This document shows positions 1-64,000 of a stretch of 64,000 bases of DNA, one piece after another. The position numbers and the translations under genes are program-made. A model generated the notes under the pieces. That model was not told where the DNA came from and did not search any database. It saw only the letters and a list, made by a program, of their open reading frames with translations. The first letter of the stretch is position 1; the number at the start of each line of letters is the position of its first letter. The stretch is from Hexactinellida sp. DTS-2022 (taxonomy: Eukaryota > Porifera > Hexactinellida). The stretch is taken from the NCBI GenBank assembly GCA_028753945.1, contig JAPNXP010000009.1, positions 4,712,001 through 4,776,000 on the forward strand, given 5' to 3'.

Positions 1-78
1 AAAAGGTCGGTTATGCAGGCTGGGGAAGCGCCCCCACACTTGTGCCCAACCTTCACTGGCAAAACCACCAGATAGCTC

Positions 79-984
79 CAGTGGCGGCGGAACCACGGGG
101 GCTACGGGGGCTATAGCCCCCCTGAAGATAATTCTAGGGGGGCTTAGCCCCCTAAAGTTCAGGCTGGTATACTAGCATTATAGGTCAAGTACTGTGATAT
201 ACTTGTTTAATCTTTCAGGATTGCCAACCTCTGGAAACCAAAAAGCGGGAGGTTTTGCCATTTTGCCGTGAGTTTACCAAAAAAGCGGGAAGTCGAAAGT
301 GAAAAAGCGGGAGACTCAAAATAATATTTAATCCACCCGTGGTTGCAAAGGTCGACATATAAACTAAACGAGAAAAAAAATTCAGCATTGTATCTAGTAT
401 AACAACTTTCTGGAGGATGTAAGCGAAAGCCCACCCGAGATATTTTTAAGAATTTCTTCCAAATTCGAATTAATACATAATAGTACAGTGTATTAATAAG
501 TGGCTAAATAATCTTAACTAACTTACACGTATATGAGTAGAACAAAACTTGGTACTCGTATCTAGACTAATTTTATAAACGAAATCCAGATATTCACATA
601 TTTATCATTAAATATTAGTATGGAATCAATTTCCAAAAAAATCGGGAGTTTGAAAAGTTTGGCGGGAGGTCGGGAGGATGGGAGAAAAAAAGGCAAAAAG
701 CGGGAGAGTTGGCAACCCTGTTTTAATTAATCTTTACCTGGCTAAGAGCAAATTATGTATTTTCACATCAAATCAAGAAACACTTTTTATTGCCTGTGAA
801 AGCTGTCCTAATTTAATTTCCACTTTAACTAGTAAATTCGACATTAAAAGTAGTGATTCCACTTTATGTCTTACTATTAAGAAGCACTTAGTATAATTAT
901 ATACCAACAATCACTAATATTAACAATAATTTTTCTGTTACGATTTTCAGCCCCCCTAAGAAAAATTTCATTCCGCCGCCACTG
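79..984. mobile_element. non-autonomous hAT element with TSD GATAGCTC
   Basis: The 14-bp inverted ends CAGTGGCGGCGGAA and TTCCGCCGCCACTG are flanked by exact 8-bp repeats GATAGCTC at 71-78 and 985-992. It lies inside hAT transposase copy 1. No transposase reading is seen within. It contains a further insert at about 218-719. Confidence 0.9.
218..719. mobile_element. nested hAT-like MITE (GTTGCCAAC ends)
   Basis: Inverted ends CAGGATTGCCAACCTC (left) and its complement form GAGAGTTGGCAACCCTG (right) enclose AT-rich DNA with repeated AAAAGCGGGAG-type motifs near both ends. No clean 8-bp duplication could be assigned because both flanks contain TTAATCTTT-like sequence. Confidence 0.6.
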
Positions 985-1330
985 GATAGCTCTCTTTCAC
1001 AGTGTTCGCTACTAGCTTGAACCATGAGGGTGGCAGCGGGAAGATCCAATGTCTCAAGCTGCAATGCCAGGTGTAGAGTCTTCTGCTTCGCTAGCACTTC
1101 TTCCAGGATGCATAGTTCTGCTTCGAAACAGGTGTCCATCAGTCCATGAAGGATAACAGCCCACGCGCCTCGGATCGTCTATTGGCATCAACGTAGGCTG
1201 AACTATCAGCAAAGTAGTTTAGTGTGTCGATTATGCTTGGAAGGTTCACCCGAACGTTATGGTACGCAGCCAGTGGCGTAGCTAGGGTTTCGGGGGCCCG
1301 GTTCAAAAGTATGTGCCGGGGCCCCTGGCC

Positions 1331-2043
1331 CAGGGATGGAACCGGTCGGGATTTTCATGACCCGACCCGACCGGTGCAGTTGGAAATTTGACCCGACCCG
1401 ACCGGCCGGTCGACCGGTTAATCATAGCAAGCAATAATTTATAAATAATAGAATAAGAATCTACTGTAGTGTCATGTCATATAATTTAGGAATAAATGTT
1501 ATTGCCATAGACCAGGTGTGTGCAACCTCTTTTAACCCTGGGCCGCATTGTGCTTCTCAGATCTGTTCACGGGCCGCGATTCGGATAGTTTTCGAATCTT
1601 CAGATTTAGATTAGATCATTAGAAGAAAACATTGTTTAAGTTTTGAATAATTACAATAATTAAGTGTTTTGACTAAGAGAAATAATGTCACAAAATTATA
1701 ATAATTGTCACAAGGTCACATATGTGTTCCTTAGTGAAGGATCTGTGATTGTTCAGGATGCTTCGCGGGCCGCAGCACAGAGCGTTGCGGGCCGCATATG
1801 GCCCGCGGGCCGCAGGTTGCACATCCCTGCCATAGACCATTTAAGGAAGCCTCCTTTAAGACTACTAAGCTCTCAAGGGCTATTGGAGCCAGATTCAATC
1901 AAGACAAATTATGATATTATGATATCGAATAGATCATATAGAGATCTCGACCGGCCGGTCAGGGTTCGACCGGCCGGTCAAGGTTCCGACCGGTACCCAA
2001 CCCGACCCGACCCGACCCGATCGGTCGAGCGGTTCCGTCTCTG
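1331..2043. mobile_element. nested hAT MITE, TSD CCCTGGCC
   Basis: Ends CAGGGATGGAACCGGTC and the inverse of CAGAGACGGAACCGCTC, rich in GACCGG/CCCGAC repeats near both ends. Exact 8-bp repeats CCCTGGCC at 1323-1330 and 2044-2051. It is itself split by the 1513-1829 element. Confidence 0.85.
1513..1829. mobile_element. innermost hAT MITE, TSD CCATAGAC
   Basis: Ends CAGGTGTGTGCAACCT and AGGTTGCACATCCCTG are inverted. Exact CCATAGAC repeats lie at 1505-1512 and 1830-1837. The interior holds GGGCCGC-rich subterminal repeats at both ends. This is the fourth nesting level. Confidence 0.9.
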
Positions 2044-3040
2044 CCCTGGCCCCAATAGTTCAAATTGGAGTAGTATATTTTAAGGAGGTTCGCGGCGGTA
2101 AATTTGGGTTCGGAAATGGCATTTCCCGCATTTTGACGAAGTAGATTGAATTATATCTGCATATGGAGAACTTTGGAACATTTGCAACCCTGCCAACCGT
2201 ACAGGGATTTGAACCATTTTGGATGTTCTGTACAGGCGTACAGGGATTTTTAATTTATTAATTATGAGTCAAATAATGCCTAAAATGTCTACAGTGATGA
2301 TAGTATATTCTGCCATGCATTTTGCATTGACCACATAAAGGCACAAGTTGGTTTATAATGTATTCAAGGGTACAGGGATTCCCTATACAGTATATAATTC
2401 AATGCTCTTTCTTTTCCAAAGTGCTAATTTTTATATATAAGTGTACGTATAGTAATTCCCTGGACGAGCGAGCGGAGCGAGCGAGAAAAATTTTGGGAGG
2501 TGTATAGGGATTTTGGCCAATGTACAGTGGAAAATTGGAGCCCTGTACAGGGATATTACACAAATAGGTTGGCAGTATGCCTTTGGGGGCCCCCGAGACA
2601 TCGGGGGCCCTGGTTCAATGAACCGCCTATTGCTACGCTACTGTACGCAGCGTGTTGGCACACCCACCGTGTCTCGCTCAATCTCTGCAACTCCAATCTG
2701 TTCGTCGGACTACGAAATTCTTCATACTTCGCGTGGACTACGGAGGTTGATACAAAGGAGTAGAGCAGAGATATGTTGTAAAACAGGTCCACAGCCTTGC
2801 CTACATGGCGAATTGCCCCCACAACTGCAAGGTTTAGGCGGTGCGCACTACAGTGAACGAAGAGCGCTCTTCTATCAGTTTCGAGCAAGATGCGCGCCTG
2901 GACCGCGTTGATTGAGCCACTCATTACGCTGGCTCCATCGTATGCTTGTGCAACTAAACCCTCCAGAGGAACTCAGCACAAATGTCCCCGTGGATGAGGT
3001 TCGCCTGTATTTCTAGGAGCTCCATAATTGATTCTGAGAT

Positions 3041-3726
3041 ATTTTATGTAAAATAACTCCTAGATGGGTTAGTCACAGCAATTTGTTTGAAAAAGCGTAA
3101 TTGAACATTTTACATGCGTTCAAAGGTTTGACATATTTTGCCTATTAGACAATACGGTGACGTCATTTCGACCAAGTTGTACCTCAAAATCTTGTACATG
3201 TCTTGTACATGACCACCTTTATATAAAACAATTACATAAGTAGAACACCCTGGATTACTTATTTCGAAGAATAATTGCATTGCATATATTTAGTTGACTA
3301 TACTAGTTCATCCATGGTCCAAGTCCATTCAACCGCAGCATTGCCTTAGAGTATAGAATGCTATGTGCACGGCTATTACATAGTCACCAAGTGATGCAAA
3401 CATTATTAATTGAAAAGGTAACTGAGCAGCAGTTTGAAAACTTACACACATCCCAGCTTGAATGGAAGGAGAGTTCCGTTTCCTACTATCCTTATTCTTA
3501 AACCCAAAATGTTTAAACTTCAGTACGCAAATCGATTTGATTTCAAGAACATATCAGCTATTACAATTGCCCTACCTCTTTTCATATGATTTATATCATC
3601 CTTATCTAAAAAACTTATAGCATTCCATCAGCCTTATCTAGATACAACTCGCCAATAGTTTGAAATAATTTTCATCATAGTGCTGTTTTGTTTGCTCTAG
3701 AAATAGGAAATTCTGGTTGATCACTA
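3041..3726. other. no gene seen
   Basis: AT-rich DNA between the hAT remnant and the next MITE. No convincing reading frame, inverted ends or tandem repeat was recognised. Confidence 0.5.
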
Positions 3727-4185
3727 CAGTGGAACCCCACGTATCGGGGCACCTCCGTCCAAGCGCACAGCGCCCCGATATGCGGGATTTTAAGAAAACT
3801 TAAATATGTTATGTGAAATGTATGTTAGATCCTACACAACAAAACATACACAGATAGTCAAAACCTAGAGTTAAGGCTGATATTTAAGCAGTACTACACA
3901 ATACAATTTCACAATATACTTCTACCTACACTAGGAGTCACAACGTTATGATATTCACGGAATATTCTTTTTGAAAAATTTGTCCTCGAATACCTCAGCA
4001 CGAGTCTCTATCGGGAGTGGGTGACGCTTAGCGGCCATTACAAACAATACTAAGCTGCTCAAACGTAAAAGCATGTTATTCAAGAGAAAAAGTCCTCGGT
4101 GGAGTGCCCCGATACGGGGTTATTTTTAAAATAAAGGGGAAAAAGCAAATTGCCAACCTACTGCCCGATATGCGGGGTTCTACTG
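3727..4185. mobile_element. pogo/Tigger-like MITE, TA target
   Basis: Ends CAGTGGAACCCCACGTATCG and the inverse of CAGTAGAACCCCGCATATCG, each flanked by TA (3725-3726, 4186-4187). Subterminal CCCCGATA repeats occur near both ends. TA flanks and CAGTRGAACC ends are typical of Tc1/mariner-pogo derivatives. No transposase is present. Confidence 0.8.
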
Positions 4186-4961
4186 TATCACTATTTTCAA
4201 TTTCATCAACTTTATCTGCAGCCTCTAAAGGTAAATCTCGTGCCTTGTTTTCTAGTCTACAAATATAAACTGCGTAAATAGATTCCAAAACCTCTACAGG
4301 GCTGGGGCGGCGCCCCTGAGTCCACCGGGTTAGGGGTGCCACTGCGCCCCTATCAGCAAACAGCTATCAGCAAACCTGCAAGACTAACATTAAAGGTCGG
4401 GCTGATAAGCCATTGGCTTGACTATATTTTTGAATTTACTATGTATTGATGTTAGTCAGGTCTCTCAACCAGGAATTTACTCTATTGTGAGATGGGACTC
4501 AAGGGACGAACAAATTGTGAGATAAGGCAAATTAATACATATTACAAAGAATCGACAAAAATCATGAGAGTTGAGAGGCTTGTAATGTTTATCTCGTAAT
4601 TAGGGCATGACCACTTAACGACTGTTTATTGTCATACTTTTTTCAAAACAAAATTAGTTAAAACATTTAAATTATTCATAGCTACTTTTCTAGTAATATG
4701 AATATAAATTTTGAAGATTCTCACGCAATGGATGCCGCTGCAGGGAGTCATGGACATCGATGGTCCTCCAAACAGAGCTTATCCAAGATGTGTACGGGGC
4801 TAAGAAATACGGATCCAGGTGGTGATATTGAAAAAAGAAATCGGGCCTGTTGGTGACGAAGGCTAGGGAGCGTCGTGAGGTTGAATTTGGAGTGACCATG
4901 TTCCGCATGGAAGAGGCAGGTAGAGGTACGAGAGAGAGTGCAGCTGTTTCAAGTCTAGGAA
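4186..4961. other. no gene seen; probable 5' flank of hAT copy 2
   Basis: AT-rich sequence, followed from about 4720 by less AT-rich DNA leading into the hAT copy 2 reading frame. No separate element ends were recognised. Confidence 0.4.
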
Positions 4962-5169
4962 GTGTATGTGCAGCAGGATTCCATGGAAGAGGTAGTACAG
5001 CAGCCGGATGCAGAAGAGGAAGTTCAAATTCCTGTTCTTAGGGAAGACTCTAGTATTTTTGGGATGGAGATTCAACCAGTTGAGTGGTTTGCTGTGGAAG
5101 ATACAACAACCCTTTTTGATAGGCCAAGGGTGGCACATGCCAACTTAATGGCATTATTGTCCTCCCAGG

Positions 5170-5375
5170 CAGGGTTTCATCTATACCCCCTCAAGGGGGA
5201 TTAGCCCCCCTGAAATTATTTTTTGAGAAAAAAGACCCCCCTGAATTTTTTTCTGACCCCCCTCTCATCTGGGGGGGGGGTTTAATTAACTATAGCGAAA
5301 TATAAATTACCCCCCCCTGACTTCAATTGGACTTCGTTAACCCCCACCTGAGGTAAAAGTCTAGATCCATCACTG
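5170..5375. mobile_element. hAT MITE, TSD CTCCCAGG
   Basis: 206 bp. Ends CAGGGTTTCATCTATA and the inverse of CAGTGATGGATCTAGA. Exact CTCCCAGG repeats at 5162-5169 and 5376-5383. The middle is rich in CCCCCC and GGGGG runs. Removing it rejoins the copy 2 hAT frame. Confidence 0.88.
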
Positions 5376-6388
5376 CTCCCAGGAATTCCAGAAGTGGTCG
5401 AAGGTTACCAAGAGGCCGCAGTTCCCGTTGCTATGCCGAAAGGATGACGGGCAGACTATAGGCAAATATTTTGCTTTGTCTGTTTAGCTTTCTCTTCAGC
5501 ATCAATGACCTTTAAGTTCGTGGAGGGCTATCGGATGAAAAGCAAGTACGTTAGTACTCGTGCTGCAGAGCACGCCTCGAGCAAGGAACATACCAACTCT
5601 TCCAAAGCTATGAAAATTGTGCGACGGGGCGCTGATGCAAAGTAATCATCTCCGGTCAGAATGAGATCCATAAAGCCCAAAATCGTCAGATTTTATCCGG
5701 TGTCCTGGACGGACTGAAGTTGGTGATCAGACAAGGTCTGACGTTGCGCGGGCATCGAAACTAAGGTATTTCGATCGCTTTGACTGATTCAGTTAGTGGA
5801 GCAAGAATGGGTAATTTCACTGCGATCTCCGGTTGATTTGCGCCCGCGACCAGTCATTAAGTGAAATGTTGGAAGCTCGAACAAGGGGAGAAATTGCGTC
5901 CGGTCGCACTTAACTGACATTCACAGCCACAGGGCATTCATCTATAATCTTATTGATCGATGCATTGAGTCATCATGCTCGGGAGTCAGTTTTGAGGGAG
6001 ATTAGGGCTGAAGGCATTTTCGGGTGAGAATGCGACTCTAGCATGGATGTATCTCTAAATGATCAATTCTGTATAGCTTTAAGGTTCGTTATGGAAGACA
6101 GTAACGTCTGCACAGAACTATTTCGGTAGAGAGACTCCCTTCTGGTTTCTCGTTCGTGTGTGACGGTGCCAGCAATATGATTGGAGTTAAATCGGGAGTA
6201 ACGACCCGAATGATGGCCGAGACAAGATTCAAGGCCATGCATTTGGAAGTGTACGCTGATATAAACAAAGAGCTGGCGAGAGGAGGTTTAATAAGGACAG
6301 CAATACAGCGTTATCAGTGATTAGGAGCTCTGCACAACGGTATTTTGGCCAGGATAGATTATGAAGTAATGAATGACAAGGTTTTAAC

Positions 6389-6799
6389 TAGGGCTGAAAC
6401 GAATATTCGAAATGTAACGAACGAACCTTTTTCTAAACGAACGAATATTCGAATATTCGTTCGTTTGGATGACTAAGCATTAAATCAATTTCTAGAAACA
6501 AAATACATTGGAAATAGGTTTTTGATCATGTTAGAATGGTATAATAATAGTTACAAAGTGTATTATCCACAAGTTAACTAATAATCAGCTAGTTTAGTAG
6601 GAATTTATATTTACGATATCTCTAAGCTATACAAAAGTCTTGTTGTTGTCCAAAATTAGTCAACGAATATCCGTTTCAATCTAATATTCGTCCAAACGAA
6701 TATTCGTTTCGTAACGAATATTCGTTTGCAAACGAACGAATATTCGTTCAATCATTTCGAACGAATATTCGAATATTCGGTGTATTCGTTTCAGCCCTA
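6389..6799. mobile_element. hAT MITE with CGAATATTCG repeats, TSD GTTTTAAC
   Basis: Ends TAGGGCTGAAACGAATA and TATTCGTTTCAGCCCTA are inverted. Exact GTTTTAAC repeats lie at 6381-6388 and 6800-6807. Many copies of the palindrome CGAATATTCG sit at both subtermini, a likely multi-copy protein-binding motif. Confidence 0.9.
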
Positions 6800-6892
6800 G
6801 TTTTAACATATTTTTGCACCAAATTCACGCCGGAAATATCTATAGGTGCACGTAAGAGTCAATTGGTTATTTTGAGAGGTGTTAATCCCAGC

Positions 6893-6999
6893 TGAACCTC
6901 TATACTTTTTTAGACATAATCAATGCTTAACTTCTCCACCCCGCGACCTGAACCTCTATACTATTTTCGACAAAATCAATCTTTAACTTCTCCACCCAC
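6893..6999. repeat. tandem duplication, 56-bp period, two units
   Basis: TGAACCTCTATACT... and ...CTTAACTTCTCCACC recur with a 56-bp step (starts 6893 and 6949) with a few differences. Confidence 0.75.
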
Positions 7000-7245
7000 A
7001 CAACAAAATCTGTAGCATTTCACTACTTAATAGTGCATAATTTTTGTTGAATAAATTTTACTGACATACTACTTAGGTCATTAAATAGCTGTGGTGCGGA
7101 TGCTAACCATACGACTAACGTACATTTTCAAAGATATTATCAGTAAACTTGAATGAATCCTCAAATCCTTTACCTGCTTCAAATTGAATAAGTAAAAAAC
7201 TGTAAGAACCCAGGAATAACTTTCGATCCATTACGACCTTTAGAC

Positions 7246-7576
7246 GAGGAGTTCTTAAACTGGGGGAAATTTCCCCCTGGGGGTAAATTAAAGGGAATAT
7301 AAGGGGAAATCAATTTCGACAAAATTAATATTAATAATAAACTTAATTAAATAAAATATTATAAACCATATATTTTATCTACATAGGTCATTTCAAAAGT
7401 ACTGATCACCAATCATATTGATGTTATGCTCTATGGTTTGCTAAATATGTAACCAGCAGACATCCAAAAGGTTGTTTGTTCATGGCTACTTTTTTCCTTA
7501 TACAAATGAAGGGGGAAATAGGGTAGAGTGAACAGGCCAAAAGGTGAAATTACATAAAAAAGGTTAAGAACCCCTG
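7246..7576. mobile_element. hAT MITE, TSD CTTTAGAC
   Basis: Right end AAAAGGTTAAGAACCCCTG is the classic hAT CAGGGGTTCTTAACC terminus. The left end is a degraded inverse (GAGGAGTTCTTAAACTGG). Exact CTTTAGAC repeats at 7238-7245 and 7577-7584. Confidence 0.82.
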
Positions 7577-7650
7577 CTTTAGACCCATACAAATTATAGC
7601 CATCGAGCCATAATATTGATTCATAGAGAAATAATGGCTCTCCTCGGTTA

Positions 7651-8138
7651 TCTATACTATTAAAACACAAACCTGTATATATATATATAGTATATTTGTT
7701 TGTATGTTCCGAGTTGATTGAAGAAACTGGACGGTTTCCAAATGTGATTTTTGGCATATAGGGGTAACTTTTGGCACCCGCCAACAAGTTGAGGTTTCCA
7801 CTCACGATTTCTCACACCTCGACAAGTTATGACGTCATTGTCACATTTCGAGAACCCTCCAAATTAACTTAATCGCACATAATTCGCGCCCTCCAAGAGA
7901 TAATAATCAGAAAATTTAATAGAACATGTACATTGGTAATGCGGACACGTTGGTCACACCAGATCGCCAATATGCTTACCAATTATCGCATGATGACGTA
8001 ATCACTAAAATTTCACCTTGTTAAATTTGACTATTTAGGCCTATTTGCGCTTTATAATCAATGTTAGAGGATGTATAAACCACACATCAACCGCGATGCG
8101 GTTGGTGTGTGGTTGTGTTCTGCCGCGAAGCTCGCTAG
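7651..8138 (+). mobile_element. non-autonomous Helitron, copy 1
   Basis: Begins TCTATACTATTAAAA after an A and ends CTAG before a T, the A^TC...CTRR^T arrangement of Helitrons with no target duplication. A hairpin with arms CCACACATCAACCGC / GCGGTTGGTGTGTGG lies at 8081-8113, about 25 bp before the CTAG end. The start, interior (ACTGGACGGTTTCCAA, CTTTTGGCACCCGCCAACAA) and end all recur at 23473-23814. No Rep/helicase is encoded. Confidence 0.85.
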
Positions 8139-9060
8139 TTGTAACAATCAGGGGACTATTTGAGTATTTATTTTTACTTTATCATAAAATTCTAAATAGA
8201 GGTAACAGAACAGCAGATGATTAGAATATTATTTCAATGTAATAAATCTGACTCAAATTTTGCTAAATCAAATTGGTTGGGTGGTAAATTGTTAGTTAAG
8301 TTTTCTTCTTGTAATATAGCACTAGTCTCTCTCAGCATTGGCGTAAACTTCATTAAAATACCCATGGTGCCACGACACTTAGTTCATCCCCTAGTTATAT
8401 ATTTTTCTGGATAACTATTCATTTTGTATTTTTTGTCTTAATTAAAAAATTATTTAGCTCGTAATCTGCTAAATTCAGTTTGTGGGGTTAATTTCGGTTT
8501 GAAAATGCCAGGGTGCCAGACACCTTTGGCACCATGGCATCACAGCCGTCAGGGTGCCAGGCACCCGCCGCACACCCCAACTTTACGCTCCTGTCTCTCA
8601 GTATAGTTTCAGTTATCAAGGAAGTTCTATTTTCAATGGAAATTAAATCTAAGCCAATACGTAACTGGAAATTGTCAGAAATAGATTAGTTGAGATCACT
8701 CCTTTTGACATAATTACAAATGTTATGGGAATTATTCTTCCATTTGAGGTATAACCTTTTCCTTAAATCGGCCCTATTCCTGCGAAAATATGCGTTGATA
8801 AATTGTCCCAAACTGAATTAGAGAAGGAACAATTGGCACTTAAAGCTTCAGGGCTTAAGTTTCTGGCTTTACAAAATCCGAGAAACATCCGTTAAACCAA
8901 TGGGTAAAGTTATTGAAAACATATAATTGATTAAAGATTGAATTCTCTATATAAAATAGATTTTAAAAGTTGAACTTCGAATTACCTGATCACCTTTATC
9001 CATTGAATCTCTGAATCGTTTGAATAAGGACTGACTATAATATTCGTGGGTTTGGTGAAG
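8139..9060. other. no gene seen
   Basis: AT-rich. A short GGTGCCAGGCACCC-type palindromic patch lies near 8510-8570 with several GTGCCA repeats. No conserved protein was recognised. The region may include the eroded 3' part of the neighbouring P element. Confidence 0.4.
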
Positions 9061-9140
9061 CAGAATAAATTTATAATAATATTAATAAATCTTCGCAAGG
9101 TTTGCGAAAGATTTATTAATATTATTATAAATTTATTCTG
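9061..9140. repeat. near-perfect 80-bp hairpin
   Basis: The arm CAGAATAAATTTATAATAAT... (9061-9098) is repeated inverted up to ATTATAAATTTATTCTG (9140), with a loop of a few bases and about one extra A in the right arm. It lies where the P transposase homology breaks off, so it looks like a small palindromic insertion. No target duplication was found. Confidence 0.8.
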
Positions 9141-10339
9141 TCCTGAGTTAGCAAATTTTCTATCTGTAGCAACACGAGACAAGCATGTTTGAAGCGGGTA
9201 AACGTCTGCTTGCTTAATTTTCCACCTTTACCAGACAGCGACTCCAAAGCTTCTAGCCAATATACAATCCTAGTCAGTAAGAAAAATGCTCATCGTTAAA
9301 TCTTATTGGATTACACAATGGGTCGTTCAACTGATATGTTTATATGGCAAATTGATATTGAAAATTTACAAGTGCGATAGGAGAATTCCTCCGAAATTAG
9401 AGTTGTTGCATTTGAATGCTGGAGATTGCTACTCATTCTGGATAGCTGGAGCAGCAATTGTAGATTCGTGTACTACTTTTGGGACCAACTTAACATTTTG
9501 ACGTTCTAATTGGATGGATAACATCCTTAGAAGTCAAACGAGGGGCAAGTTTAGCAAGGCTATCTCTCTCATAATTATATAGTATACGGATATCACGGAA
9601 AGAAGCATGACAGATTTTCAATGGATAAGCGCATCGGTCAATAGAAATACAGTTCAAATCAGGATAAGAAAAGAGCTTATTATCAGTTTGTTGATTCAAC
9701 CAGTTATTGCGAATAGTCTTCAGAATTTGTACAAAGTTAAATATAAGGAAAAGACCTCTGCGTATATCACAAGGGTGTGGTACTCGAGTCTCCAGCTTTC
9801 TATTAGAGGAAAACAATTTGAAAAGTTTCATATTAAGGGGATAGTTGTCAGTGGAGATAATTTCAACGAACAAGCCACAATCTTCAACATCATGAATACA
9901 AGTTTTGATAGTGTCGAATAACTTTTCAGCTTTTACAGAAGCACATGGGAGTAGACGAACAATACAAGACCATTTCTTATACAGACTCGATACCATGATG
10001 GCGAAAACTGTCTTTGAGGATTATCTGGATCGAGGTTTGAAGCAAACAATCTTCCTCCTTTATTAGAAATATCAGATTTCACGTGAATTTCATCCATTTG
10101 AATAATGACATGCCTCTGTTCCTGAGAAAAGGAATGTGTGGATTCCTTAAGAAGCATAAAGAATTCATTTTCAAGTCCAAAAGGATGAATACAATTTTTG
10201 TAACTTATTGGAATGAGGAAGAGAAATGCAAGACAAGCTCTGTAGATAGTGATAAGAAGCACGAGAAATTATATGTGTTTTAAGAGCTAAGATCTGCGTC
10301 AATACGTTATAGCTCCGCCTCTTTTTTGGATCAAGACTA

Positions 10340-10442
10340 CAGTCGACTCCGCTTAATAGAGCCACCTCGGGACCATGTTTTTTTTAACCCAATTAAGCGT
10401 AGAAACCGATTAACCGGTGGCTCTATTAAGCGGAGTTGACTG
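10340..10442. mobile_element. short pogo-like MITE, TA target
   Basis: 103 bp. Ends CAGTCGACTCCGCTTAATAG and CTATTAAGCGGAGTTGACTG, flanked by TA on both sides. Related ends occur at 60174 and 63874. Confidence 0.88.
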
Positions 10443-10497
10443 TATTTCGAAGCTGACAAAGAACAAACTGGAGCCTTGAAACTTCAGGACAAGGAAC

Positions 10498-10934
10498 CAG
10501 AGCTGCAAATTGGTCACGAGCAGTGACCCATGACCCATGTGACCCATTCATGTTTTATCTGACCAATTATATATCCAATATTTGAACTTAGGAGTGACTA
10601 TAATGTAAATATAATTTCATCTCACACAATCATGATACCAAGTTGTTTTTATAACCTTCTAGCACTACAGATACGGCTTCGATGGTCTCTGGAAACATTG
10701 AATTACGTTGAGACGTTACTATATGTAGAGCATTAAAGGCATTAAAATGCCTCCTACTCTCTGATGATCTCTTATTACAAGTCTAATGATCTCTATTACG
10801 TCTAGATAATTAATTAATCAAAGTATTGATGGGTCATGACCCATGGCGTGTGACCCATGACCCATTGACCCATCCCAAAAACGTGACCCATATGACCCAT
10901 TGACACATGGGTCACTGACCCATTTGCAGCTCTG
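10498..10934. mobile_element. hAT MITE full of TGACCCA repeats, TSD CAAGGAAC
   Basis: Ends CAGAGCTGCAAATTGGTCA and TGACCCATTTGCAGCTCTG. Exact CAAGGAAC repeats at 10490-10497 and 10935-10942. Both subtermini carry clusters of TGACCCAT/ATGGGTCA in both orientations. Confidence 0.9.
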
Positions 10935-11220
10935 CAAGGAACCAAGTCATCATCAGATTTATCGTCGTACATGTTATCAATAACTTGTTGGATATGACTT
11001 TCCGATGATGCGATATGAGATGTGTTTTCAAAATTAGTGGAAATATTCTCAGAGATTTTGGGTGCAGATGGCGGAATAGAAATTTCAATTAGAAGCGAAT
11101 CAATTTGTCGAACATCACATAGCGTTACGATAGAAATTGGAAGATTTACACCATTATGATAAACATTGACGGACAAGTCAAAATTTACCGATAAGTACGT
11201 ATTAACTTCAATCTTACAAC

Positions 11221-11481
11221 TACCGTATATACTCTAATAGTAGCCCCTATTCGAATAATCACCTACCTCCAATAATAGCCCCCCAAATTAGCAAATACAA
11301 ATTTACCACTGGTACCCTGAGAAAATTTCTTTATCTAATATTAGTCGCAATACGATTATCAACCGACTATCTAAATAAATTGTACCAACATATGATATTC
11401 TCGAAAAGTCACAAAAATTATTGGTCAGAAAATGGCCTAAAAACAATAATCGCCTAGGCTACTATTCGAATAAATACGGTA
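11221..11481. mobile_element. TA-flanked MITE, CCGTAT ends (copy 1)
   Basis: Ends TACCGTATATACTCTAATAG and CTATTCGAATAAATACGGTA are inverted, with TA at both edges. The same element recurs at 21112-21365 with the same interior (CCTACCTCCAATAAT, ACAATAATCGCCTAGG). It lies in the P copy A intron or spacer. Confidence 0.85.
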
Positions 11482-12625
11482 TCTATACGAGGAAGCATAA
11501 AAATTAGTGTATATTCTTCGGGATACCACGTAGATATCCAGCAATTGAGAGTAGGGGTAACTTAGCTTGTAAATCATGCAAACTGTGGATCTTGAACTTT
11601 TCATTCTCTTCGACATCTGACTCTAGACTTAGTTTAACTGCTTGATAGAGAAGTTCGTCATCTTTGTCCTATGGAGATAGACTTGTGCGTTTGGTGGTAG
11701 TATGAAATGAATAGTACCGTGGACATCCTGGCAAAATAGTTGGCATAGCTCCATCTTTCAGCTTAGGACGGTTGCTTGGTATTTCTCGATAACTTCCGTC
11801 TCCATTGGGAACTTTGTGTGTTGTTTCGACTTCATCTTCTGTAAAATGTTTTGAGCACACGTACACGACTTTCAGTTCATCTATATCAACTCTGTGTAGC
11901 GCTCGTAACCAAGCATGTCTCTGTTCATCCGGCTTCCGTGGCATCTTGAACACAGATATTCTGTCGGTTGGGTCAAAATTGCTTTTGCAACCGGGTGCAG
12001 AACAGTTGTTGGGCATGATAATAGCTAGGGTAAACGGAAACAGATTGAAAAGTATCAGAAAGGTGGATTAATAATGAGAAATTAGTGAAATACAAATTTT
12101 TAGATAAATGTTTATATATGTACATTATAGTAGGGCAGATTAGCTAATGAATGTGGACATCCCGGACCAAAGCACCAAATTTTTTCCACGTACAGACCAT
12201 TGCTTGGGCACTCGATTTTTGGTAGGATCCACTTCCGCCGGATACATTATGGCCTCCATCATGCATTTTCAAAATGGTCACTTTAATATTATTCGGACAA
12301 AAGTCCGCATTCACAAACTCATGTCAAATGAATTCGTATAAGGTTATTTTATGCATTGTCGTTATCAGAACAGTGCTCTGTCGAAAGATGGGTCACTCGA
12401 TAGAGTCGCTATCATTTTTGAGAATGGAATGTTCAACATTCCACCGTTGTCAAGGAAACTTTTTTAATCTAATATGGTCATGTGACCCCTCTAATTAACG
12501 GAAAATTCCATGCTGATTACGAATATCCTATTTCCTGATTGGATTAATTATCATTTTAAAAGTTATATTACATTTGGTGGTTCCTAGGAGCACCAAAGAA
12601 TCTTCTAGAGAAAAGAGTGGTAAAG

Positions 12626-12842
12626 CAAGGTTGAAACCTCTCGAACCGAATATCAGTATTCATGAATAGTTGCCCTACCGAATAAGAATACTGATATTCG
12701 GTTGAGTAACCAAATACGAATACTGATATTTGGTTGAGTAACCGAATACGAATACTGATATCATGTTTTTCAACCAAATTTCAATTATTCGGCAAATAAT
12801 ATTCGGTTCAACCAAATATATCAGTGTTTGGTTTCATCCTTG
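12626..12842. mobile_element. hAT-like MITE with ACCGAATA repeats
   Basis: Ends CAAGGTTGAAACC and GGTTTCATCCTTG are inverted. Flanks TGGTAAAG (12618-12625) and AGGTAAAG (12843-12850) match at seven of eight bases. The interior repeats CCGAATA..AATACTGATAT several times. Confidence 0.75.
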
Positions 12843-13402
12843 AGGTAAAGGTATTCGAAGAAAGGTTGCAAGTAATTGGGCTGATTTCTTACGTGATCCA
12901 ACTTATAAACAAGAACTGTTTGCATTTCTTTCCAACAAAATTGCCAATGTGAATTGTCTCGGAGGCAAATAAATAACCATCACGACTTGTGCCACAGCTT
13001 TTCTTCGAGGATTTGATCGTTCTATTGCACGATGTGATCATGGAGGAGATGACACTAGACTGCTGATCCATTTACAGAATGTGTCTAGTGCGCACAATTG
13101 ATACGGATATAGTATTGGTGATCCTTGTTGGAAAGTTACACCACTTGATTACCATAAGCAAAGATGTGAACATTTGGGTTAGCTTTGGTACAGGAAAGAA
13201 CTTTTACATACTATCATATCAATGCAATCTACGAAGAACTAGGAAGGGAGAAATCTCTGGCCCTTCCTGTTTTCCATTGTTTCACGGGATGTGATACTAC
13301 ATCTGCATTCTTTGGGAGAGGCAAGAAGTCAGCATGGGATGCATGGAACTGTTATCATGATGTGACAGTCGCCTTTACCTACATGGCACTCAACCCTTAT
13401 AC

Positions 13403-13702
13403 CAGGGGCGTCAGAAGGGGGGGGCACAGGGGGGCACGTGCCCCCCTCAAAAATCTCGGTGCCCCCCTCATTTGTGCATCCCCACGCCTGAGCCCCTTCC
13501 CCTGTCCAAATAGATGAAATAACAACACCAATGATACACATGAGTTCAAATGTCATGATACCACTGCTCTTATCCGAAGTGAAACTATCAAAAAAGACAT
13601 AAAATCACGTTGGGTTTTATACTACTAAGAATTAGCTTTTTGTCTGTGCCCCCTCTAAATTCTGATTGCCCCCTCCCCGATTTCAAGCTTCCGACGCCCC
13701 TG
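13403..13702. mobile_element. hAT MITE, TSD CCTTATAC
   Basis: 300 bp. Ends CAGGGGCGTCAGAAG and CTTCCGACGCCCCTG are inverted. Exact CCTTATAC repeats at 13395-13402 and 13703-13710. The interior carries GGGGGCAC/GTGCCCCC. Removing it rejoins the XPG-like frame (ALNPYT to KVESD). Confidence 0.92.
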
Positions 13703-13974
13703 CCTTATACAAAAGTAGAATCCGATGTTCAGCATTTCTAGCTGGTGGAACGCTTCACTTTATTCTTTATGATAAAGCAAGTAATTTGTAGTATGTGGAT
13801 GAAGCATGAAAAGATATGGTTTATCAGGAGAAAACAATGGAGAGAATACCGCTTACCCGGGCTGCACTACTACAACAATCAAAACGAGTTGCATATCAGT
13901 CTGAAATATGGTGCACTAGTGAGCAAATTTAACAACGGGTACTACTCCAGAAGTTTGGGGCTGGATCAGTCCAG

Positions 13975-14143
13975 AGATGCAGCGGTCCGGAAATTTCATG
14001 GACCGGACCGGACAATCATGATTTTTTTCTGGACAGTCAGGACCGTTCCAGACCGTATGATCAAAATATTGGATTGGAAATAGACCGGTCCAGCCCACAC
14101 TTCAAAATAAGCGGACCAAACCGACTTGAGACCGGTCGGTCCG
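13975..14143. mobile_element. probable hAT MITE with GGTCCGG repeats
   Basis: Begins near CAGAGATGCAGCGGTCCGG and ends near CGGTCGGTCCGGTCTTG, with GGACCGG repeats at both ends. The flanking 8-mers (GATCAGTC and a GATGATAA-like copy) match only partly, so the boundaries are approximate. It interrupts the XPG-like frame between KFGAG and DDKTQSW. It resembles the GACCGG-rich element at 1331-2043. Confidence 0.55.
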
Positions 14144-14169
14144 GTCTTGATGATAAAACCCAATCATGG

Positions 14170-14187
14170 CACAGTGGGTTATTATGG
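14170..14187 (+). repeat. left terminal inverted repeat of the Transib element, CACAGTG heptamer
   Basis: CACAGTGGGTTATTATGG directly follows the CATGG target copy. The mirror copy lies at 17232-17249. Confidence 0.9.
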
Positions 14188-14790
14188 GGAATTAATGTAA
14201 TTTTTCAAACTCCTGAATGGCTTTGATATTATTATATTCTTATTCCGCTTTGTCTAAGACCTATAAATCCAACTTTTCATTGTCATAGTACTTCAGGTTC
14301 TTCACTTGTGTGTTGATTAATTACTAACTTGATAAACAATTTTCATAGTGAAAGTTTGATGTTTCACAACTGTTGGATTCTATTTATAAACTGATATTTA
14401 CTTACATAGCAACGTAAAGGCGGATATGATATTCTTATTCCTTTGACATTTATGCTAGTATATAAATATACGAAGAGAGAGTCGTAAGCAAATTCTCTGA
14501 AAATTTTCTGTGTACTCTCAATGATGTTGAACAATAATCGGACACAATTATTTTGCCTATTTAGTGTGAAAAATATTGGTGAGCAGTCGTGAGCAGATGT
14601 TTTTAATTTTTATTATGATAGCTAATTGGTTTAACTTTAATTTGGTATATTTTATCGGACCGCACCAAGCCGCCCCGAGGCCCTTCTGCCCAATTTTCTA
14701 GAAGTCACTAATAAATTTCTTAAAATGTTTAAAATATAAAAATTCAAAATTGATCAAATTTTAACATTGTTTGACTATTGATATTATAGA

Positions 14791-16900
14791 ATGAATAACA
14801 AAGAGGCTTTTAAACTGTTAAACTCTAAACCATCAATCAGAGCTGCTTCTGAGGAATTACTTAACATATTCCAACAGCCGGATAGCGAATTTCATTTCAT
14901 TACTCGAAAGTTTCGCGATCTCAAATCGGGAAGAGAGAGCTTTGTAAAGAAAAGTAATTTATGCACCTGGGAGGAGTTGATGTTTTACTCTCCTAGAGTT
15001 AAACAACCTGCGGAGAAAATACCTTCAGCTGACAATACAATCTTTACCGTTGACTTATCAGCAGAAATACGAAAGGACTTATCAAAGTTAACCCTCAAGG
15101 GATTGAGAACTAGATTAGCGCCAGTATTGCAACTAATCCGTCAAATAGCTGAGAAAGAGGATGTTAGTGCCAAAACCATAGCCGCTCAAGCGCTTCAACA
15201 TATTTCTAACGAGACTAAGGATGTAAGCACGGGCAAACTTCTGCAAGGAAATCATTTCAAAGGGGACATTTTCAGATAAATCGAAAATTATGTCCATAGA
15301 TAAATCAACCTTCTTGCTTGATCTTCTCGAAATTGGTAAGCAAAAATACACATCTTTTCGTTTAATTTGTAAATCAGAGGACATAATATTTCCATCTTAT
15401 TCAAAACTTGCTGAATATCGTAAGGATGCCGTTCTAGTTAACGAGTTAACCTATGTAAACAATGTCCATAATGTTACTATCGGGATCTCACTATCTTATA
15501 GAAGGATTTTATTCCAGAGTTTATTACGTCTATTTCAAACATTACCTCCGATCCTTGATTTTGAATTCCCTTTATCAGTAAAAATTGCTGACGGCCTCGA
15601 TGGTTCTGGTTGTCATCAGATTTATAATCATTACCAACTCAATCCAACCCCAAGTTCGAAATATTTTATCTTATTCGCATTCAAAATTTTATCCATACAC
15701 AACTCGAGTAACATGCAAATATGGAAAAACAACTCACCTAATTCTTCATTTGGCGTAAGACCAGTTGTATTATTGGCCCAGAAAGAATGTTATGAGAACG
15801 TTAAATTCATTATGACAATTTCATTAATCCAGAAGTATCTGTCATTGAGCAAGAAGGAATAAAGTTTCCTGAAGGTGTTGTTCGTGTTAAAATCAGCCGT
15901 AGTATGCTCGATGGGAAGATGTCTGGTATTCTAAGCGGAGCTGGTGGCGCATCGTGTCAGTTATGTACTGCACATAAACACGAATTAAAAGATCTAGAAT
16001 TAGTCAGGGCCGGATTCCCTATTAATAGGCACATAGCAGATGCAAAAGAACTGTTCAATTACGTGGATGCTGATGAATATTTATCACTTCCTCATGCTGA
16101 TAGGTTAGGGATCACCCATGAACCACTATCCGATATAAACATACTGTCGGCGTCGCCTTTACATAGCTATACATGTGTCTTCCATTGGTTCATGCTCCTT
16201 GTTTATCATTTAAAGTCTGGAAGGAGAGTATGGTCACCTAATTCAAAACCAATCGAAACAGCGAAAAAGTTTTGTTCTAAATTTCTCTTTGAAAAAACTG
16301 GCCTTCGAATAGATCAGCCAACACCTCAAGGCGGTACTACTTCAACAGGGAATATTTCTAGGCAATGTTTTTCCAATAAAAATGATTTTATCACATGGGT
16401 ATTCTGTCTAATTCCGGCAGACGTTAGAGAGCAGATTGCAATCATTCAAATGAATCTATCAGTTATCTTACGAGTTTTTAACAGTAGCCAGGAGGTAGAA
16501 ACAGAAAAAATGGATGTCCTTTGCAAACAGACTTACGAGCTAATTTTAACAGCCTTCCCATGGGCAAGTATTACCCCTTCATTGCATAAAGTTTTAGCTC
16601 ATTCCACAGAATTAATCCGTGATTGCAATGACGGTTATGGACTGAAATAATATTCAGAAGAGGCTGTAGAAGCTTGTAATAAGCTAATATGACGCAATCG
16701 TGAACACCTTTCAAGAAAAATTCATTTTCCTTAAACATCAGAGATGTTTTTGTTAGACTTCTTAGTCAGAGTGACCCTCTCTTTTCAAGTTACCGTAGAG
16801 TTTTAGTGTGCAAACTTTGCGGAGAAATAGGGCATATCAGGAAAGAAAGTGGAAAGGAGATAAAGTGGCTTCACTGGATCAGGACAAACTTTTGGATTCA
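14791..16900 (+). pseudogene. Transib/RAG1-like transposase (broken)
   Basis: About 700 codons, collinear with the catalytic core of Transib/RAG1. IADGLDGSGCHQIYNHY (about 15582) fits the first catalytic Asp region. LLAQKECYENV (about 15770) fits the second region, but with no Asp at the expected place. LDGKMSGILSGAGGASCQLC (15907-15966) is followed by SPLHSYTCVFHWFMLLVYHL (about 16155) and LRIDQPTPQGGTTSTGNISR (about 16303). FPWASITPSLHKVLAH is followed by YSEEAVEACNKL (about 16550-16690), which corresponds to the catalytic Glu block. A C-terminal CKLCGEIGH (16809-16835) suggests a zinc knuckle. Breaks: shifts near 15280 and 15860, TAA at 16648-16650 just before the Glu block, TGA near 16690, and another stop near 16737. 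The start at 14791 is the first ATG of the long frame. Domain identity is well supported by motif order; no alignment was run. Confidence 0.78.
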
Positions 16901-17231
16901 TTGCTCTTCAAATAAATTCCTTAGTTTAGTATCTATGATATTAATGATAAAAATTTGAAAGTTAATATTGAATCGTGAAAGCATGAAGTTGTATGTCTTA
17001 AATAGAGTGAAAATAATATGCATTGCATTCGAAGTATTTAGGAACACATTATAGAGCTAAATAGAAATTTTTGTAAATATGTGATGTCACGATGACGTCA
17101 TTAAATCAAAAAATTGAAGCTGTACATAAAATTAATTGATGTAAATTGAATGTAGAGGGTTGATAACCCATACGCAAATAATACATTTGATAGGTCTGTC
17201 TGCCTCGCAAATGCCTATTTCCCCTGAATAG

Positions 17232-17249
17232 CCATAATAACCCACTGTG
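17232..17249 (-). repeat. right terminal inverted repeat of the Transib element
   Basis: CCATAATAACCCACTGTG, the exact complement of the left end over 18 bp. It is followed by the second CATGG (17250-17254). Confidence 0.9.
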
Positions 17250-18099
17250 CATGGGTTCTTGTATGGAACAGTTTACCTGTGGCTTCAAAGGCATGCAGTG
17301 AATTAGTAAAATGTAGCTTCAAGATTAGAAGTGACTGTGGCGGTAGATGCGTGTGCAGAAAAGCGCGTTGGAAATGCACAGAATTTTGTAGTTGTAACTG
17401 TGAGAAGCAATATTTATATTGACATGGTACGAACCATAATTTTAGTATTCCATTACAGTCTTCACACAATTCTCACTTTATTACTTTTAGTAGCTAATCA
17501 TTAACCACTAAATGTAATATAAGTGATACTTAATCCAATCAGGAAATAGGATATTCGTAATCAGCATGGAATTTCCGTTAATTAGAGGGGTCACATGACC
17601 ATATTAGATTAAAAAATTTTCTTGACAACGGTGGAATGTTGAACATTCCATTCTCAAAAATGATAGCGACCCTATCGAGTGACCCATCTTTCGACAGAGC
17701 ACTGTTCTGATAACGACTATGCATAAAATAACCTTATACGAAGTCATTTGACATGAGTTCGTGAATGCGGACTTTTGTCCGAATAATATTAAAGTGACCA
17801 TTTTGAAAATGCATGATGGAGGCCATAATGTATCCGGCGGAAGTGGATCCTACCAAAAATCGAGTGCCCAAGCAATGGTCTGTACGTGGAAATAATTTGG
17901 TGCTTTGGTCCGGGATGTCCACATCCATCCAAAATATGGGCTTAAGCTGCACTACTATTAGTGAATATATGCATTATGGGTTATAAATAATTTCATCTTC
18001 AAAACCAATTCTGGTTACAGATTGACCAATTTTATGGTTGGTTTGGCATATTATAGACTATTTAGTATCAGAAATAGCCAATAAATGATATTCCCTTCG

Positions 18100-18489
18100 A
18101 AATCAATTCATATCAGCTAACCCATCCCTGTTCCAAAATCCACATTTTGATGTTAGGCCTGTTGTATTGTATTTTGAGGCTCTATCGTATATTGGGGCGC
18201 CAATATAAACCATGGATATGCTATTACAAATTATACAGTGGTATTTTGAGGCGCTCTGGTAGATTGAGAAGCTACTATAAATGTGATTTCCTATCATTTT
18301 GCATTATATCATGAACTCTAGACTCTGTATAAGTGCACCATGCATGCGCTATTTAAATCATACTGTAGTATTTGAGGCGCGTAGTAAACAATTTTCCATC
18401 ACGAGAATTCAGTTAATTTAATGTAAAATTGATTAGTTATCTAATTTTTTTCGAATAACTACGATACAACAGGCCTAAAGTAGGCTATG
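18100..18489. other. likely right end of P copy A with diverged repeats
   Basis: The stretch ends GGCCTAAAGTAGGCTATG (18472-18489). This matches the inverted P terminus CATAGCCTAC...GGCC found on the complete copies, so it may be the 5' end of P copy A displaced by T1. Within 18165-18380 the phrase TATT(TT)GAGGC recurs three times. No gene is seen. Confidence 0.45.
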
Positions 18490-18606
18490 GGCGGGCGTAG
18501 AAATATTTTAAAACGAAGCTTAGATAAATAGACAAAATATAAAAACTCTTGCAATTGTTTGCATTATAAAATCGGGCGTTTGGAATAATTGCCACAATAC
18601 AGGGAG

Positions 18607-18718
18607 TTATTACTGTGCCGACTATACTATAGTATAGTGGCCCAGTATTGGAATCACTGCCTTTATTACTGTGCCGACTATACTATAGTATAGTGGCCCA
18701 GTATTAGAATCACTGCCT
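18607..18718. repeat. tandem duplication, 56-bp unit with a palindrome
   Basis: Two nearly identical 56-bp units (18607-18662, 18663-18718), each containing the perfect palindrome ACTATACTATAGTATAGT. Confidence 0.92.
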
Positions 18719-18727
18719 TTATTTATA

Positions 18728-19335
18728 TTATTATTATTTCTCCGTAGCAGGTGCCCTGGCCACACCTGTATACATAGAGGGCTGAAACTTGGCATGTAGA
18801 TTCGGAGTCGACGTCTAATTTGCACCTGGGGTTACGATTTTGTATTAACAAATTTTTGACACATCTTTAACACCTTTCAAAATTTGTCTGGTCCATAACT
18901 CAAAAAATGTTTTACTAAACCCCAAAATTTTATTTCACATTTGGATTCGCCATAAAATTCTGCGTCTGATGGGAGAAGAAATTTTTCAATAAAGGGGTCA
19001 ATTTCTGCCATAAATGGGGGTTGAAATTTCTTTGTTTACTGACACTTCAATTTCAGTAAAGTGTTAAATCTAATTCTATTGTTTCAACTTGTAATAATTA
19101 TATTGATTTAACTTGTTAAATCCTACTCTAGTGATTCAACTTGCGATAATTATATTGATTTAACTTATAAATTCCAGCTGGCTTCTATTTAATTGTAGTA
19201 TTACTATACAATGGATTAAATAAAATATTATAATATAAGGAATTTGTTGACTTAATTCAACTTAACCGTGGATAACATTGCTAAAATAAATAACTAATAA
19301 TATAATTTATTATCAATACATAATGAATGAATGGC
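18728..19335. repeat. 608-bp direct repeat, copy 1
   Basis: Begins TTATTATTTCTCCGTAGCAG and is almost identical to 20158-20765, offset 1430 bp. No reading frame of note. Together with the downstream hairpin it forms a repeating unit. Confidence 0.93.
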
Positions 19336-20027
19336 TTTAACTCAAGATGGTTTATGATAGAACCGTAAGATTTAGATTCCACAACAACGACAGATTAAGT
19401 GAATATATTTATTTCGGCGAGAATATTCTTGCACAATTAATGTACTGACGTAATTAATTATAATTAATTCCTTTTGTATTTAACTTATAGACGGTTCCAA
19501 TTGGATTATTGGGGTTATCGAGTGCGTGGAATTCAAACATTATAGTGAAATTCAATTTAAATTAATAATTATTGCAAATTATTGAACATAATTTATTTTG
19601 CTGTATATAATAATGGTGTTAAATAATAAATAAATAAATTAAATATTTATACTAATTAGATAAATTTCATTAATCTCAGAGATGATAAAAGATAGAAACA
19701 AACTTTGAATTTATCAATTGGTCCTTATGCCAGGTACCACCTATACAAGTGGGTCTTGACACCTTGAGGTGATTATGACATCGTCAAAAAAATGTATTTT
19801 TACAATTTTTTAAATTCGATATTTAAAATGGGTTAGTTGATGTTGGGTGATGACCCAACACACACATAAAAAATGCTGAGTCATCAGCTATTATATTCTA
19901 CACAAACTTGAATATCTCTAAAATTATATGAACTAAATGGAAACTTCCACCACTCTAAGGGTCGATGCCTTCTGTAACACCTTTTTGAAACAATTTAACA
20001 CCTTCATAGTGATGATGACATGGCGAA
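19336..20027. other. AT-rich spacer between direct repeats
   Basis: Its ends resemble the shorter spacer 20766-20880 (GATGGTTTA.GATAGAA and GACACCTTGAGG), so about 0.5 kb of extra DNA seems inserted here. No gene is seen. Confidence 0.5.
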
Positions 20028-20156
20028 AAAAAAATCCAAAATTGCAGCCTGCGCCGACAGCATGTTCTTTTGGAGGCACTATAAATAAACAACCAACAAA
20101 ATATAGTGCCACCAAAGGAACATGCGTCGGCACAGGCTGCAATTTTGGATTTTTTT
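20028..20156. repeat. cruciform hairpin, copy 1
   Basis: Arms AAAATCCAAAATTGCAGCCT...CATGTTC and GAACATGCGTCGGCACAGGC... are inverted, around a loop with ATAAATAAACAACCAACAAA. A second copy lies at 20881-21006. Paired compensating differences (GCCTG in copy 1, GACTG in copy 2) suggest the arms are kept complementary. Confidence 0.85.
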
Positions 20157-20157
20157 A

Positions 20158-20765
20158 TTATTATTATTTCTCCGTAGCAGGTGCCCTGGCCACACCTGTA
20201 TACATAGAGGGCTGAAACTTGGCATGTAGATTCGGAGTCGACGTCTAATTTGCACCTGGGGTTACGATTTTGTATTAACAAATTTTTGACACATCTTTAA
20301 CACCTTTCAAAATTTGTCTGGTCCATAACTCAAAATATGTTTTACTAAACCCCAAAATTTTATTTCACATTTGGATTCGCCATAAAATTCTGCGTCTGAT
20401 GGGAGAAGAAAACTTTCAATAAAGAGTTTTATTTCTGCCATAAATGGGGTTTGAAATTTCTTTGTTTACTGACACTTCAATTTCAGTAAAGTGTTAAATC
20501 TAATTCTATTGTTTCAACTTGTAATAATTATATTGATTTAACTTGTTAAATCGTACTCTAGTGATTCAACTTGCGATAATTATATTGATTTAACTTATAC
20601 ATTCCAGCTGGCTTCTATTTAATTTTAGTATTACTATACAATGGATTAAATAAAATATTATAATATAAGGAATTTGTTGACTTAATTAAACTTAACCGTG
20701 GATAACATTGCTAAAATAAATAACTAATAATATAATTTATTATCGATATATAATGAATAAATGGC
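20158..20765. repeat. 608-bp direct repeat, copy 2
   Basis: Near-identical to 18728-19335. It directly follows hairpin copy 1 and is followed by a 115-bp spacer and hairpin copy 2. Confidence 0.93.
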
Positions 20766-20880
20766 AGTAAACTATAGATGGTTTACGATAGAAACAAATT
20801 TCAAATTTATCTACCATTCCTTGTGACTCGGACCAATTAACAAATGGTTTTTGACACCTTGAGGCGTTGATGACTGGGCG

Positions 20881-21006
20881 AAAAAAAATCCAAAATTGCA
20901 GACTGTGCCGACAGCATGTTCCTTTGGAGGCACTATCAATAAACCACCAACAAAATATAGTCCCACCAAAGGTACATGCGTCGGCACAGTCTGCAATTTT
21001 TTTTTT
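20881..21006. repeat. cruciform hairpin, copy 2
   Basis: Arms AAATCCAAAATTGCAGACTG... and ...CAGTCTGCAATTTTTTTTTT are inverted around ATCAATAAACCACCAACAAA. Confidence 0.85.
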
Positions 21007-21111
21007 AAATGTCCCCGAAAGAAAAATTCACAATAATAAACACATTGTTAGTTCGGTTTGAAAACTAGTAAAATCTATCAAATATTGTACAATAATACAT
21101 ATACCGTATTT

Positions 21112-21365
21112 ATTCGAATAGTAGCCTCTATTCGAATAATCGCCTACCTCCAATAATCGCCCCCCTAAAGTAGCAAATAAAAATTTATTCCTGCAACCCG
21201 GAGTGAACATTTATATCTAGTATAACTCACAATACGAATATCAACCGATTATCATAAATAAATTGTAATAAAATGTGATATTCTAGAAAATTGCTCAAAA
21301 TTATTGGTCCAAAAATGGAGTAAAAAACAATAATCGCCTAGGCTACTATTCGAGTAAATACGGTA
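21112..21365. mobile_element. TA-flanked MITE, CCGTAT ends (copy 2)
   Basis: Ends TACCGTATTTATTCGAATAG and CTATTCGAGTAAATACGGTA. Same family and interior as 11221-11481. Confidence 0.87.
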
Positions 21366-21583
21366 TATGTTTTGAATTACCAGAGAATCAAGCATAAGTA
21401 AAATGAGTAACTTGCGCTAACACTAGATATTTGTCGTTTATCAGAAATTTATTTTCCAGCTATCCAAACATTGTGTAAGCATGATATATTTAGCTTCAGG
21501 CAAATGATAATAACATTTTTTAATCTATCAATATTGTATAATCGAATGCATGCATTTAATAGTGCAGCGGCTCAACCATACAA

Positions 21584-22467
21584 TTGTTCATTTTTTTGAT
21601 AAAAGAACCAAAATTTGTACACATGTACTTTGATGTAGTGCGAACATTTTTGGATATTGAGGCATTTGAAAGAGTGTCTATATCGGCCATGACAGCTCGT
21701 CAAAGTTGACACGTCCGATAGTGTTCGCCGGACTTGTTTCCCATAAAAACTTGTTCAAATTAAGTTATATCGTCTTTTTATTGTTGAATTCGGTTTCGAA
21801 GTAAAATTTCCGATAATTTGATATATCACATGAGCATATTTGAAGAATTTTTTCCATAGCAACGCTGGAATGTACCAGGAATGTGTCAAAAATTCCATTC
21901 TCCAATTGTGTCCTTACCCGATCGAGTGACCCATCTTTCGACTCCAATCAACTACCTGAGTATAATTATAAACATACCTACCCTGTAAAACGTGATTTGA
22001 TAAAATTATTCGATATTTAATATGGTAAATCAAGGTGAATCTCGAATAATTTTATCAAATCACGTTTTACAGGGTCGGTATATGTCTAATCATACTCAGG
22101 TAGCTGATTGGAGTCGGCAGAGGGGTCACTCGATCGGGTAAGGACACAATTGGAGAATGGAATTTTTGACACATTCTTGGTACATTCCAGCGTTGCTATG
22201 GAAAAATTCTTCCATATATGGTTATGTGATATATCAAATTATCGGAAATTTTTTTTGGAAACCGAATTCAAACAAGAAAACGATATAACTTAATTTGAAC
22301 AAGTTTTTATGTGGAACAAGTCCGGCGAACACTATCGAACGTGTTAACTTTGACGAGCTGTCATGGCCGATATAGACACTCTTTCAATTGCCTCAATATC
22401 AAAAATGTTCGCACTACATTAAATTATATGTGTGCAAATTTTGGTGCTTTTATAAAAAAATGAACAA
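21584..22467. mobile_element. foldback element T2
   Basis: Two inverted arms of about 430 bp meet near 22030 with only a short AT-rich loop, so nearly the whole 884 bp folds back on itself. Outer ends are TTGTTCATTTTTTT.ATAAAAG. The arms contain CGAGTGACCC (21922-21931) and its inverse GGGTCACTCG (22124-22133), and CATTCTCCAATTGTGTCCTT, all shared in form with T1 and T3. The mirrored 60-codon reading frames in each arm are a by-product of the inversion. No target duplication was settled. Confidence 0.82.
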
Positions 22468-22498
22468 TCTGTTGAAACTTCATGTCTATGCAGCCAGG

Positions 22499-22979
22499 CT
22501 TGGGGCTGATCACGATTACAATCATAATCGATTGTAATCGATTACAACTTTTCCTGTAATCCTAATCGTAATCATAATCAAGCTTTTTTTTGAAGGATGT
22601 AATCCTAATCACCCACTAGTAATCAGCCCCAGGTATGGCACCAGGACCCCCCCCCCCCACAAATTTTCCACAATAACTTTAAATAAGAATGTAGTTTGAG
22701 GGTTCGCTGATCTCATTGCACCCCCAAAGATATATCCGGCCCCTACAAATAATTCTTGGTAGCTACCCCCATGCACACGGGCCTTATTTTTCGTGCGCAT
22801 GAAACTCCGGGGCTTAATCGGAACGATCGTAATTGTATCGTAAAGAAAATGAAATTTTAATCAATTTTAATTGATTATAATCGATTACAACATTTTCTGT
22901 AATCGTAATCGTAATCATAATCAAGCTTTTTGAAGGATGTAATCGTAATCGTAATCACTCACTAGTAATCAGCCCCAAG
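22499..22979. mobile_element. composite hAT-like MITE with TAATCGATTA repeats
   Basis: Outer ends CTTGGGGCTGAT and ATCAGCCCCAAG are inverted. Two similar blocks (22499-22635, 22810-22979) each run from GATTACAA.CATAATCGATT to CACTAGTAATCAGCCCCA, separated by a stretch with a long C run. It looks like two related copies joined. No clean 8-bp duplication. Confidence 0.6.
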
Positions 22980-23212
22980 TCTGTATGCCGCTGGACTATA
23001 ATTAGCATTTAGAATGTCAAAATTTGACCTATTACCCCATGGTTCCACACTGCTTTATATTCTAGTTAATTATTGAAATTTGATTGTATTCGTGTATGTA
23101 GTATAGTGAAACATAAATATCCTCTTAGCATTTTGCCTAATGAATGTTTTCAAAACATTGCAATGTATTTGTTTAGAATTTTGTTTAATATCGAATATTT
23201 TTGTCTTTATAG

Positions 23213-23340
23213 CTAAGAGGGAATTATGTGAATTAAGAAATGAGACATCAAACTTGAGAGCTACCTTATCTGTCCTGCGTGAAACTCATGATAAAGTTAA
23301 CTTGATGAAGGACACTGGTACACCAGACTTTAGAAATTAA
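23213..23340 (+). CDS. possible terminal host exon, coiled-coil
   Basis: A TTTTTGTCTTTATAG acceptor-like tract precedes an open stretch reading KRELCELRNETSNLRATLSV and onward to DTGTPDFRN and TAA at 23338-23340. The heptad-like Leu spacing suggests a short coiled coil. No upstream exon or family was recognised. It may be a chance frame or an exon captured by a transposon. Confidence 0.25.
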
Positions 23341-23472
23341 GCAATATGATTTAGAATTTTGTTTAGTGATATACTAATGCTTAAATTATATTTTAGTAAC
23401 ATTCTTAAGGATTGAGTATATTACACATCATGTGCACAATTATTCTCTCTTATTTAAGCATTACTTATTACA

Positions 23473-23814
23473 TCTATACTATTAAAACACAAGGCTGATA
23501 TTTGTATACGTATATTTGTTTACATGTTACGAGTTGTTTGTATAAACTGGACGGTTTCCAATTGTGATTTTTGGCTTATAGGGGTAACTTTTGGCACCCG
23601 CCAACAAGCTGAGGTCACACCAGATTACCAATATGCTTACTCATTGTCGCATGATGACATATCACTAAAAATTTCACATTGTTAAAATTGACTATTTAGG
23701 CCTATTTACGCTTTATAATCAATGTTAGAAGTTTGTAAAGCACACACAACCGCGAAGCGATTTGTGTGTGGTTGTGTTCTGCCGCGAAGCGATCTAGCAA
23801 GCGAAGTTCGCTAG
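23473..23814 (+). mobile_element. non-autonomous Helitron, copy 2
   Basis: TCTATACTATTAAAACACAA start after A and CTAG end before T. Hairpin CACACACAACCGC / GCGATTTGTGTGTG at about 23740-23771, then GCCGCGAAGCGATCTAGCAA. Same family as 7651-8138 but with an internal deletion. Confidence 0.85.
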
Positions 23815-24192
23815 TAGCATTGAAATATAAATGAATAGTCCACTTATTAGGTATTAATTTGCTTTACAACTGCCCTACCAAAAGTGTTAGTACACCACGA
23901 TTTTTTCATTGAACTAATCAATTTGCAAGATATTCTAAATATATAGTAGGATTCCTGAAGACTAATATGGTGTTGAATTTACTCTTACTTTTGCTATGAA
24001 GCCTGCGGGCTAGGGCATGATTAACAGGGGACTTACTGTATTCCCAAATATTATGTAGTAAGCTGACGAATATAATTATAACTAACTGTATTCCTATTAT
24101 TGTGATTGAATTTGAAATAATATTATTGTAATGATTGATATATTAAACAATAAATACTCTCCTGATAACTAAAAAAACTGATATACAAAGTA
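23815..24192. other. no gene seen
   Basis: AT-rich. It may be part of the P fragment whose other end lies at 25705, but no matching P terminus was found. Confidence 0.35.
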
Positions 24193-25303
24193 CTACTGTA
24201 TTTCTCGGTCAATTATCCGATTCAAGCAATCAACAATTATAGTGATATATTTGACTTAGTAGTGTTATCATAAAGAATACAGTTAATTAATATAGGATAA
24301 AGTGATTTATTGGATATATATTGGATAATGTAGCTGCTAGAGATTTTCAAGGCGTATTGCTCTCGGAACTGTTGCTGTCAATATATGGTAGAACGAATTC
24401 AGGCAAGTTGCTTGAGTAATTTGATCCAAAGCATTCGGGCATTATTGCAATAGTTTATCTCTCCTTGCACTTACCATAGTTTGGCCCTCAATTGGTATAA
24501 TTGGTCCTTGAGCACTGAGAGTTCGCTTTATATAGGATTTTAGACTTTGGAAGACAACTCAATCGGATTCAACTCGCAACTGTATATAAGCCAAATCCAC
24601 ACTCGTCAGCGTAACATAATCTTGCTCCGATTTCATGTTGTTCTTGCAACAACAGAGCATGAGTTCTTAAACATTCTTTGTTAGCAGGTGAATTACGTAC
24701 ACTTGGAAGTAATTCAAGTTTTTTTACTGTAATTAAGCATCCTTCAAGACACCGAGCGATCGTAGATATCGAAACAGTTATCCCTCGTTCAAGAAGTAGT
24801 TTATTTCTCATCTCGCCACGAGTGATATCGGCGGGCTTCAATGGAAATTAAGAGAAGACTTATCGAATCCTCGTCCAACTTTTTTCCTCTTGGACCACCG
24901 CGAAGTTTGGTAGAATATTGTCTGGTGCTACAAATTCTGTAAGCGGTATCCTTCTGAACGCCATTCAATCTGGTCATCTGTTTATAGGTTACTCCCGACT
25001 CATGGGCATTGATAAGTCTTTGCCGTAATTCATTTGAAATTGCTCTCCCACCTCGTGAAATAGCAACTGTAGATGATGTGCAGAGTTTTGTGCTGCATCG
25101 TATGAACTCGAAGCCAATATTTATAATGAATATTTGCATATTTAGGAATGTATTTATTTCGTATTAGTTTGTCTTATACTAATCAACTCAGTATCCTAAA
25201 TAGATAAACCAATGAAAATCAAAAGTAATTCCGATCGGAAAATTGGTTGACCCAATCGGATAATTGGTTGCCCGAATCGGATAATTTACCGAGAATACAG
25301 TAG
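24193..25303 (-). mobile_element. Tc1/mariner-like element, TA target
   Basis: Ends CTACTGTATTTCTCGGTCAA and the inverse of CTACTGTATTCTCGGTAAAT, flanked by TA. AATTATCCGATT repeats follow inside both ends. It contains a minus-strand transposase remnant, and it is inserted next to (probably in) the P fragment at 25306-25705. Confidence 0.82.
24560..25090 (-). pseudogene. Tc1/mariner-like transposase, 5' half
   Basis: N-terminal helix-turn-helix region: SRGGRAISNELRQRLINAHE then SGVTYKQMTRLNGVQKDTAY (about 25070-24945), then RGGPRGKKLDED. A frameshift at about 24845 leads to ITRGEMRNKLLLERGITVSI and STIARCLEG. The frame then reaches LCYADECGFGLYTVAS (about 24615-24570), which carries the first catalytic Asp in a [YF].DE context. 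The rest of the DDE/D domain is missing, so the element is internally deleted. HTH plus DECGF is the usual order in this superfamily. Confidence 0.7.
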
Positions 25304-25305
25304 TA

Positions 25306-25705
25306 AAGACATACTCACCATCTCTATGCAGAAAACGTTTCCAATTATGGACAATGTCTTGCGGCCCAGAATAAATGAGAAATACTGCACACCACTATGA
25401 TCTCTATAGCATCCAGTAGCACATCTGGGAGCAGAACAAGATTTTTGGGCATGAGCCCAGGATATAAATAAACAAGGTGCTAGCATTATAAAGGCAAAGT
25501 ATGATTGAATTAAAGAGAAATTGTAATTAGAATAGATAATATTCACAAACGAATCTCGTTACCTATGTTTCTAAAACAGATAAGCATTTAGTTTTAATCA
25601 AAATATTTATATTTACATTATGGGTATATAAGAAAATCCCCTTTTTCTTATCCCTGGTCCAGTCGCATTTGGCCCAGTGAAATGGCCTGTATATAGTAGG
25701 CTATG
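25306..25705 (-). mobile_element. P-element 5' end fragment, family II (copy E)
   Basis: Nearly identical to 39945-40351. It ends GCCTGTATATAGTAGGCTATG (inverted P terminus) at 25705. On the minus strand it holds a first exon (about 25440-25318) reading CSAPRCATGCYRDHSG and GNVFCIEM, then a splice donor GTGAGTATGT, i.e. the start of a THAP domain. The other end is missing. It is inserted into the Helitron helicase remnant that begins at 25706. Confidence 0.78.
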
Positions 25706-26880
25706 GCTGATCGTGATTATGTAAGTCAAAAAATTATTCTATGTCCTAAAAATGATACCGCTGATTTAATAAACGATGACGTTATCTATCAGGTATAACT
25801 CTGTTGAGCGCAGATTCTGTTGAAGGTTCTGCTGCAATAAATTTTCCAATTGAGTTTTTAAATACCATCACTCCTAACGGTATGCCTCCTCATCGGCTAT
25901 TCTTGAAATTGTTAGCGACTGTAATTCTATTGTGTAACCTTGATCCCGATCAGGGTCTTTCTAATGATACTCGGTTTATTATTAGAGCATTCTCAAACCG
26001 AATAATTGACGCAGAGATCGCAACTGGTACAAACAAGCATAAGCGAGTGTTTATACCACGAATTATCTTGACTTCTTCTGAGTCTGAACTTCCATTTATT
26101 CTCAGAAGGAGGCAGTTTCCAATCCGTCTAGCCTATTGTATCACAATTAACAAAGGGCAAGGTCAGACTTTGGATACCGTTGGTCTGTATCTGTCATCCC
26201 CTGAAGCCATTTTTAGCCATGGGCAACTCTATGTTGAGTAGAGTTAAAAATCCATTGGGACTAAAAATAATGGTATGTGGAACTGACAAATCGAAATCTG
26301 GGGAAGTTTGGATTAGGAATGTAGTCTATAGGGAAGTTTGTAAATCTTCATCATATGTAACCCATAAAGACATAGATGAAATATGTTCTCTATTGAATGA
26401 AACATTTCCAAATTCTCAATTGACAATGACTCCTTTGCCTGAGGCTATTGCTCCCCCTGCAAAGAGAGAGTTCTCCCAACTATATCTGATGGCAAAGGTA
26501 AAATCATTAAACTTCACGAGTTTGATGACAGTACTATTAGCCCATTGGAAGTTATAGACAAAATGGATATTAGCTGAATTCATTGTATCACCACTATCAG
26601 ATCGTGAATGTATATTTGATGCAATAATTCGAGATCCATACGATTTGTCAGAGTATTTTCTCAATGATAAGGTCAATAATCTTACTATCCCAATGCGGCA
26701 GAAGGCGTACCCTATCTCATATAAAATTTGGCACTGAAATTTTTTTCGAGATATTAAAATACAATCTGATTAAATTAATACATTCATTACCAGTACCCAG
26801 CATCACTACAATGTTATGCGCAAATCAGGCATACTCAGTGTACTGATGTCAACTCAATGAATTGGAACATTCTCCCTAAC
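25706..26880 (+). pseudogene. Helitron RepHel helicase, C-terminal remnant
   Basis: Reads DYVSQKIILCPKNDTADLIN (about 25712-25772), SADSVEGSAAINFPIEFLNT, PPHRLFLKLLATVILLCNLD and IPRIILTSS. RRRQFPIRLAYCITINKGQG and QTLDTVGLYL follow, then HGQLYV (26218-26237). This order is the C-terminal PIF1-like helicase block of Helitron RepHel proteins (motifs V/VI around INKGQGQT). A one-base shift and stop at 26239 separate it from LSRVKNPLGLKIMVCG. A further stretch, PLPEAIAPP and SPLSDRECIFDAIIRDPYDL, runs to about 26720. The Rep domain and Walker A are absent, and the upstream part is cut off by P copy E. Confidence 0.75.
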
Positions 26881-27496
26881 TATTTACACAAAATCAGTTA
26901 GACACTCCTATTGAATGTGATCCAATTTTTAATGCACAGAAAGTATGCATTTTAAATCATAGACTTGGCCGTCTTGAAGGAAATTAACATTTTGATTCCT
27001 TCTTTTTTGCTTAGTAATGTTTCATCGCATTGATGAATATTACGTCGGCTGCTTACAGTTCAGGCTCTAAGTCAGAACTAGCGCCCTTCTTGATGAGTTC
27101 ATAACTTAAAAAATTCTTTAATAACTTTTGATACTCATCATTTTTTGAGGTCTATCATTTCAGTCCATTTTACAACAGGTAGCTCTAAGGAATCTTGCTG
27201 TGCGACGCTTTCAGGTATTGTCTGATTGTGGCGCCTCAGGTGAGACGTTTTAGGTAAGAATGACTGACCGTACTACTGAAGTAGTTCTAACATTACTTCC
27301 TATTTCTGGCTCCCAGTGCTGACACCTTCATAATGATAGTACACACTATCATTATGATTCTATTTTAAGCTACTTTGTTTCAAATTGGCAATGATATAGA
27401 GCTTAAATTGACACGCTATTAACCATATTGAATACTAAACACATGTGTATGTATATATATCATAAAGAATAATATCTTTCATCTACTATTTTCTCG
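26881..27496. other. no gene seen
   Basis: AT-rich with no recognised element ends. A direct repeat of ATAATGATAGTACACACTATCATTATG (27330-27357) is itself a small palindrome. Confidence 0.4.
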
Positions 27497-27700
27497 ATGA
27501 GAGGAGGTTTCTTGGAATATTTTATTTGGTGAGTATACTTTTTATATGTAATTGTTAATTAATACTTAAGATATTAATTCCTTTAATTTCCAAGACAATC
27601 AACCATACTTCTTTAATTGGACATCTATTAATTGGGATCAAGAGATGACCAATCATGATCAGGATGCTACTCATTGGAATATATTTGAAGACATTAATGG
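27497..27700 (+). CDS. possible two-exon host gene fragment
   Basis: ATG at 27497 opens MRGGFLEYFI and runs into GTGAGTATAC (donor-like, about 27530). After a 60-base intron-like stretch ending TTTCCAAG, an open run reads NQPYFFNWTSINWDQEMTNH then DQDATHWNIFEDIN, and ends at GTGAGAATG. The exon-donor pattern is suggestive, but no family is recognised and no further exon was traced. Low confidence. Confidence 0.22.
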
Positions 27701-30204
27701 TGAGAATGTAAAGATATTACGCTCCACTATATTAAACGTTGTTGTACGTATATTAGTAATTTCACCATTAAATCACTAAACTAACAGAAAAGTTGGGATT
27801 TTGGAAGAATTAATTAATTTACGCATGATTTCTCTTATTGTGAAGATAATTAGCTAATACCCGAAACAAAAGATATTTAGTACATTCTTCAGATTTTTTA
27901 AATTTCACAGTTAAACTTTCAGTTTCATTTTAAGAAAAAAGAGACCTTCGATCTCGGTCGCTTTGCGAATGAATGATACTAAGCAGACATCTTCATACAG
28001 TATATATTTTCTCTGTTAACTTTGGTATATTTTACTATTTAAAAATTGAGAATTTCTGGTACCAATAATCAGTTAATTAATACTTTAGACCATAGCCTAC
28101 TCTATATATGGCCTGACAGTAACCTAGAAAATGTGGACCAAGGATGAAGGAGAAGATGGTAATATTTATCCAACCACAATATTTAATTTCAAAAATAATA
28201 ATCATAATCAACCACAGTGGTTTAAAATGGGAGTTAGTAAAGAATAGGTATCCTGGTTGCAGATAGACATATGAGATGTATTAAATGCATATGGGTTATT
28301 GATAGCTGCGAATTGAATGGCATCATCAAAAATGATGTATCCACTCTTTTAAGTTTAGTTCTAGGCGATTTGTTGTAAATCAATGAAACACAAAAATTTT
28401 GGTTTGTTAACAATCTTTTAATACTCACCCACAGTTGTTGTTCAAATATGTTGAACATGGGGAATATTTTGTAAAAGTCCAGTTCCCAAAGGATATAAGA
28501 ATTTGTACACTCATGTAAAGGGGCTAGATTGTTACTTATTGTAATTATAATGTGTATTAGAACTCATATAAATCCTAGATGACTTTTTCTAGCATAGCTG
28601 TCACTTGTGCATCACACTAAATAACCTCCGAATTGTGCAAAACTAACTTCCTTCAATATCAAAATCCCAATATGAGTTCATAGTTCGCTGCTCTCATTGA
28701 TGAAATTGTACTTAAGTGCTCAGTTGTTCTTAATATACAATATTTACATACATTTGGGTAACCAATAAGATATACTACTGAATAGTCGCGAATAATTAGT
28801 TTTAGCATTTTCATAGCAACGAAAAATAGAGAATGGAATTTGAATATAAATTCTATATTGCGCATCGAAGCGCATCTAAATATTTTAATATGTTGTATAT
28901 GTTCCATCATAGAATGGCCACAGGAAATTTCTAAGCTATAGAATGCTATATGTGTTTTAGCGGATACTTAAAAATTTCAAAATAATTTGATATTGATAAT
29001 TTTGTCAAACAGCTCCAAAGAAGAAATTTGAGAAGTTAATAAGACATTTGGATCAATTTGACAATTTGAATAGATTGAATATGTGTTAAATTTAGAATGT
29101 ATAAGAAGAGTAAGGTATATTGCAGACACAAACGAAATCCTAGCAAATTGAAATTCTTGATATTTTGAAACCGCAATTTAAGGAATTTTGATAAATACAT
29201 TCTTTCATCTTTAACAGTTGCTAGTTTTAGCTATAGGTACTCCACCAAGTTAATTTTTGAAATACTTAGTAATTACACAATTATAAATCTATTTATTTCA
29301 TAATTAAGCAATTTCTACACCTTGAAATTTTCAACTATTCCGTGCCCCAAACCACTGTGTCAACCACATTAAAATTAGAAATATTCTTGAAATATATACA
29401 ACTATTGATCAGATTTTATTCCAAACTCTTCTATTGACGTAAAATCTCGTCCTTTTAATTTCGCTTTGGTATTTATTCTTATTATCTTCTATTCATCTCT
29501 AACTTGTGTTCTGTCCCCGGATGCAAGAGCAACTACAACCCGGATGACCATGTTCCTGTGTCCAAGAAGCCTCAAAATCCACCAACCCTGAATCATGCCT
29601 GGACATGCGCTCTTTGTCGCGAGGATATCGGTGACCTGAAGGTGGTCTATGTATGTATCGACCATTTTCAGAAAAAAGACATAACTACACTTTCCAAGTC
29701 CCAAAAGGAGATGGTACTTTTACTGAAGTACCGCGGGCAAATCCAAAGCTGAAGGAAGGCGCTGTACCAAGTTTACTAACTCGCTGCCCAGCATATTACT
29801 CATCCAAAACTAACAAACGGAATCGCTTCTCATACGATGCTAAAGAGGAAGAATTGATGAACCAAACACTACAACTCAGCTTGAGATCCGAGAGTCAAGA
29901 GAAAGAGAAGTTTGTGGTAACTCTCTACAGGACTTGAAAGATAAGTTACTCTCGATTTATCATTTATTTACCTTATAGTTGATTGGTGTGGTTCCGTAAT
30001 GAAAGCAACATAACGTTTGTTCTCGCTAAAATGGCTGAAAAAATTATCTCAGTAGATTTGTACCTTGAAATCAATGCTTATTTATCCAACTCAGCCTATT
30101 TTAATGGACAGAGTATATCCGTTTCCATTGCTGCAATTAGTGACATCCGAGATATTGAATCTGTTTTGCAGGAACTTGCTTTAAAATACAACTCTATAGA
30201 TGTG

Positions 30205-30525
30205 ACGAGTATCACCTAGAGCCTTCAGGAGTAGTGTCCTTGGGAAAGGCACTAGGTGGAAGTACGGGACACTACATGAGTAGTCTGTAGATAGTCCGGC
30301 AGTACGACTGGTAACCATAGTCTAGGACTATGGATACATGGGAAGTACGGCACTCGCAGGAGCCACGGGCGGGAGCGAGAGGTGCGGCAGTACGCATGGT
30401 GGTCGAGGGTTACCCTCCTGATGAGTCCCTGGAATGGGACGAAACCACACACTTAACATCCCTATGGGATGGGGTCAGCTAGAGCGTCTAGTCTTCATAC
30501 TAGTACGTGGCCTCATCTCATAACA
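30205..30525 (+). other. structured insert carrying a hammerhead ribozyme
   Basis: Distinct from the AT-rich surroundings and placed exactly where P copy B lost its RNase H region. It contains paired arms TAGTGTCC (about 30232) / GGACACTA (about 30268), the perfect hairpin CCATAGTC-TAG-GACTATGG (about 30315-30333), CTCGC...GCGAG, and CATCCC-TAT-GGGATG downstream of the ribozyme. The phrase GG(A/C)AGTACG recurs four times. No tRNA-type promoter boxes, poly-A tail or target duplication were recognised; edges are approximate. It could be a SINE or retrozyme-like unit. Confidence 0.6.
30399..30448 (+). ncRNA. hammerhead ribozyme, type III (minimal)
   Basis: All conserved core nucleotides are present in order. 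Helix III 5' strand GTGG (30399-30402) is followed by the cleavage triplet GTC (30402-30404, cut expected after 30404). Helix I is GAGGG-TTA-CCCTC (30405-30417), then CTGATGA (30418-30424). Helix II is GTCCC-TGGAAT-GGGAC (30425-30440), then GAAA (30441-30444). Helix III 3' strand is CCAC (30445-30448). Helices I and II have five perfect pairs each; helix III has four plus the A-U next to the site. The 3-nt loop 1 leaves little room for the loop-loop contact of fast natural hammerheads, so activity may be modest. Hammerheads are known in SINE-like and Penelope-like repeats and retrozymes of animals. Confidence 0.88.
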
Positions 30526-32144
30526 TAGCTATAGTTATTGTGATTATCCCCTTAAGTTCGGTTGTGCATCATTTGAAGATGTACGTCAATTATATCATTC
30601 AGAAAGAACATGTTTAGCCAAGTTAGCTCCTCATTTGACTATGGAGTCAGGTTTTTCGTCTAGCAATGAGCGTCAAAATGTCAAACTGGTTTTGAAAGTC
30701 GTTAACGAATTAACAATATCTGCGCTAACTATCCAGAATATAGAAATAATACTCCGGAGTTTGCTCCCGGACTTACTGTTTGGAAATTATTCAACGTTAA
30801 CGCACCATTTAAAGGAATACGTTTGAACGATAATTTCTCTAGACGTTTGACTTTTAATGACGAGGAAATTCTATTTTTGACTCGTGTAGTTTTGGTTAGA
30901 TGCTTGGCAAACTTTACCAGAAAAAATTGGCAAACTGAGTAAACAAACATACACCAGTTTTAGACATGCTTGTATTGCCTTACCACAAATTACCAACCAT
31001 TTGACTCAAACATGTGGCATTAAATATGTGTTATCCTCCTTTCTACAGACGGATCCCTTGTAACACCATTTCGGTCTTTACCGTATTATGTCTTCAAATC
31101 CTTGAACCGAGCATCGACTTGAACTTTCTAGCATATTAAACATATTTACTGACCAACAAGACACTTCCTTTCAATCTATTCAGTCATTTGTCAAGCCATT
31201 TTCTTGTCCGTATTCCACTATTGATGGTGAATTCAATTTGGAGCCATTTCTTGATGAGATTAATGACCTATCAACAATTGATTGTGGTTCACAGTTGCTT
31301 CAATCATTAGCCTTTATTGCAGGCTATACTGTCCATCAGTACCTGAAACAACAAAACCGTGTCATGTCTCTACATATGCTAACAGTTGATATAAAATTTC
31401 TCCTTTATTTAGACCTGGACTCTCAGTATAAACTTCTGCAGCTAACGGACCGTGGCGGACATAAATATCTATCTGAGCCAGTTTTGAAATCCATTCTTGT
31501 TTTATGGAAGACCTTTAGTGCCATCGAAAACAATAAAGATCTGTTGGCGAAACTTGTAAGTGGACCTTCTAGAAATATATTTGTTAAACTTTCATTGATG
31601 TATTTGGAAGTCTGTGTTTAGTTGGAACATCTTATCGAAGCTAGTCTACCGCAGCGAATTGCTTTCTTGCAAACAAAGTTAATAATTATAACTCGCTCGT
31701 TCCTTTCAAAAAGTATAGAAAAGCGGAAATTAAAGAAATTCTCTTAATTATGTGTCTACTTATTTGTATTTACCATGATTTGTATTACTCTGTTATTCTT
31801 ATTTTTATTATGTAGTTAAGTGTGTTGTGTGTCACTGCTAGAGCCAGAGAGAAAGAGGAGAGAGGAAAGAAAGCAAATAATTGTGTATTTATATTTACTG
31901 TATATTAGAAATTGTACTGTTTGTGTTTATTATTACTATTAAATTATGAAAATCCAATCACCGTTGTCACTACAGCTAATACTAATCACGGGCTAGCAGG
32001 GCTGAGTTATGTTTACGACCTAGAGACGTATAAAGAACTTAGTAGTTCAATATAGAAAACATTAAAAATTAAAATTTCCCATCTTCTTGTGCATCCCTGG
32101 TACATCTACTGTCAGGCCATATATAGAGTAGGCTATGTTTAGAC

Positions 32145-32620
32145 ATTATTTCTTCAGATTAATTAGTTCTGATAATTTTGGTATTTAAAATTAGAGAATG
32201 TTCTAGAACTTCTGGTACCAGTAATAAAATAATTTATGCTTAGACATTATTTGTTCAAATAAATTAGTTCTGTTAACTTTGGTATACATACAGCAGTGTT
32301 TGCAATCCCTGGTTCTATTCAAACCCCGCTTCGCTGCGCTGCGTTTATAATTTTTGGAAGCCCGCTGCTCTGTGCTACGTTTCTGATTTTTTTGGATCCC
32401 CGCTGCGCATTCATACTAGGTTATCATATGACCACTGTGTCTAACGGCTAGGCGGGTTAGAACAATGTAATAATTACCCCTAACTAGTATATTTCTTGTG
32501 TCTATAGTCATAATCATGTGAATTTGTATAACTATCACTAACTCTAGTTAATAAATGTAATTTATTACGAATTCATTAGTATAAGTAGCCTGTTTCGCAA
32601 ACTTTGAATGGACACCCTAT
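32145..32620. other. no gene; repeated flank
   Basis: Sequence like AGAACTTCTGGTACCAGTAAT with GCTTAGACATTATTTGTTCA occurs here twice (about 32155-32290) and again left of P copy B (28015-28090). The P element therefore landed in a repeated tract. A CCGCTTCGCTGCGCTGCG patch lies at 32328. Confidence 0.5.
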
Positions 32621-32624
32621 TCCT

Positions 32625-33563
32625 TCGGCCTTCCACCAGTATTTTTGATTAAGAAAATTTTTTCAAATCCTCCGAGGCTAGGTTGTATCCCACACATTGC
32701 AAATGCAATTCTTTTGAGTATAGGAAAAATATTGCCATTGATAAATATACCACCAATTTGAGGATGATCCATTCTCTTGGAACGGCGATTGCAGGTTATT
32801 AGGCTTATACCATTCTTGTTATGAAAATTATAAATTCTTCCATCTCTTTCTTTAAGGATTTTTCATCGATTATTTGTTTAACGATCTTTACTTTCTTGCG
32901 TGGCCTTGAATCAATCATTTATTCAAATGAAAGCCTAACCTAATTATGCTCGTCATTGTCGATATCCAGTGAATCATCAACCAAGTTTTCACATTCCATT
33001 AGCTGACTGGATTGTGACTGAGCAATTTCGAATTCATTTTTAAATTCAGGCCTTTCTTCAGCCCATTCTATTATAGCAGTTTCACTTTGTATGATATATA
33101 TGTAATCAATTTCCTTCCGAAACTGTAAGAGGAAAAAGATATGCGGATATTAGTACAACTTGTTCCATTTCTTTGAAACGTATACTGAGTGAGTCTAGCA
33201 GAGCATGAACAAAGGGTCTTGTTTTCGTTCTGATTTATCTCAATTCTAAAACAGCTGTTAATTTTCTGATGGTAATCTGGTACCATGGTAAGAATTCAAA
33301 ACTGCATGGCTCATCCCGCTGTAAAACCAGTATGAAATGTATTATTATAATTATGAACATAATATTTCAATTCTAAACATAAAAGTGTTTGAAATTACCT
33401 GAGTAATGATATCAATAGGATTCAATAATCTACAGATATCTTGAAGAATTTCTTTTTCTAAATCATTCATGTTTAGCAATCCAACCTCAATTTCCTTACC
33501 TTCTGACCTTTCATAAAATTGACTTTTACACCTAGTTAACTGTAGACTGCCTAACTGATACAC
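32625..33563 (-). pseudogene. decayed hAT transposase, C-terminal part
   Basis: Minus-strand exon 33563-33410 reads EKEILQDICRLLNPIDIITQ and ends in CAG|GTAATT, fitting the hAT '...LL.P...T' segment before the core's end. Near 32800-32640 shifted frames give SSNWWYI, NGNIFPILKRIAFAMCGIQP and SSEDLKKFS. This resembles the hAT dimerisation region (W..n...fP.L...A....i..ss...FS). Several shifts and stops. The assignment rests on a weak pattern. Confidence 0.4.
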
Positions 33564-33814
33564 GTTGTAACATCAGGAAAACAGGTCGATCAAATAATTC
33601 AAATTTCAAGAAAATTCGGATTTACACATTGTCTTGTACTCTATATCGATTTCATTCAAAAAATCAAAATTTTCAGAAATTGTTATGATGACGTAGCATA
33701 AAAGTGAACTGCTCCACTTGCCTGCCACTTGCTTTTGTAAATTCTAAATGTCATAAATTCACAGTAGAAATACCCGAAAGAAGATACTAGACTAAATAAT
33801 ATCTATTTAGTATA

Positions 33815-35356
33815 CAGGTATCCCTCTTTTTACGCGGTAGATGCGTTCCTTGAAAAGCCAGAGTAAAACGAAATCGCGTAAAAAAACGGTATATTCTCAT
33901 AGTAACACATATTAAACCAATAGATGCGTTTCCAAAAATTATCAACATCGAATAAAATTTTAAATACCTAGTGTTTAAACACTCAAACCTCCAACATCCG
34001 GACCTCTCAGATTACCAAGGTTTACGTGTGTATGTTAATCCCATGGGAAATTCCCATGGGATTTCCAATATGGGATTTGAATGGAAATCATTTTAACCTA
34101 TGGGAATCCTGATAGAAAACATCTTGTGAGAATACTTGTGAATACCCACAGAAAGGGAATTGTGTTGTGAAGGAAATTAAAATTCCCTTCACACCGCAAC
34201 CCTACACCTTCTGGTCAGTGATGTTTTGCCAATTTTTGAAGTGGGGGAACGCTCATGAAAATCAAAATTGGAAACATCCACATGACCATATATGATCAAA
34301 AAAATTAAAATTTGCAGAATTGCGAATTTTCGAGTGTGTACTGTTGTGAGTCATTCTAATTGGTCTAAATCCAAAAGTGGTTAGGAATATGAGTGAATTT
34401 GAGGCACATATTTTGTTTGACCAATTTTGCAACCTGCAGGGGTTGCATTTGGGAAATTTTGACTTTCCTGACAAGTATATACCATATAATCTTCCAAATT
34501 TAATTCTCAACGACTAATTATGATCTTCCAGCAGGTGTAAAGTAAGTTTGGAGCTTATTGACGAACTTAATAAAGACATCCTATACAAAACTTCTAAATT
34601 AGGCTAAACAGGAGCTTCGCTCCCTTTAACAATTGATGACACTAGTATTAAACAAAGCATCATATAATTTAACTATTCTATTTCATTCTTGTTAAGTATG
34701 TTATTAACAAACCCTCGTTGAGCCCTAGATTGACGGTCTCGTCTGATTAAAAAAGACATCAAAGTTCAAACAACACGTAAACAAACAGTTGTACAACTGA
34801 GTGATCTTTAGGGGAACGCTGTTCCCTCCGGGCTTGAATTTTCTCATTGGGAAACGATGTTCCCCCAGAGAAAATAGTGGGAGAACGGCGTTTCCCCGCG
34901 TTCCCTATGGAAAACATTACTGCCATTGGGGGAACGGCGTTCCCCCAGCAAAAATAGTGGGGGAACGGCGTTCCCCCGCGTTCCCCCTGGAAAACATCAC
35001 TGCTTCTGGTACCTCCTACAACCGGGTATCTTTAGTGTGTTAGTGAAGCAAATATGTATTCATTTGACTAATAATATATTTGGATGAACTTACTATATGA
35101 CAAATACATATCGCAAACTATCTACTATCCCTAAATCATCATTTTTTGTTTTTTTGGAAATGTAGAATCGATTTGTTACAACTAAATATTAAAAATTATA
35201 TAAAATCTCCATAAAAAAGAGAATTAATTGTATGAAAATCATAGATAAACCGCGTAAAACGAGTTGAGGATCGCGTAAAAAAAGTTTGGTTATAAAAAAT
35301 TGTTCCGCGTAAACGAAAACGCGTAAAAAAAAACCGCGTAAAACGAGGTATTACTG
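33815..35356. mobile_element. pogo/Tigger-like MITE, TA target, ACGCG repeats
   Basis: Ends CAGGTATCCCTCTTTTTACG and CGTAAAACGAGGTATTACTG are inverted and flanked by TA. CGCGTAAA motifs recur inside both ends. About 755 bp of its own sequence, split by a hAT element at 34216-35002. Confidence 0.85.
34216..35002. mobile_element. hAT element nested in pogo MITE, TSD CTTCTGGT
   Basis: Ends CAGTGATGTTTTGCCA and TGGAAAACATCACTG are inverted. Exact CTTCTGGT repeats at 34208-34215 and 35003-35010. Toward the right end (34811-34990) lie repeats of GGGGGAACGGCGTTCCCCC-type palindromes in imperfect tandem units. Confidence 0.88.
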
Positions 35357-35602
35357 TATTTGGTTTGACTAATACAGAGTTGTGATAGATATAACTCGAA
35401 TATATGTATTATTTCGTAATCCATGGTTCATGAAAAACAAATTTGTCGATTTTTTAAAAATGATGTAGCTTTCGTTTAGTGAATCGGATTTGTTCAATTT
35501 TTTGAGATCTGATAAATAATATGATAGTCGTCATTATTCAAGTTTAGAAACAAAGGAGTAGTTACATGTTAACGGCGTTATATCGGTTTAATGAGAAAGT
35601 AT

Positions 35603-36186
35603 CAGGGAATGAAAGGTTCACGAACGGACAGAATTGACGCAATTCAGTTCATCTTAAATTGACGGACGTTCAGTTCGTTCAAGTTCACCTCCTAACTTCA
35701 TCTCCACCAGCGTTCGTTCAGTTCGTTCACGGGCTAACCCGCGTTCGTTCAATCCGTTCAATTAAATTCGTTCAGTTCGTTCAGTTCGTTCAGTGTACAG
35801 TGAGTGGGTCGAACTATTCAGTTTATGATAGACTGTTCGATCCTCCAAGCTGTTATTGAAGTTCAGGTTAAGAAGCTAGAATCTAAGCTAAGAGACACGA
35901 GTCCACTAGGGATGTCCGGAATTAGCACTTTTGCAGTCACCTATTATATTATTTAATGGATCTATATTAATAATTTATCTTTATTCAGTTTAGTTCGTTC
36001 AGTACAGTTCGTTCAATCCGTTCAATTCGTTCAATTCAATTCGTTCAGTTCGTTCAATTCGTTCAATTGCCGTTCGGAAACCGTTGGCGTTCGTTCAGTT
36101 CGTTCACCGTGAATCCCTTAAAAGGCGTGCGTTCAGTTCGTTCAGTTCAAGTTCAATAATTTCGTTCGTGAACCTTTCATTCCCTG
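35603..36186. mobile_element. hAT MITE with GTTCAGTTC repeats, TSD GAAAGTAT
   Basis: Ends CAGGGAATGAAAGGTTCACG and CGTGAACCTTTCATTCCCTG are inverted over at least 20 bp. Exact GAAAGTAT repeats at 35595-35602 and 36187-36194. Dozens of TTCGTTCA(G/A)TTCGTTCA units fill both arms; the apparent reading frames here are by-products of these repeats. Confidence 0.92.
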
Positions 36187-36628
36187 GAAAGTATGTGTCA
36201 TCACTTTTTGTCGAAATCCTCTAGTAAATTTTTTCAAAATTCTAGCATGTTGATATATTATTGTGCTCTTGTTGGATTTAAAATTAATAGGTTCTAAATA
36301 TTAAATACAAAGAACTACAGGGTATGCTATTTTCCTTAACTTCACTTCGGCAGTCTTTGGTTAATACACGTATCTTTGTACCTGGATAACTGATTGGATA
36401 ACATCTTGAATTAAATCATAGTGCTGAAAATATTGTTCATGCATGTAGTAGAATGATGACCAGCGCGTGTAATTAGCGAGTGGGACTGTTGGTATTAATT
36501 TACAATAACGTGGGCGACGGACCAAACGCACTATGTTTTAACTTTAAGAATAACTTCTTCAATTTGCCTTACTTTGAAACCATCATGTGTTACTAACTGC
36601 ACTTTGTGGGCAAGGCAACCATACATGA
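36187..36628. other. no gene seen
   Basis: AT-rich; no element ends or conserved reading recognised. Confidence 0.45.
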
Positions 36629-36630
36629 TA

Positions 36631-37025
36631 CAGTACATAATAGATATAGTTATATTGGATATAGCGATATATTGGATATAGTGATAATTTTGCAGCTTTA
36701 GGTGCGTCCCCGAGCAAATCCCATACAAATTTTATTGGTTATAGTGATAATTTGTGTACAGATTACACAAGAATATTGAATTTTTGACCTTCCTTGGACC
36801 CCATAATTTCATATTTTACAGTATAAATATCGTTATCACTTGAATTTGATAAGGAATTTGATTATTCTTTTCAGAATATAAGTATTGACAATGTATAGTC
36901 ATATATTAGATGCGGTGATACAGTGGATATAGTGATATAATGGGTATAGTGATATATTGGATATAGTGATAATTTGGCCACAAATCAGATGTCCCCACCA
37001 TTATCACTATATCCAATATGTACTG
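36631..37025. mobile_element. TA-flanked MITE with GGATATAGTGATA repeats
   Basis: Ends CAGTACATAATAGATATAG and the inverse of CAGTACATATTGGATATAG, each next to TA. ATTGGATATAGTGATAAT is repeated several times in both halves. Confidence 0.82.
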
Positions 37026-37190
37026 TACATGTAAATTATTCTTCCCATGTTTGATTTCTTACAATAATGGGACCTGTTGCGTCATAGATGGATTTTAGAA
37101 TGCTGCGTAAAAAAATTTGTTAATAGTAAATTTTATGGTCAATCTCCAGGAATTTATTTGAACTCACTTTGCAGCACTGTATACTTCTAA

Positions 37191-37430
37191 CATTGAATAT
37201 AAAGCGTAAATAGGCCTAAAATATTCAAATTTCATAATGCGAAATTATAGTGATTATGTCATCATGCGATAATGAGTCAGCATATTGACAATCTGGTGTG
37301 ACATTAATGTGCATGTTCTACTAAAATTTCAGATTTTATCTCTTAGAGGGCGGGAATTATGTGCGATTAAGTGAATTCACATGCTACTCGAAATGTGACA
37401 ATGACATAACTTCATTTATAGGTACTTACT
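37191..37430 (-). mobile_element. Helitron internal fragment, third copy
   Basis: Minus-strand homology to the interior of 7651-8138. TAAAGCGTAAATAGGCC, CATCATGCGATAATGAGT, ACAATCTGGTGTGAC, ATTATGTGCGATTAAGT and CGAAATGTGACAATGAC appear in inverted order. Both Helitron termini are missing. Confidence 0.75.
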
Positions 37431-38199
37431 TTTAGTATAAACATATAGTTCTTTTTCCTATACATCCAAATTTTAAGAAAAATCCTATCGTAGGAAATAT
37501 GTGTTTAATGTATTCGCGAGTCGGGAACTCGCGAAAGAAAGCGTACATGAGGTATTTATTCAAATATGGCACAAACTGTGTACTCAGATGTTTGTGTATA
37601 TCGCGAGCCCCAAATTTTTGTTCAGGAGATAGAATAGAATGTTGTTTTTGAACTCACATCCATTGTCGCTTTGAAGGAGGGCCGAGTTCACAAAAGAGGA
37701 CCTGACATATTGTTGATCTTCTCCATAATGTCAGCAGATGAAAACACCTCTGATCTGTTCGTCATTGGAAGAGACCGAATTGTTCCAAGAAACTCCTGTT
37801 TCGCCATTAGAAGTTTACTTGACTGACTGTTAGTTAGTATACTTGATTCCTTTATAGATTTATTTGAATTATTAGTTAAACTAAGCACGTTTACTCTGTT
37901 TTTGCCGATCACAATCTGTTTACAACTGATAAGCTTAGTTCCCTCACGCAAGTTTTTTTATGGGTGCTAATGCTATCGCTGATCAAAACTTTTATGTGTA
38001 CCCATAATCAAGAAACACTCAAGTACACATAAAAACATTGTGTATTCGCGAACACACTAAGTTTGGAAACTGTGTGTTCGTGAACACACACTAAATATTG
38101 TGTGTTCGCGAATACACATGTGTGTTAGTGGACACACAAAGTTTCAAATACACTGTAACATTACTATGCAATTACATGTACGTCTTTAGTATACAGCTA
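37431..38199. other. no confident gene; TGTGTTCGCGAACACA palindromes
   Basis: At 38035-38140 repeats of TGTGT(A/T)TTCGCGAA(C/T)ACACA-like palindromes occur four times in alternating form. A shorter CGCGAGT..ACTCGCG pair lies at 37513-37536. Boundaries of any element were not resolved. Confidence 0.5.
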
Positions 38200-38427
38200 G
38201 TACTGTTGAGTCTGATCTTAACTCGTTAATATAGCAGTACCATGGCCCATGGATACTTTTAAACCGTCTGATTTTAACTCGTTCTTGAATAATGAAAGTA
38301 TGATTTCATAATTTGCTTGTAATCATTGTTTGCAATATATTCATGACCGAAAAGCGAAGGAATTTGTTAGTGGGATAAAGCTTTTAAAATTTCATAATAG
38401 ACACATGTTATTGGAACTAAAATAGAG

Positions 38428-40351
38428 CATAGCCTACTATATACAGGCCATTTCACTGCTTTGGACCAGGGATAAGATAAAGGCGGGTTTATTTTTCCAA
38501 CTGTAACCAATTACTTGATTAATACTAGACTCATTATACTACACGTATCAAAGTATTATATATGGTTCATAGTTGTCTCCCAACATAAATTCAAGCTCAA
38601 GTATATTATTAAATGCAAACTAGATAATAGAATTATGAAAACTAAGCAAATATTTAGAGGAATTTCTTAGTTCCGTATATTTTCAGTGAGTTCTGAACAA
38701 CGATCGGGGTACAAATCTTAGATTTTAGACAATTTCCTTAATAAGAAAGCAGCATATCCTTCGATAAAAGCTAGAGGTTGTCTTGTGTATGAATTCAGGA
38801 AAAACTTCAAAAGAGTGGCCACAGACATTATGTGTGAAATCACAATTCTCCGGATGGCTGCGATAAAGATAATCTTCATGGGTTTCGAAGCTGCTGATAA
38901 ATTCCATAAACGAATCTCTATCTTTATGGACATAATCTTTCCTATTATACAACTTGAGAATATTAGACTGTTGAAGTGCCCTCTCATTTTCCAGGACTTG
39001 ACGAACCAATACATTGTAGTTTTACATCTGTAATCTCGTTCCTTAAAGAATCTCGTTCTGTGAGACGAACTCCCTTCCAAGAGTGTTGATTAATCAATCA
39101 ATGTCCATATCTATCGGATTTCAAACATCCAGCTGATTGAGAGATTCGCAAGGGTTCCACGATTATAACACTCTAACTTGAAGAAACTTGTCAATAGTAA
39201 CAATGTTTTGGACTGAAATGACAATATTTGATGTCTTATTGACAATATAAATGTGGTATCAAGGTGCCAAAAAACAATCCTTGGGGATCATAATGTCAGA
39301 TGATTTAGAGACAGTGAATTTTCTCTGTTCTTCTTCGTACAAGTCAACACTCTGTTTCATTGCCTATATACAATAACATACAACATGTTAAAATACAAAA
39401 CTTTTACATTTAGTACAACTTGACATACTTGGATCTGTAAATTATGCTCCTTTTTGTCTCTATCAAGCCGCTGATAATTGATAGTGTGATTAAGACGATC
39501 AGGGCTACCAGGAAGGTATTTAGGTACTGTGCGGCTTTCTTCAATGTAGCTTTTATTGGTCGTATCTTCGTTTGGCCAGCATGTCAAGATAGGTTTGTGT
39601 GTCAATGATATCATCAGGATCAAAGTGTTTAGCACAAACGAAAATATTTTCAGTGTCTGAAGATCTAGCATATAATTACAGAATTAGGTATGATTAATTA
39701 AAGAGCATCCTTATATGTATACGGTCTATAAAATAAGCCAATAATTTGTCGACCGTTCATAAATTCTGTAGACCAAAAGCCCTGCCGTCTATGGGTATAA
39801 CTAATGTATATGTAAGAAAACCTGGTCTAGAAATAGACGGTCTACATATAAGTTATTTCTTAATTAAAGCATGCAAGTGATGTTAAGCTTAAAAGGAAAA
39901 CTGGCAAAAGTAATTAATTAAGCTTGACCAACTAGTGAAGATATACTCACCATCTCTATGCAGAAAACGTTTTCATTTATCAATTATGTCTTGCGGCCAG
40001 AAGGAATGTGAAATACTGCAACACCACTATGATCACTATAGTATCCATAGCACATCTGGGAGCAGAACAGTTGGGCATGAGTCCAGGATATAAATAAACT
40101 TAATAAAGTTAATAAACAAGGGGCTAGCATTATAAAGGCAAAGTATGATTGAATTAAAGAGAATTTGTAATTAAAATAGCTAATATTTACATAGACGAAT
40201 CTCGCTAACTATATTTCTAAACCAGATTAGCATTTAGTTTTAATCAAAATATTTATATTTACATCATGGGTATATAAGAAAATCCCCTTCATCTTATCCC
40301 TGGTCCAGGCGCATTTGGCTCGGTGAAATGGCTTGTATATAGTAGGCTATG
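38428..40351 (-). mobile_element. P element, copy D, family II, 7-bp TSD AATAGAG
   Basis: Ends CATAGCCTACTATATACAGG and the inverse CATAGCCTACTATATACAAG, with conserved GGACCAGGGATAAGAT further in. Exact AATAGAG repeats at 38421-38427 and 40352-40358. The right 407 bp is nearly the same as copy E (25306-25705). Confidence 0.9.
38718..40077 (-). pseudogene. THAP/P transposase, copy D, heavily deleted
   Basis: First exon near 40077-39955: MPNCSAPRCA, then (in shifted frame) DHSGVAVFHIPSGRK and ENVFCIEM, with donor GTGAGTATAT. A second THAP piece near 39625-39500 gives IFVCAKHFDPDD, then TVPKYLPGSPDRL. The C-terminal region 39010-38725 reads VRQVLENERALQQSNILKLY, matching the block after HHFGLYRMMSG in copy C. 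The whole catalytic core is missing. Confidence 0.7.
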
Positions 40352-40685
40352 AATAGAGTTATAATTACGCAAGAATGAAAATGTATTGTAAACATCCTGT
40401 GTTAGTTGATAAATTATTTGAGAAGAATTAATGTCGATCTGTATGAATTGTATAGGCTCAATATATTACTGAAAGTATTACTAAGTAATCAAGAACGAGT
40501 TAAAATCAGACGGTAAAAAGTATCCATGGTACTGCTATAGTAACGAGTTAAGATCAGACGCGAGTTAAAATCAGACTCAACAGTACTATCCGAACAGAAG
40601 TCGCAATAGTCATGTAGCAACTCTGCGGATTCACCTAGTAAAATTAGCAGTGTAAGTACTGAAAAGAAAAAAACTTGGTAAGATA

Positions 40686-40821
40686 CAGTCAGTTTCTCTT
40701 ATTATGAAGATTAATGAGGTCAAATATAGTGTTTCTAAGCGAACTCCACTTAATACAACCCCTATATAAGTTGTCAATAATGGGCCATAGGTCTGCTTTT
40801 CATAATAAGCAGACCTGACTG
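40686..40821. mobile_element. short pogo-like MITE, TA target
   Basis: 136 bp. Ends CAGTCAGTTTCTCTTATTAT and ATAATAAGCAGACCTGACTG, flanked by TA at both sides. Confidence 0.82.
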
Positions 40822-42584
40822 TAGTAAACAATGACTAGAAAGAAAAATGCATTCAAGATCGAAAACGTGGGTACATTGAATTTGGTCCTCTTACTGTGTA
40901 TTTAGGCCAACATGTAAATCCTAATATGTAGATGAATCTTTTCTACTGACCTTAATAATAATTTAATTTAATCATACAACATATTTTTAATAGCCAAAAA
41001 ATATTTGTGAGCCACCAATTCTTTAACTTGTGCTTTAGTACACCAACGAATTTCATCAAACTGACAAACATCTGCGTCGAAATCATCTTTTGTCACTGTT
41101 GCCTTCAGAAAAAAGATTCTCATAGAACGATCATTGTTATTAGAATCACTAACCCCTTCAATCCTAGAAAAAACAATACCTTATATAAGATCATTCATTC
41201 AGAGTAATTTTGATGATGAACTGAAATTACAAATTATAATACAGTTGTGAGAAAGAATACTCAACCGACCATTTACTTCCTACCACATTAAAAAGGTTAT
41301 AAAAATAATGTATGTCCTAAATTGGAAGTATAAATTTCCTTAAAATTAATTAATTAATTGCTACAATAGAATCATGACTGATAAAAATCTTATACGTATG
41401 TTAAATCACAACGATTATTTTGTTTGTTTGTTTGTTTGTTCAGAATTGATTGTGGAACTGGTAAGAGCTACAGACTTGAATTTGGCACGGGGGTGGGAAA
41501 TAGTGTATCTAGAAACAAGTTCTAATATCTAAGAAAAATATTAACATCTTCCCTCCCTAAAGGTGACAAAACCTTTAGCCTATTAAATTCGAGGGTTTTC
41601 CAGTATGGATTAGCAGCTAGCATTCAATTAGTATAAAAGGATTTTAGTGTATCTATCAATTGTCAAGTGTGCGTTATAGAATACCTATCTGAGACTTTGA
41701 TTTAATTGGTCGAGAGGAAGTTCATTCATCCAATCAGTCATTTGTGTTCCGTCTGTCTATCCATACATTTCTAACATTCCAGAGTGTCTATTTGATATCC
41801 AATTATTACCAACCAATTCAATAACTTCTCCACAGCCCAAAGTTAGGGGTCCACAGAGTTGACAGTTCCTTAGTGATATTTAATTAATTTCTAATTGGAG
41901 TTGGTTCATTATTATACACGGACATGCGTTAATATCTAGAAAAGTGTCAGTTATAATTAGCATAAATATTCAACAATACAGTCGCTGATTAGTATTTACC
42001 AATTTACTTTTTCTGTCCTTATACATACATACCTATGGCTAGTGCCCACAGATAAATAGATAGCTTAGGGGGCACATCCCTACTCTGAAACAATAGCATT
42101 ACTGTTACGTGGGTCACTAGCAGTCATCTAAATACTACCCATATGATTCCCCGTAATATAATCAACCTGTGTATAGGGCCTTTGAATTTTAAGTAATGCT
42201 CAAGGGACAAGGGGTAAGTATTACAGCCCATCCTTTTTTATTACAAAATGGCAAAAAGTGAGATGTAGGGAGGGCGTATATAATTTTGTTAATTTTTCGT
42301 TACATAACCGACATTTTTAGGCTCCTAGAAACAGTTTGAGCTCAATCATGCACATACATTACTCAATTTGCATTAAGTCTATTGGCGTATGTATTTAAAA
42401 ATACAACCGGCATTTAATTTGAAAAGGTATCTGCTTTAAATACAAGCGAGGGCCGCAGGCCCGAGTGCAAGTTGTAAGAACGCGTAGCGTGGGCGAGCAG
42501 CTTGTGATAAATAAATTATGATACCAAATATATTAAACATTCAATTAACTATTACCATAGTCGAGTTCAAGGGGAAACTGTAAT
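40822..42584. other. no gene seen; TTTG microsatellite
   Basis: AT-rich. A (TTTG)n run lies at 41417-41440 followed by CAGAATTGATTGTGGAACTG. A GCGAGGGCCGCAGGCCCGAG patch lies near 42447. No conserved reading frames were recognised. Confidence 0.45.
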
Positions 42585-42661
42585 AGGTCCGAATGGATTA
42601 AGTCCGATTGGAATAAGTCCGACCAAATTCCATAGCTGGATCAAGTCCGACCAAATCTCAT
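42585..42661. repeat. AAGTCCGA-type short repeats
   Basis: GGTCCGA, AGTCCGATTGG, AAGTCCGACCAAATTCCATA and AAGTCCGACCAAATCTCATA follow one another at irregular 13-30 bp steps. Confidence 0.6.
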
Positions 42662-42894
42662 AGCTGAACTTCATCGGTGCAGTTAAATTAAATCAAATAT
42701 AATGTTTTAGTTAGTTAATAAATCTTAATACTTTTAGCTCGAAGAATATTATTGAGGAAATGGAATGTGCTAGAAATTTATTTATTTGTAATTGTATTGT
42801 GAAATATGTAATGCAATAACATTGTAGCAAGAATATTGTTTTATGACTGAGGGAAAAGGCTTGAGTTCAATTAGAGAAATCCGCCCGTAAACAT

Positions 42895-43060
42895 ACAAGA
42901 CAACTTTTATAACGAGTGTTATCTTAGCGGCGGATTCGCAGACGTCACATTCATGCTAATAACTCAAAAGGTTTACGCTGTACGTGAAAAATTATCACAT
43001 CAGCGGAAAGATGAAAGTTGTTATAACCCATATATAATGCCAAAATGTCAAAATTCCTTA
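42895..43060 (+). pseudogene. BTB/POZ-like domain start, partly inside the MULE end
   Basis: One frame reads IQDNFYNECYLSGGFADVTF, MLITQKVYAVREKLSHQR and KDESCYNPYIMPKCQNSL, then stops. (G)FADVTF....QKVYAVREKLS fits the N-terminal part of BTB domains (FsDV.f.v...kvyAHr.vLa), though with V in place of the usual H. The second half, from TQKVYAV onward, is repeated inverted at 58310-58190 as part of the terminal repeat; the FADVTF half is not. Short and unspliced, so host exon, captured fragment or coincidence remain open. Confidence 0.42.
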
Positions 43061-43330
43061 ATATGACTTAGCAATTTCCCCCCAAATTTAAACCTCGGTT
43101 TTTCCAAAATAGCAAAGAAATTATTCATTATATCAAATTTTCCTTTTAACCACATGTCTATCTCACCTATGACAACCTGTCATGCAAATTTCAAAACAAA
43201 GTATTCCTTTTTTAAAAAAATAACATAAATTTCACTAAATCGGCTTACAATGATGATTTGCATACCTATCCAATATCCATAATGTAGAATATGTTGTCAA
43301 CTCTAAGATACTATTGATAAGAATATATTA
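42961..43330 (+). repeat. left TIR of the MULE
   Basis: About 370 bp, inverted partner at 57948-58310 with scattered differences. Overlaps the BTB-like frame. Confidence 0.85.
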
Positions 43331-44737
43331 TGTCCTTTGTTTATAATTCAATGATTTCTCACTATAAATGATACACGGTCTTTCTTCTACTTGATTTTTT
43401 TAAAAAGAAATTTCATTTTTTTCAAACACACATTTTCACTTATTTTTTCAACATCTTTTTGACTTTACAGCATATTTCTCATCTCCATTTTCTTCTCATT
43501 TCATTTTCTGCTCTCTTCTTTATTTCTCCAAGTCGATTCTTCCAAATCAAGTGAGTATATTTATTTTATTTACCTTAGATACTTTTTAATTTATTAATAA
43601 TACCAGGGAGGCCATGGCCGGACCGATATTTTTACCACTACATTTTGAAGGATCTAAAATTTAATATACAATAACGTGGCCTTCAAGGTTTGGATGCCCA
43701 AGACAGGCGGAAGGAATTACCGCCGGCTTAGAATACTAATTAGTCCGGTCGCTTAACATCAATTTCGGGAAACGCTGGACAAAAGCACCAAATTTTTTAT
43801 GCGTAATCTTTATGATCCCGGCATCAAATTTTTCCGCGGCCCCACGACGAACGGATACATTTTCGATGTTATCTTGAACTTTTAAAATTGCGGCTCTCTA
43901 GTAAATCGCCGGTATAACCCCGAACGGCAACTTTCAAAAATCAACTCTGGTCTATTTTTAAAGACCAGATTCGTTGTCCACATGAAATTCCCCGTCGTTG
44001 AAGGGGTCACTTGCCCATAGTTTATCCCTAGCAACGCAATAATGTCTCAGGAATGTGACAACATTCCTTTCTAAAAATTTGTCCTAAACCTATCGAGTGA
44101 CCCTTTGTTCGACTCCCAACAGCCATCTGAGTCTAGTTATAAACAGAGTGACACTCTAAATACTTATTTGATGCTGTTTACGACAATTTCCTTAGTTATC
44201 ATTACGCCCATGTGGACGTTAGCTTAAATAACATCGAAACTAATTAAGGTGGGCAAATAGAGAAGTGGACATTTAGAGAGAACTGAGTGTACTAGAAACA
44301 GTCAGGGCACTTAACACATAATGGTGACGAGCCCTTCGGTCTCGGTCGCTTTGAGACGGATCGGTGCTAAACACCTCAAGTTAACGGCCGCTATGCGGCC
44401 TTACTCATCACCTTGCTACCATGCAAAATGGTAGTGGATGTTATAACAAGCCTTTATACCATTTTCCATAGTTTTAACTTGTTTACTAATAATACCCGTT
44501 GGAAGCTAACTTGTAGGTAGATTTTGAATTTTAATTAATTTGTTTACCTATTATAACATTTGGAAGTTAGTCTATATCTTAATTAGAAATACGGTTTTGA
44601 TTCCCTAAATACAATCCGGACAAACACACAAACAAACAAATAACAATCGAGTTTTAATAATAGATATACTGGACTTAAGCTCTAAAATCATTTAGTTAAC
44701 TTAACAAAGTTTTTAGAAATATTGCTGCTAGGTCGGC

Positions 44738-47255
44738 CAGTGCTCCCTCTAAGCTTTTTCGGCGGTAAATTGCCGAAATATGATGGCCCGGAGGTGCCAC
44801 CGCCGATTTACAAAAGAAATTCGGCCACCGCCGGATTTTTAGAGGGCCAAAGAAGTTCAAAACCACAGTACTGAGAATATATATTTAGAATTATTAACCA
44901 CAGTATCGAAAAAAAATAAAGAATATAGTATGTAGAGTTTGTGTTTGTATGAGTCTCGTATGTAGATTATGGGTCATCTGAGTTTGTTGACCACCCGTCA
45001 GACAGATCATCTTCTGGATCTTCAGGCTCATTGTCTCCCAGTCGGCACCCTTGACCCTTAGTGGTTCATCGTCTGCGCTGTTCTCAGATACAAGGGACCT
45101 ATCAGAGATGTCCTCCTCGTCGGAACTAGGCACAAAGTATTCGTCGCAGCTATCGTTATCTTCGAGGTCTGCATCCTTGGTGAGTGCGTTGGCTACTCTC
45201 GCACGTTTGATAGCCGATTCAGCAGTCAGCTTTCGCCTTCTGTCTTTTTCCGACCACCACATCTCGAAGGCTTGTTCCAGCTCCTCACCAGAGCAAATAT
45301 CATTAGAGCGAGAGAGCAAACGAACCGCCATGAGACGGTCCAGTTGTGGTATGGCGATTGGCGAGGCATGCCCTATACTTGCTCTTAATCCTGTTCTGAC
45401 AGGAGAACGCTCACTCTGCTCCTGCCGACGAAGCCGGCACACAGCCAACTACGTCTACCAGCAGAGAAAAGTGTTTGCCAACACCCGCCTCCGACGCAGC
45501 CTTCTTGATACACGAGACTCTTTCTCTACGCGCATATGTTTCTGTCAGTCGAAAGTCTCTATACAAAGATTTTCTCTCCGCTTTGCTCCCTTTGCCAAGA
45601 AGAGGCGTACAGGTCTTCACCAGATTGGAGATGGCACTCTTGACATCATGCTTTGGTAACTTTGAACCTTTGATGCGGAGCTGCAGGAACTCAAAGGGCT
45701 TGAAAATCTTTGCCGATTCTAGCGGTAGACGCTTGCGGAGGTGTTCGAGGAAAACCTTCCGGAGTTGCTTTCCGGCATCACTTAGTCCGTCTAGAAACTC
45801 TAGGCGATTCCCTGTCTTCTCGATCAATGTGAAGCACCGCCATACAGTAAGTCCCTCCAACTGTGTCTGCAGACTGAGAACAGACACTATCCTCAGGATG
45901 CGGCGAAGGTCACCAAAGAGAACGCCTCTCTCCCTAAAGAATGTAATTACTAACTTCCTTCCGCAGTGTCCCGCAGGTAATAGTTCGACTCAATGAAGCT
46001 TAGAACCTGGTCCATGCAGTCAAAGAGTACAGAAATACAGCGATAGCGACCGATCCACCGTGTTTCGATGAGAGATGTTGGTAGACGAGCCTCCTTTCCC
46101 CAGACGTCACAGAGCGCCTTGTACTCTCCGCACCTCGAGCTGCTTCTGGAGAAGAAGCTGTAGGATGCCCGACAAAGTGCGTCTACCTCATGGAGAAAGA
46201 CCTTGCAACACGGATCTTTATAGATATCATCGGCATCCAGTGCCAGTCTATGGGATGTGCAGTGGACTTGGTAAAGAACTTTTTATCTGCGTTCACCCCT
46301 CTTGCCTTCGCGACTTCTTCAGAAAAGTGCTTCACCATTCCGTTGTGCACACCTACCATTCGCCATCTGACCCCACATCGACGCAGTTGGCTACGGACAA
46401 GCCATGCTTGGCCAGCAGAGAGTAAGTAGCTGCCGCGATAGCTTGACCAGTGCCATTCTTGAGCTCCACAAGTCCAAGGAACTGTGAACCATACTTCATA
46501 GTGTTCACTAGGCAGCACAGAGTCTTGGTCATAGATATGTCCGTCGACTCATCCAGAATGACACTATAGGAATCCCCATCACGAACTCCCTCGAGAGACT
46601 TTGTTCTAATGACGTCTGAAAGGAACTGGAGGTGGATGCTGCCATAGTTCTTGCCGCGCCAGTTCTCAGACGGAGATGACTTTGACTGGGACACAAGGTC
46701 ACCAAACTTGAGAATAGGAGTACGCTTCGCGAGTGCCATCTCCTGATTGCAAATGAGACTCAGAGCTCCGAATTGCAGAATCACCCCATTCTTCACCTCC
46801 TCCTTGATATTCTTCCGGGTCTCACACTTTTTCATAGCAATGTCCTCCAGTGTACGCTTCATGGTTGGTTGTGACCTCGTTGCACCCTGTCCTTTACAAG
46901 CCCTCTGGTGGTCAGTCAGATTTGACCTCTTTATCCCTTTATATACTCTCCACCTCCCGAATGTCGCAATGGCCTGCTTGTAATCTGCACAAAGCTTGCA
47001 GCGGTACAATTTTGTATCCACATCAGTTTGGAACTCGAGCCAGAGGAAGTCCTTAGGATACTTGTCCATATGAATAAGATCACTAATCTTCAATATGTTT
47101 AAATATTTAGTGCATATGCATGGATATAACTATGTGTAAGATATGTTTACGATTTTGACTGGCCGAATTATGTAGCCAAATTAAAAGTCACCGCCGAATA
47201 TCTGGCGGAATTAGCCGCCAGATAACGGCCTTGCCATTTCTTAGAGGGAGCACTG
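44738..47255 (-). mobile_element. hAT transposon with BED-type transposase
   Basis: Perfect 16-bp inverted ends CAGTGCTCCCTCTAAG and CTTAGAGGGAGCACTG. Flanks CTAGGTCG (44728-44735, two bases before the end) and CTAGGTCC (47256-47263) give a 7/8 match, fitting an 8-bp target with slight erosion. GGCGG(T/A)AAT and GCCG repeats sit near both ends. It is inserted in T3. Confidence 0.85.
44894..47093 (-). pseudogene. hAT transposase, KIAA1586/SPIN-DOC-like type
   Basis: Starts MKISDLIHMDKYPKDFLWLE (47093). A zinc-finger-like region follows with YRCKLCADY and NLTDHQRACKG (BED/C2HC type, about 47010-46900). Then come SENWRGKNYGSIHLQFLSDV, DSYSVILDESTDISMTKTLC with the first catalytic Asp (about 46580-46520), and NCVDVGSDG. 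The next frame gives VGVHNGMVKHFSEEVAKARG and, after another shift, HRLALDADDIYKDP and ETRWIGRYRCISVLFDCMDQ (about 46270-46010). A later frame (45887-45411) reads LQTQLEGLTVWRCFTLIEKT. The last (45448-44894) ends in an acidic YFVPSSDEEDISD tail. At least four shifts. Less AT-rich than its surroundings, which suggests recent arrival. Confidence 0.75.
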
Positions 47256-47633
47256 CTAGGTCCCGACAAATTACACACTCACGAAATCATCGATAGCAAA
47301 TTGACTGTTCCTGCAGCTTCATGAAGTAGGGTTAAGAGTCTTAAGACGTTCTTTCGGATACTACATACTCTATTAGCCGATTTTTCCTCCTATCTGATCC
47401 ACTATAAATGATTCGGTTAATACGTACTCAGATATGACGTACCTCTTGATAAGACGTACCAATTTCTATTCCCAAGTAAATAAATATACTTGTATTTTAA
47501 ATCGGTTCGTACGTACTCTAGAAAACTATTAGCAAAACTCAGTTAGTAATTGGTTTAAGTGAGTAGGTTAAAACTAAATAGTTTAATCTCATCGTTAAGT
47601 ATTAAGTATGTTACGAATTGAATACCCTACATC

Positions 47634-47949
47634 CAGGGGGTTATCTAGGATTTTCGTGGCTGGCACATTATTATGGTGATATAAATTTCCGGCACCCTAA
47701 AGGTATTAGCTATGATACATAATTAGTATAATTCAATGATGCGGCATTATTTTAATTAGGTAAATTGCAACGGTGCACAAACTGTTGTTTATCGAAGCAT
47801 TTCTGGACCAGAAAATCCAGCCATACGCCCAGCACCTAATTAAGTGCAAACCCGGCACCTAAATTGAATCGCAATTCAAGCACTTTTTCACTACATCTGA
47901 TGCCTGGCCGGCACCTAAAGTGCCGGCCAAGCACCTAAATAAACCCCTG
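47634..47949. mobile_element. hAT MITE, TSD CCTACATC
   Basis: Ends CAGGGGGTTATCTAGG and the inverse of CAGGGGTTTATTTAGG. Exact CCTACATC repeats at 47626-47633 and 47950-47957. GGCACCTAA repeats in the interior. Confidence 0.9.
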
Positions 47950-48129
47950 CCTACATCGTATTTATACCATCAAACAAGTCAGTATTTCTACCTCAGTTAG
48001 TACGTACCATTCTTGTTTCCCAGGGTGGTACGTCTTAAACGAGTTCTAATATACTTTAACTATAACGTATGTCAGTATATTATGTATATTTGATGTTACT
48101 TACGACTAAATTCTTTAATGGTCCATGTT

Positions 48130-48176
48130 CTCTAATAGTCCACCTGGGTCCTTTTACATACTGGTGGACTATTAGA
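48130..48176. repeat. 15-bp hairpin at inner edge of T3 arm
   Basis: CTCTAATAGTCCACC and GGTGGACTATTAGAG are perfectly inverted, 17 bases apart. Confidence 0.85.
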
Positions 48177-48518
48177 GTAATGATAACTAAGGAAATTGTC
48201 GTGAACAACATCAAATAAGTATTTAGAGTGTCACTATGTTTATAACTAGACTCAGATAGCTGTTGGGAGTCGAACAAGGGGTCACTCGATAGGTTTAGGA
48301 CAAATTTTGAGAAAGGAATGTTGTCACATTCCTGATAGATTATTGCGTTGCTAGGGATAAACTATGGGCAAGTGACCCCTTAAACGACGGGGTATTTCAT
48401 GTGGACAACGAATCTGGTCTTTAAAAGTAGACCAGAGTTGATTTTTGAAAGTTGCCGTTAGGGGTAATACCGGCGATTTAGTAGAGAGCAGGCCTGGGGA
48501 AATAGTAATATGTAATAG

Positions 48519-51500
48519 CATAGCCTACTCTATATAAGGCCTACAATCAAATCTACCATGGATGAAGTAGTGTACGATGAGATTCATTTTAGAAATTAAT
48601 CTGTTATAATAAATAATTCTAGTAAATTAATAGATTTTCTCTATTGAGTCTTTATTGCTTACTTAACAACAATGATAAGAATACATAAATAATAATGTGG
48701 GTTCAAATAACAATAATAATAACAATAATAATAATAGAAGAGTAGCCTTCTGGTGTATTTCATTAATGTGAGAACTTCTTCAGTTTTCGCTTTTCTATAC
48801 CTTTAGATGCAACAGCGGAGTTATAATTATTAACCTTGTTAGCTAGTGAACAGTTGGCGCAAGTGAAAATAAGATTTTTTAGGATAGTCAAAATAGATAC
48901 ACCACAAGAAATGCAACTCAATTTAGCAATCGCATCAGTCTCTTCTAAGAATATCAAGGTTGCTTCACAATAATTTTTCTGGATGATCCTTCCCTCAATA
49001 TCGCCAACAAGTTTTCTTTGCTTTCAATTGCAATTAAAGTCTTCCATAAAGTTACTATAAATTTGAGGATAAACTCAGATGGATACTTTAGGCCACCACG
49101 GTCAGTTAATTGCAGAAGCCTGAACTCGGGTTGTGAATCTTCATAAAAGATATAGTCTTTGTCAATGGTCAAAAGATCAATGCAAACATGACATGGCTGA
49201 GTTTATAAAATATATTTATGTACTGCATAACCAGCAATAAAAGCTAATGAGTGAAGAGTCTGTAAACTACATCCAATGGAAGTTAGATCATCAATTTCAT
49301 CCCAGACTAGCTGGACATCGATTTCATCGCCATTATTCGTATCAAAGGAAGAGTATGAATCAATAAATGTCTGAATTGAATATAAGCCACAATCTTGTTG
49401 TGAAGCAAAAATCTTTAATATGTTAGATAACTTGAGACGGCGTTCAGTTTCAAGGATTTGAAGATACGAGATATGATAGTTTGAACCTGACATCATACGA
49501 TATAGGCCAAAGTGATGTTCCAATGGATCTATATGTAAAAAGGATGTCAAAAGATAGTTAAATCCACAAAATCCAGTTAATGGTTATTTATCTGAGGCAA
49601 TACAGTACAAGCAAGTTTAAAACTTGTAAACGTTTGTTTACTTAACTTTCCTACATTTCCTGGCAAAGTCTCTATCAAATAACAACACAAGCTAAGAATG
49701 AAAATCGTTCGTCCTGGTATGTTAGAGGCCTTGAGATATCATCATTCAAACGTTTACCTTTAAGTGGGGAATTTATGTTGAAAAGTTTCCAAATTTGAAG
49801 AAGTATTTCAACAAAGTCGTGTGTATTGTTTCGGTCTTCTTGGTTACGGAGTTCATTCTGTAACTTCAGAGCTGCAACAGTTAATTCGTTGAATACTTTC
49901 AAAACAAGTTTCACATTTTGGCGCTCAATAGCAGAAGGATAACAAGCTTTGATTGTCATGCTAGGAGCTAACTAAGCTAAGGATTCTTTCTCTAAATTAT
50001 AGAGGAGATTACATCACTAAAAGATGCAGAGTGAACTTGAACAGGATATACACAGTAATACAGCTTAATGTCTGAAAGTTGGGAAAGTTCAAGGTTTTCC
50101 GAATATCTTTCTGAATCAACCAGTTGTTTCGAATACTTTTCAGAATGTGCACAAAGTCAAAAGTAACATAGAGTTTTCTTTATTATCAGAAGGGTGTGGT
50201 ACACTAGTCTCTAACTGTTTAGTTGGAGAAAATAACTGAATAAGTTCACGTTTAAAGGATAATTGTAAGTAGAAATAATCTGTACTTTCAAAACGCAAGA
50301 TTCGATATCCAAAATACAAGACTTTACTATAGGAAAAGGTATTCAGCAGATATAGATGCGCAAGGTATCAAACGAGAAATACAGGACCATTTTTTGTGTA
50401 AACTAGAAACCATGATAGCAAATACAGTTCTTGTGGGGTTTTCAGGGGATAAGTTAGGTCCAAATATTTTCCCACCCTTATATGAGATATTAGACTTAAC
50501 GTGGATCTCATCCATCTGAATAATTACATTCTTCTCTTGAGAACTAAAAGAAGAAGTTACCTGGCTAAGGTAAGTATTGAGTCGTTTTCCAGCCCAAAAC
50601 AAGAGTACAACTTTTCTAGTGTGTGAACATGTGGAAAAGAAATGCATTCTGAACTTTGGAGAAATTTGTAACTATCAGGAGAAACTAGATGCGTTTTATG
50701 GCCAGAATTTGTGTAATAACATTATATCTCATTCTCTTCTTGTAAATACTCGCATTCTCTAGTTGGCCAAGAATAAATTGTAATCTTGGCAAATCGGAAC
50801 AATTGGATTCTGTTTCATCACTATCTAATAGATTACATATGGCCTCCTCAATATGTTCTTTTGCTTTAGAGATATGGTGAGGATGTTTCTTCTGAGGGGA
50901 AGAGCTAAGTTTCAGAGTAATCTCTGTAAACATCGTTACAATTTGTCGAATATCAGTGATAGAAATAAGTGAGAGAGAAATAGACTCCCCATATATATAT
51001 CCGTTCACAGATAAAAAATAATTTATTTCAAGAGAAACATCTGCACAAATATTATGATTTTCCATCTTAGGCAAAAAAATCTCACACAATTATCTGTTTG
51101 AATCCAAACTAACCAGTCAGTTGGGATTGTAATCAAAGCTAACTTATCTCGTATTTCTTGTATACAACCAACACAAAACTTTCCATTTCTGTATTCTCTG
51201 ATCTCAAGCTGAGATTAGTTGCTTGGTTCAATAAATCTTCTTCTTTGGAGTAGTAAGAGAACCGAGTTCGTTTGATTCTAATTGAAGGGGTAGACGAATA
51301 ATAAGACGGACAACCAGGAAGGAGAGAGGGGACAGTGCCAGGATTTAATTTGGGTCTTCCTCGCGGGACCTCATAGGATGTGCCATCTCTGGGTACAGTG
51401 TGAAAATATTGAATATCTTCCTTCGGAAAATGCTTAGCACACACATAAACCATTTTGAGGTAAAAAATATCCTCACGATGGAGAGCACGTATCCAGGTAT

Positions 51501-51872
51501 GTCGTAACTCAGGGGTGGACCATCTGGAAGTTTAAAAACTGGGACGCTCTTCTGGGGTATAATTACCCCTACAACCAGGGACAGAACAGTTCGGCATTGA
51601 GAAAAATTAAATATCTAACTATTTATTAAAAAGAAACAAAGTCAAATATAGCACTAGGAAGTGCTTAAAATATCGGTGGAAGGAGAATTGTATTAATTAA
51701 TTACTAAAAATTAATAAAAATCAGTAGCAAGTTGATTCAACTATTTTTAAAATATTTCTAACTGTCAGAGATATATGTAAATGACTATGGGTCAATAATA
51801 ATATCGTACACTACTTCATCCTTGGTGCAAAATATTAGCTTTGATGGTAGGCCTTATATAGAGTAGGCTATG
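48519..51872 (-). mobile_element. P element, copy C, 7-bp TSD GTAATAG
   Basis: 3354 bp. Ends CATAGCCTACTCTATATAAG and its exact inverse, with terminal repeat similarity to about 60 bp (GGATGAAGTAGTGTACGAT). Exact GTAATAG repeats at 48512-48518 and 51873-51879, though the target itself is GTAATAG-rich. It is the most complete P copy in the window. Confidence 0.9.
48763..51597 (-). pseudogene. THAP/P transposase, copy C (nearly full length)
   Basis: THAP domain from 51597: MPNCSVPGCRGNYTPEER, then a pair of small shifts around VPVFKLPDGP, then HTWIRALHRED, VYVCAKHFPKEDI and LLPGCPSYYSS. The second block (51061-50700) reads DVSLEINYFLSVNGYIYGES. The core begins VIIQMDEIHVKSNISYKGGK (about 50525-50465). 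The second acidic site reads IISTYNYPLN (about 50270), with Tyr (TAC) where copy A has Asp (GAC). C-terminal blocks: ERQNVKLVLKVFNELTVAAL (49925-49866), DPLEHHFGLYRMMSGSNYHI (49530-49471), LQTLHSLAFIAGYAVHKY, LLQLTDRGGLKYPSEF and SKGIEKRKLKKFSH (48804-48763). Blocks are separated by intron-like gaps and shifts. Confidence 0.85.
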
Positions 51873-52586
51873 GTAATAGTAATTGTATTAGTAACGATTA
51901 CATTTTAGAAGTAATAGTAATAGTAATAAGTAATAATGTTTCAAATAGGATGTAATAGTAATATTTATAGTAATAGAACCTATTGTAATAGGAATTATCT
52001 ATTAGAATTCTATAACTTCGGACTGGCTTATTTGATTTTTCGTGAAGAAATATGAAGTTGTTAAAATAAATTTAAGGCAAGTTGAATATCGTTTTGAATT
52101 TGTCACTTTATTGAAATTAGTTGTTTGCTTAGGTTAGATAGTATGTTTTGTTTGTGTGGGATAATTAATTAAAATAAGAAACTTCAGACATTCTGAATCA
52201 TATCAAAGTCTTAGTCAATGTCTAATAATTTGTAATAGTAATATTAAAAGTAATAGTAAAGTAATAATAAAAGTAATAGTAATAGTAATATATTACATAT
52301 TATAATAATGTAATTGTAATAGTACTAGTAATAGGAAGAAATATAAGTAATAGTAATAGTGATATATTACATTTTAGAGTAATTGATCCCAGGCCTGGTA
52401 GAGAGCCGCAATTTTAAAAGTCCAAGATAACATCGGAAATGTATCCGTTCGTCGTGGGGCCGCGGATAATTTTTGATGCCGGGGTCATAAAGATTACGTA
52501 TTACAAATTTGGTGCTTTTCTCCAGCGTTTCCCGAAATCGATGTTAAGCGACCTGAATAAATATAATTATATAATATTATTATATG

Positions 52587-52754
52587 CAGTCGATACCAAC
52601 GGACGATAAAAATTTGTTCGCTTTATCCGGAGTTCGTGTTAACCGGAGTAATACACATTCAATCGCCATTGTAGGGACCTGATTTTGTGGAACTGTTCTT
52701 CTTATCCGGAAATTCGTATTAATTAACCGTGTTCGTACTAACGAGGTTCTACTG
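52587..52754. mobile_element. pogo-like MITE in the MULE
   Basis: Ends CAGTCGATACCAACGGACGA and the inverse of CAGTAGAACCTCGTTAGTAC. TA on the right, TG on the left (probably decayed). TTATCCGGA/TTAACCGGAGT motifs inside both arms. Confidence 0.65.
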
Positions 52755-52805
52755 TAGTAGTATATATGTATTGATTATAATAATAATAATTATTTCATTA
52801 AGTAA

Positions 52806-53183
52806 TGACTTCAATAGAGCAATTCGTCGAAGCTCTCCAGACACTGAGGTATGAAAGCTTCGATAGCGTAAGAGATGCTTTGAACAAAGGAGACAAGCAT
52901 AAGCCAAAATCTGTCTGGGGAAATTGTCAATTATTCTTTTTGGAAAAAAAAGGCTAAGCGCGTTTCTCTCAGGTCCAAATGGAGATTGAATAGAGGAAAC
53001 TTTCAGCATCTCGTAAAGCAAAGGATCAGTACGCGTAAGTCTATCATTCCCATTGATGTATCCCAATTGGCAGTAGAATATATCAGTACTCAGTTAGTAT
53101 CTGCTAGCTCATATCCTGACACTGTAGAGCTCAGTAAGTTGAGTTTGAAGGAGTTCGATTTCAGTTTTCCTAGTTTACAGTGA
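52806..53183 (+). CDS. short reading frames upstream of the MULE transposase
   Basis: ATG 52806 opens MTSIEQFVEALQTLRYESFD and SVRDALNKGDKHKPKSVWGN, with a stop near 52955. A second frame continues NFQHLVKQRISTRKSIIPID and LAVEYISTQLVSAS to a stop at 53183. They may be the eroded 5' end of a MULE-associated gene. No family recognised. Confidence 0.25.
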
Positions 53184-53689
53184 GACGTAACGAATAACAG
53201 TTTGCTAGGTTTATTGGCATCTGGTTGCGATGACTGCCAACTTTAAGGTCTGATGTTTAATATTTCTTCTTCTCCTCCCCAAACGGGAGGATGTCATCTA
53301 CTGATGGCACTAGCAATTTGGACTCGGAGGATATTGGAGGTAATATCAATTTCAAATTGCGGGTCATCGGTAGATGACAATATCGGGACTTGTTGATCTG
53401 AAGAAGAATAGGTATGATGCAATTTTAGGGACAAAGATTAATGAAATGAGCTTAAAGTACTGAACTTTCTCGACAGGATAGAATAAAGCTAGTGAATAAA
53501 TCTAGTTGTTGGACTGTGATAGCTATATATGAATTCCCGAATAGCTCTAATATCCTACAATTAATGTTTTCAACTAAATCCATGCTTCCACTATGTTACA
53601 ATTTCTCCTGATTAGTCGAATCCATTGCATTGACTCCATTAGACAGCAACTAAACTTTTTCGACTGGCAGTGGAGTTTGTCATCACAAC

Positions 53690-55978
53690 ATGAACTCACC
53701 ACTAACAAGCGGAACCTCTAAGCTGAAAAATTTAATTGCATCTAACCATAGAATATTATTACAGTTTATGAATGACAAAAAATGGCTATTAGGTACTCTG
53801 GGTAATGAAGTTGAACAATTCGTGTTTAGTGAGGAAATCTGTGGTGAATTTTTGCTAAGTGGAATGGAATGGAAAAGTATTACACTAATTCATGGAGACT
53901 CTGTAGTATTTTCTAAAGATTGGACAAATTTTTTTAGTTCAAAAATCGAGGGAAATTTTGTATGTGTTCTCTGTTTTCAATACAAAAAATGTTAATAAAC
54001 TTAGTAGTAGAAAACAAAATAGTGTTTTTTAGAGCTAAAGCAGGTGTAAGTTTAAAGATTGTTTTGAATTTACATTTGAAATAAAGAAAGAACCGCTGGA
54101 GTGTAAAATTGGTGATAATATTATTGTGGAGTATGTAGCTTATGGAACCTTATCTGAACAGCATTTCGATAATACAACTGTGCACTCACGAAATTTATCA
54201 CATTCGCATATGTTAGAAGTAGCTAGAGGGGTAGCAGATACATCTGTAAATGCTTATTTCTATGATCAATTTGATTCTGTAGAGAACACAGACTTAGCAC
54301 TTAATTATGGTAACCTAAATAAGGTTAGAAGTTCTGCAGTCCTGCGAAAAGCTAAATTTGATTTGTATAGTTTACAGAGGTATTCTAATGATAACTGGAC
54401 TGAGTTAATTAGCTTACAACAGTATTATAGAAATAGTGTTAGTGGTCTTCATGTTAGAGGTTACTTAAAGTCATTAAGTCATAATCCTTATATTGTACAT
54501 ATGTACACTGAAGGTCAAATCAAAATATTGAAATTGTTTAAAGATACAAGAATTGTTCTTCACTTGGATGCCACAGGATCAATTGTTAGGAAAATAGAAC
54601 CGTCACTAAAGAAAGTATTCTATTACGCTCTTACTGTAAGATATCCTACTTACTACACTAGTCCAATTCCACTAGCAGAAATGATTAGTTCAGGACACAC
54701 CAGTGCTGAAATAAGTTATTTTTTGCACAAATGGTCCCTTGATGCAAAGAAAATACTGGGCGATCTAAACATTTCACAAGTTGAAATAGATTTCAGCTGG
54801 GTTTTGATTCACAGTTCTTGTAGTATTTTTCTCAAGTGTGATATAGATACTTATCTCCATAAGTGTTGGAATATGGTAGATGTAAATTCTGCAGTTAATG
54901 AGACGGACTTTAAAGTAATTCTTCACTTACGTTCAGCTCATTTAATGCACAGCATAGGATTTCATATAAATAAAAAATTTAAACTACAAAAAGAAGTGAG
55001 AAAACTGTTTTTACATTGTATCGGATTTATTGTACGCGCTGTTGAAATGACAAGTATCAATAATTTATTCCAATCTTTATGCATTGTATTTATGAGTAGT
55101 TCTTTAAGTGCAATAGTAAAGACACATACTCATTTGCTAGAAACATTAATTAGTAATGATTCCGTAAACTCCTCAGAGATTAATGAATATTTGGTGGAAG
55201 AACATATGGACGATAATAATATTGCTAGTGATAACAAAGATAGTAAACATACAGAGAAAAATCCCCTTTCGGCAAACATTTTGTAAATATTGCAAAAAAT
55301 TGCAAATCTTGGATCAACAATAATCCAGGAAAAAATGCAGATCCAAATCCTTGTTATAATCCTGAGCTTATAGAATACTCGTTAACATTCTACCTACCTA
55401 TATTACCTTTATGGAGTGGAATAATCTTAGGACCTATTTGTGTAGCGGATAAGAACAAGACTAGCATCTTTAGCAACGCTATTGTGGAGAATTGGATGCG
55501 TATTGTTAAGTTAAATATTTTGGAATCCAAAACTAATTTGAGGCCTGGAGATTTGATACAATTGTTATATCCTGGTATACTAGTAAGTAGGTTATCAGCG
55601 TTTCAATTTGCCTTTCACCCGCGAGCGAATAAGGTATTTAAAGGTCATAAAAGATTAAGAAATAGTTTGGAAGAGGAAAGTGTTGAAGAATGGTCACGAA
55701 AAAAAAAGTGTATTGCGGTTATTTACAACCTAAATCATATGAATTTCAAACATTTAAGAAAAAAAAAAGTTGAGAAGAAAAACAAAATATGTAAAATTAA
55801 GCGTAAATTTGTCCCACAAAAATGTGAAAAGTTATCTAGTTTAAGTACGCAAACTGCATCAAAGGTTATGCGAGTGGCCTCTATAATTACAGATGAGGAA
55901 ATAGTTGAAACGGGGCTAATAAGATGTGTATTACCAAGCTTTCTTCCCGCACATACTAACTGGAAGATTTCTACGTGA
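53690..55978 (+). pseudogene. MULE transposase
   Basis: The N-terminal exon-like frame (53690-53995) is followed by a shift, then the main 386-codon frame (54126-55286). After another shift, KHFVNIAKNC and LPLWSGIILGPICVADKNKT lead into ENWMRIVKLNILESKTNLRP (55484-55978). The catalytic region has LHLDATGSIVRK (54557-54592), the first Asp in the MULE 'DAT' context, and QVEIDFSWVLIHSSCSIF (about 54780), the second. LRSAHLMHSIGFH (54931-54969) follows. KKKCIAVIYN and a Lys-rich tail end the frame. Two shifts disable it. Neighbouring OTU frame begins within a few bases downstream, so the two were probably one ORF or adjacent exons. Confidence 0.7.
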
Positions 55979-56760
55979 AAAGTGGAAGTTTCACTTTCGC
56001 GAGGAGTTACCGTACTCCTATAATGATATTTTAGATAATGAAGAAAGTTTATTTAGTTATTCGCCAAACTTGACTTAATATACAGATATAATTGGCGATG
56101 GAAATTGATATTTCTCGACACTTGCTTATCTCATCTCAGGTAGTCAAGATTTCCATGCAGAGTTTAGGGAGCTAATAATTGATAATATGCTAGGTGACCT
56201 AAGTATGAAGGGCAATAAATATTAACGGACAAAATATGTTTATACGCAGGGAAATTATCGAAATGTACAAGACTGGGTTAACAAAACAGGGATGAGGAAG
56301 AGTGGGAAATGGGCTACAGATCTAGAACTCTTTGCAACTGCTTTGTTATTTAATATAGACATAGGCGTCGATATTTTTGGTATCCTTCAAAATCTGGGGG
56401 GGCCAAAAAAGGTTTATCTCTATACCTCATTATTAATATTATCTCATTATTAATATCACTACACAATTAACAATAAATTAACAATTTGTTTTTGTAACAC
56501 CTTGCGAATGAATCTGTAGAATGAATAGTCGCATTCATTGTAAAAAACAATCAATCTATGAAACATCGAGGTTAATAAACTGGGGGGGCCTGGGATACTC
56601 GGCCCCCCAGTTTTAAAAACTAGGGGGCCTGCCCCCCCTGCCCCCCCATTAATGACGCCTATGAATATAGATATCTGGGTATTTTTGGGTCCGTTGGGAA
56701 CACGTTAGATTGGATTTTCAGTGAATGGATCAACTTTTGAAGGTTAATGAAGGCGCCAAC
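55960..56760 (+). pseudogene. OTU cysteine-protease domain of the MULE
   Basis: Frame reads GRFLREKWKFHFREELPYSY, NDILDNEESLFSYSPN, IIGDGN-stop-YFSTLAYLIS, GSQDFHAEFRELIIDNM and SGKWATDLELFATALLFNID. After excising the MITE at 56360-56663 the last block continues as IWVFLGPLGTR. GDGNCxF with a following FR..L.. and a later W.t..E...a.a...i.I.vf are the OTU family pattern. Here the catalytic Cys codon position carries TGA (56106-56108), and TAA stops occur before it and at about 56222. OTU proteases remove ubiquitin-like modifiers; the role in MULEs is unknown. Confidence 0.72.
56360..56663. mobile_element. hAT MITE in OTU domain, TSD AATATAGA
   Basis: Ends CATAGGCGTCGATA and the inverse CATAGGCGTCATTA. 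Exact AATATAGA repeats at 56352-56359 and 56664-56671. GGGGGGCC and GGCCCCCC patches inside. Removal rejoins LFNIDI to WVFLG. Confidence 0.9.
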
Positions 56761-56961
56761 CCCAAATGGGATATACATACAGTATATATGAAATATTGGG
56801 AATCGTTATGAACCTATTATTTCTGTTAAATTCGAAAATAATAGTTAATTAATTTTTTAAATGAACAAGGCAGAGTTTTAGAAGAGTTGCAATAGTTTTA
56901 CCACAATATGTAGATATACTATCCTGTTATATTTAATGGCGCCCTTTTGGTGTCGTATCAA

Positions 56962-57354
56962 CAGGGAAGGAAACAGCCAAGCTGTTAACAGCTAATGAAA
57001 ATCGAAGCTGTTAACAGCTAGATGCTGACCAATGCAATAATTGAAATATTATTATATAATCATTTAGTTTCAAATTTCACTGTTATGTAAATACGAATTA
57101 CAATTCGAATTTAAACATTTTCAGTATAACTTTCTTTGCTTGTCCCTTTTCCTTAATTTTACTGATACAATTATTGAATTTGAACGGCTTGAATTGGCTG
57201 TTAACAGCTCACATTGGCTGTTAACAGCTCACATTGGCAGTTAAAAGCTTAAATTGGCGTTAATTAACAACTTAAAGGAGACTTAAATGCAGTTAAGTTG
57301 GGGACGAATTCTTAGTTGTTAACAGCGCTGTTAACAGCAGATTCACCACCCCTG
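56962..57354. mobile_element. hAT MITE with GCTGTTAACAGC palindromes
   Basis: Ends CAGGGAAGGAAACAGCCAAG and the inverse of CAGGGGTGGTGAATCTGCTG. Flanks CGTATCAA (56954-56961) and CGTATCAG (57355-57362) match at seven of eight. GCTGTTAACAGC or half of it occurs about nine times near the ends. Confidence 0.8.
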
Positions 57355-57947
57355 CGTATCAGTGAAAGGAATGCATGCATATTTTCACTAATGTGTTAAA
57401 TCCTAAACCAATAAACTAGTTCTCTCTTTATTTCCATGTTCTACTTAATTCTCAACCTTTTTTAGAATAACTTTGGTTATCTCGATCTTATCTCATATAA
57501 GCATTACTAATATTTGTCACCATTATAATATCATGCACTCGTTGGTAAGTCATATTCTGAGATAAAATGTTGCTTTAAATTATATGAGATTAGCCCTCTT
57601 CAAAAGGAAAATAAGTATATTTGGAGAGAAGGAACATCGGCACAAGTAAGATCATTCAGATAGAAGTTACGCAGATTATGGAAATGAAAAAAACCTGGAG
57701 TTGCTTAAAATAACTAACATTGTTGTAGTAACCATAATATTGTTTATATGCTGATTCTATTTTCATAATGTATATTGCATTCCAAATATACTTGCATATG
57801 AAGTTGTTTGTATTATGAAGGTATTGCAATCGTGTTTACAGAAAGTAATCACTAATCCTGATATTAATTAGGAAGTGCAGTCATGAATTATTCTTCAGAG
57901 GTACCAAAAACTTTAATTCCTGTGAACACTGTGACGCAAATCAAATA

Positions 57948-58310
57948 AATTCTTATCAATAGTATATTAGAGTTGACAACATATTCTACATTATGGATAT
58001 TAGATAGGTATGCAAATCATCATTGTAAGCCGATTTTAGTGAAATTTATGTTATTATTTTTTTATCAAAAATGAATATTTTGTATTGAAACTTGCATGAC
58101 ATGTTGTCATAGGTGAGTGATTAAAAGGAAAATTTGATATAATTAATAATTTTTTTGTTATATTATGGAAAACCGAGGTCTAAATTTGAACGAAAATTGC
58201 TAAGTAATCTTAAGGAATTTTGACATTTTGGCATTATATATGGGTTGTCACAACTTTCATCTTTCCGCTGGTGTGATAGTTTTTCACGTACAGCGTAAAC
58301 TTTTTGAGTT
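57948..58310 (-). repeat. right TIR of the MULE
   Basis: Inverted partner of 42961-43330. The reverse strand reads QKVYAVREKLSHQRKDESC as on the left. Confidence 0.85.
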
Positions 58311-58362
58311 TTTAATTCTAACTTAACTAAGTTCGTTTTTAATTCTAACTTAACTAAGTTCG
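58308..58362. repeat. tandem pair, TTTAATTCTAACTTAACTAA unit
   Basis: Two copies of an approximately 27-bp unit ending AACTAAGTTCG directly abut the right MULE end, followed by related AAGTTCACTTAAGTTC sequence. Confidence 0.85.
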
Positions 58363-58586
58363 AACTTTTTAAAATTAAGTTCACTTAAGTTCTTAGTGAA
58401 TACGGCTGCAGATGATAACTAAGCACGTTTGTATTGAATGCCAGTTACAAGTACAGTTCTATATTTGGGAGGGCTGGTCTGACCCCGAAAAAGGAAGTTT
58501 ATCGCCTATGAGTACATGCATGTTTCGCAATTCCCAAAATACCCAGAAAGAAATTTTTGAGGAAAGACGGAAAGACAGGATGAAAT

Positions 58587-58629
58587 ATATTTTTATAAAA
58601 TGTTAGGTCCTAACATTTTATAAAAATAT
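58587..58629. repeat. perfect palindrome, 21-bp arms
   Basis: ATATTTTTATAAAATGTTAGG and its exact complement around a single T at 58608. Confidence 0.93.
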
Positions 58630-58633
58630 TATT

Positions 58634-58689
58634 ATACCCATGGAAACCCTGATGTCCTACAGTTAGGACATCAGGGTTTCCATGGGTAT
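58634..58689. repeat. perfect palindrome, 26-bp arms
   Basis: The arm starting ATACCCATGGAAACCCTGAT (58634-58659) and its exact complement (58664-58689) flank the loop CAGT. It is followed by repeated GGGAATTCCCAT/ATGGGAATGGG sequence to about 58800, similar to sequence at 34040-34130. Confidence 0.93.
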
Positions 58690-58799
58690 GGGAATTCCCA
58701 TATGGAATGGGAATGGGGAAAATCAGCCTATGGATTTCCTACATGTGGAAATTCTAGGAGAATCTTATGGGAGTCCAGTGGAAAATCCAATGGGAACAC

Positions 58800-60170
58800 T
58801 ATGGGAAATCATGTAGGAAGCCTACACTAACCGGCAAAAAATAATTATTAAAACAGGAATTATATTCCAGACACAAGATGCTTCTTATACCTGTTAACGG
58901 CTGTTTGAACATATCTAAAATAACTTAAAATATATTAAAATAGTTCTAAATTTCATAACATTGTTATTTTAAGTCATTTTTATCCAATATCCATAAAGTG
59001 GCATAAGTATCCCTTCCAATTTTAACTAAAATCTCTGCCATTTTATATACTTAACATGTCATTTTATGTCAACATAATGTTGAAGCCTCTACTAATGTTA
59101 TTATGGTGCTAGAAGCTTGAATGTATGAATTCATAATATTGTCGTTCAATACTTTTTGCCGGTTAGTCTATATATTATATCCATTGTACACAGTACTATT
59201 AATAGTCTATTATTCTATTATATTTGTATATTTATCCACACCCATAAATCCAGTCAATACTATATTTGTTTGACAGAATACTATCATTTGGTAGAGATAG
59301 GAGTCCTATTAAAACCCTATGGAATATCCCACAGAAATTCTGTGTGAATGGGTTGGGAATGGAGATTTCATTCCCACGGCTACATTGGAATAACCCATTT
59401 CAACCGACCAATATCAAAGGATTTTTTCGGAAAGTTGCTCATTTGAAAAACGTACCCAACCATTGGAAATGTGTGTGTTTTGGATTGTTAGGTATTGTGG
59501 GCGTATAATTATCAGGATACAAAATCCAAATGTTTTGTACTTCAGACAAACCGGTTAATGTTGCTCAAATGGTCGGTTAACATTATCCCCAAAAAGATAT
59601 TTCGATAACCAATTTCCTGAATTAAATATATGGTTGTCTATAAAACAAACAATTTCTCACTATATTGAAACTAAATGTAAATGTTGTCAGGGAATTATAA
59701 AACGCAATTACACATGCACAAAGTGAGAACTTTTAATGTTTTGTTAATTCCCAAAGAGAATGGAAGATACAATCAGGTATTCATTAAAAATTCATGGGGT
59801 CTCTCCTGTGTGAAACCGATTTATTATTAATTCTGCCAAATGAACGCAATTTCCTTAATTGCAAAAAATATTCTAGAAAGATGATATTTAAGAAAAGGTG
59901 CTATAGCTATTGGCTCAATCTACAATCCTAGAGACTTGCCTACAAACGTGCCTGTAGTATGATTATGAATTCAAGTTTGATCAAATTTTTTCTACCTTTG
60001 ATCAATTTGGATCAGCTCTGGATCCAATCAGAGGCGGCACCAAGGGGTGGGTGGGACTTAAGCCCACCCTCTTTTTTGAGGGAGCCTCAAATAAGTTACA
60101 CATACCAATGATTTTTTTTAATTTACGACTAACTGTTAATTAAAAAATATAATTTCACTGTATATAGCTA
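58800..60170. other. no gene seen
   Basis: AT-rich. The ATGGGAA-type repeats seen near 58690-58800 reappear weakly near 59330-59400 (GGGTTGGGAATGGAGATTTC). A CAGAGGCGGCACCAAGG motif near 60031, partly mirrored by CTTGGCGCCTATG near 60817, may mark a worn hAT element. No target duplication found. Confidence 0.4.
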
Positions 60171-60173
60171 TAA

Positions 60174-60310
60174 CAGTCGACTCCGCTTAATAGAGCCCTC
60201 GAGACCAAGTTGTTTTGACCCGATTAAGCGGAGAAACCGATTAACTGAAAATATTGTAAGCCGAACTGTAATTCTGTCCTATAGATCCTGTGAAATTTTG
60301 ACCCGATTAA
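60174..60310. mobile_element. pogo-like MITE, worn right end
   Basis: Left end CAGTCGACTCCGCTTAATAG is the same as at 10340, with ATTAAGCGGAGAAACCGATT inside. The right end is not clearly preserved. Confidence 0.6.
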
Positions 60311-60370
60311 ACGATTTTGCCGAGGCAAAATCCTAGTTTATTAAAACTTAGCTGACAAAGGGACAAAGAC

Positions 60371-61418
<1,048 letters not shown>

Positions 61419-62160
61419 CAGGCTTGTCCAACCTACGACCCGCGGGCCACAATCCGGTCCGCCAACCATTTGAGAACTAATACATGTATTAATCAAACGG
61501 TTATTAGAATTTAGAACCATATACGTTAGTAACGTTACCAGGCCCGTATCCAGTGGGACGAGGGGGGCTGAGCTCCCAATGGAGAATTTTGAGCCCCCTG
61601 CTGAGAATTTCCTTAAATGGTGTGATGTATCTAACATTAGGATTTGTTGTCGAATAGGATATTTTGGGAATTTCTATCTTACTCGTTTTAATAACCTCAA
61701 ATAATCAACTGAGTATCGCACCTATTGGTTGAATAATTTGAGCGACTAGCTCTATTTTTGTTTCTGGTTTCCAGGGGCTTCTTCGCTGGACCCGCCTGGG
61801 AGGCTAACAGCGACCCCCAGACCCCAGTTGGCGATACGATTGTTTACAAACTACAACCTCCCTTCTTGCAAATTCTAGCTCCGCTGCTGCCTTGAATTCA
61901 TAATAAATTTTCTGACTCTGCCCCAAAATTCTAATTGCCCCACCTACTATCAGTTTCTGGCAACGGGCCTGACACGTTTACATAGTGAGCTTTCCGCAGT
62001 TATTACCAGTGCTGGCGAATCACCAAATTATCGAACCGAATCCACAAAAAGACTGACAGTGTTCATATTCGGTTAATAAGCCATAATATATATGGGTGGT
62101 CCGCAAGCAGTTAAACAGATTCTTGTTCGGCCCGTAAAGAAAAAAAGTTTGTCAAGCCTT
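61419..62160. mobile_element. hAT MITE (CAGGCTTGTCCAACC end) with nested copy
   Basis: Left end CAGGCTTGTCCAACCTAC followed by CCCGCGGGCC; right end AGTTTGTCAAGCCT, weakly inverted. Flanks GTTTAGAG (61411-61418) and GTTTGGGG (62161-62168) match at six of eight. Inside, 61539-61971 has ends CAGGCCCGTATCCAG and AACGGGCCTG and looks like a second hAT MITE without a clear duplication. Confidence 0.55.
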
Positions 62161-62405
62161 GTTTGGGGCTAACATGATATTACAGGCCAGGATCCATAAA
62201 GTGATGGTGGGTCTAGCATTCTCTAGAATGGGAGTTGTGGTATTATAAACAATTACATTACCAGCTGGGGGTAAGGAGGGCGCTGTTAGCCCCCTCCCCA
62301 AGTTGGGTACAGGGGCAAAGTCCCTGGCAACAGAAACCAAATTCCAATTCATACAAATGGGATTATACAATTCTGTAACTAAATAATACAAAAAGTTTAA
62401 ATTAC

Positions 62406-62714
62406 CTGAAAGTACAGAAAGAAAGAGGGAAATCTGACAGGATCTTTACACTCAGGCCAATTTTTTCGGATATTTCCAAATATGCAGATTGTTTTAATGA
62501 TTGATTAGAACTAAGTCTTTGTGGGAATCCCCAATATTCGAAACCTTTGAAAGGCCTAGTTAATAAGTAGAGAGGTTGATTAGTTGTATTTAGAATACAT
62601 GGCGAAGTTTTTGCCTTATATTTATCATTTAGCAAGGCTAATGAACTAAATATTGATAATTCTTTTGAAATAAGATGCTGTGAATAGTCAATTTCTGCTT
62701 TGTAAACTTGGAGT
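62406..62714 (-). CDS. possible internal host exon (103 codons)
   Basis: On the minus strand an acceptor-like TTGTTTGTATCTTTAG precedes the open stretch and TCAG|GTAATT follows it. The exon reads LQVYKAEIDYSQHLISKELS and IFSSLALLNDKYKAKTSPCI, then FEYWGFPQRLSSNQSLKQSA and YLEISEKIGLSVKILSDFPL. Amino-acid composition is protein-like, with no simple repeats. No family was recognised and no neighbouring exon traced. The length is a multiple of three (309 bp). Confidence 0.33.
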
Positions 62715-62759
62715 CTAAAGATACAAACAATGATAATTTGATTATTAGCGCGGAACACT

Positions 62760-63873
62760 TGATAGGACGCTTTGTAGCAGAAGATACTTAAAGTTATAGC
62801 CTAAATAGGCTTACAAACTTAACAAAATAATCTCTAATGATCACGAACAAAATTTTTGAGTCATAAAAATACATGTGCTAGTAAATTTTCGGATCTTTAT
62901 CACGGACGTGGTAGAGGGAGCGAATTATGAGCGAATAATGGAATTTCATATATAACCTCACTTGCTGTCGGATACCAAAGTTACCTGTTAGCCAAAAGTC
63001 GGCTCATGCTGTCTGATTTCTTCAATTAACTCTGAACAGAGCGAACAAATATTTACACACATAAGTATACATATTTGTATAATACAGTTAAATAGCATTA
63101 CCCATAGATAGCAGGTGTTTTTTCTACACAATTAAAACGGTCTACGTATCTTTAGTTTGTTGATAGGCTAGAATTTATATCTTTGTTTTAGCTTCTTTTG
63201 GCATGATTCTATTCTGGTAAATGACCCCATTGATCGGACGACCTCATTAACAGTGACCCCCTTTAAGAGGAGTTGAGTAAAAAACCTGGTCTAGAAAATA
63301 CGGTCTGTGTTGCGGTGTAAACGTGTACTCGCTGTGACCGCATTCACACTGATGTATACGCGTTCGCACTGGTTTCATCTCCTTAACACCTACCATTCTG
63401 GTGTTGCGTGTTCACACCGATATAATCACGTTCCAAAGGATTAAACGGCTTAAGAGTAAATTATTTTTGAGTTTTAATTTAAATACATTCATATATTGTT
63501 GTTTCTCAGTTGTTTAATTAACAGATTGTGTTTGTCAGAATTACTATATATTATGATAGGGAAATTCAAAATAAATACGCAATTGAGTTTTCTACTATCT
63601 TCCAATAGTTAGAATTGGGGAGTCAGAATCAATTAAAACACTCGGCGTAATTTAAAAATTATTATTATTATATATCCAATCAAAATTGTTCAAAACGCAG
63701 GAATTTGTTTATGTTCATAGGTGGAAGTTCATAATTAGTAGTTCAAAATTTAATCTAGAAGATTCTATGGTATATTCTTGTTAGGATGAAAAACCTTAAT
63801 TCAGCCATAGGACAATTATTATACGTGCTTAATTAATAATTACCCAGTATAGATTATAGTTGATAATGATATA
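62760..63873. other. no gene seen
   Basis: AT-rich, with a less AT-rich patch at 63300-63430 containing GTGTT(C/G)..AC alternations. No element ends recognised. Confidence 0.4.
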
Positions 63874-64000
63874 CAGTATACTCCGCTTAATTGGGACACG
63901 TTTGTTCCAGGCCTCTTGTCCCAATTAAGCGGAGATCCCAATAAACCGAAAAAAATCATGTAAAGTAGTGATCTACCTGCGATTAACAACATTTTTATTT
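63874..64000. mobile_element. pogo-like MITE, cut by window end
   Basis: Starts after TA with CAGTATACTCCGCTTAATTG; CCAATTAAGCGGAGATCCCA follows inside. Related to the elements at 10340 and 60174. Confidence 0.65.

Follow-up and report, generated by a model that had tools for sequence, protein, structure and literature searches.

An insert of 325 bp, beginning TGTG and ending AACA, lies at positions 30201 to 30525 of the window, by which we mean the whole stretch of 64,000 nucleotides that was analysed, and it carries a motif that matches the type III hammerhead ribozyme. The features of the insert and its surroundings are as follows.

30051 to 30200, plus strand: left flank, belonging to an older dispersed repeat into which the insert went (matches of the joined flanks without the insert)
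30197 to 30200, no strand: left target-site copy, TAGA (matches the right copy at 3 of 4 bases)
30201 to 30525, plus strand: probable solo LTR of a non-autonomous LTR retrozyme, 325 bp, TGTG...AACA (copies, boundaries, TSDs and homologous empty sites)
30232 to 30254, plus strand: predicted 5' hairpin of the LTR RNA (RNAalifold columns 32-54 of A1, compensatory G-C/U-A/C-G)
30397 to 30450, plus strand: type III hammerhead ribozyme, as supported by RF00008 at 58.2 bits and by covariation
30399 to 30403 with 30444 to 30448: hammerhead helix III, an open helix
30404 to 30405, plus strand: predicted self-cleavage site, after C30404 (the H17 position in the aligned hammerhead)
30405 to 30409 with 30413 to 30417: hammerhead helix I
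30425 to 30429 with 30436 to 30440: hammerhead helix II
30463 to 30522, plus strand: predicted long 3' hairpin of the LTR RNA, beside the U5 end (RNAalifold columns 281-341 of A1, compensatory changes)
30526 to 30529, no strand: right target-site copy, TAGC (matches the left copy at 3 of 4 bases)
30526 to 30675, plus strand: right flank, in the same target repeat (matches of the joined flanks, aligned homologous sites)

The window is rich in the remains of DNA transposons, and the following domains were located in it.

9490 to 10020: TNP-like RNase H domain
11672 to 12067: THAP frame
25780 to 26241: Pif1 2B domain
29459 to 29749: THAP domain in an open reading frame near the left flank of the insert
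46353 to 47129: DUF4371, a weak match below the curated cut-off
51142 to 51531: THAP frame

The genome as a whole encodes two nuclear-receptor DNA-binding domains, THAP domains and 153 SRCR matches. We take these three kinds of domain to be marks of an animal, and presume that a small number of receptors beside abundant SRCR domains fits a sponge. The genome is accordingly that of an animal, probably a sponge. A search for Wnt gave no match in the genome or in the controls, and a result of this kind is no evidence of absence.

A sequence-only reading of this DNA had placed a type III hammerhead, with all three of its helices, at 30399-30448 and had predicted cleavage after 30404. When the plus strand was searched with cmscan, positions 30397-30450 matched RF00008 (Hammerhead_3) over the full model, 1-54, with a score that exceeds the gathering threshold of 48.5 bits (E 4.2e-12 over 1.1 kb and 2.5e-10 over the whole window), and RF00008 was the sole Rfam family to reach gathering anywhere in the window. 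All three helices form in the window copy, and the aligned hammerhead puts the predicted cleavage at the same cytosine. The motif is abundant in the genome: the core pattern CTGATGAGTYYYTGNNATRRRACGAAA occurs, at up to 2 mismatches, in 386 places (190 on one strand and 196 on the other), the reversed control pattern occurs in none, and a search of the genome with RF00008 gave at least 68 matches, at least 64 of them above gathering. Covariation was measured in alignment A2, which holds 36 of the 45 distinct ribozyme sequences; the nine omitted are distinct only by their two final letters, which no helix includes, and seven more instances were set aside as odd (L028, L058, L064, two of L068 and two of L076). 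In these 36 sequences 96.5% of helix cells are paired, and changes on both sides of a helix occupy 24 cells compared with 5.6 in shuffles, none of 500 shuffles reaching as high.

The search pattern behind A2 already fixed most of the core bases, so core conservation was taken instead from 42 copies that were picked by similarity of the LTR, with the ribozyme not used, and that all cover the ribozyme. The core is unchanged in 34 of them, four differ at N7 alone and four have other changes; the substitutions are N7:G in five copies (one of which also has T4:A) and A6:T, C17:A and A15.1:C once each. A hammerhead accepts any base at N7, and its C17 may be A. Other copies lacking the core and the helices would have refuted the sequence-only reading; instead the core is conserved and the helices covary across a dispersed set of copies. 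Covariance model, core conservation and covariation together support the identification of the window motif as a type III hammerhead.

The description of the insert as distinct and strongly structured also holds: its GC content is 0.532 against 0.341 in the 4-kb flank, and its fold has a z-score of -2.88 over 325 nt, with 0 of 100 shuffles as good. Of the limits first given to it, 30205 and 30525, the right one stands and the left one has to be moved 4 bp outwards, to 30201. Full-length copies of the window LTR occur elsewhere in the genome at 97-100% identity, and the insert copies share exact ends, TGTG or TGTT on the left and ACA or TCA on the right, outside which the DNA is unrelated. Solo copies are flanked by perfect 4-bp TSDs in 16 of 19 cases; two have 3 of 4 bases, one of these being the window copy, and one was left unmatched by the script. 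This count comes from 36 scored rows, of which 17 were left out as arrays, palindromes or badly placed ends (five of L009, two each of L017 and L065, and one each of L010, L039, L046, L059, L064, L066, L067 and L075); none of the 17 matched at 4 of 4 bases. The joined flanks of the window insert match all 40 of the scored places over nearly their full length, with the insert absent. In three aligned homologous sites about ten bases at the joint differ from the window, and for this reason the exact letters that preceded the insertion were not recovered. In L035 (182-492 and 1493-1628) a partial ribozyme LTR and a further copy of this target repeat are about 1 kb apart, and in L027 (1672-2078) a stretch of LTR beside a ribozyme copy has been tandemly amplified in units of about 44 bp. 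The window copy is a single LTR, which would stem either from recombination between two LTRs or from integration of a cDNA with one LTR.

Longer copies reveal the element to which this LTR belongs. They have TG...CA ends and consist of two LTRs enclosing about 1 to about 175 bp, all of it non-coding, and the hammerhead is present in both LTRs in L009, L017, L065 and L067. The LTR pairs of L009 and L017 are 99.7% alike and enclose 161 and 174 bp, respectively; by eye, a PPT directly precedes the 3' LTR in each (AAAGGGAAGGTGA in L009 and AAAAAGGGAAGGTGA in L017), and L017 has the TSD TACT. In L065 the LTRs measure about 223 bp and the TSD, ACATG, has 5 bp, while L067 consists of two abutting LTRs with the TSD CTCC. 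It had been remarked at the outset that hammerheads of animals usually sit in retroelements or satellites and that no retroelement coding is visible in the window. The second remark is borne out, and is explained by an element that codes for nothing and of which the window has one LTR; as for the first, the carrier is a retroelement and not a satellite. A DNA transposon was rejected because the longer copies show the ends to belong to an LTR pair with an internal region and a PPT.

These copies have the layout of plant LTR retrozymes, in which, as described in PMC4918200 and PMC7761336, type III hammerheads lie in LTRs around a short internal region, with a PPT and a 4-bp TSD. In the account of PMC4918200 the likeness extends to LTRs of 300-400 bp that each carry the ribozyme, a non-coding internal region, a few hundred nucleotides between ribozymes, a GC content above that of the genome and an inferred Ty3 helper. 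According to the same account the plant elements differ in their host, in internal regions of 300-600 bp and in a tRNA-Met primer site, where the family of the window has a hairpin at the LTR junction and its relatives a tRNA-Gly site; the palindromic insertions described below are a further difference. Animal retrozymes, by contrast, are described in PMC7229834 and PMC7761336 as having type I hammerheads and neither LTR, PBS nor PPT. They share with the present element an animal genome, a small non-coding body with a hammerhead and a predicted highly paired circle, and as set out in PMC7229834 they have larger TSDs. Since hammerhead carriers of this kind have been described in animals (PMC7229834, PMC7761336), the insert might be a non-LTR retrozyme, a satellite or a Penelope/Terminon-type repeat. 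This is extremely improbable: instead of type I hammerheads in tandem arrays we found type III hammerheads in dispersed single copies, with TG...CA LTRs, a PPT and 4-bp TSDs, and such carriers were rejected on the LTR pairs, PPT, short TSDs and lack of long arrays.

The distance from ribozyme to ribozyme, which is the expected length of the unit RNA, is 486 nt in L009, 504 nt in L017, 372 nt in L065 and 238 nt in L067. Folded as circles, these units are predicted to have 67-70% of their bases paired and to be stabler than simple shuffles. RNAalifold, applied to 22 copies, gave a conserved structure for the LTR RNA in which compensatory changes occur at 10 of the 52 predicted pairs; these pairs sit in the 5' hairpin, a middle helix, stem II of the ribozyme and the long 3' hairpin. 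Within the window, GGAAGTACGG and GGCAGTACG motifs at a spacing of about 85 nt flank two LTR-RNA hairpins at 30258-30400, and possibly these repeats are a recurrent internal-loop or junction motif. Compactness of this order would also suit a viroid-like or delta-like circular RNA agent of which copies had entered the genome, and agents of this sort do have type III hammerheads, for example the delta-like RNAs of toad and termite (PMC7936874). Such an origin is very improbable, given that the LTR ends, the PPT and the 4-bp TSDs are marks of a retrotransposon and that a 25-nt stretch of the ribozyme had 0 exact matches in a single exact-match scan of viral_contigs.

The ribozyme-bearing elements differ in what follows the 5' LTR. 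In the relatives L064 and L075 the LTR is followed by TTGGTGCATTGGCCGGGAA, the complement of the 3'-terminal bases of a tRNA-Gly(gcc) encoded in the genome. This site, preceded by ACA, occurs in eight places in the genome at up to 2 mismatches, six of them exact, and by eye all eight adjoin a ribozyme-bearing or ribozyme-like LTR. Ribozyme and tRNA site occur together in L064 and L073-L077, and L065 presumably has a tRNA-Ser-like primer site. No tRNA-like site was found by eye after the LTR in L009, L017, L010 or L022, which belong to the window's family, and the number of tRNA genes near element copies was 0. Where the tRNA site would be expected, a hairpin in this family spans the junction of LTR and internal region, its outer arm being the LTR end itself; we therefore treat the family as a variant of the LTR retrozyme. 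Ribozyme-bearing relatives with a tRNA site make it clear that the hairpin is not needed in general, and there is none in L067, with its abutting LTRs.

Among the 55 LTR ends located in the fetched loci, 13, from eight loci (L009, L010, L017, L022, L049, L063, L066 and L068), have their last 7 nt repeated as the reverse complement within 90 nt downstream, where 0.005 would be expected per end; the hairpin is absent at the other 42, which include solo LTRs, in which it is not expected. Four hairpin-bearing junctions have fold z-scores of -6.4 to -8.7. The arms change in concert, LTR ends of CATAACA, CGTAACA, CATGACA, CATCACA and CACCACA each having a matching arm, and TAAGTACT/AGTACTTA in L017 is mirrored by TTAGTACT/AGTACTAA in L022. 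Judged by these sequences, the junction hairpin is shown to be under a pairing constraint, in which sequence varies and pairing is kept. A competing explanation, which we consider unlikely, is that the element is an ordinary tRNA-primed or host-primed LTR retrozyme, and that the hairpin is a by-product which arose where LTR ends recombined into palindromes and which plays no part in priming. The outer part of the hairpin is indeed an exact inverted copy of the LTR end, as this explanation would have it. However, a dead by-product would lose its pairing, while several hairpin sequences keep theirs through mirrored changes, and the missing tRNA-like site in the four loci named above is likewise at odds with it.

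A search of the same genome for integrase (rve) scored 150 places, many of them in long open frames, and five autonomous elements were sampled, each with an integrase match in a frame of more than 1,400 amino acids and with its end pieces fetched. All five have an LTR pair of 149-177 bp starting TGTCATG or TGTTA, and four have perfect TSDs, the fifth having 3 of 4 bases. In every one of them the sequence that follows the LTR is complementary, without mismatch, to LTR position 89-105 (over 11, 12, 15, 14 and 12 nt), and each match is above all 200 shuffles. Such an arrangement is that of the self-priming Tf1/Tj1 (PMC4600332). That the genome's autonomous elements are themselves self-priming is a further point against the hairpin being a by-product. 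The Ty3 order of domains, RT-RNase H-integrase, was seen in L081, and its RNase H-integrase part in L084, both of them elements distinct from the five. The borders of PPT and LTR in the autonomous elements, for example GGGAGGTGA|TGTCATG, GGGAAGGGTGA|TGTCATGAT and GGGGGAATGA|TGTTATA, appear to resemble those of the retrozymes, GGGAAGGTGA|TGTGACG and GGGAAGGTGA|TGTTATAG, and of L076, GGGGAGAGTGA|TGTCATG. It is this resemblance of the borders that points to a link between retrozyme and helper, and we infer that the helpers are self-priming Ty3-type elements.

The retrozyme shares with Tf1/Tj1, as described in PMC4600332, post-LTR bases that pair with the element's own RNA and not with a tRNA. The place of the partner differs, however: upstream in the LTR, at the 5' end of the RNA, for Tf1/Tj1 and the five autonomous elements, and downstream, in the hairpin, for the retrozyme. 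The longest complement of the post-LTR bases was found in the hairpin, at 7-9 nt, in six of the seven retrozyme copies tested; the exception is L063, with 8 nt in the LTR against 6 downstream, where the LTR end was cut one base off. A hairpin right after the 5' LTR, in the position of the PBS, has been noted in bivalve TRIMs (PMC6934838) and was earlier proposed to replace the PBS in fungal GalEa as a 'Conserved Hairpin Site' (PMC5445492). In the descriptions given there, GalEa is a coding Copia element whose hairpin arms are nearly fixed and no ribozyme is reported for the bivalve TRIMs; the retrozyme hairpin differs from both in including the LTR end and in varying in sequence with its pairs kept.

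Copies of the element are also joined head to head. In L009 an LTR, an internal region, an LTR and the hairpin are followed by three reversed LTRs, 2,184 bp in all, with CTAT on both sides. Seven palindromes could be scored (L009, L010, L049, L063, L066, L075 and L076; L068, with one end cut, L073 and L074 were left out), and both U3 ends point outwards within a perfect 4-bp TSD in five of them: L009, L049 (CGTA), L063 (TGAA), L066 (ATAT) and L076 (CAGG). Neighbouring ribozymes within 700 bp formed eight same-strand and three opposite-strand pairs among the first 100 places listed, the L009 cluster supplying three of the former and one of the latter; because the loci were partly picked for neighbouring pairs, we claim no frequency for the palindromes. 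In L063 (276-806) the left arm has the ribozyme and the right arm has other sequence in that place, as would be seen had each arm been copied from a template of its own. L076 (125-819) is a palindromic LTR element with a tRNA-Gly site and a different hammerhead-like motif, CTGATGAGGCCTGGAAGGCCGAAAC. The frame directly beside it reads like RAD51, in our estimation.

Hairpin-shaped molecules can give fold-back errors in sequencing, and L010 and L075 have no 4-bp TSD, so the palindromes might be artefacts of assembly or chance head-to-head insertions. We regard this as improbable: the other five have different unique flanks and a perfect duplication around the whole, and the arms differ in sequence in L063 and L010. 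Since relatives with a tRNA-Gly site, L075 and L076, have palindromic joints too, palindromes alone do not prove priming by the hairpin. These joints fit the view that the hairpin arose as a by-product, and the chief alternative to a link between hairpin and palindrome is that cDNA folds back in general.

Our data establish a family of type III LTR retrozymes in an animal genome, with a hairpin at the LTR junction, alongside self-priming autonomous elements and palindromic insertions. We think it likely that the window insert is a solo LTR of such an animal LTR retrozyme, one that would make circles with its ribozymes, prime itself from its hairpin and borrow Ty3-type enzymes. We tentatively propose an undescribed route in which hammerhead-made circles are self-primed at the junction hairpin with the help of Ty3-type enzymes, palindromic cDNA being a regular side product. 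The two hammerheads would cut the transcript to a unit of about 486-504 nt (238-372 in relatives), and the unit would be closed to a circle. Such a circle would have no 5' end to act as a Tf1-type primer, and we suggest that the complement of the primer site is for this reason carried just downstream of the site, in the hairpin. A nick after the 3' arm of the hairpin would then let reverse transcriptase extend that arm into the LTR. The hairpin primer would stay joined to its template by the loop, and read-through would give an LTR, the hairpin and a reversed LTR; through this attachment hairpin and palindromes may be linked in the window's family. Integrase would insert the palindromic DNA by its two outward U3 ends, and self-priming Ty3-type elements would supply the mobilising enzymes.

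We found no report in the open-access literature of LTR retrozymes in animals, or of a retrozyme combined with self-priming. A likeness exists to the Helenus/Ajax TRIMs, which as presented in PMC10886601 are also small, non-autonomous elements whose LTRs contain a functional RNA, with TSDs of 4-5 bp and animals among their hosts, although their LTR RNA is a tRNA or 5S sequence and not a ribozyme. Hundreds of type III copies in the LTRs of an animal would break the divide between plant LTR retrozymes and animal non-LTR retrozymes, and they bear on the question of inheritance, transfer or a twofold origin. The junction hairpin would explain in concrete terms how a self-priming system could start on a circular RNA that lacks a 5' end. 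The palindromic insertions are a trace left in the genome, one that could be counted in other species.
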